Of a DNA stretch of 64,000 nt, positions 1 to 64,000 are shown piece by piece. Below the pieces are notes generated by a model that did not search any database, had not been told where the DNA came from, and saw only the letters and a list, made by a program, of their open reading frames with translations. The position numbers and the translations under genes are program-made. Within the stretch, counting starts at the first letter, position 1; each line of letters starts with the position of its first letter. Origin of the DNA: Falsiroseomonas bella (lineage in GTDB: Bacteria; Pseudomonadota; Alphaproteobacteria; Acetobacterales; Acetobacteraceae); the NCBI RefSeq assembly GCF_003173615.1, contig NZ_QGNA01000002.1:372001-436000 (forward strand). Reading direction: 5' to 3'.

Positions 1-426
1 GCCGCGGCCTGGACGCGCATCGGCATCCGCACGACGGTCGAGGTGGTGCCGCAGGCCACCTTCCTGCCGCGGCGCAACCGGCGCGACTACGGCGTCTTCG
101 TCACGGTCTTCGGCTCATTGACCGGCGAGACCTCCTACCTCATCGGCTCGCAGCTGCATCGGCCGCGCATCGTGCCGGGCCTCGGCGCGCTGAACTTCAC
201 CGGCGCCGGCACGCCGGAGATGGACGCGCTGATCCAGCGCGCCCGCGGCACTCTCGACGACACCGACCGCGCGCGCCAACTCGCTTCATTGGTCAAGACG
301 GCGTCCGACGACGCGCTGATCATCGGCGTCGGCGTGCTGCGCTCGGTGAATGCCGGCACCGCCAGCCTGACCTTCCAGGCGCGCGCCGATGAGGAAGTGC
401 AGGCCATCGAGATCCGGCCGCGGTGA
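1..426 (+). CDS. ABC transporter substrate-binding protein, family 5 (C-terminal part)
   Basis: The reading frame is open from the left edge and ends in TGA at 424-426, giving about 141 C-terminal residues. The segment reads AAWTRIGIRTTVEVVP, then a W/R-rich stretch with RRDYGVFVTVFG, and later MDALIQRARGTLDDTDRARQLASLVK. This pattern (a rigid 'KIGI.v.....' strand, then 'D.li..a....D...R...l..l' helices) is typical of the C-terminal lobe of periplasmic peptide/nickel/oligopeptide-binding proteins (SBP_bac_5). The role would be capture of a peptide-like solute for an ABC importer. The start, signal peptide and permease genes are outside the window, so substrate is unknown. Confidence 0.75.
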   Translation, partial: AAAWTRIGIRTTVEVVPQATFLPRRNRRDYGVFVTVFGSLTGETSYLIGSQLHRPRIVPGLGALNFTGAGTPEMDALIQRARGTLDDTDRARQLASLVKTASDDALIIGVGVLRSVNAGTASLTFQARADEEVQAIEIRPR

Positions 427-434
427 CCCGCTCT

Positions 435-462
435 CCCTCTCCCCCCGTCAGGGGGGAGAGGG
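435..462. terminator. GC-rich hairpin between convergent genes
   Basis: A perfect 12-bp inverted repeat, CCCTCTCCCCCC / GGGGGGAGAGGG, with a GTCA loop lies between the stop codons of the convergent substrate-binding protein and fumarase genes. There is no T-run, so it may act as a bidirectional, Rho-assisted or RNA-stabilising hairpin rather than a classic intrinsic terminator. Confidence 0.55.
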
Positions 463-479
463 GAGGGGCGACGGTGGAG

Positions 480-2153
480 CTACTCGAGCCCCTCGTAGAA
501 ATCGTTCCCCTTGTCGTCCACGACGATGAAGGCCGGAAAATCCTCGACCTCGATGCGCCAGACGGCCTCCATGCCGAGCTCAGGGTATTCCAGCACCTCG
601 ACCTTCTTGATGCAGTCCTGTGCCAGGCGCGCGGCGGGGCCGCCGACGCTGCCCAGGTAGAAGCCGCCATAGGTCTTGCAGGCGTTCAGCACGGCCTTGC
701 TGCGATTGCCCTTGGCCAGCATCACGAAGCTGCCGCCCGCCTTCTGGAAGGCCTCGACATAGCTGTCCATGCGGCCGGCGGTGGTCGGGCCGAAGCTGCC
801 GGTGGCCATGCCGGTCGGCGTCTTGGCGGGGCCGGCGTAGTAGACCGGATGGTTCTTGATGTAGTCGGGCAGGCCCTGCCCGGCATCCAGCCGCTCCTGC
901 AGCTTGGCATGGGCGATGTCGCGCGCGACCACCATCGGGCCGGTCAGCGACACGCGCGTCTTCACCGGATACTTCGACAGCGTCGCGCGGATCTCGCTCA
1001 TCGGCCGCGTCAGGTCGATCTTCACGACTTCCCCGCCGAGGATCTCGTCGGTGTGCTCCGGCAGGTAGTGCGCCGGCTCGTGCTCGAGCTGCTCGAGGAA
1101 GACGCCTTCGGGCGTGATCTTCGCCTTGATCTGGCGGTCGGCGGAGCAGGAGACGCCGATGCCGATCGGCAGCGACGCGCCATGCCGCGGCAGGCGGATG
1201 ACGCGGACATCGTGACAAAAATACTTGCCGCCGAACTGCGCGCCGATGCCGAGGTTCTGGGTGAGCTTGTGGACCTCCTGCTCGAACTCGACGTCGCGGA
1301 AGGCGTGGCCGGCGATGCTGCCCGCCGTCGGCAGCGCGTCGAGGTAGCGCGTGGACGCCAGCTTCACCGTCTTGAGGTTCATCTCCGCCGAGGTGCCGCC
1401 GATCACGATGGCCAGGTGATAGGGCGGGCAGGCGGAGGTGCCGAGCGACTTGATCTTGTCCTCGAGGAACTTGAGCAGCTTCTCCTTCGACAGCACCGCG
1501 CGCGTCTGCTGGAAAAGGAAGGTCTTGTTGGCGCTGCCGCCGCCCTTCAGCACGAACATCAGGTGCAGCTCGTCGGCGTGGTGGTCGCCGGGCGCAGCCA
1601 TGATGGAGAACTCGACCGGCAGGTTGTTGCCGGTGTTCTTCTCGTCCCACATGGTCAGCGGCGCCATCTGGGAATAGCGCAGGTTGGTCTCGGTGTAGGT
1701 GCGGTGGACGCCGTAGCCCAGCGCCTCCTCCTCGTCGCCCTCGATCCAGACGCGCTGGCCCTTCTTGCCGAAGACGATCGCGGTGCCGGTGTCCTGGCAC
1801 ATCGGCAGCACGCCGCCTGCGGCGATATTGGCGTTCTTCAGCAGGTCGAGCGCCACGAAGCGGTCGTTCGCGCTGGCCTCCGGGTCCTTCAGGATGTTGG
1901 CCAGCTGCTGCAGGTGCCCCGGGCGCAACAGGTGCGAGACGTCCTTGCAGGCGGCGAAGGCGAGCTGTTCCAGCGCCTGCGGCTTCACCTTCAGCACCGT
2001 CCGCCCGTCGCACTGCGCGGTGGAGACGCCTTCGATGGCGAGCTTGCGATACGGCGTCGGGTCGGCGCCGAGGGGGAACATCGGGCTGTAGTTGAACCCG
2101 GACGGCCGCGCGGGGGCGGTCACCGGGCTGACGACGTCGAGCGGTGCGGTCAT
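480..2153 (-). CDS. fumA: Class I fumarate hydratase (Fe-S)
   Basis: Catalyses fumarate to L-malate in the TCA cycle using a [4Fe-4S] cluster. The 557-residue product has the N-terminal alpha domain with LPMCQDTGT (Cys near 119), GTSACPPYH and VSCSADRQ, the three cysteine contexts that hold the cluster, and the C-terminal beta domain with [11 protein letters not shown] and [12 protein letters not shown]. The length fits the family (about 500-560). I chose the ATG at 2153 rather than an in-frame ATG 22 codons upstream because GGAGAAGATCAGC precedes it at good spacing and homologues start near this point. It is monocistronic, converges on the gene at the left edge and is followed by a GC-rich hairpin. 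Confidence 0.95.
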
Positions 2154-2228
2154 GCTGATCTTCTCCGCGGGCAGCGGCCTTCCGCCCGCGGTCCTAGCCC
2201 AGCCGGGCCGGCCCGCCAATCTTGGGGG

Positions 2229-2726
2229 CTATTCGCGCGCGGGGCGGCGGCGGAAGGCGTCGAGGCTCACCACCTGGGCCGGCGCCTCGGGCGCCGCGGC
2301 GGGGACCTCCGGCGCCGCTTCGGGCTCCGGCTCGGCGGCAGCTTCCATGGTCGGCTGGAAGCGGAGGCCGAATCGCACGGCCGGATCGGCGAAGCCGGTC
2401 AGCGCGGAGAAGGGGATCACCAGCGTGGCCGGCACGCCCCCGAAATAGAGCCGCACGCTGAAGAGCTGCCTGGCGCGGTCCACCGTCAGCGCCTCGAACT
2501 GGTGCTGCAGGACGATCGTCATCTCCTGCGGGTAGCGGGCCTTGAGGTGGCCGGGCAGCTTCACCTGCGGATGATCGGTGCGGAAGGTGATGTAGTAGTG
2601 GTGCTCGCCCGGCAGGCCTTCGCTGGCCGCCAATTCCAGGGCGCGCGCGACCACTTCCCGCAGCGCATCGTCGGTCCAGCGCTCATAGGGGATCAGGCTT
2701 TGGGCGGGGCTCGCGTCGTCGCTCAT
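2229..2726 (-). CDS. sspB: SspB-type ClpXP adaptor, alphaproteobacterial form
   Basis: The 165-residue product has the SspB fold region (SLIPYERWTDDALREVV, HYYITFRTDHPQVKLPGHL, MTIVLQHQFEAL, FSVRLYFGGVPATLVIPFSAL) followed by an acidic, Ala/Pro-rich tail ending in an Arg-rich segment. In known systems SspB tethers ssrA-tagged proteins and delivers them to ClpXP; the alphaproteobacterial form also delivers other substrates. The ATG at 2726 is preceded by AGGGAAG. Its position less than 1 kb from the tmRNA gene, which makes the tag that SspB reads, is a sensible functional pairing. The upstream in-frame extension to 2840 has no ribosome binding site and is left out. Confidence 0.9.
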   Translation of the reverse strand: MSDDASPAQSLIPYERWTDDALREVVARALELAASEGLPGEHHYYITFRTDHPQVKLPGHLKARYPQEMTIVLQHQFEALTVDRARQLFSVRLYFGGVPATLVIPFSALTGFADPAVRFGLRFQPTMEAAAEPEPEAAPEVPAAAPEAPAQVVSLDAFRRRPARE

Positions 2727-2890
2727 GAAGGCTTCCCTGGTGCCTCGACCATAAGCGGCGCAGCAGGTCGGGAAAAGGGGCGGCCCGCCATCTTTGGGCG
2801 ACCAACTCCTGATCGGCTGAGCGCCGGCTACGCGCGACATCAGCCAGGGTCGCCTGTGCCTTCATGCGGGCGCTGGTGCTTTGGGAAGTG

Positions 2891-3088
2891 GCGGCGCGCA
2901 CTGCGCGCCGAGGCCGCGAATGCGGCCCGCGCCGAGTGGCGCGAAGCCAAGGCCGCGGATGCGACCGCCCGGCGTCTGAGGGCACCAAAAAGACGCGGCG
3001 CGCACTGCGCGCCGAGGCCGCGAATGCGGCCCGCGCCGAGTGGCGCGAAGCCAAGGCCGCGGATGCGGCCGCCCGGCGTCTGAGGGCA
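2891..3088. repeat. Two tandem copies of a GC-rich repeat (about 94 bp, 104-bp spacing)
   Basis: Unit 1 begins at 2891 and unit 2 at 2995. Each starts GCGGCGCGCACTGCGCGCC, continues through GAGGCCGCGAATGCGGCC and ends CGTCTGAGGGCA, with a single visible substitution (GCGACC versus GCGGCC near the end). A 10-base tail, CCAAAAAGAC, separates the copies. Translated on the plus strand each reads EAANAARAEWREAK. The same core and the same CGTCTGAGGGCA end occur in the 114-bp repeats at 28451-28787, so this is one dispersed repeat family. The 2727-3098 interval holds no other gene that I can support. Confidence 0.9.
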
Positions 3089-3091
3089 AAA

Positions 3092-3133
3092 TAAAAAACC
3101 CACTTTCCTTCCGCAAATCGGAAGGAAAGTGGG
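3092..3133 (-). terminator. Intrinsic terminator of ssrA
   Basis: On the minus strand a perfect 15-bp stem (CCCACTTTCCTTCCG pairing across a 5-base loop, 3099-3133) is followed directly by TTTTTTAT (3098-3091). This is the clearest Rho-independent terminator in the window and lies at the 3' end of the tmRNA gene. Confidence 0.92.
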
Positions 3134-3416
3134 GGGCTTCTGTTGCCCGGCGCCCCCCGAGCCGCGCTTACCTAGTGTTAGGCAGCGAGTGCGACAGCCT
3201 CGCGGCTGTTGTCGTTCGCACTTAGGTTTTAGCCCGATAACGGCGGTACAATGCCGGGCAAAAGCGACCCCTTTACCACGCGCGTCGAGCCTGTTTCGCC
3301 CCCTTGCCAGACCGGCCGACAAGCCGGGGAAGGATGGTGGAGGCGCCGGGCACTGCCCCCGGGTCCGCAACGCTTATGCCGAGTCGTGTTTATCGCCATA
3401 GCCGGCAAGCCGGCAC
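3134..3416 (-). ncRNA. ssrA: Two-piece (circularly permuted) tmRNA
   Basis: Rescues stalled ribosomes by adding a degradation tag. Read on the minus strand, the acceptor piece comes first, ending in GGCGCCTCCACCA with its CCA at 3337-3335. A spacer follows, then the coding piece begins GGGGGCGAAACAGGCTCGAC at 3303. The 5' GGGGGCG of the coding piece pairs over seven bases with CGCCTCC of the acceptor piece, and the third pair is G-U, the alanyl-tRNA synthetase identity element. The tag frame starts with GCG at 3219 and reads ANDNSREAVALAA then TAA at 3180-3178, the expected A-N-D-N start and LAA end. This permuted order is the alphaproteobacterial arrangement. The 5' end near 3416 is estimated. 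Confidence 0.93.
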
Positions 3417-3491
3417 CGACGCATATAGGCGGTCCCGCTACCGGAATCGAGGGGTATCCGGTAGGAAGTCCCGCTTCCAGGGGGACCGGGC

Positions 3492-4430
3492 ATGGCGCTG
3501 ACCGCCGAGCAGCAGCAGGAGATCGAGGTCGCGCGCGGCGCCACGGCCGCGACGCGCCGACCCACCGTGCCCGCCCTGGAAGCCATGCTGTTCCAGGCAA
3601 CCCCGGTGCTGGACCACGGCTTCGTCCGCGTCGTGGACTACATGGGCGACGACGCCGCCATCGTGCAGGCCGCTCGCGTCTCCTACGGCCGCGGCACGCG
3701 CGCGGCGAACGAGGATCGCGGACTGATCCGCTACCTGATGCGCCACCGCCACTCGACCCCCTTCGAGATGTGCGAGATCAAGTACCATGTGAAGCTGCCG
3801 ATCTTCGTCGCGCGGCAGTGGATCCGCCATCGCACCGCCAATGTGAACGAGTACAGCGCCCGCTACTCCATCCTGGACCGCGAGTTCTACATCCCGGCGC
3901 CGGAGCACCTGGCCGCGCAATCCGCCGTGAACCGCCAGGGCCGCGGCGCCGTGCTGGACGGGCCGGAGGCCGCCCGCGTGCTCGACCTGCTGCGTGAAGA
4001 CGCGACGCGGAACTACGACCACTACCTCGAGATGCTGAACGAGGACGACCAGGGCAGCCCGCTCGATCCGTCCCGCCACGGCCTGGCGCGCGAGCTCGCG
4101 CGGATGAACCTGACGCTCAACGCCTATACGCAGTGGTACTGGAAGACGGACCTGCACAACCTGTTCCACTTCCTCTCGCTGCGCGCCGACGCCCATGCGC
4201 AATACGAGATCCGCGCCTATGCGGAGGCGATGATGACCAGCGTCGAAGCCTGGGTGCCGATGGCCGCCGCGGCCTTCCGCGACTACCGCCTCGGCGCCGT
4301 CACTTTCTCGGCGCAGATGCTGGCGATCGTGCAGCGGATGGTCGCGGGCGAGCAGGTGGCGCAGGAAGGCTCGGGCCTGTCCAAGCGCGAATGGCGCGAG
4401 CTGATGGACGCGCTGGGGCGTGGCGAGTAG
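3492..4430 (+). CDS. thyX: Flavin-dependent thymidylate synthase ThyX
   Basis: Makes dTMP from dUMP with methylene-tetrahydrofolate and FAD/NADPH. The 312-residue product carries the ThyX signature region at residues 112-126, [15 protein letters not shown], with the upstream [19 protein letters not shown] block and C-terminal [19 protein letters not shown]. Relative to the consensus RHRxxS, the sixth position is Asn here. The ATG at 3492 follows AGGGGGACCGGGC. It starts about 75 bp from the divergent tmRNA gene and overlaps the next gene by 11 bases. No thyA is seen in the window. Confidence 0.95.
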
Positions 4431-4650
4431 CGCGACCGCCAAGCCGCGCGCCCGCCAGGGCACGCGCCGGCCAGCAGCAGGGAAGGGGCGCGCCCCGGCC
4501 TGGCTGGCGCGCTGGTGGAAGGTGGCGCTGCTCGTGCTGCTGGTCACCATCGGCCTGCCGCTGGCCCATGCGCTGTTCGGCGAGGTCGTGGCGCTGCTCG
4601 GCCTCGCGGCCCTGATCGGTTTCCTCGTCGGACGCTGGACCGCCGCATGA
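4420..4650 (+). CDS. Small membrane protein, unknown function
   Basis: A 76-residue protein from a GTG at 4420 that overlaps the end of thyX by 11 bases; its own TGA overlaps the ATG of the next gene (ATGA at 4647-4650). The N-terminal 28 residues are Lys/Arg/Ala-rich and are followed by two predicted membrane segments ([20 protein letters not shown] and [16 protein letters not shown]). I do not recognise a family. The tight overlaps on both sides argue that it is translated as part of the thyX operon. Confidence 0.7.
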
Positions 4651-5252
4651 CCCCCGATCGCATCGCCGCGGTGATCGACTTCCTGGCGCTCGCCGACCGC
4701 CTCAAGCATGTCGAGCGGCGCGGCCGCACCGTCGGCCCGGATGGCGCCGCGCGGCAGGAGAACTCCGCCGAGCATTGCTGGAACGTCGCGCTGGTGGCGC
4801 TGCTGCTGCATGGCGAGGTCGCGGACCCGCCCGAACTCGGCCATGTGCTCGCGATGATCGCGGCGCATGACCTGGTCGAGGTCGAGGCCGGCGACACCTT
4901 CGCCTATGACGAGGCGCATGTGCTGACCCAGGCGGAGCGCGAGAAGGCCGCGGCCGATGTCGTCTTCGCCCGCCTGCCGCCCGATCTCGGCGCGCGCATG
5001 CGGGCGCTTTGGGAGGAGTTCGAGGAAGGCGAGACCGCCGCCGCCCGCTTCGCCATGGCCTGCGACCGCGCCCAGGGCTTCCTGCAGGGCGTGATCGGCA
5101 CCGGCCATTGGCGCGCCGAGGGCGTCAGCGAGCCGCAGACCTACGGGCGGATGGACCCTGCCCGGAAGGTCGCGCCGGTGTTCGAGGCGCTGATCGCCAC
5201 CCTCTACGAGCGCGCGAGGGCAGGGGGCATGTTCGCGGAGCCCCGCCCATGA
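4647..5252 (+). CDS. HD-domain phosphohydrolase (YfbR/5'-deoxynucleotidase-like)
   Basis: The 201-residue product has a metal-binding HD pattern: His43 in ENSAEHCWNVALVALLLH, and His74-Asp75 in MIAAHDLVEVEAGD. The spacing and the 'ENSAEH.W...L' start match HD-domain proteins of the YfbR/HDDC2 type, which dephosphorylate 5'-deoxynucleoside monophosphates. Its position directly after thyX, with an ATGA overlap on both ends, fits a role in nucleotide pools. The exact substrate is inferred. Confidence 0.85.
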   Translation: MTPDRIAAVIDFLALADRLKHVERRGRTVGPDGAARQENSAEHCWNVALVALLLHGEVADPPELGHVLAMIAAHDLVEVEAGDTFAYDEAHVLTQAEREKAAADVVFARLPPDLGARMRALWEEFEEGETAAARFAMACDRAQGFLQGVIGTGHWRAEGVSEPQTYGRMDPARKVAPVFEALIATLYERARAGGMFAEPRP

Positions 5253-6133
5253 GCGTGATCGTCTTCGGCTCCGCCAATGCGGACCTGGTCTTCCCGGTGC
5301 CGCAGCTGCCCGCACCCGGCGTCACGGTGTTGGGCGAGGGCGTGCGCAGCTTCCCCGGCGGCAAGGGCGCCAACCAGGCGGTTGCGGCCGCGCGCGATGG
5401 CGCGCAGACCGCCTTCGCCGGCTGCGTCGGGCGCGACGCCTTCGCCGCGGTCGCGACGCAGGGCCTGCGCGATGCGGGCGTGGACCTTTCGCGTCTCCTC
5501 GTCGTGGACCAGCCAACCGGCTGCGCCGCGATCTGCGTTGACCCCGCCGGGCGCAACCAGATCGCCGTCGCGCCCGGCGCCAACCTCGCCGCCCGCGCCG
5601 CACAGATCGAGGACGCGGCGCTGCATCCCGGCTTGGTCCTGCTGCTGCAGATGGAAGTGCCGCCGGAGGAGATCGCGGCGCTGGTCGCGCGAGCGAAGGC
5701 GCGGGGCGCCCGCGTGGTGCTCAACCTCGCCCCGCCCGGCGAATTGCCGGAGGTGACGCTGCGCGCGCTCGACCTGCTGGTGCTGAACGAGCACGAGGCC
5801 GCGGTGCTGGCCGGCCGGCTCGGCTGCGCGGCGGCGGCACCCGCGCTGCGCGGCGCGCTCGGCGTGGATGTCGCCGTGACGATGGGCGAGGCCGGCACCG
5901 TCGCCGCCACGGCCCAAGGCGAGGTCGCGGTGCCGGCCTTCCCGGTCGTGCCGGTGGACACGACCGGCGCCGGCGATTGCTGGTGCGGGGTGCTCTGCGC
6001 GGGACTGGATCGCGGGCTGCCGCTGCGCGACGCGATGCGGCGTGCGAGCGCGGCCGCCTCCATCGCCGTGACGCGGCCGGGCGCAGCGAGTGCCATGCCG
6101 GTGGCGGCGGAGACCGACGCCCTGCTGGGATAG
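5249..6133 (+). CDS. Ribokinase-family (PfkB) sugar kinase
   Basis: Phosphorylates a sugar such as ribose using ATP. The 294-residue product has both PfkB signatures: the GGKGANQAVAAA motif near residues 37-48 and PVDTTGAGDCWCG near the C terminus, with the catalytic Asp in DTTGAGD; the usual Phe after GAGD is replaced by Cys-Trp. The ATG at 5249 overlaps the stop of the HD-domain gene. Length and motifs fit RbsK, but other PfkB substrates (adenosine, tagatose-type sugars) cannot be excluded, and no ribose transporter lies nearby. Confidence 0.85.
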   Translation: MSVIVFGSANADLVFPVPQLPAPGVTVLGEGVRSFPGGKGANQAVAAARDGAQTAFAGCVGRDAFAAVATQGLRDAGVDLSRLLVVDQPTGCAAICVDPAGRNQIAVAPGANLAARAAQIEDAALHPGLVLLLQMEVPPEEIAALVARAKARGARVVLNLAPPGELPEVTLRALDLLVLNEHEAAVLAGRLGCAAAAPALRGALGVDVAVTMGEAGTVAATAQGEVAVPAFPVVPVDTTGAGDCWCGVLCAGLDRGLPLRDAMRRASAAASIAVTRPGAASAMPVAAETDALLG

Positions 6134-6213
6134 GTGCTGCGGCTGCAGGATCCGTCTTGGTCGTTCCGCCTTTGCATCCTACCATCGCAGCGATGTTGGC
6201 CGGGACCGATCAC

Positions 6214-7083
6214 ATGACAGCAACGACGGCGCGCATGCCGACCTTCGGGCCGCGGATGCTGGCGATGCCGCTACTCCGTCTGGTCGTGCTCGGCGCCGCC
6301 CTCTTCGTCATGCTGGTGATGAGCAACGACGTGATGCTGGCCCTTTCCGGCCGGCCGCTCGCCGCGGCCGCCGGGGTGGCGGGCATGACCGCGGCGGGGC
6401 TCGCCGTCTATGTCGGCTTCGCCCGCCTTGTGGAACGGCGCCGCGTGGAGGAGCTGTCCCTGCCGGGGATGGGCCGGGAGCTCGGCCTCGGCCTTGCGAT
6501 CGGGGCCGGGCTCTACGCCGCCTGCGTTCTCGTGCTTCTCGTCCTCGGCATCTACCGGATCGAGGGGCTGAACCCCTGGAGCTTCCTTCTGCCGGCGCTG
6601 GCCATGGCGCTGAGCTCCGGCATCTTCGAGGAGCTGCTGTTCCGCGGCGTCCTGTTCCGCTCGGTGGAGCAGGTCTTCGGCAGCTGGGTCGCGCTGGTGG
6701 TGTCGTCCCTCGTCTTCGGCTTCGTGCACCTGCTCAACCCGGCGGGCACGGTCATGGGCGCGCTCTTCATCAGCATCGAGGCCGGGCTGCTGCTCGCCGC
6801 CGCCTACATGCTGACGCGCCGCCTCTGGCTCAGCATGGGCTTCCACATGGCCTGGAACTACACGCAGTCGGCGATCTTCTCCGGCATCGTGTCGGGCGGC
6901 GACACCGATCCGGGGCTGATCCGGGCCACCATCGCAGGGCCGGCCGCGCTGACGGGCGGCAGCTTCGGGCTTGAATCCTCGCTGGTGGCCTTCGTGGTCT
7001 GCACCGCGACCGGCCTGGTCCTGCTGACGCTGGCCATCCGGCGCGGCCGCGTCAGGCCGCCCGCCTGGCGGCGCACGGCCTGA
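6214..7083 (+). CDS. CPBP-family intramembrane glutamic endopeptidase
   Basis: A 289-residue, strongly hydrophobic protein with about seven to eight membrane segments. It carries the three CPBP (Rce1/Abi-like) motifs: EELLFRG with Glu139-Glu140 and Arg144, FGFVHL with His172, and HMAWN with His211 and Asn215. Family members are membrane proteases involved in prenyl-protein processing in eukaryotes and in bacteriocin immunity or unknown roles in bacteria. I chose the ATG at 6214 (GGGA eight bases upstream); an in-frame ATG at 6193 is also possible. It stands apart from the upstream operon by 80 bases and converges on mrp. Confidence 0.85.
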   Translation: MTATTARMPTFGPRMLAMPLLRLVVLGAALFVMLVMSNDVMLALSGRPLAAAAGVAGMTAAGLAVYVGFARLVERRRVEELSLPGMGRELGLGLAIGAGLYAACVLVLLVLGIYRIEGLNPWSFLLPALAMALSSGIFEELLFRGVLFRSVEQVFGSWVALVVSSLVFGFVHLLNPAGTVMGALFISIEAGLLLAAAYMLTRRLWLSMGFHMAWNYTQSAIFSGIVSGGDTDPGLIRATIAGPAALTGGSFGLESSLVAFVVCTATGLVLLTLAIRRGRVRPPAWRRTA

Positions 7084-7095
7084 CCGGCCGGCGCG

Positions 7096-8229
7096 CTATT
7101 CCACCACGATCTTCGGCCCGGCGCCGCCGCTGGCGCGCTCGGCCAGCTTCTCCCGCAGCCGGGTGGCGATGCGCTGATAGGCCTTTGCCTCCTCCGTCTC
7201 CGGCTGCGCCGCGACGATCGGGGTGCCGGCATCGGCCAGCTCGCGGATCGCCAGCTTCAGCGGCAGCTCGCCCAGGAACTCCACGCCCAGCCGCTCGGCC
7301 TCGGCGCGCGCACCGCCATGGCCGAACAGCTCCGCCCGATGGCCGCAATTCGGGCAGCAATAGTAGCTCATGTTCTCGATCAGCCCGAGCACCGGGACGC
7401 CCACCTTCTCGAACATCTTCACGCCGCGCCGCGCATCGATCAGCGCCACGTCCTGCGGCGTGGAGACGATGACCGCGCCGGCCAGCGGCACGCGCTGGCT
7501 CATGGTCAGCTGAGCGTCGCCGGTGCCCGGCGGCATGTCCACCACCATGATGTCGAGGGGCCCCCACTCGACCTGGCCCATCATCTGCTCGAGCGCGCCC
7601 ATCACCATCGGGCCGCGCCAGATCATCGCGGTCTCGGCCTCCACCAGGAAGCCGATGGACATGGCGGTCAGCCCCCAGCGCTGCAGCGGGATGATGCGCT
7701 GCCCCTCGGCGCGCGGGCGCTCCCGCGTGCCGAGCATCTGCGGCAGCGAGGGGCCGTAGATGTCGGCATCCAGCAGCCCGACCTTGAGACCCTGGGAGGC
7801 CAGCGCCACCGCCAGGTTCACCGCCGTGGTGGACTTCCCGACGCCGCCCTTGCCGGAGGCGACGGCGACGATCGCGCCGACATCGGGCAGCAGCATCGGC
7901 CCGGTGCCCGGCCCGCCCGCCTTGCCCGCGGGGCCGCCGGCCGGCCGGCCGGGCGCGGCGGCCGGCTGCGGCGCCGCGGCGCGATGCGCGGTGAGCACCA
8001 CGGTGGCCGAGATCACGCCCTTCACGCCGGCCACGGCACGCTCGGCGGCAGCGCGCAGCGGCTCCGAATCGCGCGCCCGCTCGCGCGGCACCTGCAGCGC
8101 GAGTTGCACCATGCCGTCGCGCACCGTCAGGCCCTCGATCATGCCGGCCTCGACCACGTCGCGCCCGCTCGCCGGGTCGCGGACAGCCCGCAGCGCCGAC
8201 CGGATCGCCCCCTCCAGCGTTTCGCTCAT
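7096..8229 (-). CDS. mrp: Mrp/NBP35-family Fe-S cluster carrier ATPase
   Basis: A 377-residue cytoplasmic P-loop ATPase thought to carry [4Fe-4S] clusters to apo-proteins (ApbC/Mrp). Residues 1-85 form an MIP18/DUF59-like domain, residues 86-112 are an Ala/Pro/Gly linker, and the deviant Walker A GKGGVGKST lies at 126-134. The C-terminal part has the cluster-binding CPNC in YYCCPNCGH. The start at 8229 gives the usual N terminus (MSETLEGAIRSALRAVRDP). It is divergent from hflK; the 232 bases between them hold no other convincing gene. Confidence 0.93.
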   Translation of the reverse strand: MSETLEGAIRSALRAVRDPASGRDVVEAGMIEGLTVRDGMVQLALQVPRERARDSEPLRAAAERAVAGVKGVISATVVLTAHRAAAPQPAAAPGRPAGGPAGKAGGPGTGPMLLPDVGAIVAVASGKGGVGKSTTAVNLAVALASQGLKVGLLDADIYGPSLPQMLGTRERPRAEGQRIIPLQRWGLTAMSIGFLVEAETAMIWRGPMVMGALEQMMGQVEWGPLDIMVVDMPPGTGDAQLTMSQRVPLAGAVIVSTPQDVALIDARRGVKMFEKVGVPVLGLIENMSYYCCPNCGHRAELFGHGGARAEAERLGVEFLGELPLKLAIRELADAGTPIVAAQPETEEAKAYQRIATRLREKLAERASGGAGPKIVVE

Positions 8230-8461
8230 CGCTTGAAAATCCCTTCGAAAGCCTCGATATCCGCGGCGTCGCGACGGCCCGCCAGCCGGTCGCGGGCGTG
8301 GTCGGGTCGGATGGCGCGGCGACCGGGTGCCCGGCAACGCCCTGTCGCGCCGGTCCGCGCAGCCCCATATGGACCGTCGGCGCGAAGGCTGCACCCCTCC
8401 CTGTGCGGCGGGGCGGCAATGCGGCAAGAACAGCCGGAAGAGAAGGAGGCCGGGTAGACCC

Positions 8462-9697
8462 ATGGCGTGGAACAACAGCGGCGGACCAAGCCCGTGGGGC
8501 AACCCGAGGCCGGGTGGTCCCTGGGGCGCGCCGCAACCGCCCTCCGGTGGCGGGGGCGGTGGTGGCCGTGGGCCGGGGCCTGACCTTGATGACGTGATTC
8601 GCCAGGCGCAGGACGCGGTGCGGCGCTGGCTGCCGCGCGGCACCGGCGGCAAGGGCATCGCGCTGATCGGCCTGGTGCTGGTCGCGCTGTGGGCGGCTTC
8701 CGGCTTCTACCGCGTGGATCCGGACGAGCAGGGCGTGGTGCTGCGCTTCGGCGCCTTCGAGCGCACGGCGCCGCCCGGCCTGAACTACCACATTCCCTGG
8801 CCGATCGAGTCCGTCACCACGCCGCGCGTGACACGCATCAATCGCGTGGACATCGGCTTCCGCGGCTCGGTCGAGGGCACCACCGGCACCGTCAGCGGCC
8901 GCCCCGTCTCCTCCCGCGACGTGCTGGAGGAGAGCATGATGCTCACGGGCGACGAGAACATCATCGACATCGACTTCGCCGTGTTCTGGCGCATCCGCGA
9001 CGCCGCCGAGTTCCTGTTCAACACCCGCAACCCCGAGGCCACGGTGAAGTCCGCCGCCGAGAGCGTGATGCGCGAGGTCATCGGCCGCACGCCGATCCAG
9101 CCCGCCCTGACCGAGGCGCGCGCGCAGATCGAGCAGGAAGTCCGCCGCGGCACCCAGGCGATCATGGACCAGTATGGCGCCGGCATCGAGATCGCGCAGG
9201 TGCAGTTGCAGAAGGTGGACCCGCCGGCCCAGGTGGTGGACGCCTTCCGCGACGTGCAGCGCGCCAATGCCGACCGCGAGCGCCTGCGCAACGAGGCCGA
9301 GAGCTACCGCAACGACATCATCCCCCGCGCCCGCGGCGAGGCCGAGCGCCTGGTGCAGGAGGCCGAGGGCGTCCGCGAAAGCCAGATCGCCCGCGCCCGC
9401 GGTGAGGCGCAGCGCTTCGTGAGCGTGCTCACCGCCTACCAGGCGGCGCAGGACGTGACGCTGCGCCGGATGTACATCGAGACGATGGAGGAGATCCTGC
9501 GCCGCAACCCGACCGTGGTCGTGGATACCGGCCTGCAGGGCGTCGTGCCCTTCCTGAACCTCAACGACCCGGCGCGCGGCGCGGCTGCCGCGGCGCCGCA
9601 GATCCTGCGCCAGCAGCAGCAGGGCGGCGGCGTGCCCGCCTTCCAGCAACAGCCCAGCCCCGCCATGTCCAGCCGTCAGCCGGGGGTGCCCCGATGA
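8462..9697 (+). CDS. hflK: FtsH protease modulator HflK
   Basis: The 411-residue product begins with a Gly/Pro/Asn-rich cytoplasmic stretch (about residues 1-55), followed by a single membrane segment (IALIGLVLVALWAASGFYRV) and the SPFH/band-7 domain (DPDEQGVVLRFGAFERTAPPG onward), and ends in a Gln/Pro-rich tail. HflK and HflC form a large inner-membrane cage around FtsH and regulate its proteolysis. Start chosen at ATG 8462, with AAGGAGG about a dozen bases upstream. Its last codons overlap the hflC start by four bases, so the pair is co-translated. Confidence 0.93.
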   Translation: MAWNNSGGPSPWGNPRPGGPWGAPQPPSGGGGGGGRGPGPDLDDVIRQAQDAVRRWLPRGTGGKGIALIGLVLVALWAASGFYRVDPDEQGVVLRFGAFERTAPPGLNYHIPWPIESVTTPRVTRINRVDIGFRGSVEGTTGTVSGRPVSSRDVLEESMMLTGDENIIDIDFAVFWRIRDAAEFLFNTRNPEATVKSAAESVMREVIGRTPIQPALTEARAQIEQEVRRGTQAIMDQYGAGIEIAQVQLQKVDPPAQVVDAFRDVQRANADRERLRNEAESYRNDIIPRARGEAERLVQEAEGVRESQIARARGEAQRFVSVLTAYQAAQDVTLRRMYIETMEEILRRNPTVVVDTGLQGVVPFLNLNDPARGAAAAAPQILRQQQQGGGVPAFQQQPSPAMSSRQPGVPR

Positions 9698-10692
9698 ACC
9701 GCGTTCTGTTCCTGGCGGCCGGCGCCGTCGTCGCGCTGGTGGTGGTCGCCTCCACCCTGTTCACCGTGCAGCAGACCCAGCAGGTGCTGATCACGCAGTT
9801 CGGTCAGCCGATCCGGGTGATCACGGAGCCGGGCCTGCAGGCCAAGATCCCCTTCATCCAGTCGGTGATCGCCTTCGACCGCCGCCTGCTCGACTTCGAC
9901 GCGCCCGGCGAGGAAGTCATCCTCGGCGACCAGCGCCGGCTGATCGTGGACAGCTTCACCCGCTACCGGATCACCGATCCGCTGCTGTTCTTCCAGACCG
10001 TCGGCGCGACCGAGGCGGGGATCCGCGCGCGGCTCAACTCGATCGTCACCTCCTCGCTTCGCCGCGTGCTGGGCAACGAGCCGCTGCTGTCGGTGCTTTC
10101 GACCGACCGTGCGCGGATAATGAGCCAGATCCAGAACCAGGTGAACGAGGAAGCGCGGCGCTTCGGCATCCAGATCGTGGATGTTCGCATCCGCCGCGCC
10201 GACCTGCCGGAGGAGAACACGCAGGCGATCCTGCAGCGCATGCAGTCCGAGCGTGAGCGCGTTGCGCGCGAGGCGCGCGCGGAAGGTGCGGAGGTTGCGC
10301 AGCGCGTGCGTGCCGGCGCCGACCGCGAGCGCACCGTGCTGCTGGCCGAGGCGAACGCCCAGGCCGACATCCTGCGCGGCCAGGGCGAGCAGGAGGCGAT
10401 CCGCATCTTTGCCGACGCCTTCCAGCGCGACCCGCAGTTCTTCCAGTTCTGGCGGAGCATGCAGGCCTATCGCGACGCCTTCAGCGAGGGCGGCACGCGT
10501 CTGCTGCTGGCGCCGGAGGGCGAGTTCTTCCGCTACTTCCGCCAGGGCATGCAGGTGGCTCCGGGCGGCGCCGCAACGAATGGCGCCGCGCCCGCCGCCG
10601 CCCCGGCCGCCGCGCCCGCCTCGCCGGCCCCGGCAAGCGATGCCGCGGCCGGTACGGCGCCCGCGCCGGCCCCCGCCCCGGCGTCGAACTGA
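9694..10692 (+). CDS. hflC: FtsH protease modulator HflC
   Basis: A 332-residue SPFH-domain partner of HflK: an N-terminal membrane anchor (FLAAGAVVALVVVASTLFTV), then band-7 sequence (QQVLITQFGQPIRVITEPGLQ, DFDAPGEEVILGDQRRLIVDSF) and the alpha-helical region with Glu/Arg/Ala-rich QSERERVAREARAEGAEV. The last 45 or so residues are an Ala/Pro-rich low-complexity tail not typical of enteric HflC. ATG overlaps the hflK stop (ATGA at 9694-9697). Confidence 0.93.
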   Translation: MNRVLFLAAGAVVALVVVASTLFTVQQTQQVLITQFGQPIRVITEPGLQAKIPFIQSVIAFDRRLLDFDAPGEEVILGDQRRLIVDSFTRYRITDPLLFFQTVGATEAGIRARLNSIVTSSLRRVLGNEPLLSVLSTDRARIMSQIQNQVNEEARRFGIQIVDVRIRRADLPEENTQAILQRMQSERERVAREARAEGAEVAQRVRAGADRERTVLLAEANAQADILRGQGEQEAIRIFADAFQRDPQFFQFWRSMQAYRDAFSEGGTRLLLAPEGEFFRYFRQGMQVAPGGAATNGAAPAAAPAAAPASPAPASDAAAGTAPAPAPAPASN

Positions 10693-10707
10693 TCCGGCGC
10701 GGCGGGC

Positions 10708-10902
10708 GTGCGGATCGAGCAGGTCCTCGCGGGGCTGGGCGTCGTCCTGGCCGTGGAGGGCCTGCTCTACGCCGTGGCCCCCGCCGCGATGCGGCGGCTG
10801 GTGGCTGCGCTGGCGTCGCAGCCCGAGGCGAGGCTGCGCGGCGCCGGCCTCGCGGCCGCCGTGATCGGGCTGGCGATCGCCTGGGCGCTCACGATTGGAT
10901 GA
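10708..10902 (+). CDS. DUF2065 small membrane protein
   Basis: A 64-residue protein from a GTG at 10708, 15 bases after the hflC stop. Two membrane segments (VLAGLGVVLAVEGLLYAVAP and AGLAAAVIGLAIAWALTI) flank a short basic/polar loop, the pattern of the DUF2065 (YjeT-like) family. The order hflK-hflC-DUF2065-degP is a recurring one in alphaproteobacteria and supports a shared role in membrane protein quality control, although the function of DUF2065 is not known. Confidence 0.82.
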   Translation: MRIEQVLAGLGVVLAVEGLLYAVAPAAMRRLVAALASQPEARLRGAGLAAAVIGLAIAWALTIG

Positions 10903-10935
10903 CGAGACCGCCGCAGGCGAACTTCGTGGCGCTTC

Positions 10936-10950
10936 GTCACATCCCGTGAC
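10936..10950. promoter_or_regulatory. Inverted repeat GTCAC-N5-GTGAC upstream of degP
   Basis: A perfect 5-bp inverted repeat, GTCAC ATCCC GTGAC, sits about 105 bases before the degP start. The geometry (two half-sites one helical turn apart) resembles an operator for a dimeric regulator. The regulator is not identifiable from the sequence, and the motif could be chance in GC-rich DNA. Confidence 0.3.
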
Positions 10951-11053
10951 ATGGCGGCAGGCTTCCGTCGCGTCGCGACCGTGCCAATGTAACCGAGTGG
11001 CCGCCCCTGCTTCGGGGCCGCCCGCCGAATTCAGCCAGGGAAGGTTCCCGCCC

Positions 11054-12589
11054 GTGCGTCTTGCTCCCCTCGCCCTTGCGGCCGTGCTGGCCCTGCCGTT
11101 CGCCGTCGCGCCGCCGGCGGCCGTGACCGCCCAGCAGATCACGCCGCAGATTCCGCCGCCCGGCGCGCCTTCGTCCTTCGCGCCCCTGGCGCAGCGCCTG
11201 TTGCCGGCGGTCGTGAACATCCAGACGACACAGGCCTCCGGCCAGGCCCGCGCCGGGCGCGACGCGCCGGAAGTGCCGCAGGCCCCGCCGGGCAGTCCCT
11301 TCGAGGAGTTCTTCCGTGACTTCCTCGAGCGCAACCGGCCGCAGGGCCCCGGCCAGCCGGGCCGCCCGCAGCCGCCCACGCGCCGCGGCCAGTCGCTCGG
11401 CTCCGGCTTCATCATCGACGCCTCCGGCATCGTGGTGACCAACAACCACGTCATCGAGGGCGCGGACGAGATCAACGTCGTGCTGCAGGACAACACGACG
11501 ATCCGCGCCGAGCTGCTCGGCGCCGATCCGCGCACCGACCTCGCGGTGCTGCGGGTGCGCCACAGTGGGCCGCTGCCTGCGGTCCCGTTCGGAGACAGCG
11601 ACACGGCGCAGGTCGGCGACTGGGTGGTGGCGATCGGAAACCCCTTCGGCCTCGGCGGGTCGGTGACGGCGGGCATCGTCTCCGCGCGCGGCCGAGACAT
11701 CCGCCAGGGCCTCTATGACGATTTCATCCAGACCGATGCTGCGATCAACCGCGGCAATTCCGGCGGCCCGCTGTTCAACCTGCAGGGCGAGGTGGTCGGC
11801 ATCAACACGGCGATCTACTCGCCTTCCGGCGGCTCGATCGGCATCGGCTTCTCGATCCCGTCGAACCTGGCCAAGAACATCGTGGCGCAGCTGCGCGACG
11901 ACGGTCGCGTCCGGCGCGGCTGGCTCGGCGTGAACATCCAGCAGGTGACGGACGAGATCGCGGAGAGCCTGGGCCTGCGCAACGGCGCGCGCGGCGCTCT
12001 CGTGGCACGGGCCCAGGAAGGCGGCCCGGCAGCGGCCGGCGGCATCCAGGCCGGTGACGTGATCCTGCGCTTCAACAACCAGGATGTGCGCGAGATGCGC
12101 AACCTGCCGCGCATCGTCGCCGAGACCCAGGTCGGGACCCGCGTGCCGGTGGTGGTCTGGCGCGACGGTCGCGAGCGCACCGTCGAGATCACCGTCGCCG
12201 AGCTGCCCTCGGACCAGCAGCAGGCCGCGGTGCAGCCCGGTCAGCAGGCGCCGCGCCAGCAGCAGACAGAGCTTTCGGGCCTTGGCCTGCGCATCGCGCC
12301 GATCACGCCGGAACTGCGCGAGCGCTTCAGCCTGCGCGCAGAAAGCCGCGGCGTGGTGATCACCGAGGTCTCGCCCGGCAGCCCGGCTGCCGAGCGCGAA
12401 CTGCGCCCCGGTGACGTGATCGTCGAGGTCCAGCAGGAGCGCGTGGGAACGCCTGAGGAAGTGCAGGAGCGCCTGGAGCGCCTGCGCCGCCAGAACCGCG
12501 CGACCGCCCTGCTGCTGATCGAGAGCGCGCAGGGCCAGCGCTGGGTGCCGCTGCGCCTGAACGCACCGCAGCGCGGCGCGCCAGGCTGA
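11054..12589 (+). CDS. degP: Do-family serine endoprotease DegP/HtrA
   Basis: Periplasmic protease and chaperone for misfolded envelope proteins. The 511-residue product starts at GTG 11054 with AGGGAAGG upstream and has a Sec signal peptide (LAPLALAAVLALPFAVAPPAAVTA). The trypsin-like domain shows the triad His132 (VTNNHVIEGAD), Asp162 (RTDLAVL) and Ser236 (NRGNSGGPL). Two PDZ domains follow, at roughly 285-365 and 405-495. A Pro/Gln-rich linker at 70-112 lies in the region of the LA loop. The longer in-frame opening to 10895 lacks a signal-compatible start. Confidence 0.95.
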   Translation: MRLAPLALAAVLALPFAVAPPAAVTAQQITPQIPPPGAPSSFAPLAQRLLPAVVNIQTTQASGQARAGRDAPEVPQAPPGSPFEEFFRDFLERNRPQGPGQPGRPQPPTRRGQSLGSGFIIDASGIVVTNNHVIEGADEINVVLQDNTTIRAELLGADPRTDLAVLRVRHSGPLPAVPFGDSDTAQVGDWVVAIGNPFGLGGSVTAGIVSARGRDIRQGLYDDFIQTDAAINRGNSGGPLFNLQGEVVGINTAIYSPSGGSIGIGFSIPSNLAKNIVAQLRDDGRVRRGWLGVNIQQVTDEIAESLGLRNGARGALVARAQEGGPAAAGGIQAGDVILRFNNQDVREMRNLPRIVAETQVGTRVPVVVWRDGRERTVEITVAELPSDQQQAAVQPGQQAPRQQQTELSGLGLRIAPITPELRERFSLRAESRGVVITEVSPGSPAAERELRPGDVIVEVQQERVGTPEEVQERLERLRRQNRATALLLIESAQGQRWVPLRLNAPQRGAPG

Positions 12590-12604
12590 GGGCAACGAGC
12601 ATGT

Positions 12605-12629
12605 GCGGGAGGGGCATTGTCCCTCCCGC
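12605..12629. terminator. Hairpin between convergent degP and serB
   Basis: A perfect 9-bp inverted repeat, GCGGGAGGG / CCCTCCCGC with a 7-base loop, lies between the two convergent stop codons. No T-run is present; it probably serves both directions. Confidence 0.6.
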
Positions 12630-12634
12630 GCCGC

Positions 12635-13525
12635 TCATCCTTTGACGAACTCCACTCTCCGGTAGCCCTGGGCGAATAGCAGCGCCGTCAGGTCGCCATG
12701 CTCCACCTTCGCCCGCGCGGCCGCCGCCACCGCCGGCTTCGCGCGGAACGCCACGCCGAGGCCCGCGGCGCGGATCATGTCGAGGTCGTTGGCGCCGTCG
12801 CCGACCGCCAGCGTCGCCTCCATCGGCAGGCCGTTCTCGCTGGCCAGGCGCGTCAGCGTGGCGAGCTTGCCGTCGCGGCCGAAGATCGGCTCCGCCACGC
12901 GGCCGGTGAGCTTGCCGTCCTCCACCAGCAGCGTATTCGATACGTGCAGATGGAACCCGAGCGTCTCGGCCACCCGCCCCGTGAAAAAGGTGAAGCCCCC
13001 CGAGGCGAGGCAGCATGTCGCGCCATGCGCGCGCATGGTCGCGACCAGTTCCCGCGCGCCTGGCATGATCGGCGTCTCGGCCCAGGTGCGATCCAGCGCG
13101 GAGATGTCGAGCCCTTCCAGCATCGCCACCCGGGCGACGAGCGCCTCGCGGAAGTCGAGCTCGCCATTCATCGCGCGGGCGGTGATCGCGGCGATCTTGT
13201 CCTTCAGCCCGGCAAAGGCCGCGATCTCGTCCAGCGTCTCGGTGGTGACGATGGTGCTGTCCATGTCAGCGACGAGAAGGCCCTTGCGCCTTCCCTCGCG
13301 CGGTTGCGCGATCGCATCCACCGGCGCGCCCGCAACCGCGGCATGAACCGCCGCGACCGCCTGGTCGGCGGCGCCGGTGAAAGGGATGTCCGCGGCCTCC
13401 CCCTCCGACAGCCAGTCGGGCGTTTCCGGCGCGCCGCCCAGCGCATCGAGCGCGGCGCGCGCCCGGCTGACCAGCGCGGGCTCGAGCGCGCCCGGCTGGG
13501 CGATCAGGGTCAGGATGTGCGGCAT
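12635..13525 (-). CDS. serB: Phosphoserine phosphatase SerB
   Basis: Last step of serine synthesis: phosphoserine to serine plus phosphate. The 296-residue product has an N-terminal ACT-like regulatory region (1-75) and a HAD phosphatase domain with the nucleophile motif DMDSTIV (Asp87, Asp89), the LASGGFTFF motif II region and the VGDGANDLDM motif III/IV. Only 20 bases separate its start from the divergent miaA start, so their promoters must overlap. Confidence 0.95.
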   Translation of the reverse strand: MPHILTLIAQPGALEPALVSRARAALDALGGAPETPDWLSEGEAADIPFTGAADQAVAAVHAAVAGAPVDAIAQPREGRRKGLLVADMDSTIVTTETLDEIAAFAGLKDKIAAITARAMNGELDFREALVARVAMLEGLDISALDRTWAETPIMPGARELVATMRAHGATCCLASGGFTFFTGRVAETLGFHLHVSNTLLVEDGKLTGRVAEPIFGRDGKLATLTRLASENGLPMEATLAVGDGANDLDMIRAAGLGVAFRAKPAVAAAARAKVEHGDLTALLFAQGYRRVEFVKG

Positions 13526-13545
13526 GGCGCGCGCCCTGTGCCACC

Positions 13546-14514
13546 ATGACCGACACCGCGCAACCCGCCGCGATCCTCGTCGCGGGCCCCACCGCCTCGG
13601 GCAAGAGCGCGCTCGCGCTCGACCTCGCCGAGCGCCTGCGGGGCGAGATCATCAACGCGGATTCCATGCAGGTCTATCGCGAGTTGCGGATCATCACCGC
13701 GCGGCCGAGCGACGCCGACCTCGCCCGCGCGCCGCATGCGCTCTACGGCGTACGCCGGGCGGCCGAGGCGGGCACCGCCGCCTGGTGGCGCGGCGCGGCG
13801 CTCGCGGCGATGGAGGCCGCGCGCGCGGCAGGCCGCGTGCCGATCCTCTGCGGCGGGACGGGGATGTATTTCGCCGCGCTGACCGAGGGCCTGGCCGAGA
13901 TCCCCCCGATCCCGCCCGAAGCGCGCGCGGAAGCGCGGCGCCTGCTCGCCGAGGAAGGCCCGGCCGCGCTGCACGCCCGCCTCGCCGCCCGCGATCCCGA
14001 GACCGCGGCGGCGCTGCGCCCTTCGGACAGCCAGCGCCTGGCCCGCGCCTATGAGGTTGTGACCGGCACCGGCCGCGGGTTGCGCGATTGGCAGCGCGCG
14101 GGCGGCACCGGGCCGGCGCCGTGGCGCTTCGCTTCCGTCATCCTCGATCCGCCGCGGGAGGCGCTGCGCGCGGCGATCGCGGCACGCTGGGCCGCCATGC
14201 TGGCCGCCGGCGCGCTGGAGGAGGTGCGAGCCCTGGGCGAGGAGGGGCTCGATCCGGCGCTGCCGGCGATGCGCGCGCATGGCGTTCCGGAATTGCTGGC
14301 GCATCTCCGCGGCGCGATGACGCTGGAAGCCGCCTCGGCGCGGGCGATCCTGAATACCGGGCAGTACACCAAGCGGCAGGCGACCTGGTTCCGCCATCAC
14401 AGCTTGGCACCTGCTTCTGCAACGAAGACTTTTCATTCGAAATCGCCGCTTATCGCGCAAGATTCAAAAAGTTTGTTAGAATATTTCGCAGCTTTTGTTG
14501 AAATGCGCGATTGA
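13546..14514 (+). CDS. miaA: tRNA dimethylallyltransferase MiaA
   Basis: Adds a dimethylallyl group to A37 of tRNAs reading UNN codons. The 322-residue product has the P-loop GPTASGKS at 14-21, NADSMQVYREL, and the CGGTGMYF motif, then YTKRQATWFRHH near the end. The final 33 residues after WFRHH are encoded by a distinctly AT-rich stretch (14400-14514), unlike the rest of the gene. The following ilvB gene begins about 100 bases later, after a hairpin. Confidence 0.94.
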   Translation: MTDTAQPAAILVAGPTASGKSALALDLAERLRGEIINADSMQVYRELRIITARPSDADLARAPHALYGVRRAAEAGTAAWWRGAALAAMEAARAAGRVPILCGGTGMYFAALTEGLAEIPPIPPEARAEARRLLAEEGPAALHARLAARDPETAAALRPSDSQRLARAYEVVTGTGRGLRDWQRAGGTGPAPWRFASVILDPPREALRAAIAARWAAMLAAGALEEVRALGEEGLDPALPAMRAHGVPELLAHLRGAMTLEAASARAILNTGQYTKRQATWFRHHSLAPASATKTFHSKSPLIAQDSKSLLEYFAAFVEMRD

Positions 14515-14546
14515 CGCAGTGCGGCATGGCGCGTAAGGGTGCCGCC

Positions 14547-14571
14547 CCCGGCAAGGATCGGCCTTGCCGGG
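14547..14571. terminator. Hairpin between miaA and ilvB
   Basis: A perfect 10-bp inverted repeat, CCCGGCAAGG / CCTTGCCGGG with a 5-base loop, starts 32 bases after the miaA stop and 42 bases before the ilvB start. It lacks a T-run. It could terminate miaA transcription or be part of an ilvB leader; no branched-chain-rich leader peptide is visible before it. Confidence 0.5.
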
Positions 14572-14612
14572 CGCATCGAACACGCGCCACGCGCGGGAAA
14601 GTACGCAAGACG

Positions 14613-16415
<1,803 letters not shown>

Positions 16416-16429
16416 TCCGTCCAGCCTGA

Positions 16430-18058
<1,629 letters not shown>

Positions 18059-18066
18059 TCTCTGCT

Positions 18067-18090
18067 CCCTCCCCCGCATGCGGGGGAGGG
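18067..18090. repeat. 24-bp perfect palindrome after ilvC
   Basis: CCCTCCCCCGCA / TGCGGGGGAGGG forms a perfect palindrome eight bases after the ilvC stop. It resembles the C-tract/G-tract hairpin at 435-462 (CCCTCTCCCCCC), suggesting a recurring intergenic element. A second hairpin (18127-18150) is the better terminator candidate. Confidence 0.6.
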
Positions 18091-18126
18091 TCGGGTTGGG
18101 GGCACGCGCCACCATCGACGGCAGGA

Positions 18127-18150
18127 GGGCGGCAGGGCAACCTGCCGCCC
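18127..18150 (+). terminator. Terminator-like hairpin of the ilv operon
   Basis: A perfect 10-bp stem, GGGCGGCAGG / CCTGCCGCCC, closed by a GCAA tetraloop and followed by TTCGTCGTT. It lies 70 bases after ilvC and 28 before the next ATG. Confidence 0.6.
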
Positions 18151-18177
18151 TTCGTCGTTCGAGGGAGGAGCGCCGCC

Positions 18178-18798
18178 ATGAAGACCATCGCCTGCCTGCA
18201 CACCGCAGCCGGCAACCGCGCCGTCTTCGAAGCGGCCTGTCCGCCCGGCGCGACGCTGACCCACACGCTGCGCGAGGACCTGCTGAAGGACGCCGAGGCC
18301 GCGGGCGGCCTGACGGACGCCATCGCCGACCGCACCGCGCGCGCGCTGGAAGCGCTGGCGACGCCCGGCGTGGATGCCGTGCTCCTCACCTGCTCCACCG
18401 TGGGCCCGGGCGCCGCACGCGCGCAGGCGGCGGTCCCCGTGCTACGCGTGGACGCAGCGCTGGCCGAGGAGGCGACCAAGGGCGGCGGCACTGTCGTGGT
18501 GCTCTGCGCCGTCGAGACCACCGTCGAGCCCACCCGCGCCATCTTCGCCGAGGCCGCTTCCCGCAACGGCGCGACGCTGGATGTCCGCCTCGTTCCCGGC
18601 GCCTGGGCCGCCTTTCGCGCCGGCGACACGGAAGGCTATCACCGCATCGTGGCCGAGGCCTCGGACGTGGCCCATGCCGAGGGTGCGCGCGCCGTCGCGC
18701 TGGCCCAGGCCAGCATGACCGGCGCGGTCGCGCTGGCGAAGGGCAAGAAGCCGCTGGCCAGCCCGCCGGTTGGCCTCGCCGCCGCGCTGGCCGCCTGA
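18178..18798 (+). CDS. Aspartate/glutamate racemase-family protein
   Basis: The 206-residue product resembles the Asp/Glu/hydantoin racemase superfamily: an N-terminal strand MKTIACLHTAAG, the first catalytic-cysteine context LLTCSTVGPGAA near residue 65, and a later VVVLCAVETTVEPT block. The usual second cysteine context is replaced by ALAQASMTGA, so racemase activity is doubtful. It stands alone behind the ilv terminator, with GGGAGGAGCGCCGCC before the ATG. The substrate is unknown. Confidence 0.7.
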   Translation: MKTIACLHTAAGNRAVFEAACPPGATLTHTLREDLLKDAEAAGGLTDAIADRTARALEALATPGVDAVLLTCSTVGPGAARAQAAVPVLRVDAALAEEATKGGGTVVVLCAVETTVEPTRAIFAEAASRNGATLDVRLVPGAWAAFRAGDTEGYHRIVAEASDVAHAEGARAVALAQASMTGAVALAKGKKPLASPPVGLAAALAA

Positions 18799-18832
18799 GC
18801 ATCCGCCCCCATATGCCGGGCGGGAGAACACG

Positions 18833-19450
18833 ATGCTCGACCGCCTGGCCACCATCGCGTCCACGCTGCTGCTGTCCGCCTGCTCGGTGGTGGGCGTGAG
18901 GTCCGGCACGGAGGAGCCGCGCTTCGACGCGCTCGGCACCGAGGCCGGGCTCGAGATCCGGCGCTACGCCCCGCGCCTGGCGGCCGAGACCACCGTCTCG
19001 GCCGACGAGGCCGCGGCGCGGAACGAAGGCTTCTCACGCCTCGCGCGCTACATCTTCGGCGCCAACCAGGGCAGCGCGAAGATCGCGATGACCGCGCCCG
19101 TCGCGCAGGAGCCGACGCGCATCGCCATGACCGCGCCGGTCGCGCAGCAGGCGACGGCGGATGGCTACCGCATCCGCTTCTTCCTGCCCGCCGCGCTGCG
19201 CGACCCGCCAGCGCCGGACGATCCGCGGGTGACCATCGCGGAGGTGCCGGGCGAGACGGTCGCCGTGCTGCGCTTCTCCGGCGTGCCGAATCCGGACGCG
19301 GTCGCCGAGGCCCGCGCGCAGCTGCTCGCCACGCTACCCCGCACGCGCTGGACGGCTTCCGGCGATCCCGTCGCCTGGTTCTACGACCCGCCCTGGACCA
19401 TCCCGGCGCTGCGCCGCAACGAGGTCGCCGTGCCGGTCTCGCCGCGATGA
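18833..19450 (+). CDS. SOUL heme-binding family lipoprotein
   Basis: The 205-residue product starts with a lipoprotein signal (IASTLLLSAC, lipobox Cys near residue 17) and continues with the SOUL domain: GLEIRRYAPRLAAET, NEGFSRLARYIFGANQGS, two copies of the diagnostic IAMTAPVAQ motif, and a C-terminal WTASGDPVAWFYDPPWT block. Family members bind heme or related hydrophobic ligands; a lipobox would place this one on the periplasmic face of a membrane. Its last codons overlap the next gene (ATGA), indicating co-translation. Confidence 0.85.
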   Translation: MLDRLATIASTLLLSACSVVGVRSGTEEPRFDALGTEAGLEIRRYAPRLAAETTVSADEAAARNEGFSRLARYIFGANQGSAKIAMTAPVAQEPTRIAMTAPVAQQATADGYRIRFFLPAALRDPPAPDDPRVTIAEVPGETVAVLRFSGVPNPDAVAEARAQLLATLPRTRWTASGDPVAWFYDPPWTIPALRRNEVAVPVSPR

Positions 19451-19782
19451 AGGTGCGTCTCGCCTTCGCCGCGCTGCTCCTGTGCCTGGGGCCGCAGGCG
19501 GGCGCGCAGGCGCCGACGCAGGCTCCGCCGGCGCGCGCCTGGACAGTGGAGAAATGCAGCCGCTATGCGCAATCCTGGTCCGAGGCGCTGTCGCGCTTCG
19601 GGCGCGAGGGCCTGTCGGCGGAGTTCCTGTCGCGCCACGATGCCTTCCTTGCCTCGGGCTGCCGGACGCGCGACGTCTGCCCGCGCTCGCCGCAGGAACT
19701 CGCCCTGGCTGACGTCATGACCATCGCCGCGATGAACGCCGGCGCCGCGAGCAGCTTCGTCCCCTTCATCTGCCGGGACTGA
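19447..19782 (+). CDS. Small secreted protein, unknown function
   Basis: A 111-residue protein with a Sec signal peptide (VRLAFAALLLCLGPQAGAQA) and four cysteines in the mature part (KCSRYAQSW, SGCRTRDVCPRSP, PFICRD), suggesting two disulfides in the periplasm. Its ATG overlaps the stop codon of the SOUL lipoprotein. No family recognised. Confidence 0.7.
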   Translation: MKVRLAFAALLLCLGPQAGAQAPTQAPPARAWTVEKCSRYAQSWSEALSRFGREGLSAEFLSRHDAFLASGCRTRDVCPRSPQELALADVMTIAAMNAGAASSFVPFICRD

Positions 19783-19801
19783 ACGCGATACAGTCGCGGT
19801 C

Positions 19802-20746
19802 ATGACCGACGCACCCCGCTTCCCCGATGACGGCTCCGGCTATCCGCGCGACCTGCGCGGCTACGGGGCCAGCCCGCCCGACCCGCGCTGGCCGAACGGC
19901 GCGAAGCTCGCCCTCTCCTTCGTGCTGAACTACGAGGAGGGCGGCGAGAACACCGTGCTGAACGGCGACAAGGGCAGCGAGCTCTACCTGCACGAAGTGC
20001 CGGGCGGATCGCCGGTGATCGGCGAGCGCAACCGCAGCGTCGAGAGCCAGTTCGACTACGGCGCCCGTGCCGGCGTGTGGCGCGTGATGCGCCTCTTCGC
20101 GGCCCAGAACTTCAACTTCACCGTCTACGGTGTCGGCCGCGCGCTGGAGCTGAACCCCGATGTCGCCCGTGCCTTCGCCGATGCCGGCCATGAGGTCGCC
20201 AGCCACGCCTGGCGCTGGTTCGACTATCACGCGATGAGCGAGGCCGACGAAGCCGCCGACATCGCCCGCTGCGTCGAGACGATCGAGAAGCTGACCGGCA
20301 CGCGCCCCATGGGCTGGTACACCGGCCGCTTCAGCCCGCGCACGCGCCGCCTCGTCGCCCGCCACGGCGGCTTCCTCTACGACAGCGACAGCTACGACGA
20401 CGACCTGCCGCACTACGTGAAGGTCGAGGGGAAGGACGTGCTGGTCATCCCCTACACCCTCGACAACAACGACATGAAGTTCGCCGTGCCGCCCGGCTTC
20501 GGCGACCCGGACGGCTTCGAGCGCCACCTGCGCGACGCCTTCGACCTGCTGCTGGAGGAGGGCAGGGCGGGCAGCCCGAAGATGATGTCGGTCGGGCTGC
20601 ATTGCCGCCTCGTCGGCCGGCCCGGGCGCGCGCGGGCGCTGCAGCGCTTCCTCGCGCATGTGGCGCAGCACCGGAACGAGGTGTGGGTGGCACGACGGGC
20701 GGATATCGCGCGCCACTGGTGGCAGCAGCATCCGCCTTCGGCTTGA
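19802..20746 (+). CDS. Polysaccharide deacetylase-fold amidohydrolase (PuuE allantoinase-like)
   Basis: The 314-residue product shows the NodB/CE4 deacetylase fold in its PuuE variant: LALSFVLNYEEGGE, ESQFDYGARAGVWRVMRLF, a metal-site-like GHEVASHAWRWFDYHAMSE, GWYTGRFSPRTRRLV and DSDSYDDDLPHY. PuuE proteins hydrolyse allantoin without a canonical amidohydrolase metal centre. The FDYG...W and R...SHAWRW pattern fits PuuE better than peptidoglycan deacetylases. No other purine catabolism genes lie nearby, so the substrate is an inference from the family. Confidence 0.82.
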   Translation: MTDAPRFPDDGSGYPRDLRGYGASPPDPRWPNGAKLALSFVLNYEEGGENTVLNGDKGSELYLHEVPGGSPVIGERNRSVESQFDYGARAGVWRVMRLFAAQNFNFTVYGVGRALELNPDVARAFADAGHEVASHAWRWFDYHAMSEADEAADIARCVETIEKLTGTRPMGWYTGRFSPRTRRLVARHGGFLYDSDSYDDDLPHYVKVEGKDVLVIPYTLDNNDMKFAVPPGFGDPDGFERHLRDAFDLLLEEGRAGSPKMMSVGLHCRLVGRPGRARALQRFLAHVAQHRNEVWVARRADIARHWWQQHPPSA

Positions 20747-20824
20747 TGCATGCGGCGGCGCCGAACGGGACTTCCGGCAGCCAGCATTCTTGCATGCACA
20801 AAGGCCTAAATTAGATTGCACTTC

Positions 20825-20836
20825 ATGACGTGTCAT
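20825..20836. promoter_or_regulatory. Palindromic ATGAC-GT-GTCAT site
   Basis: ATGAC and GTCAT are perfect inverted half-sites separated by two bases, 53 bases before the ATG of the 52-aa gene. The surrounding sequence is locally AT-rich, and a weak promoter (TTGCAT, 16 bases, TAGATT) may lie just upstream. The regulator is unknown. Confidence 0.3.
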
Positions 20837-20889
20837 GTCCCGTTCACGCCGCTACGCTCCTCTTTCATGTTGCATCGGGGGCGCGTGCA

Positions 20890-21048
20890 ATGAGCAGTTG
20901 GAAAGCCCGCACGATCCAGACGCATCAGGCGCGGGCCCGCGCCGACGACGGACGGCTGCCTCGGCGGGCCGCCATTCTCCTCGTCGGCACCGCTTCCCTC
21001 GGCTTGTGGAGCAGCGTGGCGGCGGTGGCCGCGAGTCTCCTCGGCTAG
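20890..21048 (+). CDS. Small single-span membrane protein
   Basis: A 52-residue protein, MSSWKARTIQTHQARARADD followed by one membrane segment (AAILLVGTASLGLWSSVAAVAASLL). It has a basic, polar N terminus and almost no C-terminal tail, so it is likely anchored in the inner membrane with its N terminus in the cytoplasm. It is preceded by a locally AT-rich region with a palindrome and converges with the AsmA-like gene. No family named. Confidence 0.55.
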   Translation: MSSWKARTIQTHQARARADDGRLPRRAAILLVGTASLGLWSSVAAVAASLLG

Positions 21049-21102
21049 AACTGGCTGGTTGCGTGTTCCGACCGGCTTGACCGGCCGCGGAACGACAGCA
21101 CG

Positions 21103-24100
21103 TCAGCGGACTGGCATCTCCTGCGGCGCCCCGGCGGCGTCCTCGTCCCCGAGATTGAAGATGCCGCGCAGGAAGCCGGGCGTCAGCGCGCTCAGCGGGT
21201 TCACGCTGACCCGCGGATCGGCAAGCGGCCCCTGCACGGTGAAGGCGGCGGCGAAGAGCCCGCCGCCGCGCTCGGCGCTGAACAGTCGCCCGATGATCGG
21301 CAGGTTGCCGAGCAGCGAGTTGAACACATAGGCGGGCACCACCGTGCCGCGCAGGTCCAGGGTGCGGCTGCTGCGATCCACGCGGCCCTGCGCCGTCAGC
21401 CCGAGCGATGCGGAGAAGGCGCGTGATTCCCCGATCACCAGCGTCTCCGGCTCCAGCCGGAAGGGCATCGTCAGGCTGACGAAGTTCAGGCCCGGCCCGC
21501 TGAGCGCCTCCAGCAGGCCATAGCCGGTCAGCGCCTGCAGCAGCTTGCCGAGGGTCGGCGCGTCGCGCAGCACGAAATTCGTCAGCTCCACCGTGCCGCT
21601 GATCGGCGCTCCTCGGGCCAGGCTCGGCTGCGTCGCGACAAGCTGCAGCCGTCCGCCATGCAAGGAGGGAAGCACGCCGAAGGCCGCGAGAAGCCGGCCT
21701 GTATCCGCCGCCTCCGCCCGCAGCAGGCGCCCGCCGCCGTCCCGCGGCGCGAGGCGGGCGGCGAAGGCGCCGGCACCCCCGGGAGAGCCGCGCACCCACA
21801 GGTCCCGCAGCGCGCTGCCGCCGAGCCGCGCGGCGAGTGCGAAGTCGCGGATCGGCACCTCCTGTGCCGGGGTGAGGGCACGCTCGAACCGCGCATCGAG
21901 CACCAAGGTCGGCCGGCCCGCCTCGGCTGCCGGGGCATCGCCGCCGGGCACATCGCCGTCGCCGACCGCCCTCAGCAGCGGACGCAGGTCGAGCACCGGC
22001 CCGCGCAGCGCGACGTTCCAAGGCTCGTTCGCCGCCGGCGGGCGCTGCACCACGCCGGTGAAGCGCGTCGCGCCGATGCTTCCCTCCGTGATCTCGAGCC
22101 GTGATGCATCCTCCGGCGCGCTGCCTCGCAGCAGCAGCCGGGGAGCCTCCGCCTGCACGCTCTCGATCCCGCGCAGCTCGCCGCCCGCCAGGCGCAGCGC
22201 CGCAGCCGCGGTGGCGGGGATGCCTGGCTGCTTCGCGTAGCCGAGCAGGGGCAGGGCGATGCGCGCGGCCTCGAGGTCGGCATGCGTCGTCAGCCGGGCC
22301 GGATCGCCGCCGCGCTGCTCGTAGCGGATTGCAAGGTCCACCGGGCCGCTGACCACGTCTCCCGGGTCTAAGCCGAATTCGGCGAGGCGTGCGGCGGTGA
22401 TGCGCGCCTCGGCCTCCACCCGTAAGGCGGTGCTCTCCCCGGGCGCCAGCCCGAAGTCCAGCGTCACCGTGCCGCGCGCCGGAACGCCGCCGAGCAGCGC
22501 CGTGCCCGTGGCCTCCAGCGCCTGGCTGTCCACCTGAACATCGAAGGCGCCGTCGGTCAGGTCGTGGCCGAGCACCAGTTCGGGGAGGCGCAGCGCTTCC
22601 AGTCGCGCGGCCACCTCGAACAGCGGCTCCCGCGCCACCATCGGGCCGGCGAGCGGGACGGTCGCGGCGATGTCCGCCCGCAGCGTGCCGGTCGGGTCGT
22701 GGATGGGAAGGCCGCGCTCCGGCAGCAGGCCGAGGCCGGGCGTGCGCAGCAGTGCCCAGAGATCGGCGACGGGGCCGGCGGCCTGGCCGCGCAGCTCCGC
22801 CCGTGCGGGCCCGGGCCCGAGCCCTGACAGCTTCAGGGTGCCCTGCGACAGGCGCAGTGCCGTCCCCGCCTGTCGCGCCTCGCTAGCCGCCAAGGTGATC
22901 CCGTCGAGCGTGAACTCCGCGCGGCCCGATAGCCCCTCGAGCGGCGGCAGATCGGGGTGCCAGCGCACCGCCACCTCCTCCACTTGCGCCTCGCCGGACA
23001 AGGCGGTGAGCTCCACGCTGTCCAGGCTCGCAGGCGCGGTCGCGGCGATGTGCCAGCGCCCGTCCCGTACCGCGCCGGCGGTGAGGTTGCCCCCCACCCA
23101 GCCCCGCGCGGCCCCGGCCAGGCCGCCCGGCCACCATGTTTCGAGCGCCCGGAGTTGCGCATGATCCAGCGCGATATCGGCCTCCGCCTGCCACTGCTCG
23201 CCCTGCAGCGTGGCCTGACCCGAGCCGCGGAGCGTCGGCGCGCTGGCGGCGCCAGGCGCCGGGGCGAGGGCCAGCACGAACTCGTCGAGCCGAACCGCCT
23301 CGGGCGCCGCCTGCAGCCTCGCCTGTAGCGCCGTGAAGGGAATGCCGCCGGCATCGGGCAAATCGAAGCGGCCTGGCCCAGCCTGCAGCGTCCCACTCCC
23401 ATCCAGCAGCCTTCCGTCCCGGTCCAGCGTTGCCGTCGCCGTAAGCGCGACCGGCGCATCGAGGATGCCGGCGGGCGCGAGGGCCGGCACCCGCCGCGCC
23501 ACGGCGGCCGGCCGGATGTTCGGAAGCGAGACAGCGAGGCGCAGGCGTGCCGGCGCGCGCGCGAGTTCCGCCGAGGCGCGCAGGGGCATCGTCGCCTCCG
23601 CCAGCACCAGGGCGCCGCTCGCCTCCGCCTCCATGACGCCGCCTGGCTCGCGGCGAATGATGACGAACACGTCCTGCACGCGAAATTCCTGCTCAAGCTG
23701 TCGGTCGGTGACGAGAACCTGGCTGTCCAGGATGACCAGATCCTCCAGCGCCGCGAGGGGCGAGCCCTCGGGCGGCTCGGCCAGGGCCTGGATCAGCCGC
23801 CCAAGGGCGTTGACAACCGGCGGCCCGGCCGCGGGAGCGGCGCCGAGGCCGAGGTCGAAGCCGCCATCCTCGGTGCGCGTCGCGTGCAGCACCACGTCGC
23901 GGATCTCGATGCTGCGCGGCGCCACGTCGCCGAAGACCAGCCGGCCCGGCGCGATCCCGATCCGCGCGCGCGGCACCTCGAGCCGCGTCGCGCCGTCCTC
24001 ACCAAGCAGTCGGAGGTCCGAGACCAGGATCTCGACCGGGCTCAACCCGCCTTCGGCGAAGCCGCGCCAGCCGAGCCGCGCCGTGCCGACCTCGATCCGC

Positions 24101-24252
24101 GCCGGGCCTGCCGGGTCGAGCGCGGCCGCGATGCTGGGGACCAGCTGCGGCACCGCGATCGGCCCGCGGTCGAGCCGCCAGGCCAGCGCGCCGAGCCCAA
24201 TGGCCAGCACGGCCAGCAGCGCAAGCACCCCGTATGCGATCGCGCGCGCCAT
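21103..24252 (-). CDS. AsmA/YhdP-like envelope protein (DUF3971 type)
   Basis: A 1049-residue protein with one N-terminal membrane anchor (AIAYGVLALLAVLAIGLGALAW) and a very long beta-rich periplasmic part with repeated 'G.a.l....' strands. The C-terminal 200 residues (LTMPFRLEPETLVIGESRAF, LDLRGTVVPAYVFNSLLGNLPIIGRLFS, FTVQGPLADPRVSVNPLSAL) match the AsmA-like C-terminal signature found in YhdP. This family is thought to form hydrophobic grooves that carry phospholipid between the inner and outer membranes. It is monocistronic; the 1 kb upstream holds only the small candidate genes listed below. Confidence 0.85.
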   Translation of the reverse strand: MARAIAYGVLALLAVLAIGLGALAWRLDRGPIAVPQLVPSIAAALDPAGPARIEVGTARLGWRGFAEGGLSPVEILVSDLRLLGEDGATRLEVPRARIGIAPGRLVFGDVAPRSIEIRDVVLHATRTEDGGFDLGLGAAPAAGPPVVNALGRLIQALAEPPEGSPLAALEDLVILDSQVLVTDRQLEQEFRVQDVFVIIRREPGGVMEAEASGALVLAEATMPLRASAELARAPARLRLAVSLPNIRPAAVARRVPALAPAGILDAPVALTATATLDRDGRLLDGSGTLQAGPGRFDLPDAGGIPFTALQARLQAAPEAVRLDEFVLALAPAPGAASAPTLRGSGQATLQGEQWQAEADIALDHAQLRALETWWPGGLAGAARGWVGGNLTAGAVRDGRWHIAATAPASLDSVELTALSGEAQVEEVAVRWHPDLPPLEGLSGRAEFTLDGITLAASEARQAGTALRLSQGTLKLSGLGPGPARAELRGQAAGPVADLWALLRTPGLGLLPERGLPIHDPTGTLRADIAATVPLAGPMVAREPLFEVAARLEALRLPELVLGHDLTDGAFDVQVDSQALEATGTALLGGVPARGTVTLDFGLAPGESTALRVEAEARITAARLAEFGLDPGDVVSGPVDLAIRYEQRGGDPARLTTHADLEAARIALPLLGYAKQPGIPATAAAALRLAGGELRGIESVQAEAPRLLLRGSAPEDASRLEITEGSIGATRFTGVVQRPPAANEPWNVALRGPVLDLRPLLRAVGDGDVPGGDAPAAEAGRPTLVLDARFERALTPAQEVPIRDFALAARLGGSALRDLWVRGSPGGAGAFAARLAPRDGGGRLLRAEAADTGRLLAAFGVLPSLHGGRLQLVATQPSLARGAPISGTVELTNFVLRDAPTLGKLLQALTGYGLLEALSGPGLNFVSLTMPFRLEPETLVIGESRAFSASLGLTAQGRVDRSSRTLDLRGTVVPAYVFNSLLGNLPIIGRLFSAERGGGLFAAAFTVQGPLADPRVSVNPLSALTPGFLRGIFNLGDEDAAGAPQEMPVR

Positions 24253-24419
24253 GAGCGCCTTTCTCCCGCGGTCGCGCCCGCCCCGGTGCGCCGAGCGTCA
24301 CCGCGGGAAAGCATCGCCGCGATGATCAACGCAGGATGCGGCTTGTGGTCGCTGGCCAGCGGGAAGCCGGGGCCTGGACACCGCCGCCCAATGCCTTCGG
24401 CGGCTGCAGCACCAGCCTG

Positions 24420-24662
24420 CTACGCGGCTCGCGGGGTGTGCCCGTCCCTGTGTGAGCGCGGCAGCGTCATCCTTGCGGGGCTGTTACGGTGTCGCGCCGC
24501 CTCAAGCTGCGCCTCGAACGACCTGAGCATCCTTCTCGCGGCTCGCAGCTCACAGGGGTAAGCCCTGTCTCGGTGCAACTTCTCCAAGGCGAAGGTCTGA
24601 CGCCGCACGAACTCCTCCAGAAGCGGAGCGGGCAGCGTATGCGACTGATGAGATTGCGGCAC
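24420..24662 (-). CDS. Candidate small protein, unknown function
   Basis: An 80-residue reading frame from a GTG at 24662 with an almost ideal ribosome binding site, GGGAGG, eight bases upstream. The sequence (HTLPAPLLEEFVRRQTFALE, then ELRAARRMLRSFEAQLEAARH) is amphipathic and looks like real coding sequence, with two helices rich in Leu, Glu and Arg. I recognise no family. It lies in an anomalous kilobase next to a tRNA gene and could be a remnant of transferred DNA. Confidence 0.45.
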   Translation of the reverse strand: MPQSHQSHTLPAPLLEEFVRRQTFALEKLHRDRAYPCELRAARRMLRSFEAQLEAARHRNSPARMTLPRSHRDGHTPRAA

Positions 24663-24796
24663 CGGTTTTTCCTCCCTTCAAGTCCTGCTGCAGACAAACT
24701 CCCAAACGGGTCGAGTTTGCCGACAGCCGGACGAGATGAGGGCCTTTCCGTGGCATCGGTGTGCTTGGCGTGGACAGCGAAATCGGACTGCCACCT

Positions 24797-25000
24797 TCAC
24801 CGCGATGGCGTATCGGCCTTCGCTTTTGTCTGATGCTCCACCTCCCTTCGCTTGCGTCGCGCCTCATGACCGCATGCATGGGAGCAGGTCTGTTGAACGC
24901 CTCGCGGAAGGAAGCTCACGCCGCATTCGCTGCAGGTGACCATCGCCAGTTCCGTCGGCGCGCGTTTGCCGGGCCTCCTGCCAGTTCTGCTGGGCGGCAT
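24797..25000 (-). CDS. Candidate small zinc-finger protein
   Basis: A 67-residue frame from ATG 25000, with AGGAG about ten bases upstream. It contains a C-x2-C-x12-C-x3-C pattern in CSECGVSFLPRGVQQTCSHAC, reminiscent of the treble-clef 'C..C...F.....Q.yCs..C' fingers found in phage and mobile-element proteins. The tail is strongly basic (EARRKRREVEH), suggesting nucleic-acid binding. A later ATG at 24943 would still keep the finger. It is about 135 bases upstream of the other small candidate on the same strand. Confidence 0.45.
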   Translation of the reverse strand: MPPSRTGRRPGKRAPTELAMVTCSECGVSFLPRGVQQTCSHACGHEARRKRREVEHQTKAKADTPSR

Positions 25001-25255
25001 TTACGTTGGCGCTCCTGACCGCGCGGACCTGCTTGGGTCAGGATTTACGCGTCAGTCCGGCGCCGCAGGTGTGTTGTTGTGTCAGGATCCGGATGAATGC
25101 GTCGCGTCTGTGGCGTGCCACTGACGTGCGCTGTCACGCTCCGCACGACGCCCGGTGACGACAGGCCGCCTTGCCCATTGCCGCCGGCAATGCGTGGCGT
25201 CCGTGCCAATGCACCGCCTCGATGAGAGGGAACCCATAGAAACGTCGGGGAAGGG

Positions 25256-25331
<76 letters not shown>

Positions 25332-25420
25332 GCCCGGGGCGCCGCAAATAGGGGGTGGCGCCGGGTTTGTCCAGCCCGGTTGCGCAGGCCTGCCCTCGGC
25401 CACGCGCAGCCCTCGGCGCC

Positions 25421-26572
25421 TCACCCATCGCCCGGCCCGGCATCGAGGTCGGCGCCGCGATGCACATAGGCCGACATCAGCACCCCGAAGCCGACCATCG
25501 TCGTCAGCATCGCCGAGCCGCCATGGCTGATCAGCGGCAGCGGCACGCCGCCGACCGGGATGGTGCCGGTCACCATCGCGACGTTCACGAAGACATACAG
25601 GAAGTAGTTGGTCGCCAGCCCCACCGCCAGCAGCCGGCCGAACTGGTGCCGGCTCACCACCGCCACCAGGAAGCCGAAGGCGATCACCGCGGCCAGCAGC
25701 CCCAGCACGCTCAGCGCGCCGACCAGGCCGAACTCCTCGGCGATCATCGTGAAGATGAAGTCGGTCTGCTTTTCCGGCAGGAAGTTCAGGTGCCCCTGCG
25801 TGCCCTGCAGGAAGCCCTTGCCCCACAGACCGCCCGAGCCGAGCGCGATCTTGGACTGGATGATGTTGTAGCCGGCGCCGAGCGGGTCGCTCTCCGGATC
25901 GAGGAAGGTGGTGATCCGCGCCTTCTGGTAGTCATGCAGGTGGTCATAGGCGATGGGTGCCAGCACGCCGATTGCCGCGATCACCAGCGCGAATTTCCAC
26001 AGCCTGACGCCGGCGGCGAAGAACACCGCGCCGCCGATCATCACCGTGATCAGCGCATTGCCCAGGTTCGGCTGCTTGAAGATCAGCGCCGCCGGGATGG
26101 CGATGGCGATCAGCGGCGGCAGCAGGAACAGCGGGTTGCCCATCCGCTCCCAGCTCGCCCGGTGGAACCAGGAGGCGAGCGCCACCACCAGCAGGATCTT
26201 CATCAGCTCGGAAGGCTGCAGCTGCAGCGGGCCGATGTTGATCCAGCGCTGCGCTCCGCCGCCCACCCGGCCATGCAGTTCCACGAGGACCAGCAGCCCG
26301 ACGCCGAAGACGTAGCCAAGCCAGGCGAAGCGCTGGATCAGCCGGATGTCCACCATCGCGATGGACAGCATCACCACCAGGCCGAAGCCGAAGCGGATGG
26401 CGTGGCGCTGCGCATAGGGCTCCGGCGCGCCGCCGCCGGCCGAATACAGCGCCACATAGCCCACCGCCGCCACGCCGCAGAGCAGCAGCACGAAGAGCCA
26501 GGGGATGCGCCAGAATTTCTCGAGCACGCCGGCGCCGCGGTCGCGCAGCAGCAGGCGACGTTCGAAGATCAT
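25421..26572 (-). CDS. rodA: Rod-shape SEDS glycosyltransferase RodA
   Basis: Polymerises lipid II into glycan strands during cell elongation, with PBP2 as its transpeptidase partner. The 383-residue product has about ten membrane segments and the SEDS signatures WINIGPLQLQPSELMKI, GYNIIQSKIALGSGGLWGKG, and LPEKQTDFIFTMIAEEFGLVG, ending with GGVPLPLISHGGSAMLTTM. The ATG at 26572 overlaps the mrdA stop (ATGA). It is the last gene of the mre-mrd operon. Confidence 0.96.
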   Translation of the reverse strand: MIFERRLLLRDRGAGVLEKFWRIPWLFVLLLCGVAAVGYVALYSAGGGAPEPYAQRHAIRFGFGLVVMLSIAMVDIRLIQRFAWLGYVFGVGLLVLVELHGRVGGGAQRWINIGPLQLQPSELMKILLVVALASWFHRASWERMGNPLFLLPPLIAIAIPAALIFKQPNLGNALITVMIGGAVFFAAGVRLWKFALVIAAIGVLAPIAYDHLHDYQKARITTFLDPESDPLGAGYNIIQSKIALGSGGLWGKGFLQGTQGHLNFLPEKQTDFIFTMIAEEFGLVGALSVLGLLAAVIAFGFLVAVVSRHQFGRLLAVGLATNYFLYVFVNVAMVTGTIPVGGVPLPLISHGGSAMLTTMVGFGVLMSAYVHRGADLDAGPGDG

Positions 26573-28443
26573 CGCGGTGTCGCCTCCGCCACGCGTGGCC
26601 CGAGGCCCCCCGGGACGGGGCGCAGCCGCTTGAAGGCCTCCGCCAGCACGTCGCGCGCAAGCGGCGCGGCGGCGCCGGAGCCGCTGGTGCCGTGCTCCAC
26701 CACCACGGCGCAGGCGAAGACCGGGTCGTCATGCGGCGCAAAGCCGACGAACAGCGCATGCGGCCGCCATTCGCGCGGCAGCTGGTCCACCCGGAAGCCG
26801 CGCTCGCGCTGCTCGCGGGAGACACGGCGCACCTGCGTCGTTCCGGTCTTGCCCGCCATCTGCACGCCGAGCTCGGACGGCAGGCGCGAGGTGCGCGCGG
26901 TGCCGCCCTGCTCGTTCACCACCGCCCACATCGCCTCCCGCATCATGCGCAGATGCGTGGCGGGGATGCCGAGGCTCGGCCAGTCCTCCGCGCGGATGCC
27001 GCGCACCGGGCGGCCGCCGATGGCGCGCGTCAGATGCGGCTGCACCGCCCGCCCCGTCGCCAGCCGCGCCGTCATGGTGGCGAGCGAGAGCGGCGTGAGC
27101 TGGTAGAAGCCCTGTCCGATGCCATGCACCACCGTGTCGCCGAGCGCCCAGGGCCTGCCCTGCCCGAGGCGCCACTCGCGCGTCGGCATCAGCCCCGCCT
27201 TCGTTCCCGGCAGCTCGATATCGAGCGGCACGCCGAGGCCGAAGCGGCGCGCCATGGCGGCGATGCGGTCGATGCCGATGCGCTTGGCCATCTCGTAGAA
27301 ATACACGTCGCAGGACACTTTCAGCGCCGTGCGCATGTCCATCCCGCCATGGCCGTAGCGGTTCCAGCAATGGAAGCGCGTGCGGCCGAGATCCATGTGG
27401 CCCGGGCAGTGCACGCGTTCCCCGAAAGTCGTCGCGCGCGCCTCCAGCGCCGCCAGCGCCACCACCATCTTGAAGGTGGAGCCGGGCGCATACAGACCGT
27501 TGGTCGGCTTGTTGATCAGCGGCGTCGCGCGGTTGGCCGTCCATTGCCGCCACTGCGCGGCCGAGACGCCCGAATTGAAGATGTTGGGGTCGAAGGAGGG
27601 CTGGGTGCCGAGCGCCAGCACCTCGCCGTTGCGGGCATCCATCAGCACCACCGAGGTGCCGTCCTGGATCTTCGCGCGCACCGCCTTCTGCAGCTCGGTG
27701 TCGATGCTGATCTGCACGTCGTCGCCCTGCACGCCCTCGCGCCGGTCGAGCTCGCGGATCACCCGCCCGACCGCGTTGACCTCGAGCTGCACCGTGCCGG
27801 CGCGGCCACGCAGGATGCGGTCGTGGTGCCGCTCGACGCCGGCGCGGCCGACGCGGATGCCGGGCAGTTCAAGCAACGGGTCGCCATCCATGTCGCGCTC
27901 GGAGGGCGGGGCGACATAGCCCACGACATGCGCAAGGTGCTCGGCCTCGGGGTAGATGCGCGTGGTGCCGACATCCACGCTGACGCCGGGCAGGTCAGGC
28001 GCGTTCATCTCGATGCGCGCCATCTCCTCCCAGGTCAGGAACTCCCGCACCACCACGGGCACGAAGCGCCGGCGGCGGCGCACGTCGCGTTCCACGCGGG
28101 CGCGTTCCTGCTCGGTCAGGGGCACGATGCGGCTGAAGGTCTCGAGCGTGGCGCCGACATCGGCGGTCTGCTCGGCCACCAGCAGCGCGCGCCAGTTGAG
28201 CTGGTTGGCCGCCACGATGCGGCCCTCGCGGTCCAGCACGCGGCCGCGCGGCGGGGCCAGCAGCCGGGCGGAGAGGCGGTTCTCCTCGGCGAGCGTCGCA
28301 TAGCGCTCGCCTTCCTCCACCTGCAGCCGGTGCAGGCGGTGCGCGAGTACCCCGAGCAGGCCCATCTGCGCCGCGCCCAGCACCAGGGCGCGGCGCGTGA
28401 AGATGCCGCGGGCACGCTCCTCCTCGCGCTGTCGGCGGCTCAT
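26569..28443 (-). CDS. mrdA: Penicillin-binding protein 2 (elongation transpeptidase)
   Basis: Cross-links peptidoglycan in the elongasome. The 624-residue product has an N-terminal membrane anchor (ALVLGAAQMGLLGVLAHRL), the pedestal/dimerisation domain starting RLLAPPRGRVLDREG, and the transpeptidase domain with APGSTFK (active Ser near 320), SCDVYFYEMA (SxD in place of SxN) and MAGKTGTTQV near 530. The ATG at 28443 overlaps the stop of the upstream repeat ORF; the only ribosome-binding-like sequence, GAGGG, is supplied by the end of the repeat itself. Confidence 0.95.
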   Translation of the reverse strand: MSRRQREEERARGIFTRRALVLGAAQMGLLGVLAHRLHRLQVEEGERYATLAEENRLSARLLAPPRGRVLDREGRIVAANQLNWRALLVAEQTADVGATLETFSRIVPLTEQERARVERDVRRRRRFVPVVVREFLTWEEMARIEMNAPDLPGVSVDVGTTRIYPEAEHLAHVVGYVAPPSERDMDGDPLLELPGIRVGRAGVERHHDRILRGRAGTVQLEVNAVGRVIRELDRREGVQGDDVQISIDTELQKAVRAKIQDGTSVVLMDARNGEVLALGTQPSFDPNIFNSGVSAAQWRQWTANRATPLINKPTNGLYAPGSTFKMVVALAALEARATTFGERVHCPGHMDLGRTRFHCWNRYGHGGMDMRTALKVSCDVYFYEMAKRIGIDRIAAMARRFGLGVPLDIELPGTKAGLMPTREWRLGQGRPWALGDTVVHGIGQGFYQLTPLSLATMTARLATGRAVQPHLTRAIGGRPVRGIRAEDWPSLGIPATHLRMMREAMWAVVNEQGGTARTSRLPSELGVQMAGKTGTTQVRRVSREQRERGFRVDQLPREWRPHALFVGFAPHDDPVFACAVVVEHGTSGSGAAAPLARDVLAEAFKRLRPVPGGLGPRVAEATPR

Positions 28444-28838
28444 TTTTTGCTGCCCTCAGACGGCGGGCGGCCGCTCCGCGGCCTTGCCTTCGCGCAGGCC
28501 ACGGGCGCGCGGGCGCGAAGGGCAGGCTGTGCGCGGGCCGCCTTCGCGGCCTCGCAGCTTCGCATGCCCTCAGACGGCGGGCGGCCGCTCCGCGGCCTTG
28601 CCTTCGCGCAGGCCACGGGTGCGCGGGCGGGAAGGGCAGGCTGTGCGCGGGCCGCCTTCGCGGCCTCGCAGCTTCGCATGCCCTCAGACGGCGGGCGGCC
28701 GCGCTGCGGCCTTGCCTGCGCGCAGGCCACGAGCGCGCGGGCGGGAAGGCCGGGGTTTGCGCGGGCCGCCTTCGCGGCCTCGGCACGCGAGGCGCGCCGA
28801 CCGTCGCCTTCCTGGCCGCGTCGGGTGCGCTCGGTCAC
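28440..28838 (-). CDS. Repeat-built ORF inside the mre operon
   Basis: A 132-residue reading frame that starts with GTG overlapping the mreD stop (GTGA, 28838-28835) and ends with TGA overlapping the mrdA start (ATGA, 28443-28440). Most of it is three copies of a 38-residue unit: EAAKAARAQPALPARAPVAC, then AKARPRSGRPPSEGMRSC. The product would be Ala/Arg/Pro-rich, basic and probably unstructured. I recognise no family, and the protein may be a by-product of repeat insertion. The exact coupling at both ends suggests that selection kept the frame open so ribosomes can pass from mreD to mrdA. Confidence 0.4.
   Translation of the reverse strand: MTERTRRGQEGDGRRASRAEAAKAARANPGLPARALVACAQARPQRGRPPSEGMRSCEAAKAARAQPALPARAPVACAKARPRSGRPPSEGMRSCEAAKAARAQPALRARAPVACAKARPRSGRPPSEGSKK
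28451..28787. repeat. Three tandem 114-bp repeats in the mre operon
   Basis: Units start at 28451, 28565 and 28679, each with TGCCCTCAGACGGCGGGCGG and continuing through CTTCGCGGCCTCG. The first two are nearly identical; the third has several changes and a divergent end. The period is exactly 38 codons. On the minus strand each unit ends CGTCTGAGGGCA, the same end as the plus-strand repeats at 2891-3088, with a shared GAGGCCGCGAA core. The 2.9-kb copies lack about 24 bases of the middle. No transposase or target-site duplication is visible. Confidence 0.93.
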
Positions 28839-29380
28839 TCTGCCTCCTCGGCCCGCAGCATCATGGCGTGGAGGCGGCCGAGCAGGAAGGCGAAGGCGGG
28901 GTAGAGGCCGGCCGTCAGCGCGGCTTGGTAGATCGCCGGGGCCGGCGGCGGCAGCGCAAGCGCCATCAGCGCGGTGAGCAGGTAGCCGAGCGCCGCGGCG
29001 CCGGCGGCAAAGACGCAGAAGGCCAGCCAGACCGCCAGGAAGCTCTGCCGCGCCAGAACGCGTCGCGAGGCCAGCGCTAGCCCATGCGCCACGAGCAGCG
29101 TCAGCACCCCGGTCCCGAGCGGCGCCAGCGTCAGCAGATCCTGCAGCAGCCCCAGCAGGAACACCGCCGCCGCCGGCATCGCGCCGGGGCGGAAGATGGA
29201 CCAGAACACCACCTGCGGCAGCGTCACGGCCGGAACCAGGGCCGCCACCCCGGTCGGGCCGCCGGCCACCACCATCGCCAGCATGGCGCAGAGCGTCGGC
29301 AGCACCGCCCGCGCCCAGGCCTCCGCGCGGCGGAGCAGGCCGGGGGAGGGCTGGCGCCGCCCGACCACCTCCGGCCTCAT
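28835..29380 (-). CDS. mreD: Rod shape-determining protein MreD
   Basis: A 181-residue integral membrane protein with five to six hydrophobic segments and the family hallmark LPQVVFWSIFRPGAMPAAAVFLLGLLQDLL. It links MreC, RodA and PBP2 to MreB. ATG at 29380 overlaps the mreC stop by four bases. Its own stop overlaps the GTG of the repeat-built ORF. Confidence 0.9.
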   Translation of the reverse strand: MRPEVVGRRQPSPGLLRRAEAWARAVLPTLCAMLAMVVAGGPTGVAALVPAVTLPQVVFWSIFRPGAMPAAAVFLLGLLQDLLTLAPLGTGVLTLLVAHGLALASRRVLARQSFLAVWLAFCVFAAGAAALGYLLTALMALALPPPAPAIYQAALTAGLYPAFAFLLGRLHAMMLRAEEAE

Positions 29381-30240
29381 CGCCGCGGGCGCGGTTCCGG
29401 CCGCGCGATCGCTTCGGGCGGCAGGATGCCGCCCAGGCCGAAATCGAACAGGCGCACCAGGTCGAGCTGTCCCAGGCGGGCGAACATGTCCACCTCGGGA
29501 ACGCCGGACTCGCTCCAGCGCACCACGCCGACCGGCAGGCCGGCGGGAAAGGAGACGCCCTCCGCGCTGGTCACCAGCCGCTCGCCCTCGGCCGGCCGGA
29601 TGCCTTCGGACCAGTGTTGCAGACGCGGCCGAGGCCCGTTGGTGCCGACCATCATCGCCCGGCCGCGGCTTCCTTCCAGCGTCACCGGGATGCGGCTGTT
29701 CATGTCGGTGGCCAGCAGCACCCGGGCGGAGCGGCGCCCCACCTCGGTCACGCGCCCGACGAAGCCCCGTTCGTCCAGCGCGATCTGGCCGCGGCGCACC
29801 GTGATCTCGGGTGGCGTCGCGATCAGCACGGCCCGGGCATAGACGCCCCCGGCATCGGACACCACGCGTGCCGTCTGGAAGGAGGGCGCGGCCTCCGGGA
29901 TGAAGGCGAGCTGGCGGCGCAGCAGCGCGTTCTCGCTCTCGAGCGCGAGCGCCGCGGCCTGCCAGCGGCGCAGGCGCTCATTCTCCTCGCGCAGCCGGGC
30001 ATTCTCCTCCCGGATCGCCAGCAGCTCGGGAAGGTCCGCGACGACGCCGCGCACCGCGCGCGCCGGCTCGGCGAAGGCGGCGTAGAAGGGGGAGAGCAGG
30101 TCGGCCAGCACCGTGCGCGCCCGCTCCGCCAGCATGGCGTCGGCCTTGCCCAGCAGCATGGTCCCGAAGGCAGCCGCGATCATCACCGGCAGAGACAGCC
30201 GCGACAGCGCCTGGCGGAGCGGGATGCTCAGTCGGATCAA
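29377..30240 (-). CDS. mreC: Rod shape-determining protein MreC
   Basis: A 287-residue bitopic protein: an N-terminal membrane segment (SLPVMIAAAFGTMLLGKADAM), a coiled coil at about residues 70-110 (LAIREENARLREENERLRRW, ESENALLRRQL) and two beta-barrel domains (ITVRRGQIALDERGFVGRVTE, SEGIRPAEGERLVTSAEG). It activates PBP2/RodA in the periplasm. It follows mreB by 53 bases. Confidence 0.94.
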   Translation of the reverse strand: MIRLSIPLRQALSRLSLPVMIAAAFGTMLLGKADAMLAERARTVLADLLSPFYAAFAEPARAVRGVVADLPELLAIREENARLREENERLRRWQAAALALESENALLRRQLAFIPEAAPSFQTARVVSDAGGVYARAVLIATPPEITVRRGQIALDERGFVGRVTEVGRRSARVLLATDMNSRIPVTLEGSRGRAMMVGTNGPRPRLQHWSEGIRPAEGERLVTSAEGVSFPAGLPVGVVRWSESGVPEVDMFARLGQLDLVRLFDFGLGGILPPEAIARPEPRPRR

Positions 30241-30293
30241 CCGCGCTTATCCCCTGTCAGGCAGGCGGCCTTCCCCTCGGCCGCCGCGCCCCA

Positions 30294-33716
<3,423 letters not shown>

Positions 33717-33720
<4 letters not shown>

Positions 33721-34388
33721 GGTTGTCGCGACGTGGGGGCTGGCGAGGCAGGAATGGGACGGAGCGCCTCCGGGTTCGCCCCGATCCGGTCCGCCGCCAG
33801 CGCGCGTCCGTTCTCGCCCGCGACGCCGCGACCCTCTGCGGCGAGTGTCGCGCCGGCCTTCAGCAGGTCGCGCAGCGCCTCGACGCTTCCGGGCGGGACC
33901 GTCACGACGGTGCCGTCCTCCAGCACCGCCCCGGTGACCTCGCCCTGCGGCGCGAAGTAGGGCGCCTTCACGATGCCCTGCACGGCGAGCGGCGCGGCCT
34001 GTTCCGCGGCGTCGCGTCCGGCTCGCCAGTAGAACCGCTCAACCACCACGGGCGCGGCCTCGGCGTCGGGCGCGAAGGCGAGCATGGTGATCACCGGCGC
34101 ATGCCGCGCCCGGATGCCCCAGACCACGATGGGTCGGCCGGGCGGGGCGGCGGCGCGCACCGCGGCCCCGAATTCCGGAGGGAAGACGATCTGCGGCCCC
34201 TCGCGGAACAGGAGCGCGTCCGTCTCGCCGCGCGGGTTCAGCAGGTAGCGCTCCACGATGCCGGTGAACGCGGGAAGCTGCGTCGGGTCGAACCAGAAGT
34301 CGCTGGCGGGACTGCGCGTCGCGCGCTGCTGCGCGGCCGCGCCCGCGGGAAGGAGCAGGATGGCCAGCAGCAGCCGCCGGCGTCGCAT
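33717..34388 (-). CDS. Secreted protein of unknown function upstream of the ABC transporter
   Basis: A 223-residue protein with a basic-start Sec signal (MRRRRLLLAILLLPAGAAA). The mature part includes FWFDPTQLPAFTGIVERYLLNPRG, FREGPQIVFPPEFGAAVRAA and PPGRPIVVWGIRARHAPVITML. I recognise no family. The ATGA overlap with the SbmA/YddA-like transporter argues for a periplasmic partner role. I started it at ATG 34388 because the signal peptide begins there; the frame stays open to 34625 across the DUF1328 gene, where it is a shadow. Confidence 0.7.
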
Positions 34389-34419
34389 GTGCCCGCTCCT
34401 GTTCCCGCTCCGGGCGGCG

Positions 34420-34584
34420 TCAGCGCCGGCGCACCAGGCCGACGACGAGGCTGACCAGGAACAGCACCACGAAGATCGCGAAAAGGATCTGCGCGACGCC
34501 GGCCGAGGCCGAGGCGATGCCGCCGAAGCCGAACAGCCCGGCGACCAGCGCGATGACGAGGAAGACCAGGGTCCAGTAGAGCAC
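34420..34584 (-). CDS. DUF1328 (YtjA-like) small membrane protein
   Basis: A 54-residue protein from GTG 34584 with a perfect GGAGGT ribosome binding site seven bases upstream. It has two membrane helices ([21 protein letters not shown] and [20 protein letters not shown]) and ends in RRR, the standard DUF1328 pattern. Such genes are often stress-induced; a candidate EcfG-type promoter lies about 30 bases upstream. It sits between phyR and the secreted-protein/ABC operon on the same strand. Confidence 0.88.
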
Positions 34585-34614
34585 GGCGTGACCTCCGTCG
34601 ATTGTGCGCGCTGC

Positions 34615-34639
34615 AACGCGCCCATCGGCCGTCGGTTGC
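34615..34639 (-). promoter_or_regulatory. Candidate EcfG-type promoter (GCAAC-N16-CGTT)
   Basis: On the minus strand GCAAC (34639-34635) and CGTT (34618-34615) are spaced by 16 bases, eight of nine matches to the known GGAAC-N16/17-CGTT consensus. It is placed correctly for the DUF1328 gene, whose start is 30 bases further on. Confidence 0.5.
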
Positions 34640-34684
34640 CCTGCGCAACGGGCTGCCGTGAAGGCAGCCCGGCGGCCGGGTTCC

Positions 34685-35425
34685 TCAGCCCGTGCCCATC
34701 GGCAGGTCCCGCGTCACCGCCTGGTAGGTCGCGACGGCAAGCGCCGTGGGCTCGAAGGGCTTGGCGATGACGAAGGCCGGCTCGACCCGCCGCCCCGTCA
34801 GCAGCCGCTCGGGGTATGCGGTGACGAAGATCACCGGCGTCGCGTGCCGGGCGAGGATGCGCTCCACCGCGGAGGCGCCGTCGCCGCCATGGCCGAGATT
34901 GATGTCGGCAAGCACCAGGCTAGGGCGCTCGCTCTCGGCGATCGCCACTGCCTCGTCCTCGGTGGCGGCGACGCCGACCACGTCATGGCCGGCGCTCTCG
35001 ACCAGCTGCTGCAGGTCCATGGCGATGATCGCCTCGTCCTCGATGATCAGGACGCGCGCGGCGGTGGCGGCGCGCAGCCGGTCGCGCGCCTTGGCGAGCT
35101 GCGCCTCCGCTTCGTCGGTGTCGAGACCGAGCACGGCGGCGGCGGTCGCGGCATCCAGCTCCTCGAGCGAGGTCAGCAGCAAGAGCATGCGGCCGAGGCG
35201 GGAGGGCTGCGCATGCGCAGCCTCGGGCATGCGCCGCGCGACGCGCGCGACACCGGCGAACAGCGCAAGCTTCGCGCCATCCGGCCCGGGCACGGGTGTC
35301 ACGCCTTCGCGCAGCGCGTCCGCGACCATGGCGTCGCCGCCCTGCTGGCTTCCTGCAATCGCCCGCGCGAAGCGACGGGCAAACGGCAACGCCTCTAGCA
35401 TCGCCGCGCGGTCCATGTCGCTCAT
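34685..35425 (-). CDS. phyR: General stress response regulator PhyR
   Basis: The 246-residue product joins an N-terminal sigma-like (EcfG-mimic) domain (about 1-120; [40 protein letters not shown]) to a C-terminal receiver ([20 protein letters not shown], phospho-acceptor Asp in [32 protein letters not shown]). This reversed domain order is specific to PhyR. In known systems phosphorylated PhyR binds the anti-sigma factor NepR and so frees EcfG. It is divergent from the first ECF sigma gene by 82 bases; no histidine kinase is present in the window. Confidence 0.94.
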
Positions 35426-35507
35426 CTGCACGTCATCCCCTGCTCTGCACTGGGCAACGCCGCGTGTCCATGCGATCCAGCCGCCTGACGCTGATATGCG
35501 GTGACGA

Positions 35508-36035
35508 GTGGATCGGCAAGACGAACGAGAGGTCCAGCGCGCAACCATCGCGGATTTGTTGCCGGAGCTGCGCGCCGCGGCTCGTCTGCTCACCGCTTCG
35601 CGAGCGGAGGCCGACGATCTGGTGCAGGAGGCGGTGTTGAGGATGCTGCGTGGCCTGCATGGCTTCGTCCTGCCGCCGGAACACGAGGGCGACCTGCGAT
35701 CGGCGATGCGGCCCTGGGGCATGGCCATCCTGCGCAACGCCTTCCGCGAGGATTGGCGCCGCCGGAAGCGGGAGCAGGCCGGGATGTTGTCACGACCGTG
35801 CGAGGACGAGGGACGGAGCGGCGGACAGGAAACGATGGCGCGCATGCGCGACCTGTCGCGCGCGCTCGCCGCCCTGCCGCCGGCGCTGCGCGAGGCGCTG
35901 GTGCTGGTCGGCGCGCAGGGGCTGAGCCACGAGCAGGCCGCGGCGATCTGCCGCGTGCCGGTCGGCACGATGAAGGCGCGCGTCTCTCGCGCGCGTGATG
36001 CGCTGGCGAAGTCTCTCGGTCCTGTGATGCGGTAA
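35508..36035 (+). CDS. ECF sigma factor (ECF15/EcfG-like, first copy)
   Basis: A 175-residue sigma factor: region 2 (LLPELRAAARLLTASRAEADDLVQEAVLRMLRG, WGMAILRNAFREDWRRRKRE) and region 4 (ALAALPPALREALVLVGAQG, LSHEQAAAICRVPVGTMKAR). The region 4 helix-turn-helix and position next to phyR fit the EcfG group. GTG 35508 is the best available start but has no clear ribosome binding site, so the true start is uncertain. It may be an accessory paralogue of the sigma factor encoded next to it. Confidence 0.82.
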   Translation: MDRQDEREVQRATIADLLPELRAAARLLTASRAEADDLVQEAVLRMLRGLHGFVLPPEHEGDLRSAMRPWGMAILRNAFREDWRRRKREQAGMLSRPCEDEGRSGGQETMARMRDLSRALAALPPALREALVLVGAQGLSHEQAAAICRVPVGTMKARVSRARDALAKSLGPVMR

Positions 36036-36097
36036 CGGATCTGCGACGCAACCGGGCAGGGGCCCCGGCCATAGAACAGGCATCAGGACGGGAGCGA

Positions 36098-36667
36098 ATG
36101 ATGCCCAACGAATTCCACGCGCAGCTCATCACCCTTCTGCCCCGGCTCCGGGTGCAGGCGCTCGCGCTCACGCGCAATCGCGCTGCAGCCGAGGATCTGG
36201 TGCAGGACGCGGTGGCGAACGCGCTGGCAGCGCAGGACAGCTTCACGCCGGGCACGAACTTCGCCGCGTGGATGCACCGCATCCTGCGCAACCGCTTCAT
36301 CTCCACGCTGCGGAAGCAGCGCGACACCACGGACATCGAGGACCTGCCCGCGGGCGCCTTCGCGGTCGGCGCGACGCATGAGGACCGCCTCGTGCTCAAG
36401 GAGCTCGGCCGCGCGGTGAACCGCCTGCCGGTGGACCAGCGGGAGGCGCTTTTCATGGTGGTGCTGCAGGGCCTTTCCTATGAGGAGGTGGCCGGCGCGA
36501 CGGGCTGCGCCGTGGGCACCGCGAAGAGTCGCGTGTTCCGCGCGCGCCGCCAGCTGCAGGCCTGGCTGATGGGCGAGGATCGCCCCACGCCGCGCGCCGA
36601 GCCGTCGCGTGCGGAGACGTCCCGGCATCGTTCCGCCGAACTTGGCGAGAATAGCGGCGCCGCGTAA
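36098..36667 (+). CDS. ecfG: General stress ECF sigma factor EcfG (second copy)
   Basis: A 189-residue ECF15-type sigma factor with region 2 (LITLLPRLRVQALALTRNRAAAEDLVQDAV, FAAWMHRILRNRFISTLRKQ) and region 4 (LGRAVNRLPVDQREALFMVVLQGLSYEEVA, CAVGTAKSRVFRARRQL). The 'TNFAAWMHRILRNRFIS.LRK' stretch is characteristic of EcfG. It directly precedes nepR, the standard arrangement. ATG 36098 follows GGGAGCGA. In known systems EcfG drives stress genes from GGAAC-N16/17-CGTT promoters. Confidence 0.9.
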   Translation: MMPNEFHAQLITLLPRLRVQALALTRNRAAAEDLVQDAVANALAAQDSFTPGTNFAAWMHRILRNRFISTLRKQRDTTDIEDLPAGAFAVGATHEDRLVLKELGRAVNRLPVDQREALFMVVLQGLSYEEVAGATGCAVGTAKSRVFRARRQLQAWLMGEDRPTPRAEPSRAETSRHRSAELGENSGAA

Positions 36668-36730
36668 TATCGAGCCGGTCGGTGCCGCCGTCGGTGCAGG
36701 GCCGCGGCGGCATCGGGGACGGCGACCGGC

Positions 36731-36931
36731 ATGGATGAGGACGAGAACCGTCAGAAGCAGACCGAGAACACGGCGCCCGCTGCCGCGGAACGGCCGGCGG
36801 GCGCCGAGAGCGCGTTCGACGTCTGGCTGCATGACCGGTTGCACCAGCTCTACGACAGCGTGACGCAGGAGCCGGTGCCGCCGGAGCTCGCGAAGCTGAT
36901 CGAGGAGGACAAGCGCCGGCGCTCGAAGTGA
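36731..36931 (+). CDS. nepR: Anti-sigma factor NepR
   Basis: A 66-residue protein with a disordered, polar N terminus and the NepR core AFDVWLHDRLHQLYDSVTQE, then PVPPELAKLIEEDKRRR. NepR sequesters EcfG until phosphorylated PhyR displaces it. It is 63 bases downstream of ecfG. Together with phyR it completes the partner-switching module. Confidence 0.93.
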   Translation: MDEDENRQKQTENTAPAAAERPAGAESAFDVWLHDRLHQLYDSVTQEPVPPELAKLIEEDKRRRSK

Positions 36932-36949
36932 GCGCCGGCTGCGGCAGCG

Positions 36950-38536
36950 TCAGGCCGCGGGTGCGGCCATGTCCTCCGGCGCGGTGCGCGCCCGCTTGAC
37001 CAGCAGCTTGTTCAGCGCGTGCACATAGGCGCGGGCCGAGGCCACGATGGTGTCGGTGTCGGCGCCCTGGCCGTCCACCAGCTTGCCCTGCTCCTCCAGC
37101 CGCACGGTCACGCGCGCCTGCGCGTCGGTGCCGCCGGTCACGCTCTGCACGGCGTAGAGCTTGAGGTTCACCTCATGCGGGAAGGCCAGGCGCAGCGCGG
37201 CGAAGGTCGCGTCCACGCCGCCATCGCCGCCGGCCACGCCCTCGCGCACCTCGCCATCCACCTCGAGCTGGATGGAGGCGATCGGGCGGGTGTGCATCCC
37301 GGTGGAAACGGACAGGCCCGTCAGCTTGATGCGGTCGTTCGCGCGCACGACCTCGTCATCCACCAGCGCGACCAAGTCCTCGTCGTAGACGACCTTCTTG
37401 CGGTCGGCGAGGTCCTTGAAGCGCTTGAAGGCGTCGTTCAGGGCATTGTCGCCGAGCTCGTAGCCCATGGACTTCAGCTTGTCGCGGAACGCCGCGCGGC
37501 CCGAATGCTTGCCGAGCACGAGCGAGGAGGTGGACCAGCCGACGCTCTCGGGCGTCATGATCTCGTAGGTGGACTTGTCCTTCAGCACGCCGTCCTGGTG
37601 GATGCCGGACTCATGCGCGAAGGCGTTGCGCCCGACGATCGCCTTGTTCGGCTGCACGTCGAAGCCGGTGATGGTCGCCAGCAGGCGGGAGGTGCGAAGG
37701 ATGTTCGGCGTCTTCACGCCGTTCTCCACCGGGATCGCGTCGTGGCGCGTGCGCAGCGCCATCACGATCTCCTCGAGGCTGGCATTGCCCGCGCGCTCGC
37801 CGATCCCGTTGATGGTGCACTCGATCTGCCGCACGCCCGCGCGGATCGCGGCCAGCGTGTTCGCCACGGCAAGGCCGAGGTCGTTGTGGTTGTGCGCCGA
37901 GAAGATCACGCGCTCCGCACCCGGCACGCGCTCTCGCAGCATGGTGAAGATCCGGCTGATGTCCTCCGGCACGGCGTAGCCCACGGTGTCGGGGACGTTG
38001 ATCGTCGTCGCGCCGGCCTTGATCGCGGCCTCGACGCAGCGGCAGAGGAAATCAGGCTCGGTGCGAGTGCCGTCCTCGGCGCTCCATTCCACGTCGGCGG
38101 TGAGGTTGCGCGCCATGGTGACGGAGCTCGTCACCAGCTCCAGCACCTGCTCCGGCTCCATGCGCAGCTTGACGCGCATGTGCAGCGGGCTGGTCGAGAC
38201 GAAGGTGTGGATGCGCCCGCGCGCCGCCGGCTTGATCGCCTCCGCCGCGCGCGCGATGTCGCCCGCCGCGGTGCGCGCCAGGCCGCACACCACCGGGCCG
38301 TCCTTGCTGAACTTCTGCGCGATGGCCTGCACGCTCTCGAAATCGCCGACGGAAGCGATCGGGAAGCCGGCCTCCATCACGTCCACGCCGAGCTCCGCCA
38401 GGGCCTCGGCCATGCGCAGCTTCTCCTCGAGGTTCATGGAGAAGCCGGGCGACTGCTCGCCGTCGCGCAGCGTGGTGTCGAAGACGATGATGCGGTCGGG
38501 GTCCAGGGTCCCGAAGGAGGGATGGGTGATCGGCAT
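36950..38536 (-). CDS. leuA: 2-isopropylmalate synthase
   Basis: First committed step of leucine synthesis (2-ketoisovalerate plus acetyl-CoA). The 528-residue product has the DRE-TIM barrel motifs FDTTLRDGEQSPG, metal-binding HNHNDLGLAVANTLAA and the GIGERAGNASLEEIVMAL block, then the C-terminal LeuA dimer/allosteric domain (KLYAVQSVTGGTDAQARVTV) that binds leucine. It converges on nepR with 18 bases between stops. A leucine-containing short ORF with potential hairpins lies upstream. Confidence 0.96.
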   Translation of the reverse strand: MPITHPSFGTLDPDRIIVFDTTLRDGEQSPGFSMNLEEKLRMAEALAELGVDVMEAGFPIASVGDFESVQAIAQKFSKDGPVVCGLARTAAGDIARAAEAIKPAARGRIHTFVSTSPLHMRVKLRMEPEQVLELVTSSVTMARNLTADVEWSAEDGTRTEPDFLCRCVEAAIKAGATTINVPDTVGYAVPEDISRIFTMLRERVPGAERVIFSAHNHNDLGLAVANTLAAIRAGVRQIECTINGIGERAGNASLEEIVMALRTRHDAIPVENGVKTPNILRTSRLLATITGFDVQPNKAIVGRNAFAHESGIHQDGVLKDKSTYEIMTPESVGWSTSSLVLGKHSGRAAFRDKLKSMGYELGDNALNDAFKRFKDLADRKKVVYDEDLVALVDDEVVRANDRIKLTGLSVSTGMHTRPIASIQLEVDGEVREGVAGGDGGVDATFAALRLAFPHEVNLKLYAVQSVTGGTDAQARVTVRLEEQGKLVDGQGADTDTIVASARAYVHALNKLLVKRARTAPEDMAAPAA

Positions 38537-38638
38537 GAAGGCGTTCCTTGCGACTGTCGTTCCGCGGAGGCGCGCGCGGCGCCTATGCGCCCCCGAGGGG
38601 GCTTCCCCTGAGCGGACCCGGCCGTCAGCGACCGGGCG

Positions 38639-38749
38639 TCACGCCCAGGGGCGACGAAGTCGAAGGAGCGCGAGGGCGGCGGCCGGCCGCGGGCCAAGGC
38701 CGACCCGCAGGTCGGCGACAGGCTCGGTGCGGGGCACACGCGCGGTCAT
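38639..38749 (-). promoter_or_regulatory. Candidate leucine leader peptide and attenuator of leuA
   Basis: A 36-codon frame (ATG 38749, TGA 38641-38639) ends AAALALLRLRRPWA, with four Leu codons in six positions written CTC-CTC-CTT-CTT, although CTG dominates elsewhere. It stops 102 bases before leuA. Downstream, CCCGG/CCGGG and GCCCC/GGGGC hairpins can form, and CCCCTG at the end of the leader can pair with CAGGGG further on, a possible alternative fold. No T-run follows. The 38537-38844 interval holds nothing else I can support. Confidence 0.4.
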
Positions 38750-38844
38750 GGCGGGCGCAAGCTAGCGGCGCCGGCCCCGGGGTGCAAGCTTCGCGCAGCG
38801 GTACGCGGCGGCGCCTTCCTGCCGCCGCGCGCCGTCGCCGGGCC

Positions 38845-39825
38845 TCAGCGGGTGGACTGGCCCGTCCCGCTCGTGCCGCTGCCGGAGCTGCTGCCGCTGC
38901 TGCCCGACGTGCCGCTGCTGCCGGAGGTGCTGCTGCCCGAGTTGGTGCCGGTGCTGCCGCCGGAGTTGATGCTGCCGGTGCTGCCCGTGCCCGAGCTCGC
39001 GCCCGTCCCGGTGCTGCCCTGGGACCCCGTGCCCGTCATGCCGCTGCCCGATGTCTGGCTGGAGGACTGGGAGCGGCTGCCGCTGGTGCTGTCGCTGCCC
39101 TCGCGCATCGCCTGGCGGGCCTGCTGCAGCGCCTGCTGCACGCCCTGGCGATCACCGCGCTGCAACGCCTGCTCGGCCTGGCTCAAGGACTGCTCGATCC
39201 GCTGCTGGCTTTGCAGCGCATCGGCCTGGCGGAGCGTCCGGTCGGCCTCGTCCAGCGCCTGCCGGGCGCGGGACTGGTCGCCCTGCTGCATCGCATTGCG
39301 CGCTTCCCGCAGGGACTGGCGGAGGTCGCGCATCGCCTGCTGCTGGCGATCACGCTCGATGAGCAGGATCAGGACACCCTGGTCGTCGTTCCAACCAGCC
39401 TGCTGGTTGCCCCAGCCCCCACCTTGACCGGGGCCGAAGGTGCCCTGGCCGTACGGGCCCTGCCCGGAATAGGGGGAGGCCCCGGACTGGCTGCCGAAGC
39501 GCTGCCGGTCGTCGTCGCGCATGCCCATGCCGCCCTGGCCCATGCTGCCCATGCTGCCCTGACCCATGGTGCCCATACCGCGCCGGCGCTCCTCGTCGCG
39601 CCCGAGCCGGTAGCCGCGCTCGAACTGGTCGCGCCAGGACTGGTCGCCGCCGCTGCCGAACTGGCCCCCGCCATACTGGCTGCCGCCATATTGCGACCCG
39701 CCGAAGCGGTCCTGCCCGGCGCTGCCGCCCGTATAGCCCTGCGCTGCCGCGCCGCCGGCATGGCCCGCCAGTGCCATCCCCGCGGCCAGCGCCATGGCCG
39801 TCGTGATGTTCGTCTTCATCGCCAT
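38845..39825 (-). CDS. Secreted Gln/Gly/Ser-rich protein of the GYRxGR family (A)
   Basis: A 326-residue protein with a Sec signal (ITTAMALAAGMALAGHAGGAAAQ), a Gly/Gln/Tyr-rich region, the motif FERGYRLGRDEERRRG near residue 65, a Gln/Ala/Arg-rich probable coiled coil (about 150-240; RQSLREARNAMQQGDQSRAR, AEQALQRGDRQGVQQALQQA) and an 85-residue Ser/Gly/Thr tail. AAGGAG precedes the ATG at 39825. It lies 44 bases downstream of a related gene on the same strand. No known family; probably an extracytoplasmic, partly disordered protein. Confidence 0.75.
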   Translation of the reverse strand: MAMKTNITTAMALAAGMALAGHAGGAAAQGYTGGSAGQDRFGGSQYGGSQYGGGQFGSGGDQSWRDQFERGYRLGRDEERRRGMGTMGQGSMGSMGQGGMGMRDDDRQRFGSQSGASPYSGQGPYGQGTFGPGQGGGWGNQQAGWNDDQGVLILLIERDRQQQAMRDLRQSLREARNAMQQGDQSRARQALDEADRTLRQADALQSQQRIEQSLSQAEQALQRGDRQGVQQALQQARQAMREGSDSTSGSRSQSSSQTSGSGMTGTGSQGSTGTGASSGTGSTGSINSGGSTGTNSGSSTSGSSGTSGSSGSSSGSGTSGTGQSTR

Positions 39826-39869
39826 CTGCAATCTCCTTCCGTGCTGGAATGTCATGTCGCCAGACGCTG

Positions 39870-40478
39870 TCAGCGCTGGCGGAGTTCCGGCGGCAGGCCG
39901 ACCATCGCCTGCTGCGTCTCGACCAACGCCTCGTTCGCGCGCCTGATCGCCTGGTTGCGCCGCTCGCTCGAGGGCTGCTGCGCCATCGCCTGGATCGCTT
40001 CGCGCAGGCTCTGCGCGGCCGTCAGCAGCCAATCCATCGAACGGCTGTAGTCGGGCATCAGCGCGTAGTCCTGCATGCCCCGGTAGCGTGGCGTATCCGG
40101 CAGGATGTCCGGCACGACGATCCACCAATCCGTGTCGCCGCTGCCGCCGCCGCCGTAGGACTGCGTACGGTCGCCGGCGCCGGAGGACCCCATCGAGCGG
40201 CGCCGCCGCTCGTCCTCGCGCCCGGCGCGGTAGCCGCGTGCGAAGGCTTCCCGGTCCGCGCGCTGCATGCCCTCGCTTCGGCGGTTGTCCTGCCGCCAGC
40301 GCTGCTGATCCATGGAACGGTCGTAGGAATCCGGCGACCTGCCGCGCCAATCCTGCCCCTGCCAGCGATCCTGCTGCTGCCACCGGTCCTGCTGCGCCGC
40401 GGCAGGCGGCGCGGCGAGGAAGGTGGCGCCCAAAAGCGCTGCGGCGATCGGGATCGGCGCCATGTGCTTTCGTGTCAT
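39870..40478 (-). CDS. Secreted protein of the GYRxGR family (B)
   Basis: A 202-residue protein with a Sec signal (PIPIAAALLGATFLAAPPAAA), a Gln/Arg/Trp-rich stretch (QDRWQQQDRWQGQDWRGR), the motif FARGYRAGREDERRRRSMG and a C-terminal helical part (LLTAAQSLREAIQAMAQQPS, NQAIRRANEALVETQQAM). AGGAGG lies seven bases before ATG 40478. It shares the GYRxGR motif and helical-repeat C terminus with its two neighbours. No known family. Confidence 0.75.
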   Translation of the reverse strand: MTRKHMAPIPIAAALLGATFLAAPPAAAQQDRWQQQDRWQGQDWRGRSPDSYDRSMDQQRWRQDNRRSEGMQRADREAFARGYRAGREDERRRRSMGSSGAGDRTQSYGGGGSGDTDWWIVVPDILPDTPRYRGMQDYALMPDYSRSMDWLLTAAQSLREAIQAMAQQPSSERRNQAIRRANEALVETQQAMVGLPPELRQR

Positions 40479-40656
40479 CTGCGTTCCTCCTGCAGTCTCG
40501 TCGCGCCGCAGAGCCGACCGCACGGATCGAAGCGCATGGGCGGCCACTGGGCTCCGCAGGCTGGTGCGGCGCCCGCGGCAGATTGAACGCCCCGACCGGC
40601 CCGGCAGTCCGTGCTGCTACGTAGTCGCGACGCCCCCCGTCGGCCGCCGGCGCTGC

Positions 40657-40667
40657 GCAACGGTTGC
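40657..40667. promoter_or_regulatory. Palindrome GCAAC-G-GTTGC between divergent GYRxGR genes
   Basis: A perfect 5-bp inverted repeat with a one-base centre, in the 269-base divergent region between genes B and C. GCAAC matches the -35 variant seen before DUF1328, but no CGTT follows at 16-17 bases on either strand. It might be an operator; the rest of the region shows no recognisable feature. Confidence 0.25.
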
Positions 40668-40747
40668 CTAGGTAGCGACGCGGAGTGCGGCCGTCCGCCG
40701 CGCCGCCCAGGTCTCGCGCGGAGCCAGACAGCAACGGGAGCCAGCCG

Positions 40748-41242
40748 ATGACGATTGCCAGGAGGAGCGTGCTGCCGCTTGCCGCGCTGCTTTGCGCCGG
40801 CCTGTCGGCCCAGCCCGTCCTCGCCCAGGACGGCCGCCCCGACAGCTACCCCTCCGCGGCGGCGACATGGGGGCAGCGTGACCGCATGGCCGGCGAAGCC
40901 TTCGAGCAAGGTTACCGCATGGGCCGGGAGGATGAACGACGCCGCGCGGGTCCGGCCCACGCGCTGAGCCTCGCCTGGAACGACCACGTGCAGCGCCGCG
41001 CCTATGGGCGGATGGAACGTGCCGTCCACCAGCTGCGGCGCGCGCTGGTGCTGCTGCGGCGCCAGGATCCCTCGCCGCGCGGCGAGCGCGCCCTGGCGCA
41101 GGCGCGGGAGGCGCTGATCCGGGTGCAGAACGCGATGACCTGGCTGCCGCCAAGGGCCGGAGAGCACCTGGAGCGCCGCTACGAACGGCGCTCCGGCCGG
41201 GGCATCGGCGCGGAGCGCGCCTCGGGCGGCTGGGCCAGCTGA
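40748..41242 (+). CDS. Secreted protein of the GYRxGR family (C)
   Basis: A 164-residue protein with a Sec signal (SVLPLAALLCAGLSAQPVLAQ), the motif FEQGYRMGREDERRRAGP near 60 and a helical C terminus (MERAVHQLRRALVLLRRQDP, RALAQAREALIRVQNAMTWL). Divergent from gene B and followed after 43 bases by the PRC-barrel gene on the same strand. Motif position, signal peptide and the basic helical tail make it a paralogue of A and B. Confidence 0.75.
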   Translation: MTIARRSVLPLAALLCAGLSAQPVLAQDGRPDSYPSAAATWGQRDRMAGEAFEQGYRMGREDERRRAGPAHALSLAWNDHVQRRAYGRMERAVHQLRRALVLLRRQDPSPRGERALAQAREALIRVQNAMTWLPPRAGEHLERRYERRSGRGIGAERASGGWAS

Positions 41243-41285
41243 ACAGCGCCGGCCGCCCCGTTCAACTCGACAGGAGGGTCAGTCC

Positions 41286-41681
41286 ATGCAGCACAGCAGG
41301 TCGGGCGGCGCGGCCGGAGGCGTTGCGACCACCGAAACCGACAACCTCATCGCCTCCGACAAGGTCGAGGGCACGCCGGTCTACGACACCGGCGGTGAGA
41401 GGCTCGGCTCCGTCTACAACCTCATGATCGAGAAGCGCTCGGGCAAGGTCCGCTATGCCGTGATGAGCTTCGGCGGCTTCCTCGGCATCGGCGAGCGCTA
41501 CCACCCGCTCCCCTGGGAAAAGCTCACCTACGATCCGGCGCTCGGCGGCTATGTCGTGGACATCCCGCATGAGCGGCTGCAGGCGGCGCCGAGCTTCGCG
41601 CGCGACGAGACGCCGTGGCGCGATCCGCTCTACGGGGAGTCCCTCCACGGCTACTACGGCCTGCCTTTCCCGCGGATCTGA
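41286..41681 (+). CDS. PRC-barrel domain protein
   Basis: A 131-residue cytoplasmic protein with a PRC-barrel at about 25-100: ASDKVEGTPVYDTGGERLGS, YNLMIEKRSGKVRYAVMSFG, GFLGIGERYHPLPWEKLTYD. PRC-barrels of this stand-alone type are common among alphaproteobacterial stress genes. AGGAGGGTCAGTCC precedes the ATG. Function unknown. Confidence 0.85.
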   Translation: MQHSRSGGAAGGVATTETDNLIASDKVEGTPVYDTGGERLGSVYNLMIEKRSGKVRYAVMSFGGFLGIGERYHPLPWEKLTYDPALGGYVVDIPHERLQAAPSFARDETPWRDPLYGESLHGYYGLPFPRI

Positions 41682-41735
41682 CTGCTGCTGGCCGCACCGG
41701 TTGCCGGGCGGCCGGCGCCCGCGCAGCATGCGTGG

Positions 41736-43079
41736 ATGGACACCGGCAAGACTTCCGACTTCCCCGCGGATTGGGAGGTCATCACCGCTGAGCGCCATGC
41801 GGCGCTGCGCGCGACACTCGACCTCGCCGCCACGCGCCACGCGCTGACGCGCCGCAAGCTGGCCGAAGCCGGGCTGACCCGGGCCGATCTCGTCACGCCC
41901 GCGGACCTTGCGCGCCTTCCGGTCACCACCAAGGCCGAGCTGATGGAGCGGCCCGCGGACGCGGTGCTGGACCTCGACGGCGCCGAGCTGCCGGAGGAAC
42001 AGCGCGTCGTCTGGGACACGATGTACACCACCGGCAGCAGCAGCGGCCGGCCGACGCCCTTCGTCAGCACCACCTCCGACTTCTGGGACATCCTTGTCGT
42101 GCAGCGGCGGATGCTGGAGATCCGCGGCGTCACGCAGGGCGACCGCATCGCGAACCTCTTTCCGCTGACGCGGCATCCGCATGGCGCCTTCATCCGCGTG
42201 CTGCACGCAGCGGCCGCGCTGCACATCCCGGTGGTCAGCGCGCTGCCCGGCAATCCGGGGCCGGGCTTCACCGTGGGGCAGGAGCTGGACGCGGTCGTCG
42301 CGACGCTCGCGCGGGCGCGCCCGACCATCCTCTGGGGCGTGCCATCCTACATGCGACGCGTGGTGGCGCGCGCGGGCGAGCTCGGCGTCGCGCTGCCCGA
42401 CATCCGCCTGGTCTTCGTCACCGGCGAGGGCCTTTCGGAGGAGGGCAGGGGAGACCTGCTGGCGCGCCTCGCCGCGATCGGCGCGCCGGATGCGCGGGTC
42501 TCGATCAGCTACGGCATGACGGAGATCCAGGGCGGGCTGGTGGAATGCGCCGCGGGCCAGGGCCTGCACAACCCGCATCCCGAGGCCATTGCGATCGACG
42601 TGGTGGACCCCATCACGCATGCGCCGCTGCCGGATGGCGAGGAGGGGTTGATCCTGCTCTCCCACATGCGCCGCCGCGGCACGCTGCTGCTGCGCTATGC
42701 GGTGGGCGACCTCGGCGTTCGCAGCACCGCGCGCTGCCCGCATTGCGGCCGGGTGACGGAGCGCATCCTCGGCACGCCGCGCCGCGCCGACGATCTCACC
42801 AAGATCCGCGGCATGCTGGTGAATCCGGCGCTCGCCCTCGCGGCGGTGGAGGGCGTGGCCGCCGTGCGCGACTTCCGGTTCGAGATTTCCCGCAGCGGCG
42901 CGCTCGGCATGGACGAGTTCATGCTGACGGTGGTGGCCGAACCAGGCGCGGCACCGGAAGGGCTGCTGGCACAGCGCGTGAAGGATGCCATCGGCGTCAC
43001 CCCGCGCGTGACGCTGGTGGAGCGGATCGAGGGCGAATCGTGGAAGGCGAAGCGCTGGCTGGATCAGCGGGGCGGCTGA
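41736..43079 (+). CDS. PaaK-like adenylate-forming CoA ligase
   Basis: A 447-residue protein of the phenylacetate-CoA ligase type: the N-terminal LARLPVTTKAELMERP, the ATP-binding TMYTTGSSSGRPTPFVSTTS, ISYGMTEIQGG, and the C-terminal YAVGDLGVRSTARCPHCGR, RADDLTKIRGMLVNPAL and final ESWKAKRW lysine region. It would activate an aromatic or other carboxylic acid as its CoA thioester. It is convergent with and overlaps the end of livF, and lies beside a Liv transporter and a ThDP enzyme, suggesting uptake and activation of one substrate class. Confidence 0.82.
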   Translation: MDTGKTSDFPADWEVITAERHAALRATLDLAATRHALTRRKLAEAGLTRADLVTPADLARLPVTTKAELMERPADAVLDLDGAELPEEQRVVWDTMYTTGSSSGRPTPFVSTTSDFWDILVVQRRMLEIRGVTQGDRIANLFPLTRHPHGAFIRVLHAAAALHIPVVSALPGNPGPGFTVGQELDAVVATLARARPTILWGVPSYMRRVVARAGELGVALPDIRLVFVTGEGLSEEGRGDLLARLAAIGAPDARVSISYGMTEIQGGLVECAAGQGLHNPHPEAIAIDVVDPITHAPLPDGEEGLILLSHMRRRGTLLLRYAVGDLGVRSTARCPHCGRVTERILGTPRRADDLTKIRGMLVNPALALAAVEGVAAVRDFRFEISRSGALGMDEFMLTVVAEPGAAPEGLLAQRVKDAIGVTPRVTLVERIEGESWKAKRWLDQRGG

Positions 43080-43813
43080 TCGAACGCCTTACCCGCCGCG
43101 CCCATGTAGAGCTTCGCCACCCGGTCGTCCGAGGCCAGCGCCGCCGCGGAATCCTCCAGCACGATCCGTCCCATCTCCATCACCACCGCCCGGTCGGAGA
43201 CGGCGAGCGCGCGCTTGACGGACTGCTCCACCAGCAGGATGCCGCGCCCCTGCGCCGCCAGATCGCGAATGGTCGAAAAGACCTGCTCCGCCAGCCGCGG
43301 CGCGAGGCCGATGGAGGGCTCGTCCAGCATCACCACGCGCGGGTCGAGCAGCAGCGTGCGCGCCACCTCCAGCATCCGTTGCTCCCCGCCCGAGAGCGTG
43401 CCTGCGAGTTGCCCGATGCGCTCGCGCAGGCGGGGGAAGACGTCCAGCGCCTGCTCGACGCGCCGCGCCAGCAGCGCCGCGTCGTCCAGCGCATAGCCGC
43501 CCATGCGCAGGTTCTCGCGCACCGTCAGCTTCGGGAAGACGCTGCGCTCCTGCGGTACATAGGCGAGGCCGGTGAGCAGCACGCCGCGCGGCGTGAGCCC
43601 ATCCAGGCTGCGATCCGCGACCGCCACATGCCCGGTGCGCCCCGGCAGCAGGCCGAAGAAGGCGCGCAGCAGCGTGGACTTGCCCGCGCCGTTGTGCCCG
43701 AGCAGGCACAGCACCTCGCCCGGCGCGACGCTGAGCGAAACATCCTCCACGATCATCCGCCCGCCATAGCCGGCGGAGACCGCCTCGGCCTTCAGAAGCG
43801 CATTCTCAGCCAA
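43064..43813 (-). CDS. livF: Branched-chain/aromatic-type ABC transporter ATPase LivF
   Basis: A 249-residue ATPase: Walker A GHNGAGKST, signature LSGGEQRMLEVARTLLLDP, Walker B VVMLDEPSIGLAP and LVEQSVKRALAVSDRA. No ATG is available at the right place; TTG 43813, which overlaps the end of livG, gives the expected N terminus (LAENALLKAEAVSAGYGG), and CTG 43795 is a second option. Its stop overlaps the 3' end of the convergent ligase gene by 16 bases. Confidence 0.9.
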   Translation of the reverse strand: MAENALLKAEAVSAGYGGRMIVEDVSLSVAPGEVLCLLGHNGAGKSTLLRAFFGLLPGRTGHVAVADRSLDGLTPRGVLLTGLAYVPQERSVFPKLTVRENLRMGGYALDDAALLARRVEQALDVFPRLRERIGQLAGTLSGGEQRMLEVARTLLLDPRVVMLDEPSIGLAPRLAEQVFSTIRDLAAQGRGILLVEQSVKRALAVSDRAVVMEMGRIVLEDSAAALASDDRVAKLYMGAAGKAFDQPPR

Positions 43814-44552
43814 GATAGGCCTCGATGACCGCTTCGTCCGACTGCACGGCCTCGGGCGGTCCATCCGCCAGCACCGCGCCCTGGTGCATCACGATGATCC
43901 GTCCGGCGAGCCCCATGATGAACTCCATGTTGTGCTCGACGATGAGGAACAGACCGCCCTGGTCCGCATGCGCCCGCCGCAGGAAGCGCCCGAGTGCATC
44001 GAGCAGGCCGGGATTGATCCCCGCAGCGGGCTCGTCCAGCAGCAGCCAGCGCGGCCGCGTCATCAGCGCACTCGCGATCTCCAGCATCCGCCGCTGCCCG
44101 AAGGAGAGGATCGAGGCCGGCGCGTCGGCATAGGCATCGAGCGTCGCGAGCCGCAGCAATTCCTCCGCCCGCGCGGCCGCGCCACCGGGCAGCGCTTCCT
44201 GCCGCGTGAAGGCGCGCAGCAGCGCGGAGGCGAAGCTGCGCGGCCGCGCGGCGAAGAGCAGGTTTTCGCGCAGCGTCCATTCGGGGAAGACGCGGCATTC
44301 CTGGAAGGTGCGCGCCAGGCCGAGCGCCGCGCGCCGCTCCGGCGGCAAGCCGGTCACGTCGCGTCCGTCCAGCGTCACGCGTCCCGCATCCGGAAACTGC
44401 CGCCCCGCGATCATGTCGAAGAGCGTCGTCTTGCCCGCGCCGTTGGGCCCGATCAGCCCGACGATCCCGGCCTCCGCAATGGCGAAGCCGGCCCCGTCCA
44501 GCGCCCGCACGCCGCCGAAGTTCTTTGTCAGATCGCGCGCTTCCAGCAGCAT
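43806..44552 (-). CDS. livG: Branched-chain/aromatic-type ABC transporter ATPase LivG
   Basis: A 248-residue ATPase: LLEARDLTKNFGGVRAL, Walker A GPNGAGKTT, signature LSFGQRRMLEIASALM, Walker B WLLLDEPAAGINP and the LivG-type C terminus IVMHQGAVLADGPPEAVQSD. The start ATG at 44552 overlaps the livM stop by one base. Confidence 0.94.
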   Translation of the reverse strand: MLLEARDLTKNFGGVRALDGAGFAIAEAGIVGLIGPNGAGKTTLFDMIAGRQFPDAGRVTLDGRDVTGLPPERRAALGLARTFQECRVFPEWTLRENLLFAARPRSFASALLRAFTRQEALPGGAAARAEELLRLATLDAYADAPASILSFGQRRMLEIASALMTRPRWLLLDEPAAGINPGLLDALGRFLRRAHADQGGLFLIVEHNMEFIMGLAGRIIVMHQGAVLADGPPEAVQSDEAVIEAYLG

Positions 44553-45514
44553 CAGGCCGCGGCTGCCCTGCGCCGGAACACGCGCGCCAGGATGCCGGCC
44601 AGGCCTTCCGGCGCGAAACGCATCAGCATCACCAGCGCCACGCCGAAGAACACCAGCCGCCATTCCGCGGCGACGCGCAGGTATTCGGGCAGCGCGACGA
44701 ACAGCAGCGCGCCGAGCAGCGGCCCCGAAAGCCGCCCCGCGCCGCCGATGATCACGATCAGCACCAGGTTGATGCCCTCGAGATACTCGAAGGAGGCCGG
44801 CGCCGAGACGCGCAGGAAGGCCGCCTTCACCGCACCGCCCGCGCCGGCGATGGCGGCGCCGATCGCGAAGGCCAGCACCTTGCCAGCGGTGACGTTCACG
44901 CCCTTCGCGGCCGCCAGCGTCTCGTCCTGCCGGATCGCCACCAGCATCCGGCCGAAGTCGGAGCGGATCAGCAGCGCCGAGATCGCGAAGGCCACCGCCG
45001 TCGCGCCCACCGCGAAGGCCGCGAAATCCGGCAGGCGGCGGAAGGCGAAGTCCAGCCCGAGCAGGGTGAAGCCTTCGGGTCGCGGGATGCCGGGCAGGCC
45101 GACGGGTCCGCGCGTCAGCTCCTCCCAGTTGTTCATCACCGCATGCAGCACGAGGCCGAAAGCGAGCGTCGCGATCATGAAGAAATGCGTGCGCAGCCGG
45201 AGCGTCACGGCGCCGAGCGCACCACCCGCCACGCCCGCCACCACAGCCGCCAGCGGCAGCGCGCCCCAGAAGCTCCAGCCGTGATCCACGGCGAGGATGC
45301 CGAGCGTATAGGCGCCGAGCCCGACGAAGGCCGCATGGCCGAGGCAGACCAGCCCTGCATAGCCGAGCATGATGTTCAGCCCGATCGCCGGGATCGCATA
45401 GGTGCAGGCCAGCGCCAGGATATGCAGCAGATAGGGCGGCAGCCCGCCCTGCGCGATGCCCCAGACCAGCGCCGGAACGGCGAGGCAGAAGGCCAGCACG
45501 GCCATGCGGCTCAT
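44552..45514 (-). CDS. livM: Branched-chain-type ABC transporter permease LivM
   Basis: A 320-residue permease with about eight to ten membrane segments and the family motifs YAIPAIGLNIMLGYAGLVCLGHAAF and the EAA-like loop GRMLVAIRQDETLAAAKGVNV; it continues with SFEYLEGINLVLIVIIGGAG. ATG 45514 overlaps the livH stop (ATGA). Confidence 0.94.
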   Translation of the reverse strand: MSRMAVLAFCLAVPALVWGIAQGGLPPYLLHILALACTYAIPAIGLNIMLGYAGLVCLGHAAFVGLGAYTLGILAVDHGWSFWGALPLAAVVAGVAGGALGAVTLRLRTHFFMIATLAFGLVLHAVMNNWEELTRGPVGLPGIPRPEGFTLLGLDFAFRRLPDFAAFAVGATAVAFAISALLIRSDFGRMLVAIRQDETLAAAKGVNVTAGKVLAFAIGAAIAGAGGAVKAAFLRVSAPASFEYLEGINLVLIVIIGGAGRLSGPLLGALLFVALPEYLRVAAEWRLVFFGVALVMLMRFAPEGLAGILARVFRRRAAAA

Positions 45515-46386
45515 CCGTGGTCGTCCCGGGTGCGCAGGCCGAACAGCCCCTGCGGACGCAGCAGCAGGACGACGACGATGGTGCAGAACACCACCACGTC
45601 CTTCCAGTCCGTCGGCAGCACCAGCGTCGAGGTCGCCTCGATCACGCCGATGGCGAGCCCGCCGAGCACCGCGCCGGGGATCGAGCCCATGCCGCCCAGC
45701 ACGATGCCAGCCAGCCCCTTCACCAGCGGCAGGTCGCCCATCTGCGGGAAGACCAGGAACAGCGGCCCGAGCAGCGCGCCGCCGATCGCCGCCAGCGCCA
45801 TGGACAGCGCGAAGGCGAGCTTGTGCGTCGCCTCCACGTCGATCCCCACCACCAGCGCGCCGCGCGGATTCTGCGAGACGGCGCGCAGCGCGGTGCCGAG
45901 CTTCGTCAGGTGCAGGAAGGCGAAGAGCGCCGCGACGCAGGCGGCGCCCACCGCGATGATCAGCAGGTGCTGCACCGCGAAGGAAAGCGGGCCGAGCTGC
46001 ACCGTCGCGCGCGTCGCCTGCACCGGGAATTGCAGCGCATTCGGCCCGAACACCGCGACGACCGTGTTCTGGATCACCAGTACGAGGCCGAGCGAGGCAA
46101 TCACCTGGTTGCGCAGATTGCCGCGCAGCGGCGCGAAGACGCCACGTTCCAGAAGCGCGCCGATCAGGATCAGGAACAGCACCGCGCCGGCCACCGCCAG
46201 CAGGTAGTTGTCGAAGACCCGCATGAAGATGGTCTGCGCGACATAGCCGCCCAGCATGAACAGCGCGCCATGCGCGAAGTTCAGCACATGCATGACGCCG
46301 TAGATCAGCATCATGCCGAGCGCGACGAAGACATAGATCGAGCCCATCATCAGGCCGTTCACGGCCTGCTCGGCGAAGGCCAGCAT
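45511..46386 (-). CDS. livH: Branched-chain-type ABC transporter permease LivH
   Basis: A 291-residue permease: MLAFAEQAVNGLMMGSIYVF start, YGVMHVLNFAHGALFMLGGY, the EAA-like TALRAVSQNPRGALVVGIDV, and KGLAGIVLGGMGSIPGAVLG. The start at 46386 is the standard LivH N terminus and lies nine bases from the end of the substrate-binding protein gene. Confidence 0.94.
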   Translation of the reverse strand: MLAFAEQAVNGLMMGSIYVFVALGMMLIYGVMHVLNFAHGALFMLGGYVAQTIFMRVFDNYLLAVAGAVLFLILIGALLERGVFAPLRGNLRNQVIASLGLVLVIQNTVVAVFGPNALQFPVQATRATVQLGPLSFAVQHLLIIAVGAACVAALFAFLHLTKLGTALRAVSQNPRGALVVGIDVEATHKLAFALSMALAAIGGALLGPLFLVFPQMGDLPLVKGLAGIVLGGMGSIPGAVLGGLAIGVIEATSTLVLPTDWKDVVVFCTIVVVLLLRPQGLFGLRTRDDHG

Positions 46387-46394
46387 GCGGACGC

Positions 46395-47561
46395 TCAGCC
46401 CGCGCCGCAGCCCGCCGCGAGCTCCGCCGGATAGAGGATGCTGCGCTTCCCGTCGGCGCACCATTCGGTGACATAGACGGGCGGATGCGCCTGGCCTTCG
46501 GCGTCGAACTTGATCAGCCCCGTGACGCCCTGGTGCTCGATGCGGGCCAGCGCGTCGCGGATGCGCGACCCCTGCAGGCTGCCAGCAGCGCGGATCGCCG
46601 CGGCCGCGACCATCAGGCCGTCATAGGATTGCGCGGCGAAGCCGTGCGCCTCCTCGTTGAAGCGGGCGCGGTAGCGTTGCGAGAAGGCCTGGATGCGCGG
46701 GATCGGCGCGTTCGGCGGGAAGGCATTGTACTGCACCATGCCGTTCAGCCGCTGCGCATCGAGCCGCGCCAGGAAGCGGTCCGATCCCATCGCCAGCGTG
46801 CCGATCAGCTGCACAGGCAGCCCGGCCGCGCGGATCTGGCTGATGGCCAGGCTGCCTGGCTCCTCGTCCATGAACAGCATCACGGCCTTGGCGCCGGAAT
46901 TGCGGATGTTCGTGATGTGGGCGGAGAAATCCACCTCGCCCACGTTGAAGTAGCCCGTGTAGGCGATCGGGAAGCCCTGGGGCAGCGCTTCCTGCATGCC
47001 GCGCACGCCGCCGCGGCCGGCATCGTTGTTCCAGGCGATGAAGGCGATGGGCTTCCAGTCGCGCTGCGCCACGAAATCGGCCAGCGCCTTGCCGAGCATG
47101 TCGTTGTGCGCGTTGACGCGGAAGACCCAGCGGTTGCGCTGCTTCGTCAGGCCGGGTCCGGTCGGCACCGTCATGATGAACGGCACCTCGTTCTCCTCGG
47201 CGATCGGCGCGACGGCCGGCACAACGCCGGAAGAGAGCTCGCCCAGCACCACCGGCACGCGGTCCACGGTGGTCAGGCGCTGCATGGAGGATGCGCCCTC
47301 GGCCGGGTTGCCGCGGGTGTCGTAGACCTTGAGCTCCACGCGCAGCCTGCGCCCGCCGACCTCGATGCCGCCGGCCTCGTTCAGCTCGTCGCGCGCCAGG
47401 TTGAAGCCATTCATCTGGAAGCGCCCCGGCGCGGCCAGCGGGCCGGACAGCGCGGTGAGGATGCCGAGCGTCGCGGTGCCGCCTTGCGCCCGCGCGCCGC
47501 CCGCGCCGGCGAGTCCGGCGGCCAGCGTGGCCACGAAGGTCCGACGATGCAGCTTCGACAT
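46395..47561 (-). CDS. Branched-chain/aromatic-type periplasmic substrate-binding protein
   Basis: A 388-residue Peripla_BP_6 (LivK-like) protein with a signal peptide that could be Sec or Tat (LHRRTFVATLAAGLAGAGGA), then TATLGILTALSGPLAAPGRF, ARDELNEAGGIEVGGRRLRV, QRLTTVDRVPVVLGELSSGV, and SYDGLMVAAAAIRAAGSLQG. First gene of the Liv operon, divergent from the ThDP enzyme by 87 bases. LivK-like proteins bind amino acids, amides or aromatic acids; the ligase and ThDP enzyme on either side favour an aromatic or keto-acid ligand (inference). Confidence 0.9.
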   Translation of the reverse strand: MSKLHRRTFVATLAAGLAGAGGARAQGGTATLGILTALSGPLAAPGRFQMNGFNLARDELNEAGGIEVGGRRLRVELKVYDTRGNPAEGASSMQRLTTVDRVPVVLGELSSGVVPAVAPIAEENEVPFIMTVPTGPGLTKQRNRWVFRVNAHNDMLGKALADFVAQRDWKPIAFIAWNNDAGRGGVRGMQEALPQGFPIAYTGYFNVGEVDFSAHITNIRNSGAKAVMLFMDEEPGSLAISQIRAAGLPVQLIGTLAMGSDRFLARLDAQRLNGMVQYNAFPPNAPIPRIQAFSQRYRARFNEEAHGFAAQSYDGLMVAAAAIRAAGSLQGSRIRDALARIEHQGVTGLIKFDAEGQAHPPVYVTEWCADGKRSILYPAELAAGCGAG

Positions 47562-47648
47562 CCTGCCTCTCCCTTCTTCCGCGCCGCTGGCGCGGTGTTG
47601 GCGCGGAGCCTAGGCTTGCGAAGTTGTTCGGACAAGCCGGAGGGACGG

Positions 47649-49340
47649 ATGGCGGCGGCGGGGGAGAGCGCGGGCGCGGTGCTGCTGCGGGCGATGGCGG
47701 CGCGTGGCGTGCGGCACCTCTTCGCCAATTCGGGTACTGACTTCCCCTCCGTCATCGAGGCCTATGCGCGTTCGCCGGAGGGTCTGCCGCGGCCGATCCT
47801 CTGCGCGCACGAAAACCTCGCCATCGGCATGGCGCATGGCCACGCGATGGTGTCGGGCCAGGCGCAGGCGGTGATGGTGCATGTGAATGTCGGCGCGGCG
47901 AATGCGCTGGGCGGGCTGTTCAATGCCGCGCGCGAATTCGTCCCCGTGATCTTCCTCGCAGGCCGTACGCCGCTGCTGGAAGCGGGCGCCCCCGGCGCGC
48001 GCAGCCTCAACATCCACTGGGCGCAGGAGATGTTCGACCAGGGCGCGATGCTGCGCGAGGCGGTGAAGTGGGACTACGAGTTGCGCCGCCCGGAACAGGC
48101 CGAGGCCGCCGTCGCGCGCGCCCTCGCCATCGCCGGCTCCGATCCGCGGGGCCCGGTCGCGCTGATGCTGCCGAGGGAGGTGCTGGCCGCGCCGGTGCCC
48201 GAGATGCCGGAGCGCGCGGATCCGCCCGCCGCCGCGCCGACCGCGCCCGATGCAACGACTGTCGCCCTGATCGCCGCTGCGCTCGCCTCTGCCGAGCGGC
48301 CGCTGGTCATCACCGCCTCCGCCGGGCGCGATACGGCGGTACCGGCGATGCTCGCCGATCTCGCGGAGCGCTTCGCGCTGCGCGTGGTGGAGTATCGGCC
48401 ACGCTTCCACAGCCTCGACAACGCGCATCCGATGCATGGCGGCTTCGAGGTGGATCCCTGGCTCGCGGAATCCGACGCGATCCTGGTGCTGGAATGCGAC
48501 GTGCCCTGGATCCCGGCGCATCGCGCGCCGCGGCCGGATGCGCGGATCTTCCACGCCGGTCCGGACCCGCTCTTCGCCCGCTACCCGATGCGCGGCTTCG
48601 GGGGGGAGGCGGCGCTGCCCGTCCGCGCCGCCCAACTCCTGCCCGCGCTCGCCGCTGCGCTGGCGGCCGAGGCGCCGGCGCATGCCGCCCGCATCGCCGC
48701 GCGCGGCGCGGCCATCGCCGCGGCGAATGCGACGGCGCGCGAGCGCGGCCTTGCCGCTGCGCGCGATCCTGGCGGCGCGGAGATGAGCATGGCCTTCGTC
48801 ACCGCGCGCCTCGCGGCGGCCCTGGGCGGGCCGGCGCCGGATGCGCTGCTGGTCAACGAATACCCGCTGGTCCGCCCGGCGATGACGCTGCGCCACCCGG
48901 CAAGCTTCTTCGGCTCATCCCCCGTCGGCTCGCTCGGCTGGGGCCTGCCGGCGGCGCTCGGCGCCAAGCTCGCCGCGCCCGATCGGCTGGTGGTCGCCGC
49001 CCTCGGCGACGGGTCCTACCTGTTCGCCAATCCCGTGGTCTGCCACCAGGCGAGCGCGGCCGAGGGGCTGCCGGTGCTGAGCGTGATCTTCGATAACGGC
49101 GGCTATGGCGCGGTGAAGCGCGCCACGACCGCGATGTATCCGCAGGGCGCCGCGGTCGCCTCGGGCCGGATCCCGCTCTCCGATTTCGGCGCCGTCCCCG
49201 ACCATGTCCGCATCATCGAGGCCTGTGGCGGCCGCGGCTGGCGGGTGGAGCGCGCCGAGGACCTCGATGCGGCGCTGCAGGCGGCGATCGCCACGGTGCG
49301 TGCCGGCACCCAGGCGCTGGTCTCGGTTCGCTGCCGCTGA
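47649..49340 (+). CDS. ThDP-dependent decarboxylase/synthase-like enzyme
   Basis: A 563-residue enzyme of the acetolactate synthase/benzoylformate decarboxylase superfamily: N-terminal Pyr domain with the activating Glu in AHENLAIGMAHGHAM, a central domain, and the PP domain with GWGLPAALGAKLA, LGDGSYLFANPVV and VIFDNGGYGAVKRA (Mg-ThDP motif GDG...N). The 'HEN' in place of 'HE.AA' and the short linker fit 2-keto-acid decarboxylase-like members rather than IlvB. GGAGGGACGG precedes the ATG. Divergent from the Liv substrate-binding protein gene; a role in catabolism of the imported compound is inferred. Confidence 0.82.
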   Translation: MAAAGESAGAVLLRAMAARGVRHLFANSGTDFPSVIEAYARSPEGLPRPILCAHENLAIGMAHGHAMVSGQAQAVMVHVNVGAANALGGLFNAAREFVPVIFLAGRTPLLEAGAPGARSLNIHWAQEMFDQGAMLREAVKWDYELRRPEQAEAAVARALAIAGSDPRGPVALMLPREVLAAPVPEMPERADPPAAAPTAPDATTVALIAAALASAERPLVITASAGRDTAVPAMLADLAERFALRVVEYRPRFHSLDNAHPMHGGFEVDPWLAESDAILVLECDVPWIPAHRAPRPDARIFHAGPDPLFARYPMRGFGGEAALPVRAAQLLPALAAALAAEAPAHAARIAARGAAIAAANATARERGLAAARDPGGAEMSMAFVTARLAAALGGPAPDALLVNEYPLVRPAMTLRHPASFFGSSPVGSLGWGLPAALGAKLAAPDRLVVAALGDGSYLFANPVVCHQASAAEGLPVLSVIFDNGGYGAVKRATTAMYPQGAAVASGRIPLSDFGAVPDHVRIIEACGGRGWRVERAEDLDAALQAAIATVRAGTQALVSVRCR

Positions 49341-49365
49341 GGCGGCCAGTCGAAGAGGCGAAACC

Positions 49366-49743
49366 TCAGTCGGCGCGGCCGATCGGCCTGATCTCCACCC
49401 GGCCGACGTCGCGGATGCCGAGCTCCCGCGCGCTGCGCGGCGACAGGTCGATGATCCGTCCGGGCGTGAAGGGCCCCCGGTCGCTGATCACCACGGTGGT
49501 GCGCGCACCCGTCCGCAGGTTCGTCACCTCCGCCACCGTGCCGAAGGGCAGGTGCCGGTGGGCCGCATGGTTCGCTGCGGGATCGAAGGGCCGGCCATTC
49601 GCCATGGGCCGCCCATTGAAGCGCTTGGCGTAGATCGCCGCGCCTCCCTCCTGGGGGTCGAAGGCCTCGGCCTGGAAGGGCGCCAGCAGGACCAGCGCGA
49701 GGAGGGCGTGCGACGGGATCCGTCGCCAGGGGGTCGCTCTCAT
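49366..49743 (-). CDS. RlpA-like double-psi beta-barrel protein
   Basis: A 125-residue secreted protein: signal peptide SHALLALVLLAPFQAEA, then the RlpA core AIYAKRFNGRPMANGRPFDP, HRHLPFGTVAEVTNLRTGAR and VVISDRGPFTPGRIIDLSPR. RlpA cleaves naked glycan strands or binds septal peptidoglycan. It has no SPOR domain and is short compared with full RlpA. Divergent from the SafE-type gene. Confidence 0.88.
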   Translation of the reverse strand: MRATPWRRIPSHALLALVLLAPFQAEAFDPQEGGAAIYAKRFNGRPMANGRPFDPAANHAAHRHLPFGTVAEVTNLRTGARTTVVISDRGPFTPGRIIDLSPRSARELGIRDVGRVEIRPIGRAD

Positions 49744-49808
49744 GCGGGGCAAGGAAGCCCGCAACGGCCGATGTTGCAACCCCGGGCCGGTCCGCCGGGC
49801 GCAAGTCC

Positions 49809-49822
49809 TTGATCCAGCGCAA
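49809..49822. promoter_or_regulatory. FNR/FixK-like box (TTGAT-N4-CGCAA)
   Basis: TTGATCCAGCGCAA has one perfect half-site and one with two mismatches to TTGAT-N4-ATCAA. It lies 37 bases before the SafE-type gene, close enough to be a promoter element, and may couple this gene to the cco operon 5 kb away. Confidence 0.45.
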
Positions 49823-49858
49823 GGACAGGGGCAGGCCTGCCATGGTGGAAAGGGTGCC

Positions 49859-50608
49859 ATGCTGGCCAACTGCCTCGCCGACCTGACTGCCATCGGCCCC
49901 GGGGGGGTGCCCGCCGTGGCGCTCGCCCTGTTCCTCGCCGGCCTCGCGGGGGGAGCCACCCATTGCTCGGGGATGTGCGCGCCCTTCGTGCTGGCCCAGG
50001 CCGGCGCGCGGGCCGATCGGAGCGCCGGCGGGGGCATGCTGGCCCGGCTCTCCGGCGCGGCGCTGCTGCCGTACCATCTTGGCCGGATGCTGGGCTATGC
50101 GCTGCTCGGCGCCGTGGCGGGGGCTGGTGCGGGGCTGGTCACCCAGCTCAGCGGCATGCGCTGGCTGCTCGCCCTGCTGCTGCTCGGGGCGGCCGTACTG
50201 ATGGCGCTGCAGGCCTCCGAGCGCCTGCCCGAGCGCTTCCGCCCGCATGGCCGCCTCGCGATCCCCGCCCTCCCGGGCCTGTCCGCCCGGCTCGGAGGGC
50301 TGGTCGCGCCGTTGCTGGCCGCCCCCACCGGGCTGCGCGGCGTGGGGCTTGGCCTCGCCCTGTCGGCGCTGCCCTGCGGGATGCTCTACGCAGCGCTGGC
50401 CGGCGCCGCCGCCACGGGGAGCGCGCTGGCCGGCGCCATCGCCATGGCCGCCTTTGTGCTCGGCACCGTGCCGGCGCTTGTCGGCGTCGCGCTGCTCGGC
50501 CGGCTGTTCCTCCGCCGCGCCGGCGCCGGGCTGCAACTGGCAGGCGCCGTGCTCTTCGCCCTGAACGCGGTGGTGCTGGCCGGCATGGCCTGGCGGCTGG
50601 TCGCCTGA
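49859..50608 (+). CDS. SafE/TauE-type membrane protein (COG2836-like)
   Basis: A 249-residue protein with six or so membrane segments and the motif GGATHCSGMCAPFVLAQAG, then YHLGRMLGYALLGAVAGAG and ALSALPCGMLYAALAGAAAT. The HCxGMC...F and LPCGMxY signature is that of COG2836 proteins, often encoded with cbb3 oxidases and thought to handle copper or sulfur compounds. The FNR-like box upstream and the cco operon downstream fit that link. The start at 49859 is the first ATG before the hydrophobic region. Confidence 0.82.
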   Translation: MLANCLADLTAIGPGGVPAVALALFLAGLAGGATHCSGMCAPFVLAQAGARADRSAGGGMLARLSGAALLPYHLGRMLGYALLGAVAGAGAGLVTQLSGMRWLLALLLLGAAVLMALQASERLPERFRPHGRLAIPALPGLSARLGGLVAPLLAAPTGLRGVGLGLALSALPCGMLYAALAGAAATGSALAGAIAMAAFVLGTVPALVGVALLGRLFLRRAGAGLQLAGAVLFALNAVVLAGMAWRLVA

Positions 50609-50664
50609 AGAACGCGTTAACCGGCAGCCGCTAAGCCTCGGGCCGTTCCCAGGACGGGGCCGTC

Positions 50665-53649
50665 ATGTCCACGCCGGTCGTCCCGGTCACGGTATCGGGG
50701 ACCGTGCCGGACACCATCTTCGAGAATGCCCGCCCCGGCGACTGGATCGCGACCCTCGATCTCTCGGGGGGCGTGCTCGAGGTTGCGCTCACCGGCGCCG
50801 ACGCCAACCGCTTCGACGCCGCCTTCGACCGCGCCGCGCAGCGCCTTCTGATCACCCCGGTCGAGCGCTTCGACGCCGAGGGCCTGGGCGCCCACGTCTT
50901 CGCTTTCGGTCTTGCGGTCCGCACCGCCGCCGGCTGGCAGGACCTGCCGCAGGGCTGGCAGGTCGCGCTGCGCGACCTGGACGACACGCCGCCGCAGGCG
51001 CTGCGCTTCCTCTCCGGCGGCGCCGTGCTGTCGGATGATCCCGGCGCGGTCATCGGCACGCTCGCCGCAGAGGACCCGGACACGCCCGGCCCGCTCTCCT
51101 ATCGCGTCGCCTGGCCGGACGACGCCTTCTTCGTTGTTGAGGGCGACGTGCTGCGGCTGCGCGACGGCGTCGCCCTCGCCACCCTGGCCGACACGACGCG
51201 CCCCGTGCTGATCGAGGTCTGGGACGGGCTCCAGGGCGCCGCCTTCAGCCTGGACGTCACCATCCTGGCGACCGGCCCGGCGGTGAACGTGATCCTGGGC
51301 ACGGAGGACCCGGATTCCCTCTCGGGCGGCGTGGGGGCCGACTTCATCCTCGGCCTTGGCGGCAATGACGGGATCAACGGCGGCGCCGGCAACGACATCC
51401 TGGAGGGTTGGGCGGGCAACGACGCCCTGGACGGCAGCCTCGGCAACGACACGCTCGACGGCGGGGCGGGCAACGACGTCATCTGGGGCGGCGGCGGCGG
51501 CGGCGGCAACGACGTGCTGCGCGGTGGCGAGGGCAACGACACGCTGCGCGGGCAGAACGGCGAGGACACGCTGGATGGCGGCGCCGGCCGCGACGTGCTG
51601 GACGGCAATGCCGGGCAGGACTCGCTCGATGGCGGCGAGGGCGACGATCTGCTCAACGGCAGCGCCGGCAACGACACGCTGTCCGGCGGCGCCGGCAACG
51701 ACACGCTGATTGGCGGCACCGAACTCGCGTGGCTCGACGGCGGCGACGGCGCGGACTCGCTGCTCGGCGGCGCCTCGGGCGACACGCTGCTCGGCGGCGA
51801 GGGTGCGGACACGCTCGATGGCGGCGGGGGCGCGGACCTGCTGGCCGGCGGCGCGGGCGACGACACCTATGTTCTGTCGGGGCCGGGGCCCGCGATCACC
51901 GAAGCCGAGGACGAAGGCTTCGACACGATGATCGTCGGCTTCGCCGCGACCATCGCCGGCGGCGTGGAAGTCCTGCGCCTGCGCGAAGGCGCGGGCGACC
52001 TCGCGGCCTATGGCGCCGCCCTGGCCGACCGCCTCCTCGGCAACGCCGGCGCCAACCTGCTGGCCGGGGCGGGCGGCGCGGACACGCTGGATGGCGCGGA
52101 CGGCGCCGACACGCTCGATGGCGGGGAGGGGGGCGACGTGCTGCTCGGCGGCAACGGCGCCGACAGCCTCGCCGGCGGCGCGGGCGCCGACCGTCTGGAA
52201 GGCGGGGCGGATGCCGACACGCTGGATGGCGGGGCGGATGCGGATTCGGCGGAGGGTGGAGAGGGCAGCGACCTGCTGCTCGGCGCGGATGGCGCCGACT
52301 CGCTGGAGGGGGGCGCCGGCAACGACACGGTCTCGGGCGGCGGCGGCGACGATGCGCTCTCGGGCGGGGCGGGAGTGGACAGCCTTGCCGGCGGCCTCGG
52401 CGCCGATCTGCTGGACGGCGGGACCGAGGATGACACGCTCGCCGGCGCCGAAGGCGACGACACGCTGCGCGGCGCCGAGGGCAACGACCGGCTGCAGGGT
52501 GAAGCCGAGGCCGACCTGATCGATGGCGGGGCAGGGCTCGACACGCTGGAGGGCGGCGCGGGCGACGACCTGCTGCTTGGGGGCGCCGGTGCCGACAGCC
52601 TGATCGGCGGCCTCGGCGCCGACACGCTCCTCGGCGGCGCGGATGCGGACACGCTGGCCGGCGGCGACGCGCCCGACCTGCTGCGCGGGGAGGACGGGAA
52701 CGATTCGCTGCGCGGCGACGCGGCCGAGGACGTGCTCGAGGGCGGCGCCGGAAATGACCGGCTGCGCGGCGGCACGGGGAACGATGCGCTGCTGGGCGAG
52801 ACCGGCGACGACTCGCTGCAGGGGGAGGATGGCGACGACCTGCTTTCGGGCAATGCGGGCGGCGACGTGCTGGACGGCGGCGACGGCAGGGACCTCCTGC
52901 TCGGAGGCGACGGCAACGATTCGCTCGTGGGCGGAGCCGGCGACGACACGCTTGCCGGTGGCCGCGATGCCGACATGCTGGACGGCGGATCGGGCCGGGA
53001 CAGGCTGGATGGCGGGGGCGGGGACGACCTGCTGCGTGCCGGCCCCGACGGCGGCGCCGAGCTGCGCGGGGGGGAGGGGGCCGACACGCTGGATGGGACG
53101 GCCGGCGAGGGAGTCGGCAGCCTGTTGATCGGCGGCCTCGGCAACGACACCTACCTGGTGGATGCGCTGTCCGATCGCCTGCTGGAAGAGCCCGGCGCGG
53201 GCATCGACACGGTCCGCGCGCTGCTGGAGGCGGGCGCCTACGCCCTGCCTGCCGACCTGGAGCAACTCGTGCTGCTCGGCGGCACGCTGACGGGGCACGG
53301 CAATGCGCTGGCCAACCGCATCGAGGGCAACGAGCTGGCGAACCTGCTGACCGGCGGCGCGGCGGCTGACACCCTGATCGGCGGCGCAGGCAGGGACACG
53401 CTGATCGGCGGACAGGGCCAGGACGTCTTCGTGCTCGGAGCCGGCGCCGGGGCGGACGTGATCTCCGATTTCCGGCCCGGAGAGGATGTGCTGATGCTCG
53501 CTGGCGCCGGCCACGCGACCGCCGCGGCGGCGCTTGCGGCGTTCCGCGCCGTCGGCGGCGGGCTTGAGCTGCCGATCACCGGCGGCTCGGTGCTGCTGGA
53601 AGGCATCGCCGCCGGCACGCTGCGCGCCCAGGACATCCTGATCGGCTGA
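50665..53649 (+). CDS. RTX-type calcium-binding repeat protein
   Basis: A 994-residue protein without a Sec signal. Residues about 90-205 resemble a cadherin-like domain (LDDTPPQALRFLSGGAVLSD, LAAEDPDTPGPLSYRV). Two large blocks of GGxGxDxLxG nonapeptides follow, about 210-400 and 455-815, separated by a non-repeat segment (EAEDEGFDTMIVGFAATIAG). The C-terminal 170 residues include GGLGNDTYLVDALSDRLLEE and a final block with LGAGAGADVISDFRPGEDVL, typical of RTX proteins exported by type I secretion. The product would fold outside the cell on binding calcium. No T1SS genes are in the window. Role unknown (adhesin, S-layer-like or enzyme carrier). Confidence 0.88.
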   Translation: MSTPVVPVTVSGTVPDTIFENARPGDWIATLDLSGGVLEVALTGADANRFDAAFDRAAQRLLITPVERFDAEGLGAHVFAFGLAVRTAAGWQDLPQGWQVALRDLDDTPPQALRFLSGGAVLSDDPGAVIGTLAAEDPDTPGPLSYRVAWPDDAFFVVEGDVLRLRDGVALATLADTTRPVLIEVWDGLQGAAFSLDVTILATGPAVNVILGTEDPDSLSGGVGADFILGLGGNDGINGGAGNDILEGWAGNDALDGSLGNDTLDGGAGNDVIWGGGGGGGNDVLRGGEGNDTLRGQNGEDTLDGGAGRDVLDGNAGQDSLDGGEGDDLLNGSAGNDTLSGGAGNDTLIGGTELAWLDGGDGADSLLGGASGDTLLGGEGADTLDGGGGADLLAGGAGDDTYVLSGPGPAITEAEDEGFDTMIVGFAATIAGGVEVLRLREGAGDLAAYGAALADRLLGNAGANLLAGAGGADTLDGADGADTLDGGEGGDVLLGGNGADSLAGGAGADRLEGGADADTLDGGADADSAEGGEGSDLLLGADGADSLEGGAGNDTVSGGGGDDALSGGAGVDSLAGGLGADLLDGGTEDDTLAGAEGDDTLRGAEGNDRLQGEAEADLIDGGAGLDTLEGGAGDDLLLGGAGADSLIGGLGADTLLGGADADTLAGGDAPDLLRGEDGNDSLRGDAAEDVLEGGAGNDRLRGGTGNDALLGETGDDSLQGEDGDDLLSGNAGGDVLDGGDGRDLLLGGDGNDSLVGGAGDDTLAGGRDADMLDGGSGRDRLDGGGGDDLLRAGPDGGAELRGGEGADTLDGTAGEGVGSLLIGGLGNDTYLVDALSDRLLEEPGAGIDTVRALLEAGAYALPADLEQLVLLGGTLTGHGNALANRIEGNELANLLTGGAAADTLIGGAGRDTLIGGQGQDVFVLGAGAGADVISDFRPGEDVLMLAGAGHATAAAALAAFRAVGGGLELPITGGSVLLEGIAAGTLRAQDILIG

Positions 53650-53677
53650 AGCGGCCCGACGAGCGCGGGGGCGTCAA

Positions 53678-54469
53678 CTACCGCACGATGTCCCGATAGG
53701 CGTGCCAGGTGGCGTGGCCGACCAGCGGCAGCACCAGCGCAAGCCCCAGGAAAAAGGGCACCAGCGCCATCGCCGTGAACACCACGATCAGCCCGGCCCA
53801 GAAGGCCATGGCGCGCCAGTTGTCGAGCGTGGCGCGGATCGAGATGACGATCGCCTCGATCGCGGAGATGTCGCGATCCACCAGCATCGGGATGGACACC
53901 GCGGCGACCGCGAAGGCGACGGAGGCTAGGACGAAGCCCGCGCCGGTGCCGATCACCAGGAAGGGCACCAGCTGGTCCGAGCGCAGCAGCGCCAGCGGCA
54001 GCGTCTCGATCGAGGGGCTGAAGCCGAGGCCGAAGAACACCATGAACAGCAACCCGGCGAGCCGTACCCAGAACAGGTTGATCAGCAGCAGCACGGCGCC
54101 CATCAGCGCGAGCTGCGGCCCGTTGCGGCGGAAGGCGGTGAAGGCGATGCCGAGCGAGACCGGCTCGCCGAGTTCGCGCCGGCGGCTGGTCTCATAGAGC
54201 CCGGCGCCCAGCAGCGGTGCGACCAGGAAGAAGCCGGCGACGGCCGGCAGCACGGCCCAGAGCGCGTCCACCGCGATCAGCAGCAGCACCAGCGCCCAGC
54301 TCGCCGCGACGATCGCGCCACCATAGAAGAAGCCGATATGCGGCGTGGCCATCAGGTCGCGCCAGCCCGCTTCGAGCCATCGCCACGGGCGGTCGTTCGG
54401 CACGACGTGGATGGTCGGGCGCGCGCCCGCCACTGCCGGTGCGGCAGGTTCGGCGGTTTCCGTGGTCAT
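53678..54469 (-). CDS. DUF2189 integral membrane protein
   Basis: A 263-residue protein with six membrane segments and the DUF2189 features PRPWRWLEAGWRDLM-like start (DRPWRWLEAGWRDLMATPHI), FYGGAIVAASWALVLLLIAV and PMLVDRDISAIEAIVISIRA. Function unknown; such genes are frequently near cytochrome oxidase genes. The start at 54469 has GGAGAGCCGACG upstream. It is divergent from ccoN across a perfect FNR box. Confidence 0.85.
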   Translation of the reverse strand: MTTETAEPAAPAVAGARPTIHVVPNDRPWRWLEAGWRDLMATPHIGFFYGGAIVAASWALVLLLIAVDALWAVLPAVAGFFLVAPLLGAGLYETSRRRELGEPVSLGIAFTAFRRNGPQLALMGAVLLLINLFWVRLAGLLFMVFFGLGFSPSIETLPLALLRSDQLVPFLVIGTGAGFVLASVAFAVAAVSIPMLVDRDISAIEAIVISIRATLDNWRAMAFWAGLIVVFTAMALVPFFLGLALVLPLVGHATWHAYRDIVR

Positions 54470-54538
54470 CGTCGGCTCTCCTCCCCAGGGGCCCGGGTGT
54501 GATCGCAACAGCATAGGCGCTGTGCGGTGCAGCAAGAC

Positions 54539-54552
54539 TTGATCCGCATCAA
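54539..54552. promoter_or_regulatory. FNR/FixK box, perfect match
   Basis: TTGATCCGCATCAA matches TTGAT-N4-ATCAA exactly. It lies 85 bases before ccoN and 70 bases before the divergent DUF2189 gene and so may control both. FNR/FixK activation of cco operons at low oxygen is established in related bacteria; the regulator gene is not in the window. Confidence 0.85.
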
Positions 54553-54636
54553 GGACGCTGACCACCTGGGAGGGTCTTCTTGCCGCACGCGCCGGTCGGC
54601 CCGCGACCTCGGCGCGCGGAGGGGAGATCCGACCTC

Positions 54637-56145
54637 ATGTCAGCAACAGGCTATGCCGAAGGGCTGGCCGCACCCGCCACGGGCGCACACAGCGCCGTGC
54701 GGGTCGATGCCTATGTGGAGGCGCCGATTCGCGCCTTCGCCATCGCCACCGTCTTCTGGGGCGTGGTGGGCTTCCTCGTGGGGGTGGTCATCGCCTCCCA
54801 ACTCGCCTGGCCGCTCCTGAACCTCGACCTCGAATGGACCACCTTCGGCCGCCTGCGGCCGGTGCACACCAGCGCCGTGATCTTCGCCTTCGGCGGCAAC
54901 GCGCTGCTCTGCACCAGCCTCTACGTCGTGCAGCGAACCTGCCGCGCCCGCCTGTTCGGCGGCGACGCGATGGGGTGGTTCCTCTTCTGGGGCTACCAGT
55001 TCGTCATCGTCGCGGCCGCGCTGGGCTACGTGCTCGGCGTCACGCAGGGCAAGGAATATGCCGAGCCCGAATGGTACGTGGACCTGTGGCTGACCGTGGT
55101 GTGGGTGCACTACCTGGTCGCCTTCGGCGGCACGATCATCCGCCGCGAGGAGCCGCACATCTACGTGGCGAACTGGTTCTACCTCGCCTTCATCATCACG
55201 GTGGCGATGCTCCATATCGGCAACAACCTGGCGCTGCCGATCACCATGGGCCATTCGAAGAGCTACGGCCTGGCGTCCGGCGTGCAGGACGCGATGATCC
55301 AGTGGTGGTACGGCCACAACGCGGTGGGCTTCTTCCTGACCGCAGGCTTCCTCGGGATGATGTACTACTTCATTCCGAAGCAGGCGGAGCGGCCGGTCTA
55401 TTCCTACCGCCTGTCCATCGTGCACTTCTGGTCGCTGATCTTCCTCTACATCTGGGCGGGTCCGCATCACCTGCACTACACCGCGCTGCCCGACTGGGCG
55501 CAGACGCTGGGCATGGTGTTCTCGATCATGCTGTGGATGCCGTCCTGGGGCGGCATGATCAACGGCGTGATGACGCTCTCCGGGGCGTGGGACAAGCTGC
55601 GCACCAACCCGGCGCTGCGCTTCTCCGTCACCGCCGTCGGCTTCTACGGCATGTCCACCTTCGAAGGCCCGGTCATGTCCATCAAGGCGGTGAACGCGCT
55701 GAGCCACTACACGGACTGGACCATCGGCCACGTCCATAGCGGCGCGATGGGCTGGGTCGGCTTCGTGACCTTCGGCGCGCTCTACTGGCTGTTCCCGCGC
55801 CTCTGGAACAAGCAGCGGATCTACTCCGAGAAGCTGATCTCCTGGCACTTCTGGATCGCGACGCTCGGCATCGTGCTCTACATCACCGCGATGTGGGTCT
55901 CGGGGATCCTGCAGGGCCTGATGTGGCGCGCCTACGACGAGAACGGCTTCCTGCAGTACAGCTTCATCGAGACCGTCGCGGCGATGCACCCCTACTACGT
56001 GATCCGCGTGATGGGCGGGCTGCTCTACCTCACCGGCGCGCTGATCATGGTCTACAACCTCTGGATGACCGTCACCCGCGGCGAGAGCGAGGAGGCGGTC
56101 GCCGCCCCCGCGCCTGCGTCCGCCGTGTCGGCCGCCGCCGCGTGA
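54637..56145 (+). CDS. ccoN: cbb3 cytochrome oxidase subunit I
   Basis: Catalytic subunit with heme b and the heme b3-CuB site; reduces oxygen to water at very low oxygen levels and pumps protons. The 502-residue product has twelve membrane segments with the heme and copper histidines in [43 protein letters not shown] and [24 protein letters not shown] precedes the ATG. First gene of ccoNOQP. Confidence 0.97.
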
Positions 56146-56159
56146 AGGAGGGCGGAGCG

Positions 56160-56888
56160 ATGAAGTGGTTCAATCACGCCGTCATCGAGAAGAACGTGAT
56201 CCTGATGGGCGTGCTCACGCTCATCACGGTCTCGATCGGCGGTCTCGCGCAGATCGTGCCGCTGTTCACCGTGGCCACCACGATCGAGCGGGTGGAAGGC
56301 GTGCGCCCCTACACCCCGCTCGAGCTGATGGGGCGCAACATCTACGTGCGCGAAGGCTGCTACGTCTGCCACAGCCAGATGGTGCGGCCCTTCCGTGACG
56401 AGCTGGAGCGCTACGGGCACTTCTCCCTCGCCGCGGAGAGCATGTACGACCATCCGTTCCAATGGGGCTCGAAGCGTTCGGGGCCGGACCTCGCGCGCGT
56501 CGGCGGCCGCTACTCGGATGACTGGCAGGCGGCGCATCTGCGCAGCCCGCGCGCGGTGGTGCCGGAGAGCATCATGCCGCCCTACGCCTTCCTCGACCGT
56601 CCGCTCGCCTATGCGGACATCGCGGATCACCTGAAGGCGCAGCGCGCGATCGGCGTGCCCTACAGCGAGGAGATGATCGCCAACGCCCGCGCCGACCTCG
56701 AGGCGCAGGCGCGGCCCGAGGCCGATCCGGCGGCCTTCCAGGGCCGCTACGCCCGCGCCCGCCAGGCCGCCTTCGACGGCAATCCCGGCGCCATCACCGA
56801 GATGGATGCCGTGGTCGCCTACCTCCAGATGCTCGGCACGCTCGTGCAGTTCCGCGACGTGACGCCCGAGCAGATGCGGCAGCAATAA
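56160..56888 (+). CDS. ccoO: cbb3 oxidase mono-heme subunit II
   Basis: The 242-residue membrane-anchored c-type cytochrome passes electrons to CcoN. It has an N-terminal membrane segment ([20 protein letters not shown]), the heme c motif [13 protein letters not shown] and the family block [20 protein letters not shown], with a likely axial Met in [22 protein letters not shown] precedes ATG 56160. Confidence 0.97.
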
Positions 56889-56900
56889 GGGAGGCTGACG

Positions 56901-57074
56901 ATGATCGAGACGCTGTCCTCCCTCCACTCCACCTTCGCGACGCTGTGGGTGGTCTGGTTCTTCGTGCTGTTCACCGGGATCATCCTCTACGTGATGGCCC
57001 CCTGGCGGAAGCGCGGCTACGAGCGCGCGGGCGATATCCCGCTGCGTGACGAGCTGCCGCCTTCCCGCCGCTGA
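56901..57074 (+). CDS. ccoQ: cbb3 oxidase small subunit CcoQ
   Basis: A 57-residue protein with one membrane segment (LWVVWFFVLFTGIILYVMAP) followed by WRKRGYERAGDIPLRDE, the CcoQ/FixQ pattern. It stabilises the oxidase complex. AGGGAGGCTGACG precedes the ATG; it sits 12 bases after ccoO and 10 before ccoP. Confidence 0.93.
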   Translation: MIETLSSLHSTFATLWVVWFFVLFTGIILYVMAPWRKRGYERAGDIPLRDELPPSRR

Positions 57075-57084
57075 GGAATCGGTC

Positions 57085-57957
57085 ATGCCGACGAAGATCG
57101 AAAAGGACGCCCTGACGGGCACCGACACCACCGGCCATGAATGGGACGGGCTCAAGGAGCTGAACACGCCCCTGCCGAAATGGTGGCTCTATGTGATGTA
57201 TGCGACGATCGCCTTCTCGCTGGTCTGGGTCATCCTCTACCCGGCCTTCCCGATCCGCGGCGCCACCGGCGTCACCGGATGGATCGCGCGGGAAGCGGTG
57301 ATGCAGGACGTCGCCGCCGCGAATGAGCGGATGGCGCCGATGCTGAACCGCATCCGCGAAGCCACCCCGCAGCAGATCGCGGCCGACCCCGACCTGCGCG
57401 CCTTCGCGATGGCCGGCGGGCGCATCGCCTTCGCCAACAACTGCGCCGGCTGCCACGGCGCGGGCGGGCAGGGCGCGCAGGGCGGCTTCCCCAGCCTTGC
57501 CGATGACGACTGGATCTGGGGCGGCAGCTACGACGCCATCCTGCAGACCATCCGCCACGGCATCCGCGCCGGCGAAAGCGATGAGGAGCGCACCAGCATG
57601 ATGCCGCGCTTCGTCGCCGACGGCGTGCTGACCGTGCCGCAGGTCAACGACGTCGCCGCCTATGTCGCCTCGCTCGGCGGCAGCACCGACGACGCCGCGG
57701 CGGTGGAGCGCGGCAAGCCGCTCTACGCCGACAACTGCGCCTCCTGCCACGGCGAGAATGCCGAGGGTAACCGGGATGTCGGCGCGCCGCGGCTCAACGA
57801 CCGGATCTGGCTGCATGGCGGCGACCGCCACGCGATCGCGCGCTTCATCGCGAATCCCCGCATGGGCGTGATGCCGGCCTGGGGCGGCCGCCTCGATCCG
57901 GCGACCATGAACATGCTGGCCGTCTACGTGCACGCGCTCGGCGGCGGCGAGAACTGA
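57085..57957 (+). CDS. ccoP: cbb3 oxidase di-heme subunit III
   Basis: The 290-residue product has the N-terminal CcoP domain (GTDTTGHEWDGLKELNTPLP, KWWLYVMYATIAFSLVWVIL), then two cytochrome c domains with CAGCH and CASCH heme motifs and axial Met contexts SMMPRF and GVMPAWGG. It accepts electrons from soluble cytochrome c. Confidence 0.97.
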   Translation: MPTKIEKDALTGTDTTGHEWDGLKELNTPLPKWWLYVMYATIAFSLVWVILYPAFPIRGATGVTGWIAREAVMQDVAAANERMAPMLNRIREATPQQIAADPDLRAFAMAGGRIAFANNCAGCHGAGGQGAQGGFPSLADDDWIWGGSYDAILQTIRHGIRAGESDEERTSMMPRFVADGVLTVPQVNDVAAYVASLGGSTDDAAAVERGKPLYADNCASCHGENAEGNRDVGAPRLNDRIWLHGGDRHAIARFIANPRMGVMPAWGGRLDPATMNMLAVYVHALGGGEN

Positions 57958-57965
57958 GCAGGGCC

Positions 57966-59480
57966 ATGAACGACGTCACGGCACGCGCGAAGCTGTCTCC
58001 GGCGGGCGGGTCCCCGCCGCCGGACCAGCCGCTCTACGCGAACCGCCAGAAGGTCTATCCGAAGGCGGTGTCGGGTCCGGTGCGCCGGGCCAAGTGGGCC
58101 GTGCTCGTCGTCTGCCTCGCGCTCTACTACCTGCTGCCCTGGATCCGCTGGGACCGCGGCCCCGGCGCGCCCGACCAGGCGGTGCTCGTGGACATGACCC
58201 ATGGCCGCCTCTACTTCTTCTTCTTCGAGATCTGGCCGCAGGAGGTCTATTTCCTCACCGGCCTGCTGATCCTCGGCGCGATCGCGCTGTTCGCCGCGAC
58301 GTCGCTCTTCGGCCGCGTCTGGTGCGGTTTCGCCTGCCCGCAGACAGTCTGGACGGACCTGTTCATGTGGGTCGAACGGAAGATCCAGGGCGACCGCAAC
58401 GAGCGCATGCGCCTCGACAAGGCGCCCTGGACCGCCATGAAGTGGCGCAAGAAGGTGCTGACCCACGCGGCCTGGCTTGCCATCGCCATGGCGACCGGCG
58501 GCGCCTGGATCATGTATTTCAACGACGCCATCGAGCTCTGGCCCAAGTTCTTCACCGGCCAGGCCGGCGCGGGTGTCTACCTGTTCTTCTGGCTCTTCAC
58601 GGGCACCACCTATCTGCTCGCCGGCTGGGCGCGGGAGCAGGTCTGCACCTACATGTGCCCCTGGCCGCGCTTCCAGGCCGCGATGCTGGACGAGAACTCC
58701 CTCGTCGTCTCCTACCGCGCCTGGCGCGGCGAGCCGCGCGGCAAGGCCAAGGCCGAAGGCATCGGCGACTGCGTTGACTGCATGGCCTGCGTCAATGTCT
58801 GCCCCACCGGCATCGACATCCGCGACGGCCAGCAGCTGGAATGCATCGGCTGCGGCCTCTGCATCGACGCCTGCGACGACATCATGGGCAAGCTCGGCCG
58901 CCCGAAGGGCCTGATCGCCTTCGAGACGCTGAAGAACATCGCCGCCTCGGAAGGCGCGACGCGGTCCATGTCCCCCTGCGCCGCCCGCACCGAGGCCGGG
59001 ATGGGCGTGCGGCACGTGCCGAACTTCATCCGTGCGCGAACCATCATCTATGCCGGCGTGCTGGCGGCCGTGGTCGCGGTGATGCTCGGCGCCTGGCTGC
59101 TGCGCCAGGAGGTCACGCTCGCCGTGCTGCGCGACCGCGCGCCGCTCTATGTGCGGCTGGCCGATGGCGGCGTGCGCAACGCCTACACGCTGAAGATCGC
59201 CAACAAGACCCGCGATGCCGGCACGCTGACGCTGGCGCTCGAGAGCCACGCGCCGCTGACGCTCTCGATCCAGGAAGCGCCCGAGGCCGGCCCCAACCGG
59301 TTCACCGTGAACACGCGGGCGGACGGCCTGACGGAATGGCGGGCGCTGGCCACGCTGCCGCCGGGCGCGCGCATGCGTGAGAGCACGGAGATCACCTTCC
59401 GCCTGCTCGATGCGCGTGGCCGCACCGTGGCGCGGACCGACAGCGTCTTCCTCGCCCCGCATGAGGAGCACCGCCGATGA
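57966..59480 (+). CDS. ccoG: cbb3 oxidase assembly protein CcoG
   Basis: A 504-residue membrane ferredoxin-like protein (FixG/RdxA). It has five membrane segments, RVWCGFACPQTVWTDLFMWVE, a ferredoxin part with CVDCMACVNVCPTG and CIGCGLCIDACDD, and a C-terminal Ig-like domain. CcoG is reported to reduce copper for CcoN. Located eight bases after ccoP; its end overlaps ccoH (ATGA). Confidence 0.95.
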   Translation: MNDVTARAKLSPAGGSPPPDQPLYANRQKVYPKAVSGPVRRAKWAVLVVCLALYYLLPWIRWDRGPGAPDQAVLVDMTHGRLYFFFFEIWPQEVYFLTGLLILGAIALFAATSLFGRVWCGFACPQTVWTDLFMWVERKIQGDRNERMRLDKAPWTAMKWRKKVLTHAAWLAIAMATGGAWIMYFNDAIELWPKFFTGQAGAGVYLFFWLFTGTTYLLAGWAREQVCTYMCPWPRFQAAMLDENSLVVSYRAWRGEPRGKAKAEGIGDCVDCMACVNVCPTGIDIRDGQQLECIGCGLCIDACDDIMGKLGRPKGLIAFETLKNIAASEGATRSMSPCAARTEAGMGVRHVPNFIRARTIIYAGVLAAVVAVMLGAWLLRQEVTLAVLRDRAPLYVRLADGGVRNAYTLKIANKTRDAGTLTLALESHAPLTLSIQEAPEAGPNRFTVNTRADGLTEWRALATLPPGARMRESTEITFRLLDARGRTVARTDSVFLAPHEEHRR

Positions 59481-59964
59481 GCGACAGCACTCTTCCTCCC
59501 GGCGCAGATTTCGACCCGCGCCGCAGCCGCTGGATCCCCTGGGCCTTCGTCGGCGCCTTCGTGGTGATCATCGCGGTGAACATGGTGCTCGTCGTCGCAT
59601 CGCTGAGCACCTTCACCGGGCTGACCACGGCGCATTCCTATGATCGCGGCCGCGCCTACAACGCGGTGCTGGCGGAAGCCGCGCGGCAGGATGCGCTCGG
59701 CTGGACGGCGCAGGTCACGCTGGAGGGCGAGGCCCTGGCCGTCGCGGTCACGGACCGCGAGGGCCTGCCGGTCGGTGGAAGGCTGGAAGGCGCGCTGCTG
59801 CGGCCGCTCGAAGGCACGCAGCTGCCGCTTGACTTCGCCGCCGCGGGCACCGGCCGCTTCCTGGCCCATGCCGCGCTGCCCGCCTCCGGCCAGTGGGAGG
59901 CGCGGCTGACGCTGCATGGGGCGGACGGTGCACGCTTCGACATCCGCCAGCGGGTCTTCGCACG

Positions 59965-59968
<4 letters not shown>
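59477..59968 (+). CDS. ccoH: cbb3 oxidase assembly protein CcoH
   Basis: The 163-residue FixH-family product has one N-terminal membrane segment (IPWAFVGAFVVIIAVNMVLV) and a periplasmic domain with TGLTTAHSYDRGRAYNAVLA and a C-terminal FDIRQRVF. It is required to assemble the oxidase with CcoI. It overlaps the genes on both sides by four bases. Confidence 0.93.
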
Positions 59969-62324
<2,356 letters not shown>

Positions 62325-62328
<4 letters not shown>

Positions 62329-62486
62329 ATGCTCTGGTTTTCCTGGTGCCCGCGGCGCTGGCGCTCGGCCTGCTCGGCCTCGCCTTCTTCCTCTGGACGC
62401 TGAAGTCGCGCCAATACGACGACCTCGACGGCGCGGCCAGCCGCATCCTGTTCGACGACCTGCCACGGAAGGACAACAAGCCATGA
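62325..62486 (+). CDS. ccoS: cbb3 oxidase maturation protein CcoS
   Basis: A 53-residue protein with one membrane segment (LVFLVPAALALGLLGLAFFL) and the family tail WTLKSRQYDDLDGAASRILF. CcoS is needed for insertion of cofactors into CcoN. Its ATG overlaps the ccoI stop and its stop overlaps the next small gene (ATGA both times). Confidence 0.93.
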
Positions 62487-62662
62487 TCTATTTCGTCGTT
62501 CTCAGCGCGATCCTCTCGGTGCTCGGCCTTGCCGCCATCGCGGCTGCGCAGGAAATTGGGTTGCTGCTGTTCGGCTACGGGCTGTTTGCCTTCGGCGTGC
62601 TCTTCGCCCTGTTCCTGGTGAAGCGGCATTTCGACTTCGCGGACGGCTCCGCCCGCCACTGA
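62483..62662 (+). CDS. Small membrane protein at the end of the cco operon
   Basis: A 59-residue protein with two membrane segments (VVLSAILSVLGLAAIAAAQE and GLLLFGYGLFAFGVLFALFL) and the tail VKRHFDFADG. Its ATG overlaps the ccoS stop, so it is translated as part of ccoGHIS. Similar short proteins occur after ccoS in other alphaproteobacteria as far as I recall, but no function is known to me. Confidence 0.8.
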   Translation: MIYFVVLSAILSVLGLAAIAAAQEIGLLLFGYGLFAFGVLFALFLVKRHFDFADGSARH

Positions 62663-62664
62663 CC

Positions 62665-62686
62665 ACCGCAACGGAACCGTTGCGGT
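62665..62686 (+). terminator. Hairpin at the end of the cco operon
   Basis: A perfect 10-bp inverted repeat, ACCGCAACGG / CCGTTGCGGT around AA, begins three bases after the last cco-linked stop codon. It has no T-run. It could equally be an operator for the following lipoprotein gene. Confidence 0.45.
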
Positions 62687-62751
62687 AGCGGCCGACCCGC
62701 GCGACACTGCCAATCCAGGGCCCCACGTGCCCGGTTGAGGGAGATCGCCAC

Positions 62752-63369
62752 ATGAAGTCCGCTCGCATGCTTCTGGCCGCGCTTGGCGCGGCTGGCCTTG
62801 TGGCCTGCGCCGACCAACAGGCCGCCGCGCCCGCCGCGGCGCCGGCCGCCGCGCCGCCGCCCCAGGCCGCCGCCGTCGCGACCACGACGCAGCGCACCGC
62901 CGTGGTGGAGACCGTGAACATGCGCGAGCGCTCCGTCCTGCTGCGCGGCGATGCCGGCTCACAGAACGGGGTGCTGGCGACCATCCGCGTCGGCCCGCAG
63001 GTGCGCAACCTGGCGCAGGTCAAGCCGGGCGACCGCGTCGTCTACACCGTCACGGATGCCGTGGCCGCGGTGATCGCGAAGCCGGGCGACGGCGCGGGCC
63101 CCGCGGGCGCTGCGGTGGTCGCGAGCCGCGCGGCGCCGGGCGAGCGCCCCGCCGCGAGCATCACCGAGGGCACCCGGGTACGCGTGCGCGTTGATTCGGT
63201 GGATCTGGGCCGGAACACCGTGACCTTCACTGATCCGGACGGCCAGCAGCGCACCGTCCGCGTGCAGGATCCCCGCATGCGCCAGTTCATCCGCACCCTG
63301 CACCAGGGCGACATGGTGGATGTGGTGCTGATCGAGACCGCTGACCTGCGCGTGCTGCCGCCGGCCTGA
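62752..63369 (+). CDS. Lipoprotein of unknown function
   Basis: A 205-residue protein with a lipoprotein signal (MLLAALGAAGLVAC, lipobox Cys near 19), an Ala/Pro-rich linker (20-45) and two similar beta-rich halves: VVETVNMRERSVLLRGDAGS with VKPGDRVVYTV, and VRVDSVDLGRNTVTFTDPDG with LHQGDMVDVVLIE. The halves look like a duplicated small barrel domain. GAGGGAGATCGCCAC precedes the ATG. No family name recognised. Confidence 0.75.
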   Translation: MKSARMLLAALGAAGLVACADQQAAAPAAAPAAAPPPQAAAVATTTQRTAVVETVNMRERSVLLRGDAGSQNGVLATIRVGPQVRNLAQVKPGDRVVYTVTDAVAAVIAKPGDGAGPAGAAVVASRAAPGERPAASITEGTRVRVRVDSVDLGRNTVTFTDPDGQQRTVRVQDPRMRQFIRTLHQGDMVDVVLIETADLRVLPPA

Positions 63370-63394
63370 CGCCGGCGCGATCGCCTGTGCCGGC

Positions 63395-63850
63395 TCAACC
63401 CGGCACGGGCGACAATTCCCTCTTCAGGCAGCGCAGCGCGAAACTGGTGCGCGTGTGCCGCACGCCGGGCAGGCGGTAGAGCTGGTCCCGCAGCAACCGC
63501 TCATAGCCGACGGTGCCGCCGACCGCGGCCTTTATGACGTAGTCGTATTCCCCCGTGACCAGGTGACATTCCAGGATCTCGGGAATGGCCTGCACCGCTT
63601 CCTCGAAGCGCTTCAGATGCGCCTCGTCGTGGCGTTCCATCATCACCTCGATGAACACCGTGTCGGGCAGGCCGAGCGCCGCCTGATCCAGCAGCGCGGC
63701 ATAGCCGCGGATCACACCGGCCTGTTCCAGCCGCTTCACCCGCGTCCAGCAGGGGGAGGGAGACAATCCCACCTCCTCCGCCAGTTCGGTGTTGGTCAGC
63801 CGGCCCTGCCGCGCCAGGGCCCGAAGGATCTTCTTGTCGATTGCGTCCAT
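63395..63850 (-). CDS. Lrp/AsnC-family transcriptional regulator
   Basis: A 151-residue regulator: N-terminal winged helix (AIDKKILRALARQGRLTNTE, LAEEVGLSPSPCWTRVKRLE) and a C-terminal RAM/AsnC ligand domain (LECHLVTGEYDYVIKAAV). Such proteins sense amino acids and often control a divergently transcribed catabolic gene, here the gene starting at 63942. Confidence 0.93.
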   Translation of the reverse strand: MDAIDKKILRALARQGRLTNTELAEEVGLSPSPCWTRVKRLEQAGVIRGYAALLDQAALGLPDTVFIEVMMERHDEAHLKRFEEAVQAIPEILECHLVTGEYDYVIKAAVGGTVGYERLLRDQLYRLPGVRHTRTSFALRCLKRELSPVPG

Positions 63851-63941
63851 GGCAGAAGCCTATTTCGTTCGTTCGGCAGCGCACAACGAAATACGGAAGC
63901 ATCCTCTTCGCAAGCCAGCGCATCCTTCCCATAGTCCAGGA

Positions 63942-64000
63942 ATGAACGGAGCCACCGCCATGGGCAGTCTCACGCGCCCCGAAGCGAGCCTCGAGGACAA
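63942..64000 (+). CDS. Start of a gene divergent from the Lrp regulator (partial)
   Basis: A frame opens with ATG 63942 (MNGATAMGSLTRPEASLED) and runs off the right edge; ATG 63960 is an in-frame alternative. The AGTCCAGGA before 63942 is a plausible ribosome binding site. The short stretch MGSLTRPEASLEDK-like is reminiscent of the N terminus of indolepyruvate ferredoxin oxidoreductases, which often neighbour Lrp/AsnC genes, but twenty residues cannot establish this. Confidence 0.45.
   Translation, partial: MNGATAMGSLTRPEASLED

Follow-up and report, generated by a model that had tools for sequence, protein, structure and literature searches.

In the window (the whole 64,000-nt stretch of Falsiroseomonas bella DNA that was analysed), mreD and mrdA are separated by three tandem units of an interspersed repeat. 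From the comparisons described here, we consider it likely that this repeat lodged in a stop-start overlap between the two genes and that the spacer has been kept as a bridge ORF, which would pass ribosomes from gene to gene. The operon anatomy, the repeat family, the empty sites found at ccmD-ccmE, and the kept phase and openness of the spacers can all be read from the sequences compared. Selection seems to act on the link between the genes and not on a protein, since the bridge peptides are not conserved.

A dispersed repeat in the mre operon

The operon runs on the minus strand in the order mreC, mreD, a 132-codon ORF, mrdA and a presumed rodA-like gene. The features, in positions of the window, are:

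29377..30240, minus strand: mreC (Pfam PF04085, E 5.9e-20)
28835..29380, minus strand: mreD (Pfam PF04093, E 3.1e-8)
28835..28838, minus strand: GTGA, start of the bridge ORF inside the mreD stop
28440..28838, minus strand: bridge ORF between mreD and mrdA, 132 codons, GTG start
28679..28792, minus strand: repeat unit 1, at 84% to the reference copy and first to be transcribed (repeat tool)
28565..28678, minus strand: repeat unit 2, 98% to the reference copy (repeat tool)
28451..28564, minus strand: repeat unit 3, the reference copy, last before mrdA (repeat tool)
28452..28462, minus strand: conserved 3' core CGTCTGAGGGC with GAGG
28444..28451, minus strand: A-rich 8-nt spacer from the core to the mrdA ATG
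28440..28443, minus strand: ATGA, mrdA start overlapping the bridge ORF stop (TGA)
26569..28443, minus strand: mrdA (PBP2; PF00905 transpeptidase, 1.3e-63, and PF03717 dimerisation domain)
25421..26572, minus strand: rodA-like gene, downstream of mrdA and overlapping its end
3128..3454, minus strand: tmRNA gene
2891..3088, plus strand: another tandem pair from the repeat family (104-bp unit), past the 3' end of the tmRNA gene

The original prediction had placed three 114-bp units between mreD and mrdA and had a frame join the two genes, by way of GTGA at the mreD end and ATGA at the mrdA end; both points are confirmed. Three direct repeats (28451-28792) make up the bulk of the 132 codons; TRF reports a period of 114 with 2.9 copies and a score of 594 (28451-28782), and the repeat tool gives a spacing of exactly 114 bp. 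The further claim that the unit measures exactly 38 codons holds for this array without being general to the repeat, as the 104-bp unit at 2891-3088 demonstrates. The frame is kept junction by junction, and not through the unit length of the repeat.

The array is no chance product, as its unit recurs across the genome. A query with the unit returned 49 blastn matches at E<=1e-3 in the 5.9-Mb F. bella genome (the array itself counted), and the end motif CGTCTGAGGGCA occurs there 26 times exactly, as compared to 0 occurrences of the backwards-read pattern. All 15 genomes of our genus set carry matches to a composite query, at 17 to 57 per genome (a rough count, in which part of the candidates was scored). 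An 11-base core is present in 91 of 150 family genomes, with counts of 20+19 in F. bella, 9+11 in G002, 7+10 in G086, 4+8 in G025, 5+7 in G117 and 5+5 in G029, and of 0 to 3, about the level of the backwards control, in most of the 150.

We read 45 core copies of the F. bella genome with their surroundings; further exact cores, for example at C1:425512 and C1:1001099, lie outside this survey. The 45 copies fall into 38 sites, of which 13 lie in sense and 18 in antisense between co-directional genes, six between convergent genes and one, the tandem pair at 2891-3088, in a divergent context. None of the 45 is spanned by a gene called in this genome with a simple codon-usage gene finder. These observations confirm that the unit is a member of a dispersed, hairpin-rich, intergenic repeat family. 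Tandem copy number varies within it: in addition to the three units at mreD-mrdA, a gene pair at C1:249735 holds three full end motifs in G008 and one in G000. With regard to a MITE, NTGA stands on both sides of filled sites, which fits a 4-bp target-site duplication, yet the two are often not identical, and no terminal inverted repeats were seen by eye in the copy alignment.

By eye, the unit is modular: it has up to three hairpins, a middle part that can be missing and an end of the type CCCGGCGTCTGAGGGC. A hairpin tally indicates that stems vary while loops stay steady (GAAN in the second hairpin, GGA or GGAN in the last). Over all 45 copies the consensus fold is weak, as the alignment suffers from nested repeats and from the middle module that only some copies have; the stem variation is therefore taken from the tally and not from a covariance model. 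A second small palindromic repeat (GTCACGCC...GGCGTGC...GGCACGACG or near it) is nested in the element copies L015, L031, L158, L234, L235 and L120, and three matches to the repeat family follow in succession at G014:C1:1005330-1005679.

A known RNA family was sought with Rfam at gathering thresholds and rejected, the three matches in the window being two tmRNA models for one gene and one tRNA. Among the open-licence literature matches listed, none describes the repeat in Roseomonas-type bacteria. Elsewhere in the window, TRF finds many 27-bp tandem repeats at 51361-53424; their consensus is, we assume, like that of glycine/aspartate-rich RTX repeats, and they presumably belong to a large repeat protein.

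This structure raises the question of whether the repeat acts chiefly through RNA or DNA structure (as an mRNA stabiliser, processing site or ribosome-binding module), with the open frame secondary. Stems that vary while loops stay are in line with this, as is the strong fold of the RNA around the last unit and the mrdA start (z-score -2.35; -2.15 for the whole spacer). At 8 of the 13 sense sites that were read in F. bella, mrdA included, the core also lies exactly 8 nt from the downstream start codon, for which reason its GAGG, 10 nt before the mrdA ATG, could be a Shine-Dalgarno sequence. A structural role leaves unexplained, however, both the kept phase and the bridging by antisense copies or element-free spacers described below, and we regard it as an unlikely account of the spacer.

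The mreD-mrdA junction in relatives

In the genus set, 14 mreD-mrdA junctions are readable, that of F. bella included, the one in G005 being cut by a contig end. Only in G002 do the two genes overlap directly in ATGA. The other 13 have spacers of 13 different lengths (118, 121, 136, 159, 160, 163, 172, 184, 229, 250, 295, 316 and 391 nt), 12 of which (11 of 12 without F. bella) are 1 mod 3; only in this phase can a frame that opens in the NTGA of the mreD stop close in the ATGA where mrdA begins. No internal stop interrupts any of the 13 between the end of mreD and the closing stop at the mrdA start, and in 12 cases that stop lies exactly in ATGA. The sole change of phase, in G009 (159 nt), is bridged nonetheless, from a TTGA start to a stop that precedes the mrdA ATG by 4 nt. 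The proposal that length and frame are selected for harmless insertion is supported by these spacers, and the search for out-of-frame changes or stops within the genus did not refute it. Since 7 of 14 inner forks are open in a MrdA tree (14 genus rows, 3 outgroups), the direct overlap in G002 is compatible with an insert that was lost and with one that was never there.

The original prediction had offered a real small Ala/Arg/Pro-rich protein as the other possibility. An intact ORF of 132 codons within the mre operon speaks for such a protein, but the bridge peptides of the genus range from 41 to 132 aa and have little in common beyond their repeat-derived parts, and one genus member (L125) has no ORF between mreD and mrdA. 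In F. bella, Pfam returns a single sub-threshold match for the ORF (13 bits, cut-off 27), and the codon-usage gene finder does not call it. We find a genuine protein extremely improbable.

Beyond the genus, we scanned named genomes and took the best 80 of 280 loci, 76 of which have both mrdA and mreD matches. A possible mrdA start lies at -4 of the mreD stop (NTGA) in 46 of the 76, and this overlap is likely the ancestral state. The remaining 30 have no start candidate at -4; the ORF from NTGA ends exactly in a listed start candidate in 19 of them and does not in 11, a count that uses a lenient choice of start and in which some of the 19 are genus members. Among the 19 bridged loci, some hold the repeat and others duplicated mrdA starts or a 10-nt gap. 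In these sequences the bridging rule is looser outside the genus, and the evidence for frame selection is strongest inside it. Separately, the mrdA start region is duplicated or triplicated between mreD and mrdA at L042 (3779-3988) and L047 (825-978), which gives rise to short ORFs connected through ATGA overlaps.

Bridged spacers at other junctions

We compared five further gene pairs, chosen from sense copies known to be bridged in F. bella, and an ABC-transporter pair chosen likewise from an antisense copy. With mreD-mrdA counted as well, the seven pairs have 58 spacers of at least 15 nt, 40 of which are bridged (33 of 51 without F. bella); it should be noted that the strict element pattern used in this count misses the diverged copies L120, L186, L195, L197, L234 and L235, which were put under 'other'.

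The ccmD-ccmE pair supplies the empty sites, with a direct 4-nt overlap in 11 of 15 genus genomes. Repeat spacers occupy the junction in the other four; three of them are exactly bridged (127, 142 and 145 nt), while that of G002 (255 nt) holds a chain of two coupled ORFs. Without F. bella, two of three are 1 mod 3. The pair at C1:249735 was found in 13 of the 15 genomes, and its eight spacers after an NTGA stop (22, 31, 109, 124, 136, 169, 178 and 349 nt, the last with three repeat units inside) are all 1 mod 3 and exactly bridged, seven of seven remaining in phase without F. bella. The spacer of G010 (291 nt, CTGA stop) is not bridged, and the remainder are a direct overlap in one genome and 3-nt gaps after TAG in three.

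The other pairs are more varied. The trpA-accD pair is syntenic in 4 of 15 genomes and bridged in three of these, once through a chain, G002 being the unbridged case. At coaE-dnaQ, three of four repeat-bearing spacers are bridged and the fourth follows a TAA stop; four other spacers are unbridged, giving five of eight in all, and the pair has direct or very short junctions in six genomes and is not syntenic in one. At flgF-flgG, 6 of 14 spacers are bridged and 8 are not. As a separate observation, extra copies of the flgG start region (ATGCG..AGCCTGCACATCGCC) produce short ORFs before the true start in the flgF-flgG spacers L214, L216, L222 and L223.

Junctions that had not been chosen for their bridges were drawn from the scan loci (best 80 of 280) outside mreD-mrdA, as spacers of 20-400 nt with the motif in either orientation. 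Ten were found. Eight are repeat-bearing spacers between mrdA and rodA, from the sister genera Roseococcus and Rubritepida and from related loci, all bridged at eight different lengths (88, 91, 94, 124, 133, 145, 147 and 155), with a stop that overlaps or adjoins the rodA start (TAATG in five). The remaining two are mreB-mreC gaps, which are unbridged and in which the motif looks fortuitous. In the sequences compared, the bridge pattern is weaker at coaE-dnaQ and flgF-flgG than at ccmD-ccmE, C1:249735 and mrdA-rodA.

At the ABC-transporter pair, the repeat lies antisense in F. bella and in G005, and both spacers are exactly bridged. In these two genomes the upstream gene ends in TTTTGA, which offers a TTG start, and in the other 12 of the 14 read it ends in TTCTGA. 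In G008 a repeat-free spacer of 70 nt is bridged too. Three short spacers (17-29 nt) are unbridged; in these the overlapping ATG starts a frame continuous with the next gene. At L232, L233 and L244, too, a spacer that lacks the element is bridged. Since antisense copies and repeat-free spacers are bridged as well, it seems to be the operon junction, and not the repeat, that imposes the constraint. Consistent with this, the 45 copies hold 21 stops in sense and 22 in antisense, and a repeat designed to lack stops in its sense strand was rejected as an explanation.

Stops are rare at such GC content, and any spacer might look open by chance. Single spacers are indeed open in 28-85% of dinucleotide shuffles, and motif-free spacers after NTGA are bridged in 21 of 68 cases at the scan loci (best 80 of 280), where 32 of the 68 are already 1 mod 3, in 4 of 16 at the F. 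bella loci (some counted twice) and in 0 of 2 in the window. Chance openness does not account for phase, however. Taking the NTGA/ATGA pairs of mreD-mrdA, ccmD-ccmE and C1:249735 together, 23 of 25 spacers are 1 mod 3 (20 of 22 without F. bella), where one third is expected; the binomial probability of 1.5e-9 assumes independence, but the species are related and the junction counts are hence not independent. All 23 in-phase spacers are open, as compared to 13.96 expected from the shuffles. In a phase control over 30 repeat-bearing junctions, the ORF ends at most 4 nt from the next start in 28 in the real phase and in 3 and 4 in the other phases (22, 3 and 3 of 24 without the six F. bella rows); among the 28, L212 lacks a start codon where the upstream gene stops, and the element pattern of this control misses L130 and L211. 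With phase kept as well as openness, we hold a chance open frame to be very improbable.

Kept phase might instead be a mechanical outcome, if the element always entered NTGA with a 4-bp duplication and had a fixed, frame-neutral length, so that no later selection would be needed. The empty ccmD-ccmE sites are direct NTGA overlaps and filled sites have NTGA on both sides, as this account predicts. Lengths nevertheless differ within the mreD-mrdA, ccmD-ccmE and C1:249735 junctions, partly through other hairpins or nested repeats, and phase is kept in 23 of 25 all the same; bridged spacers without the element also fall outside it. Moreover, the antisense spacers of F. bella are spread evenly over the phases (7, 5 and 6 of 18). 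We therefore judge a purely mechanical origin distinctly unlikely.

Taken together, the sites of the F. bella genome itself give a mixed picture. A loose criterion, which lets the ORF start from -4 to +11 relative to the stop before it and end up to 12 nt from the following start, counts 12 of 13 sense spacers and 10 of 18 antisense ones as bridged; a stricter criterion, with the start fixed at -4 and the end no more than 4 nt away from the following start, counts 7 of 13 and 3 of 18. Of the motif-bearing gaps at the F. bella loci, counted in both orientations and some of them twice, 9 are bridged, out of 30 in all and 19 after NTGA.

Translational coupling and known systems

We propose that the array, a tandem triplet of the dispersed intergenic repeat, occupies a former 4-nt stop-start overlap (NTGA) of mreD and mrdA. 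A ribosome ending mreD would restart at the overlapping GTG, translate the repeats, stop at the TGA of the bridge and restart at the overlapping ATG of mrdA, so that the bridge ORF would amount to two short overlaps in series and coupling would be restored. The peptide would be a by-product. In E. coli and Haloferax, next to no termination-reinitiation is left once a spacer reaches about 20 nt (PMC10666635), and genes moved 118-391 nt apart by an insertion would hence be expected to lose their coupling. The spacer would be held by selection as a bridge ORF because mreD and mrdA are, presumably, translationally coupled. As the GC-rich spacer RNA folds strongly, passing ribosomes would also keep it open and the mrdA start accessible. 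Left untranslated, the RNA would invite Rho, whose link with polarity is described in PMC12548453, and the benefit would lie in coupling or in protection from polarity. Translation of the frame, reinitiation at its ends, the use of GAGG as a ribosome-binding site and this benefit are what we infer from the arrangement.

A more general rule for operons such as these can be put forward only tentatively, and we lean slightly against it: DNA inserted between coupled genes, be it the repeat in either orientation, a duplicated gene start or unrelated sequence, may tend to persist only if or until a bridge ORF or chain forms, and interspersed repeats may have exploited this independently in at least two phyla. 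The junctions provide a natural replicated experiment on translational coupling, with many species, several operons and varied spacer lengths in which phase is kept, and they help to tell insertion-site preference from later selection on frame. They also carry a warning for annotation, as such ORFs look like genes for small proteins, while their only role is probably that of a ribosome bridge.

Rickettsia palindromic elements (RPEs) are read in frame and located inside protein genes. Our repeat resembles them as a palindromic repeat of Alphaproteobacteria that can be read in frame, but RPEs are ruled out by their intragenic position, none of the 45 copies read here lying within a called gene. 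GTAG/CGTC-tagged REPs are small palindromes of 20-40 bp, mostly intergenic, and CGTC repeats are reported missing in Acetobacteraceae (PMC3733652). The present repeat shares with the CGTC type its palindromes, its mostly intergenic position and a CGTC in the core; a CGTC-tagged REP is nonetheless ruled out, since the unit exceeds 100 nt, has several stems and carries CGTC inside its end module and not as a terminal tag. A RAYT-driven REP is likewise ruled out, as Y1_Tnp (PF01797) occurs in 0 of 15 genus genomes and in 5 of 14 control genomes. With termination-reinitiation systems, described for overlapping genes in PMC6728339 and PMC10666635, the junction has in common an ATGA/TGATG coupling that the bridge apparently preserves; in those systems the genes overlap or nearly touch, whereas at this junction a spacer divides the overlap and an overlap is formed anew at either end of it.

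The nearest known case belongs to another phylum. Mycobacterial interspersed repetitive units (MIRUs), reportedly described by Supply et al. in 1997, are likewise interspersed, tandem-capable repeats of variable copy number. According to PMC12548453, MIRUs are apparently mobile, insert at start codons and contain an internal ORF coupled at -4 nt; the ORF in our repeat overlaps its neighbours by the same 4 nt (NTGA), a likeness of anatomy. MIRU units measure 46-101 bp (PMC3914561), those in the window 104 and 114 bp. The present repeat further differs in its modular hairpins, in a frame that is kept despite drift in spacer length, and in bridging that extends to antisense copies and to spacers without the repeat, and its nearest named MrdA is that of Roseomonas sp. 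AR75 (88%, among the best 80 of 280 loci). The host phylum, unit length and structure thus keep us from filing it as a MIRU, and the likeness drawn here is one of anatomy and proposed mode of action, between unrelated lineages. Since relatives keep the stop-start link despite differing spacer lengths, it seems that the repeat is tolerated because ribosomes translate through it, much as with MIRUs, which would extend the MIRU strategy to Alphaproteobacteria.
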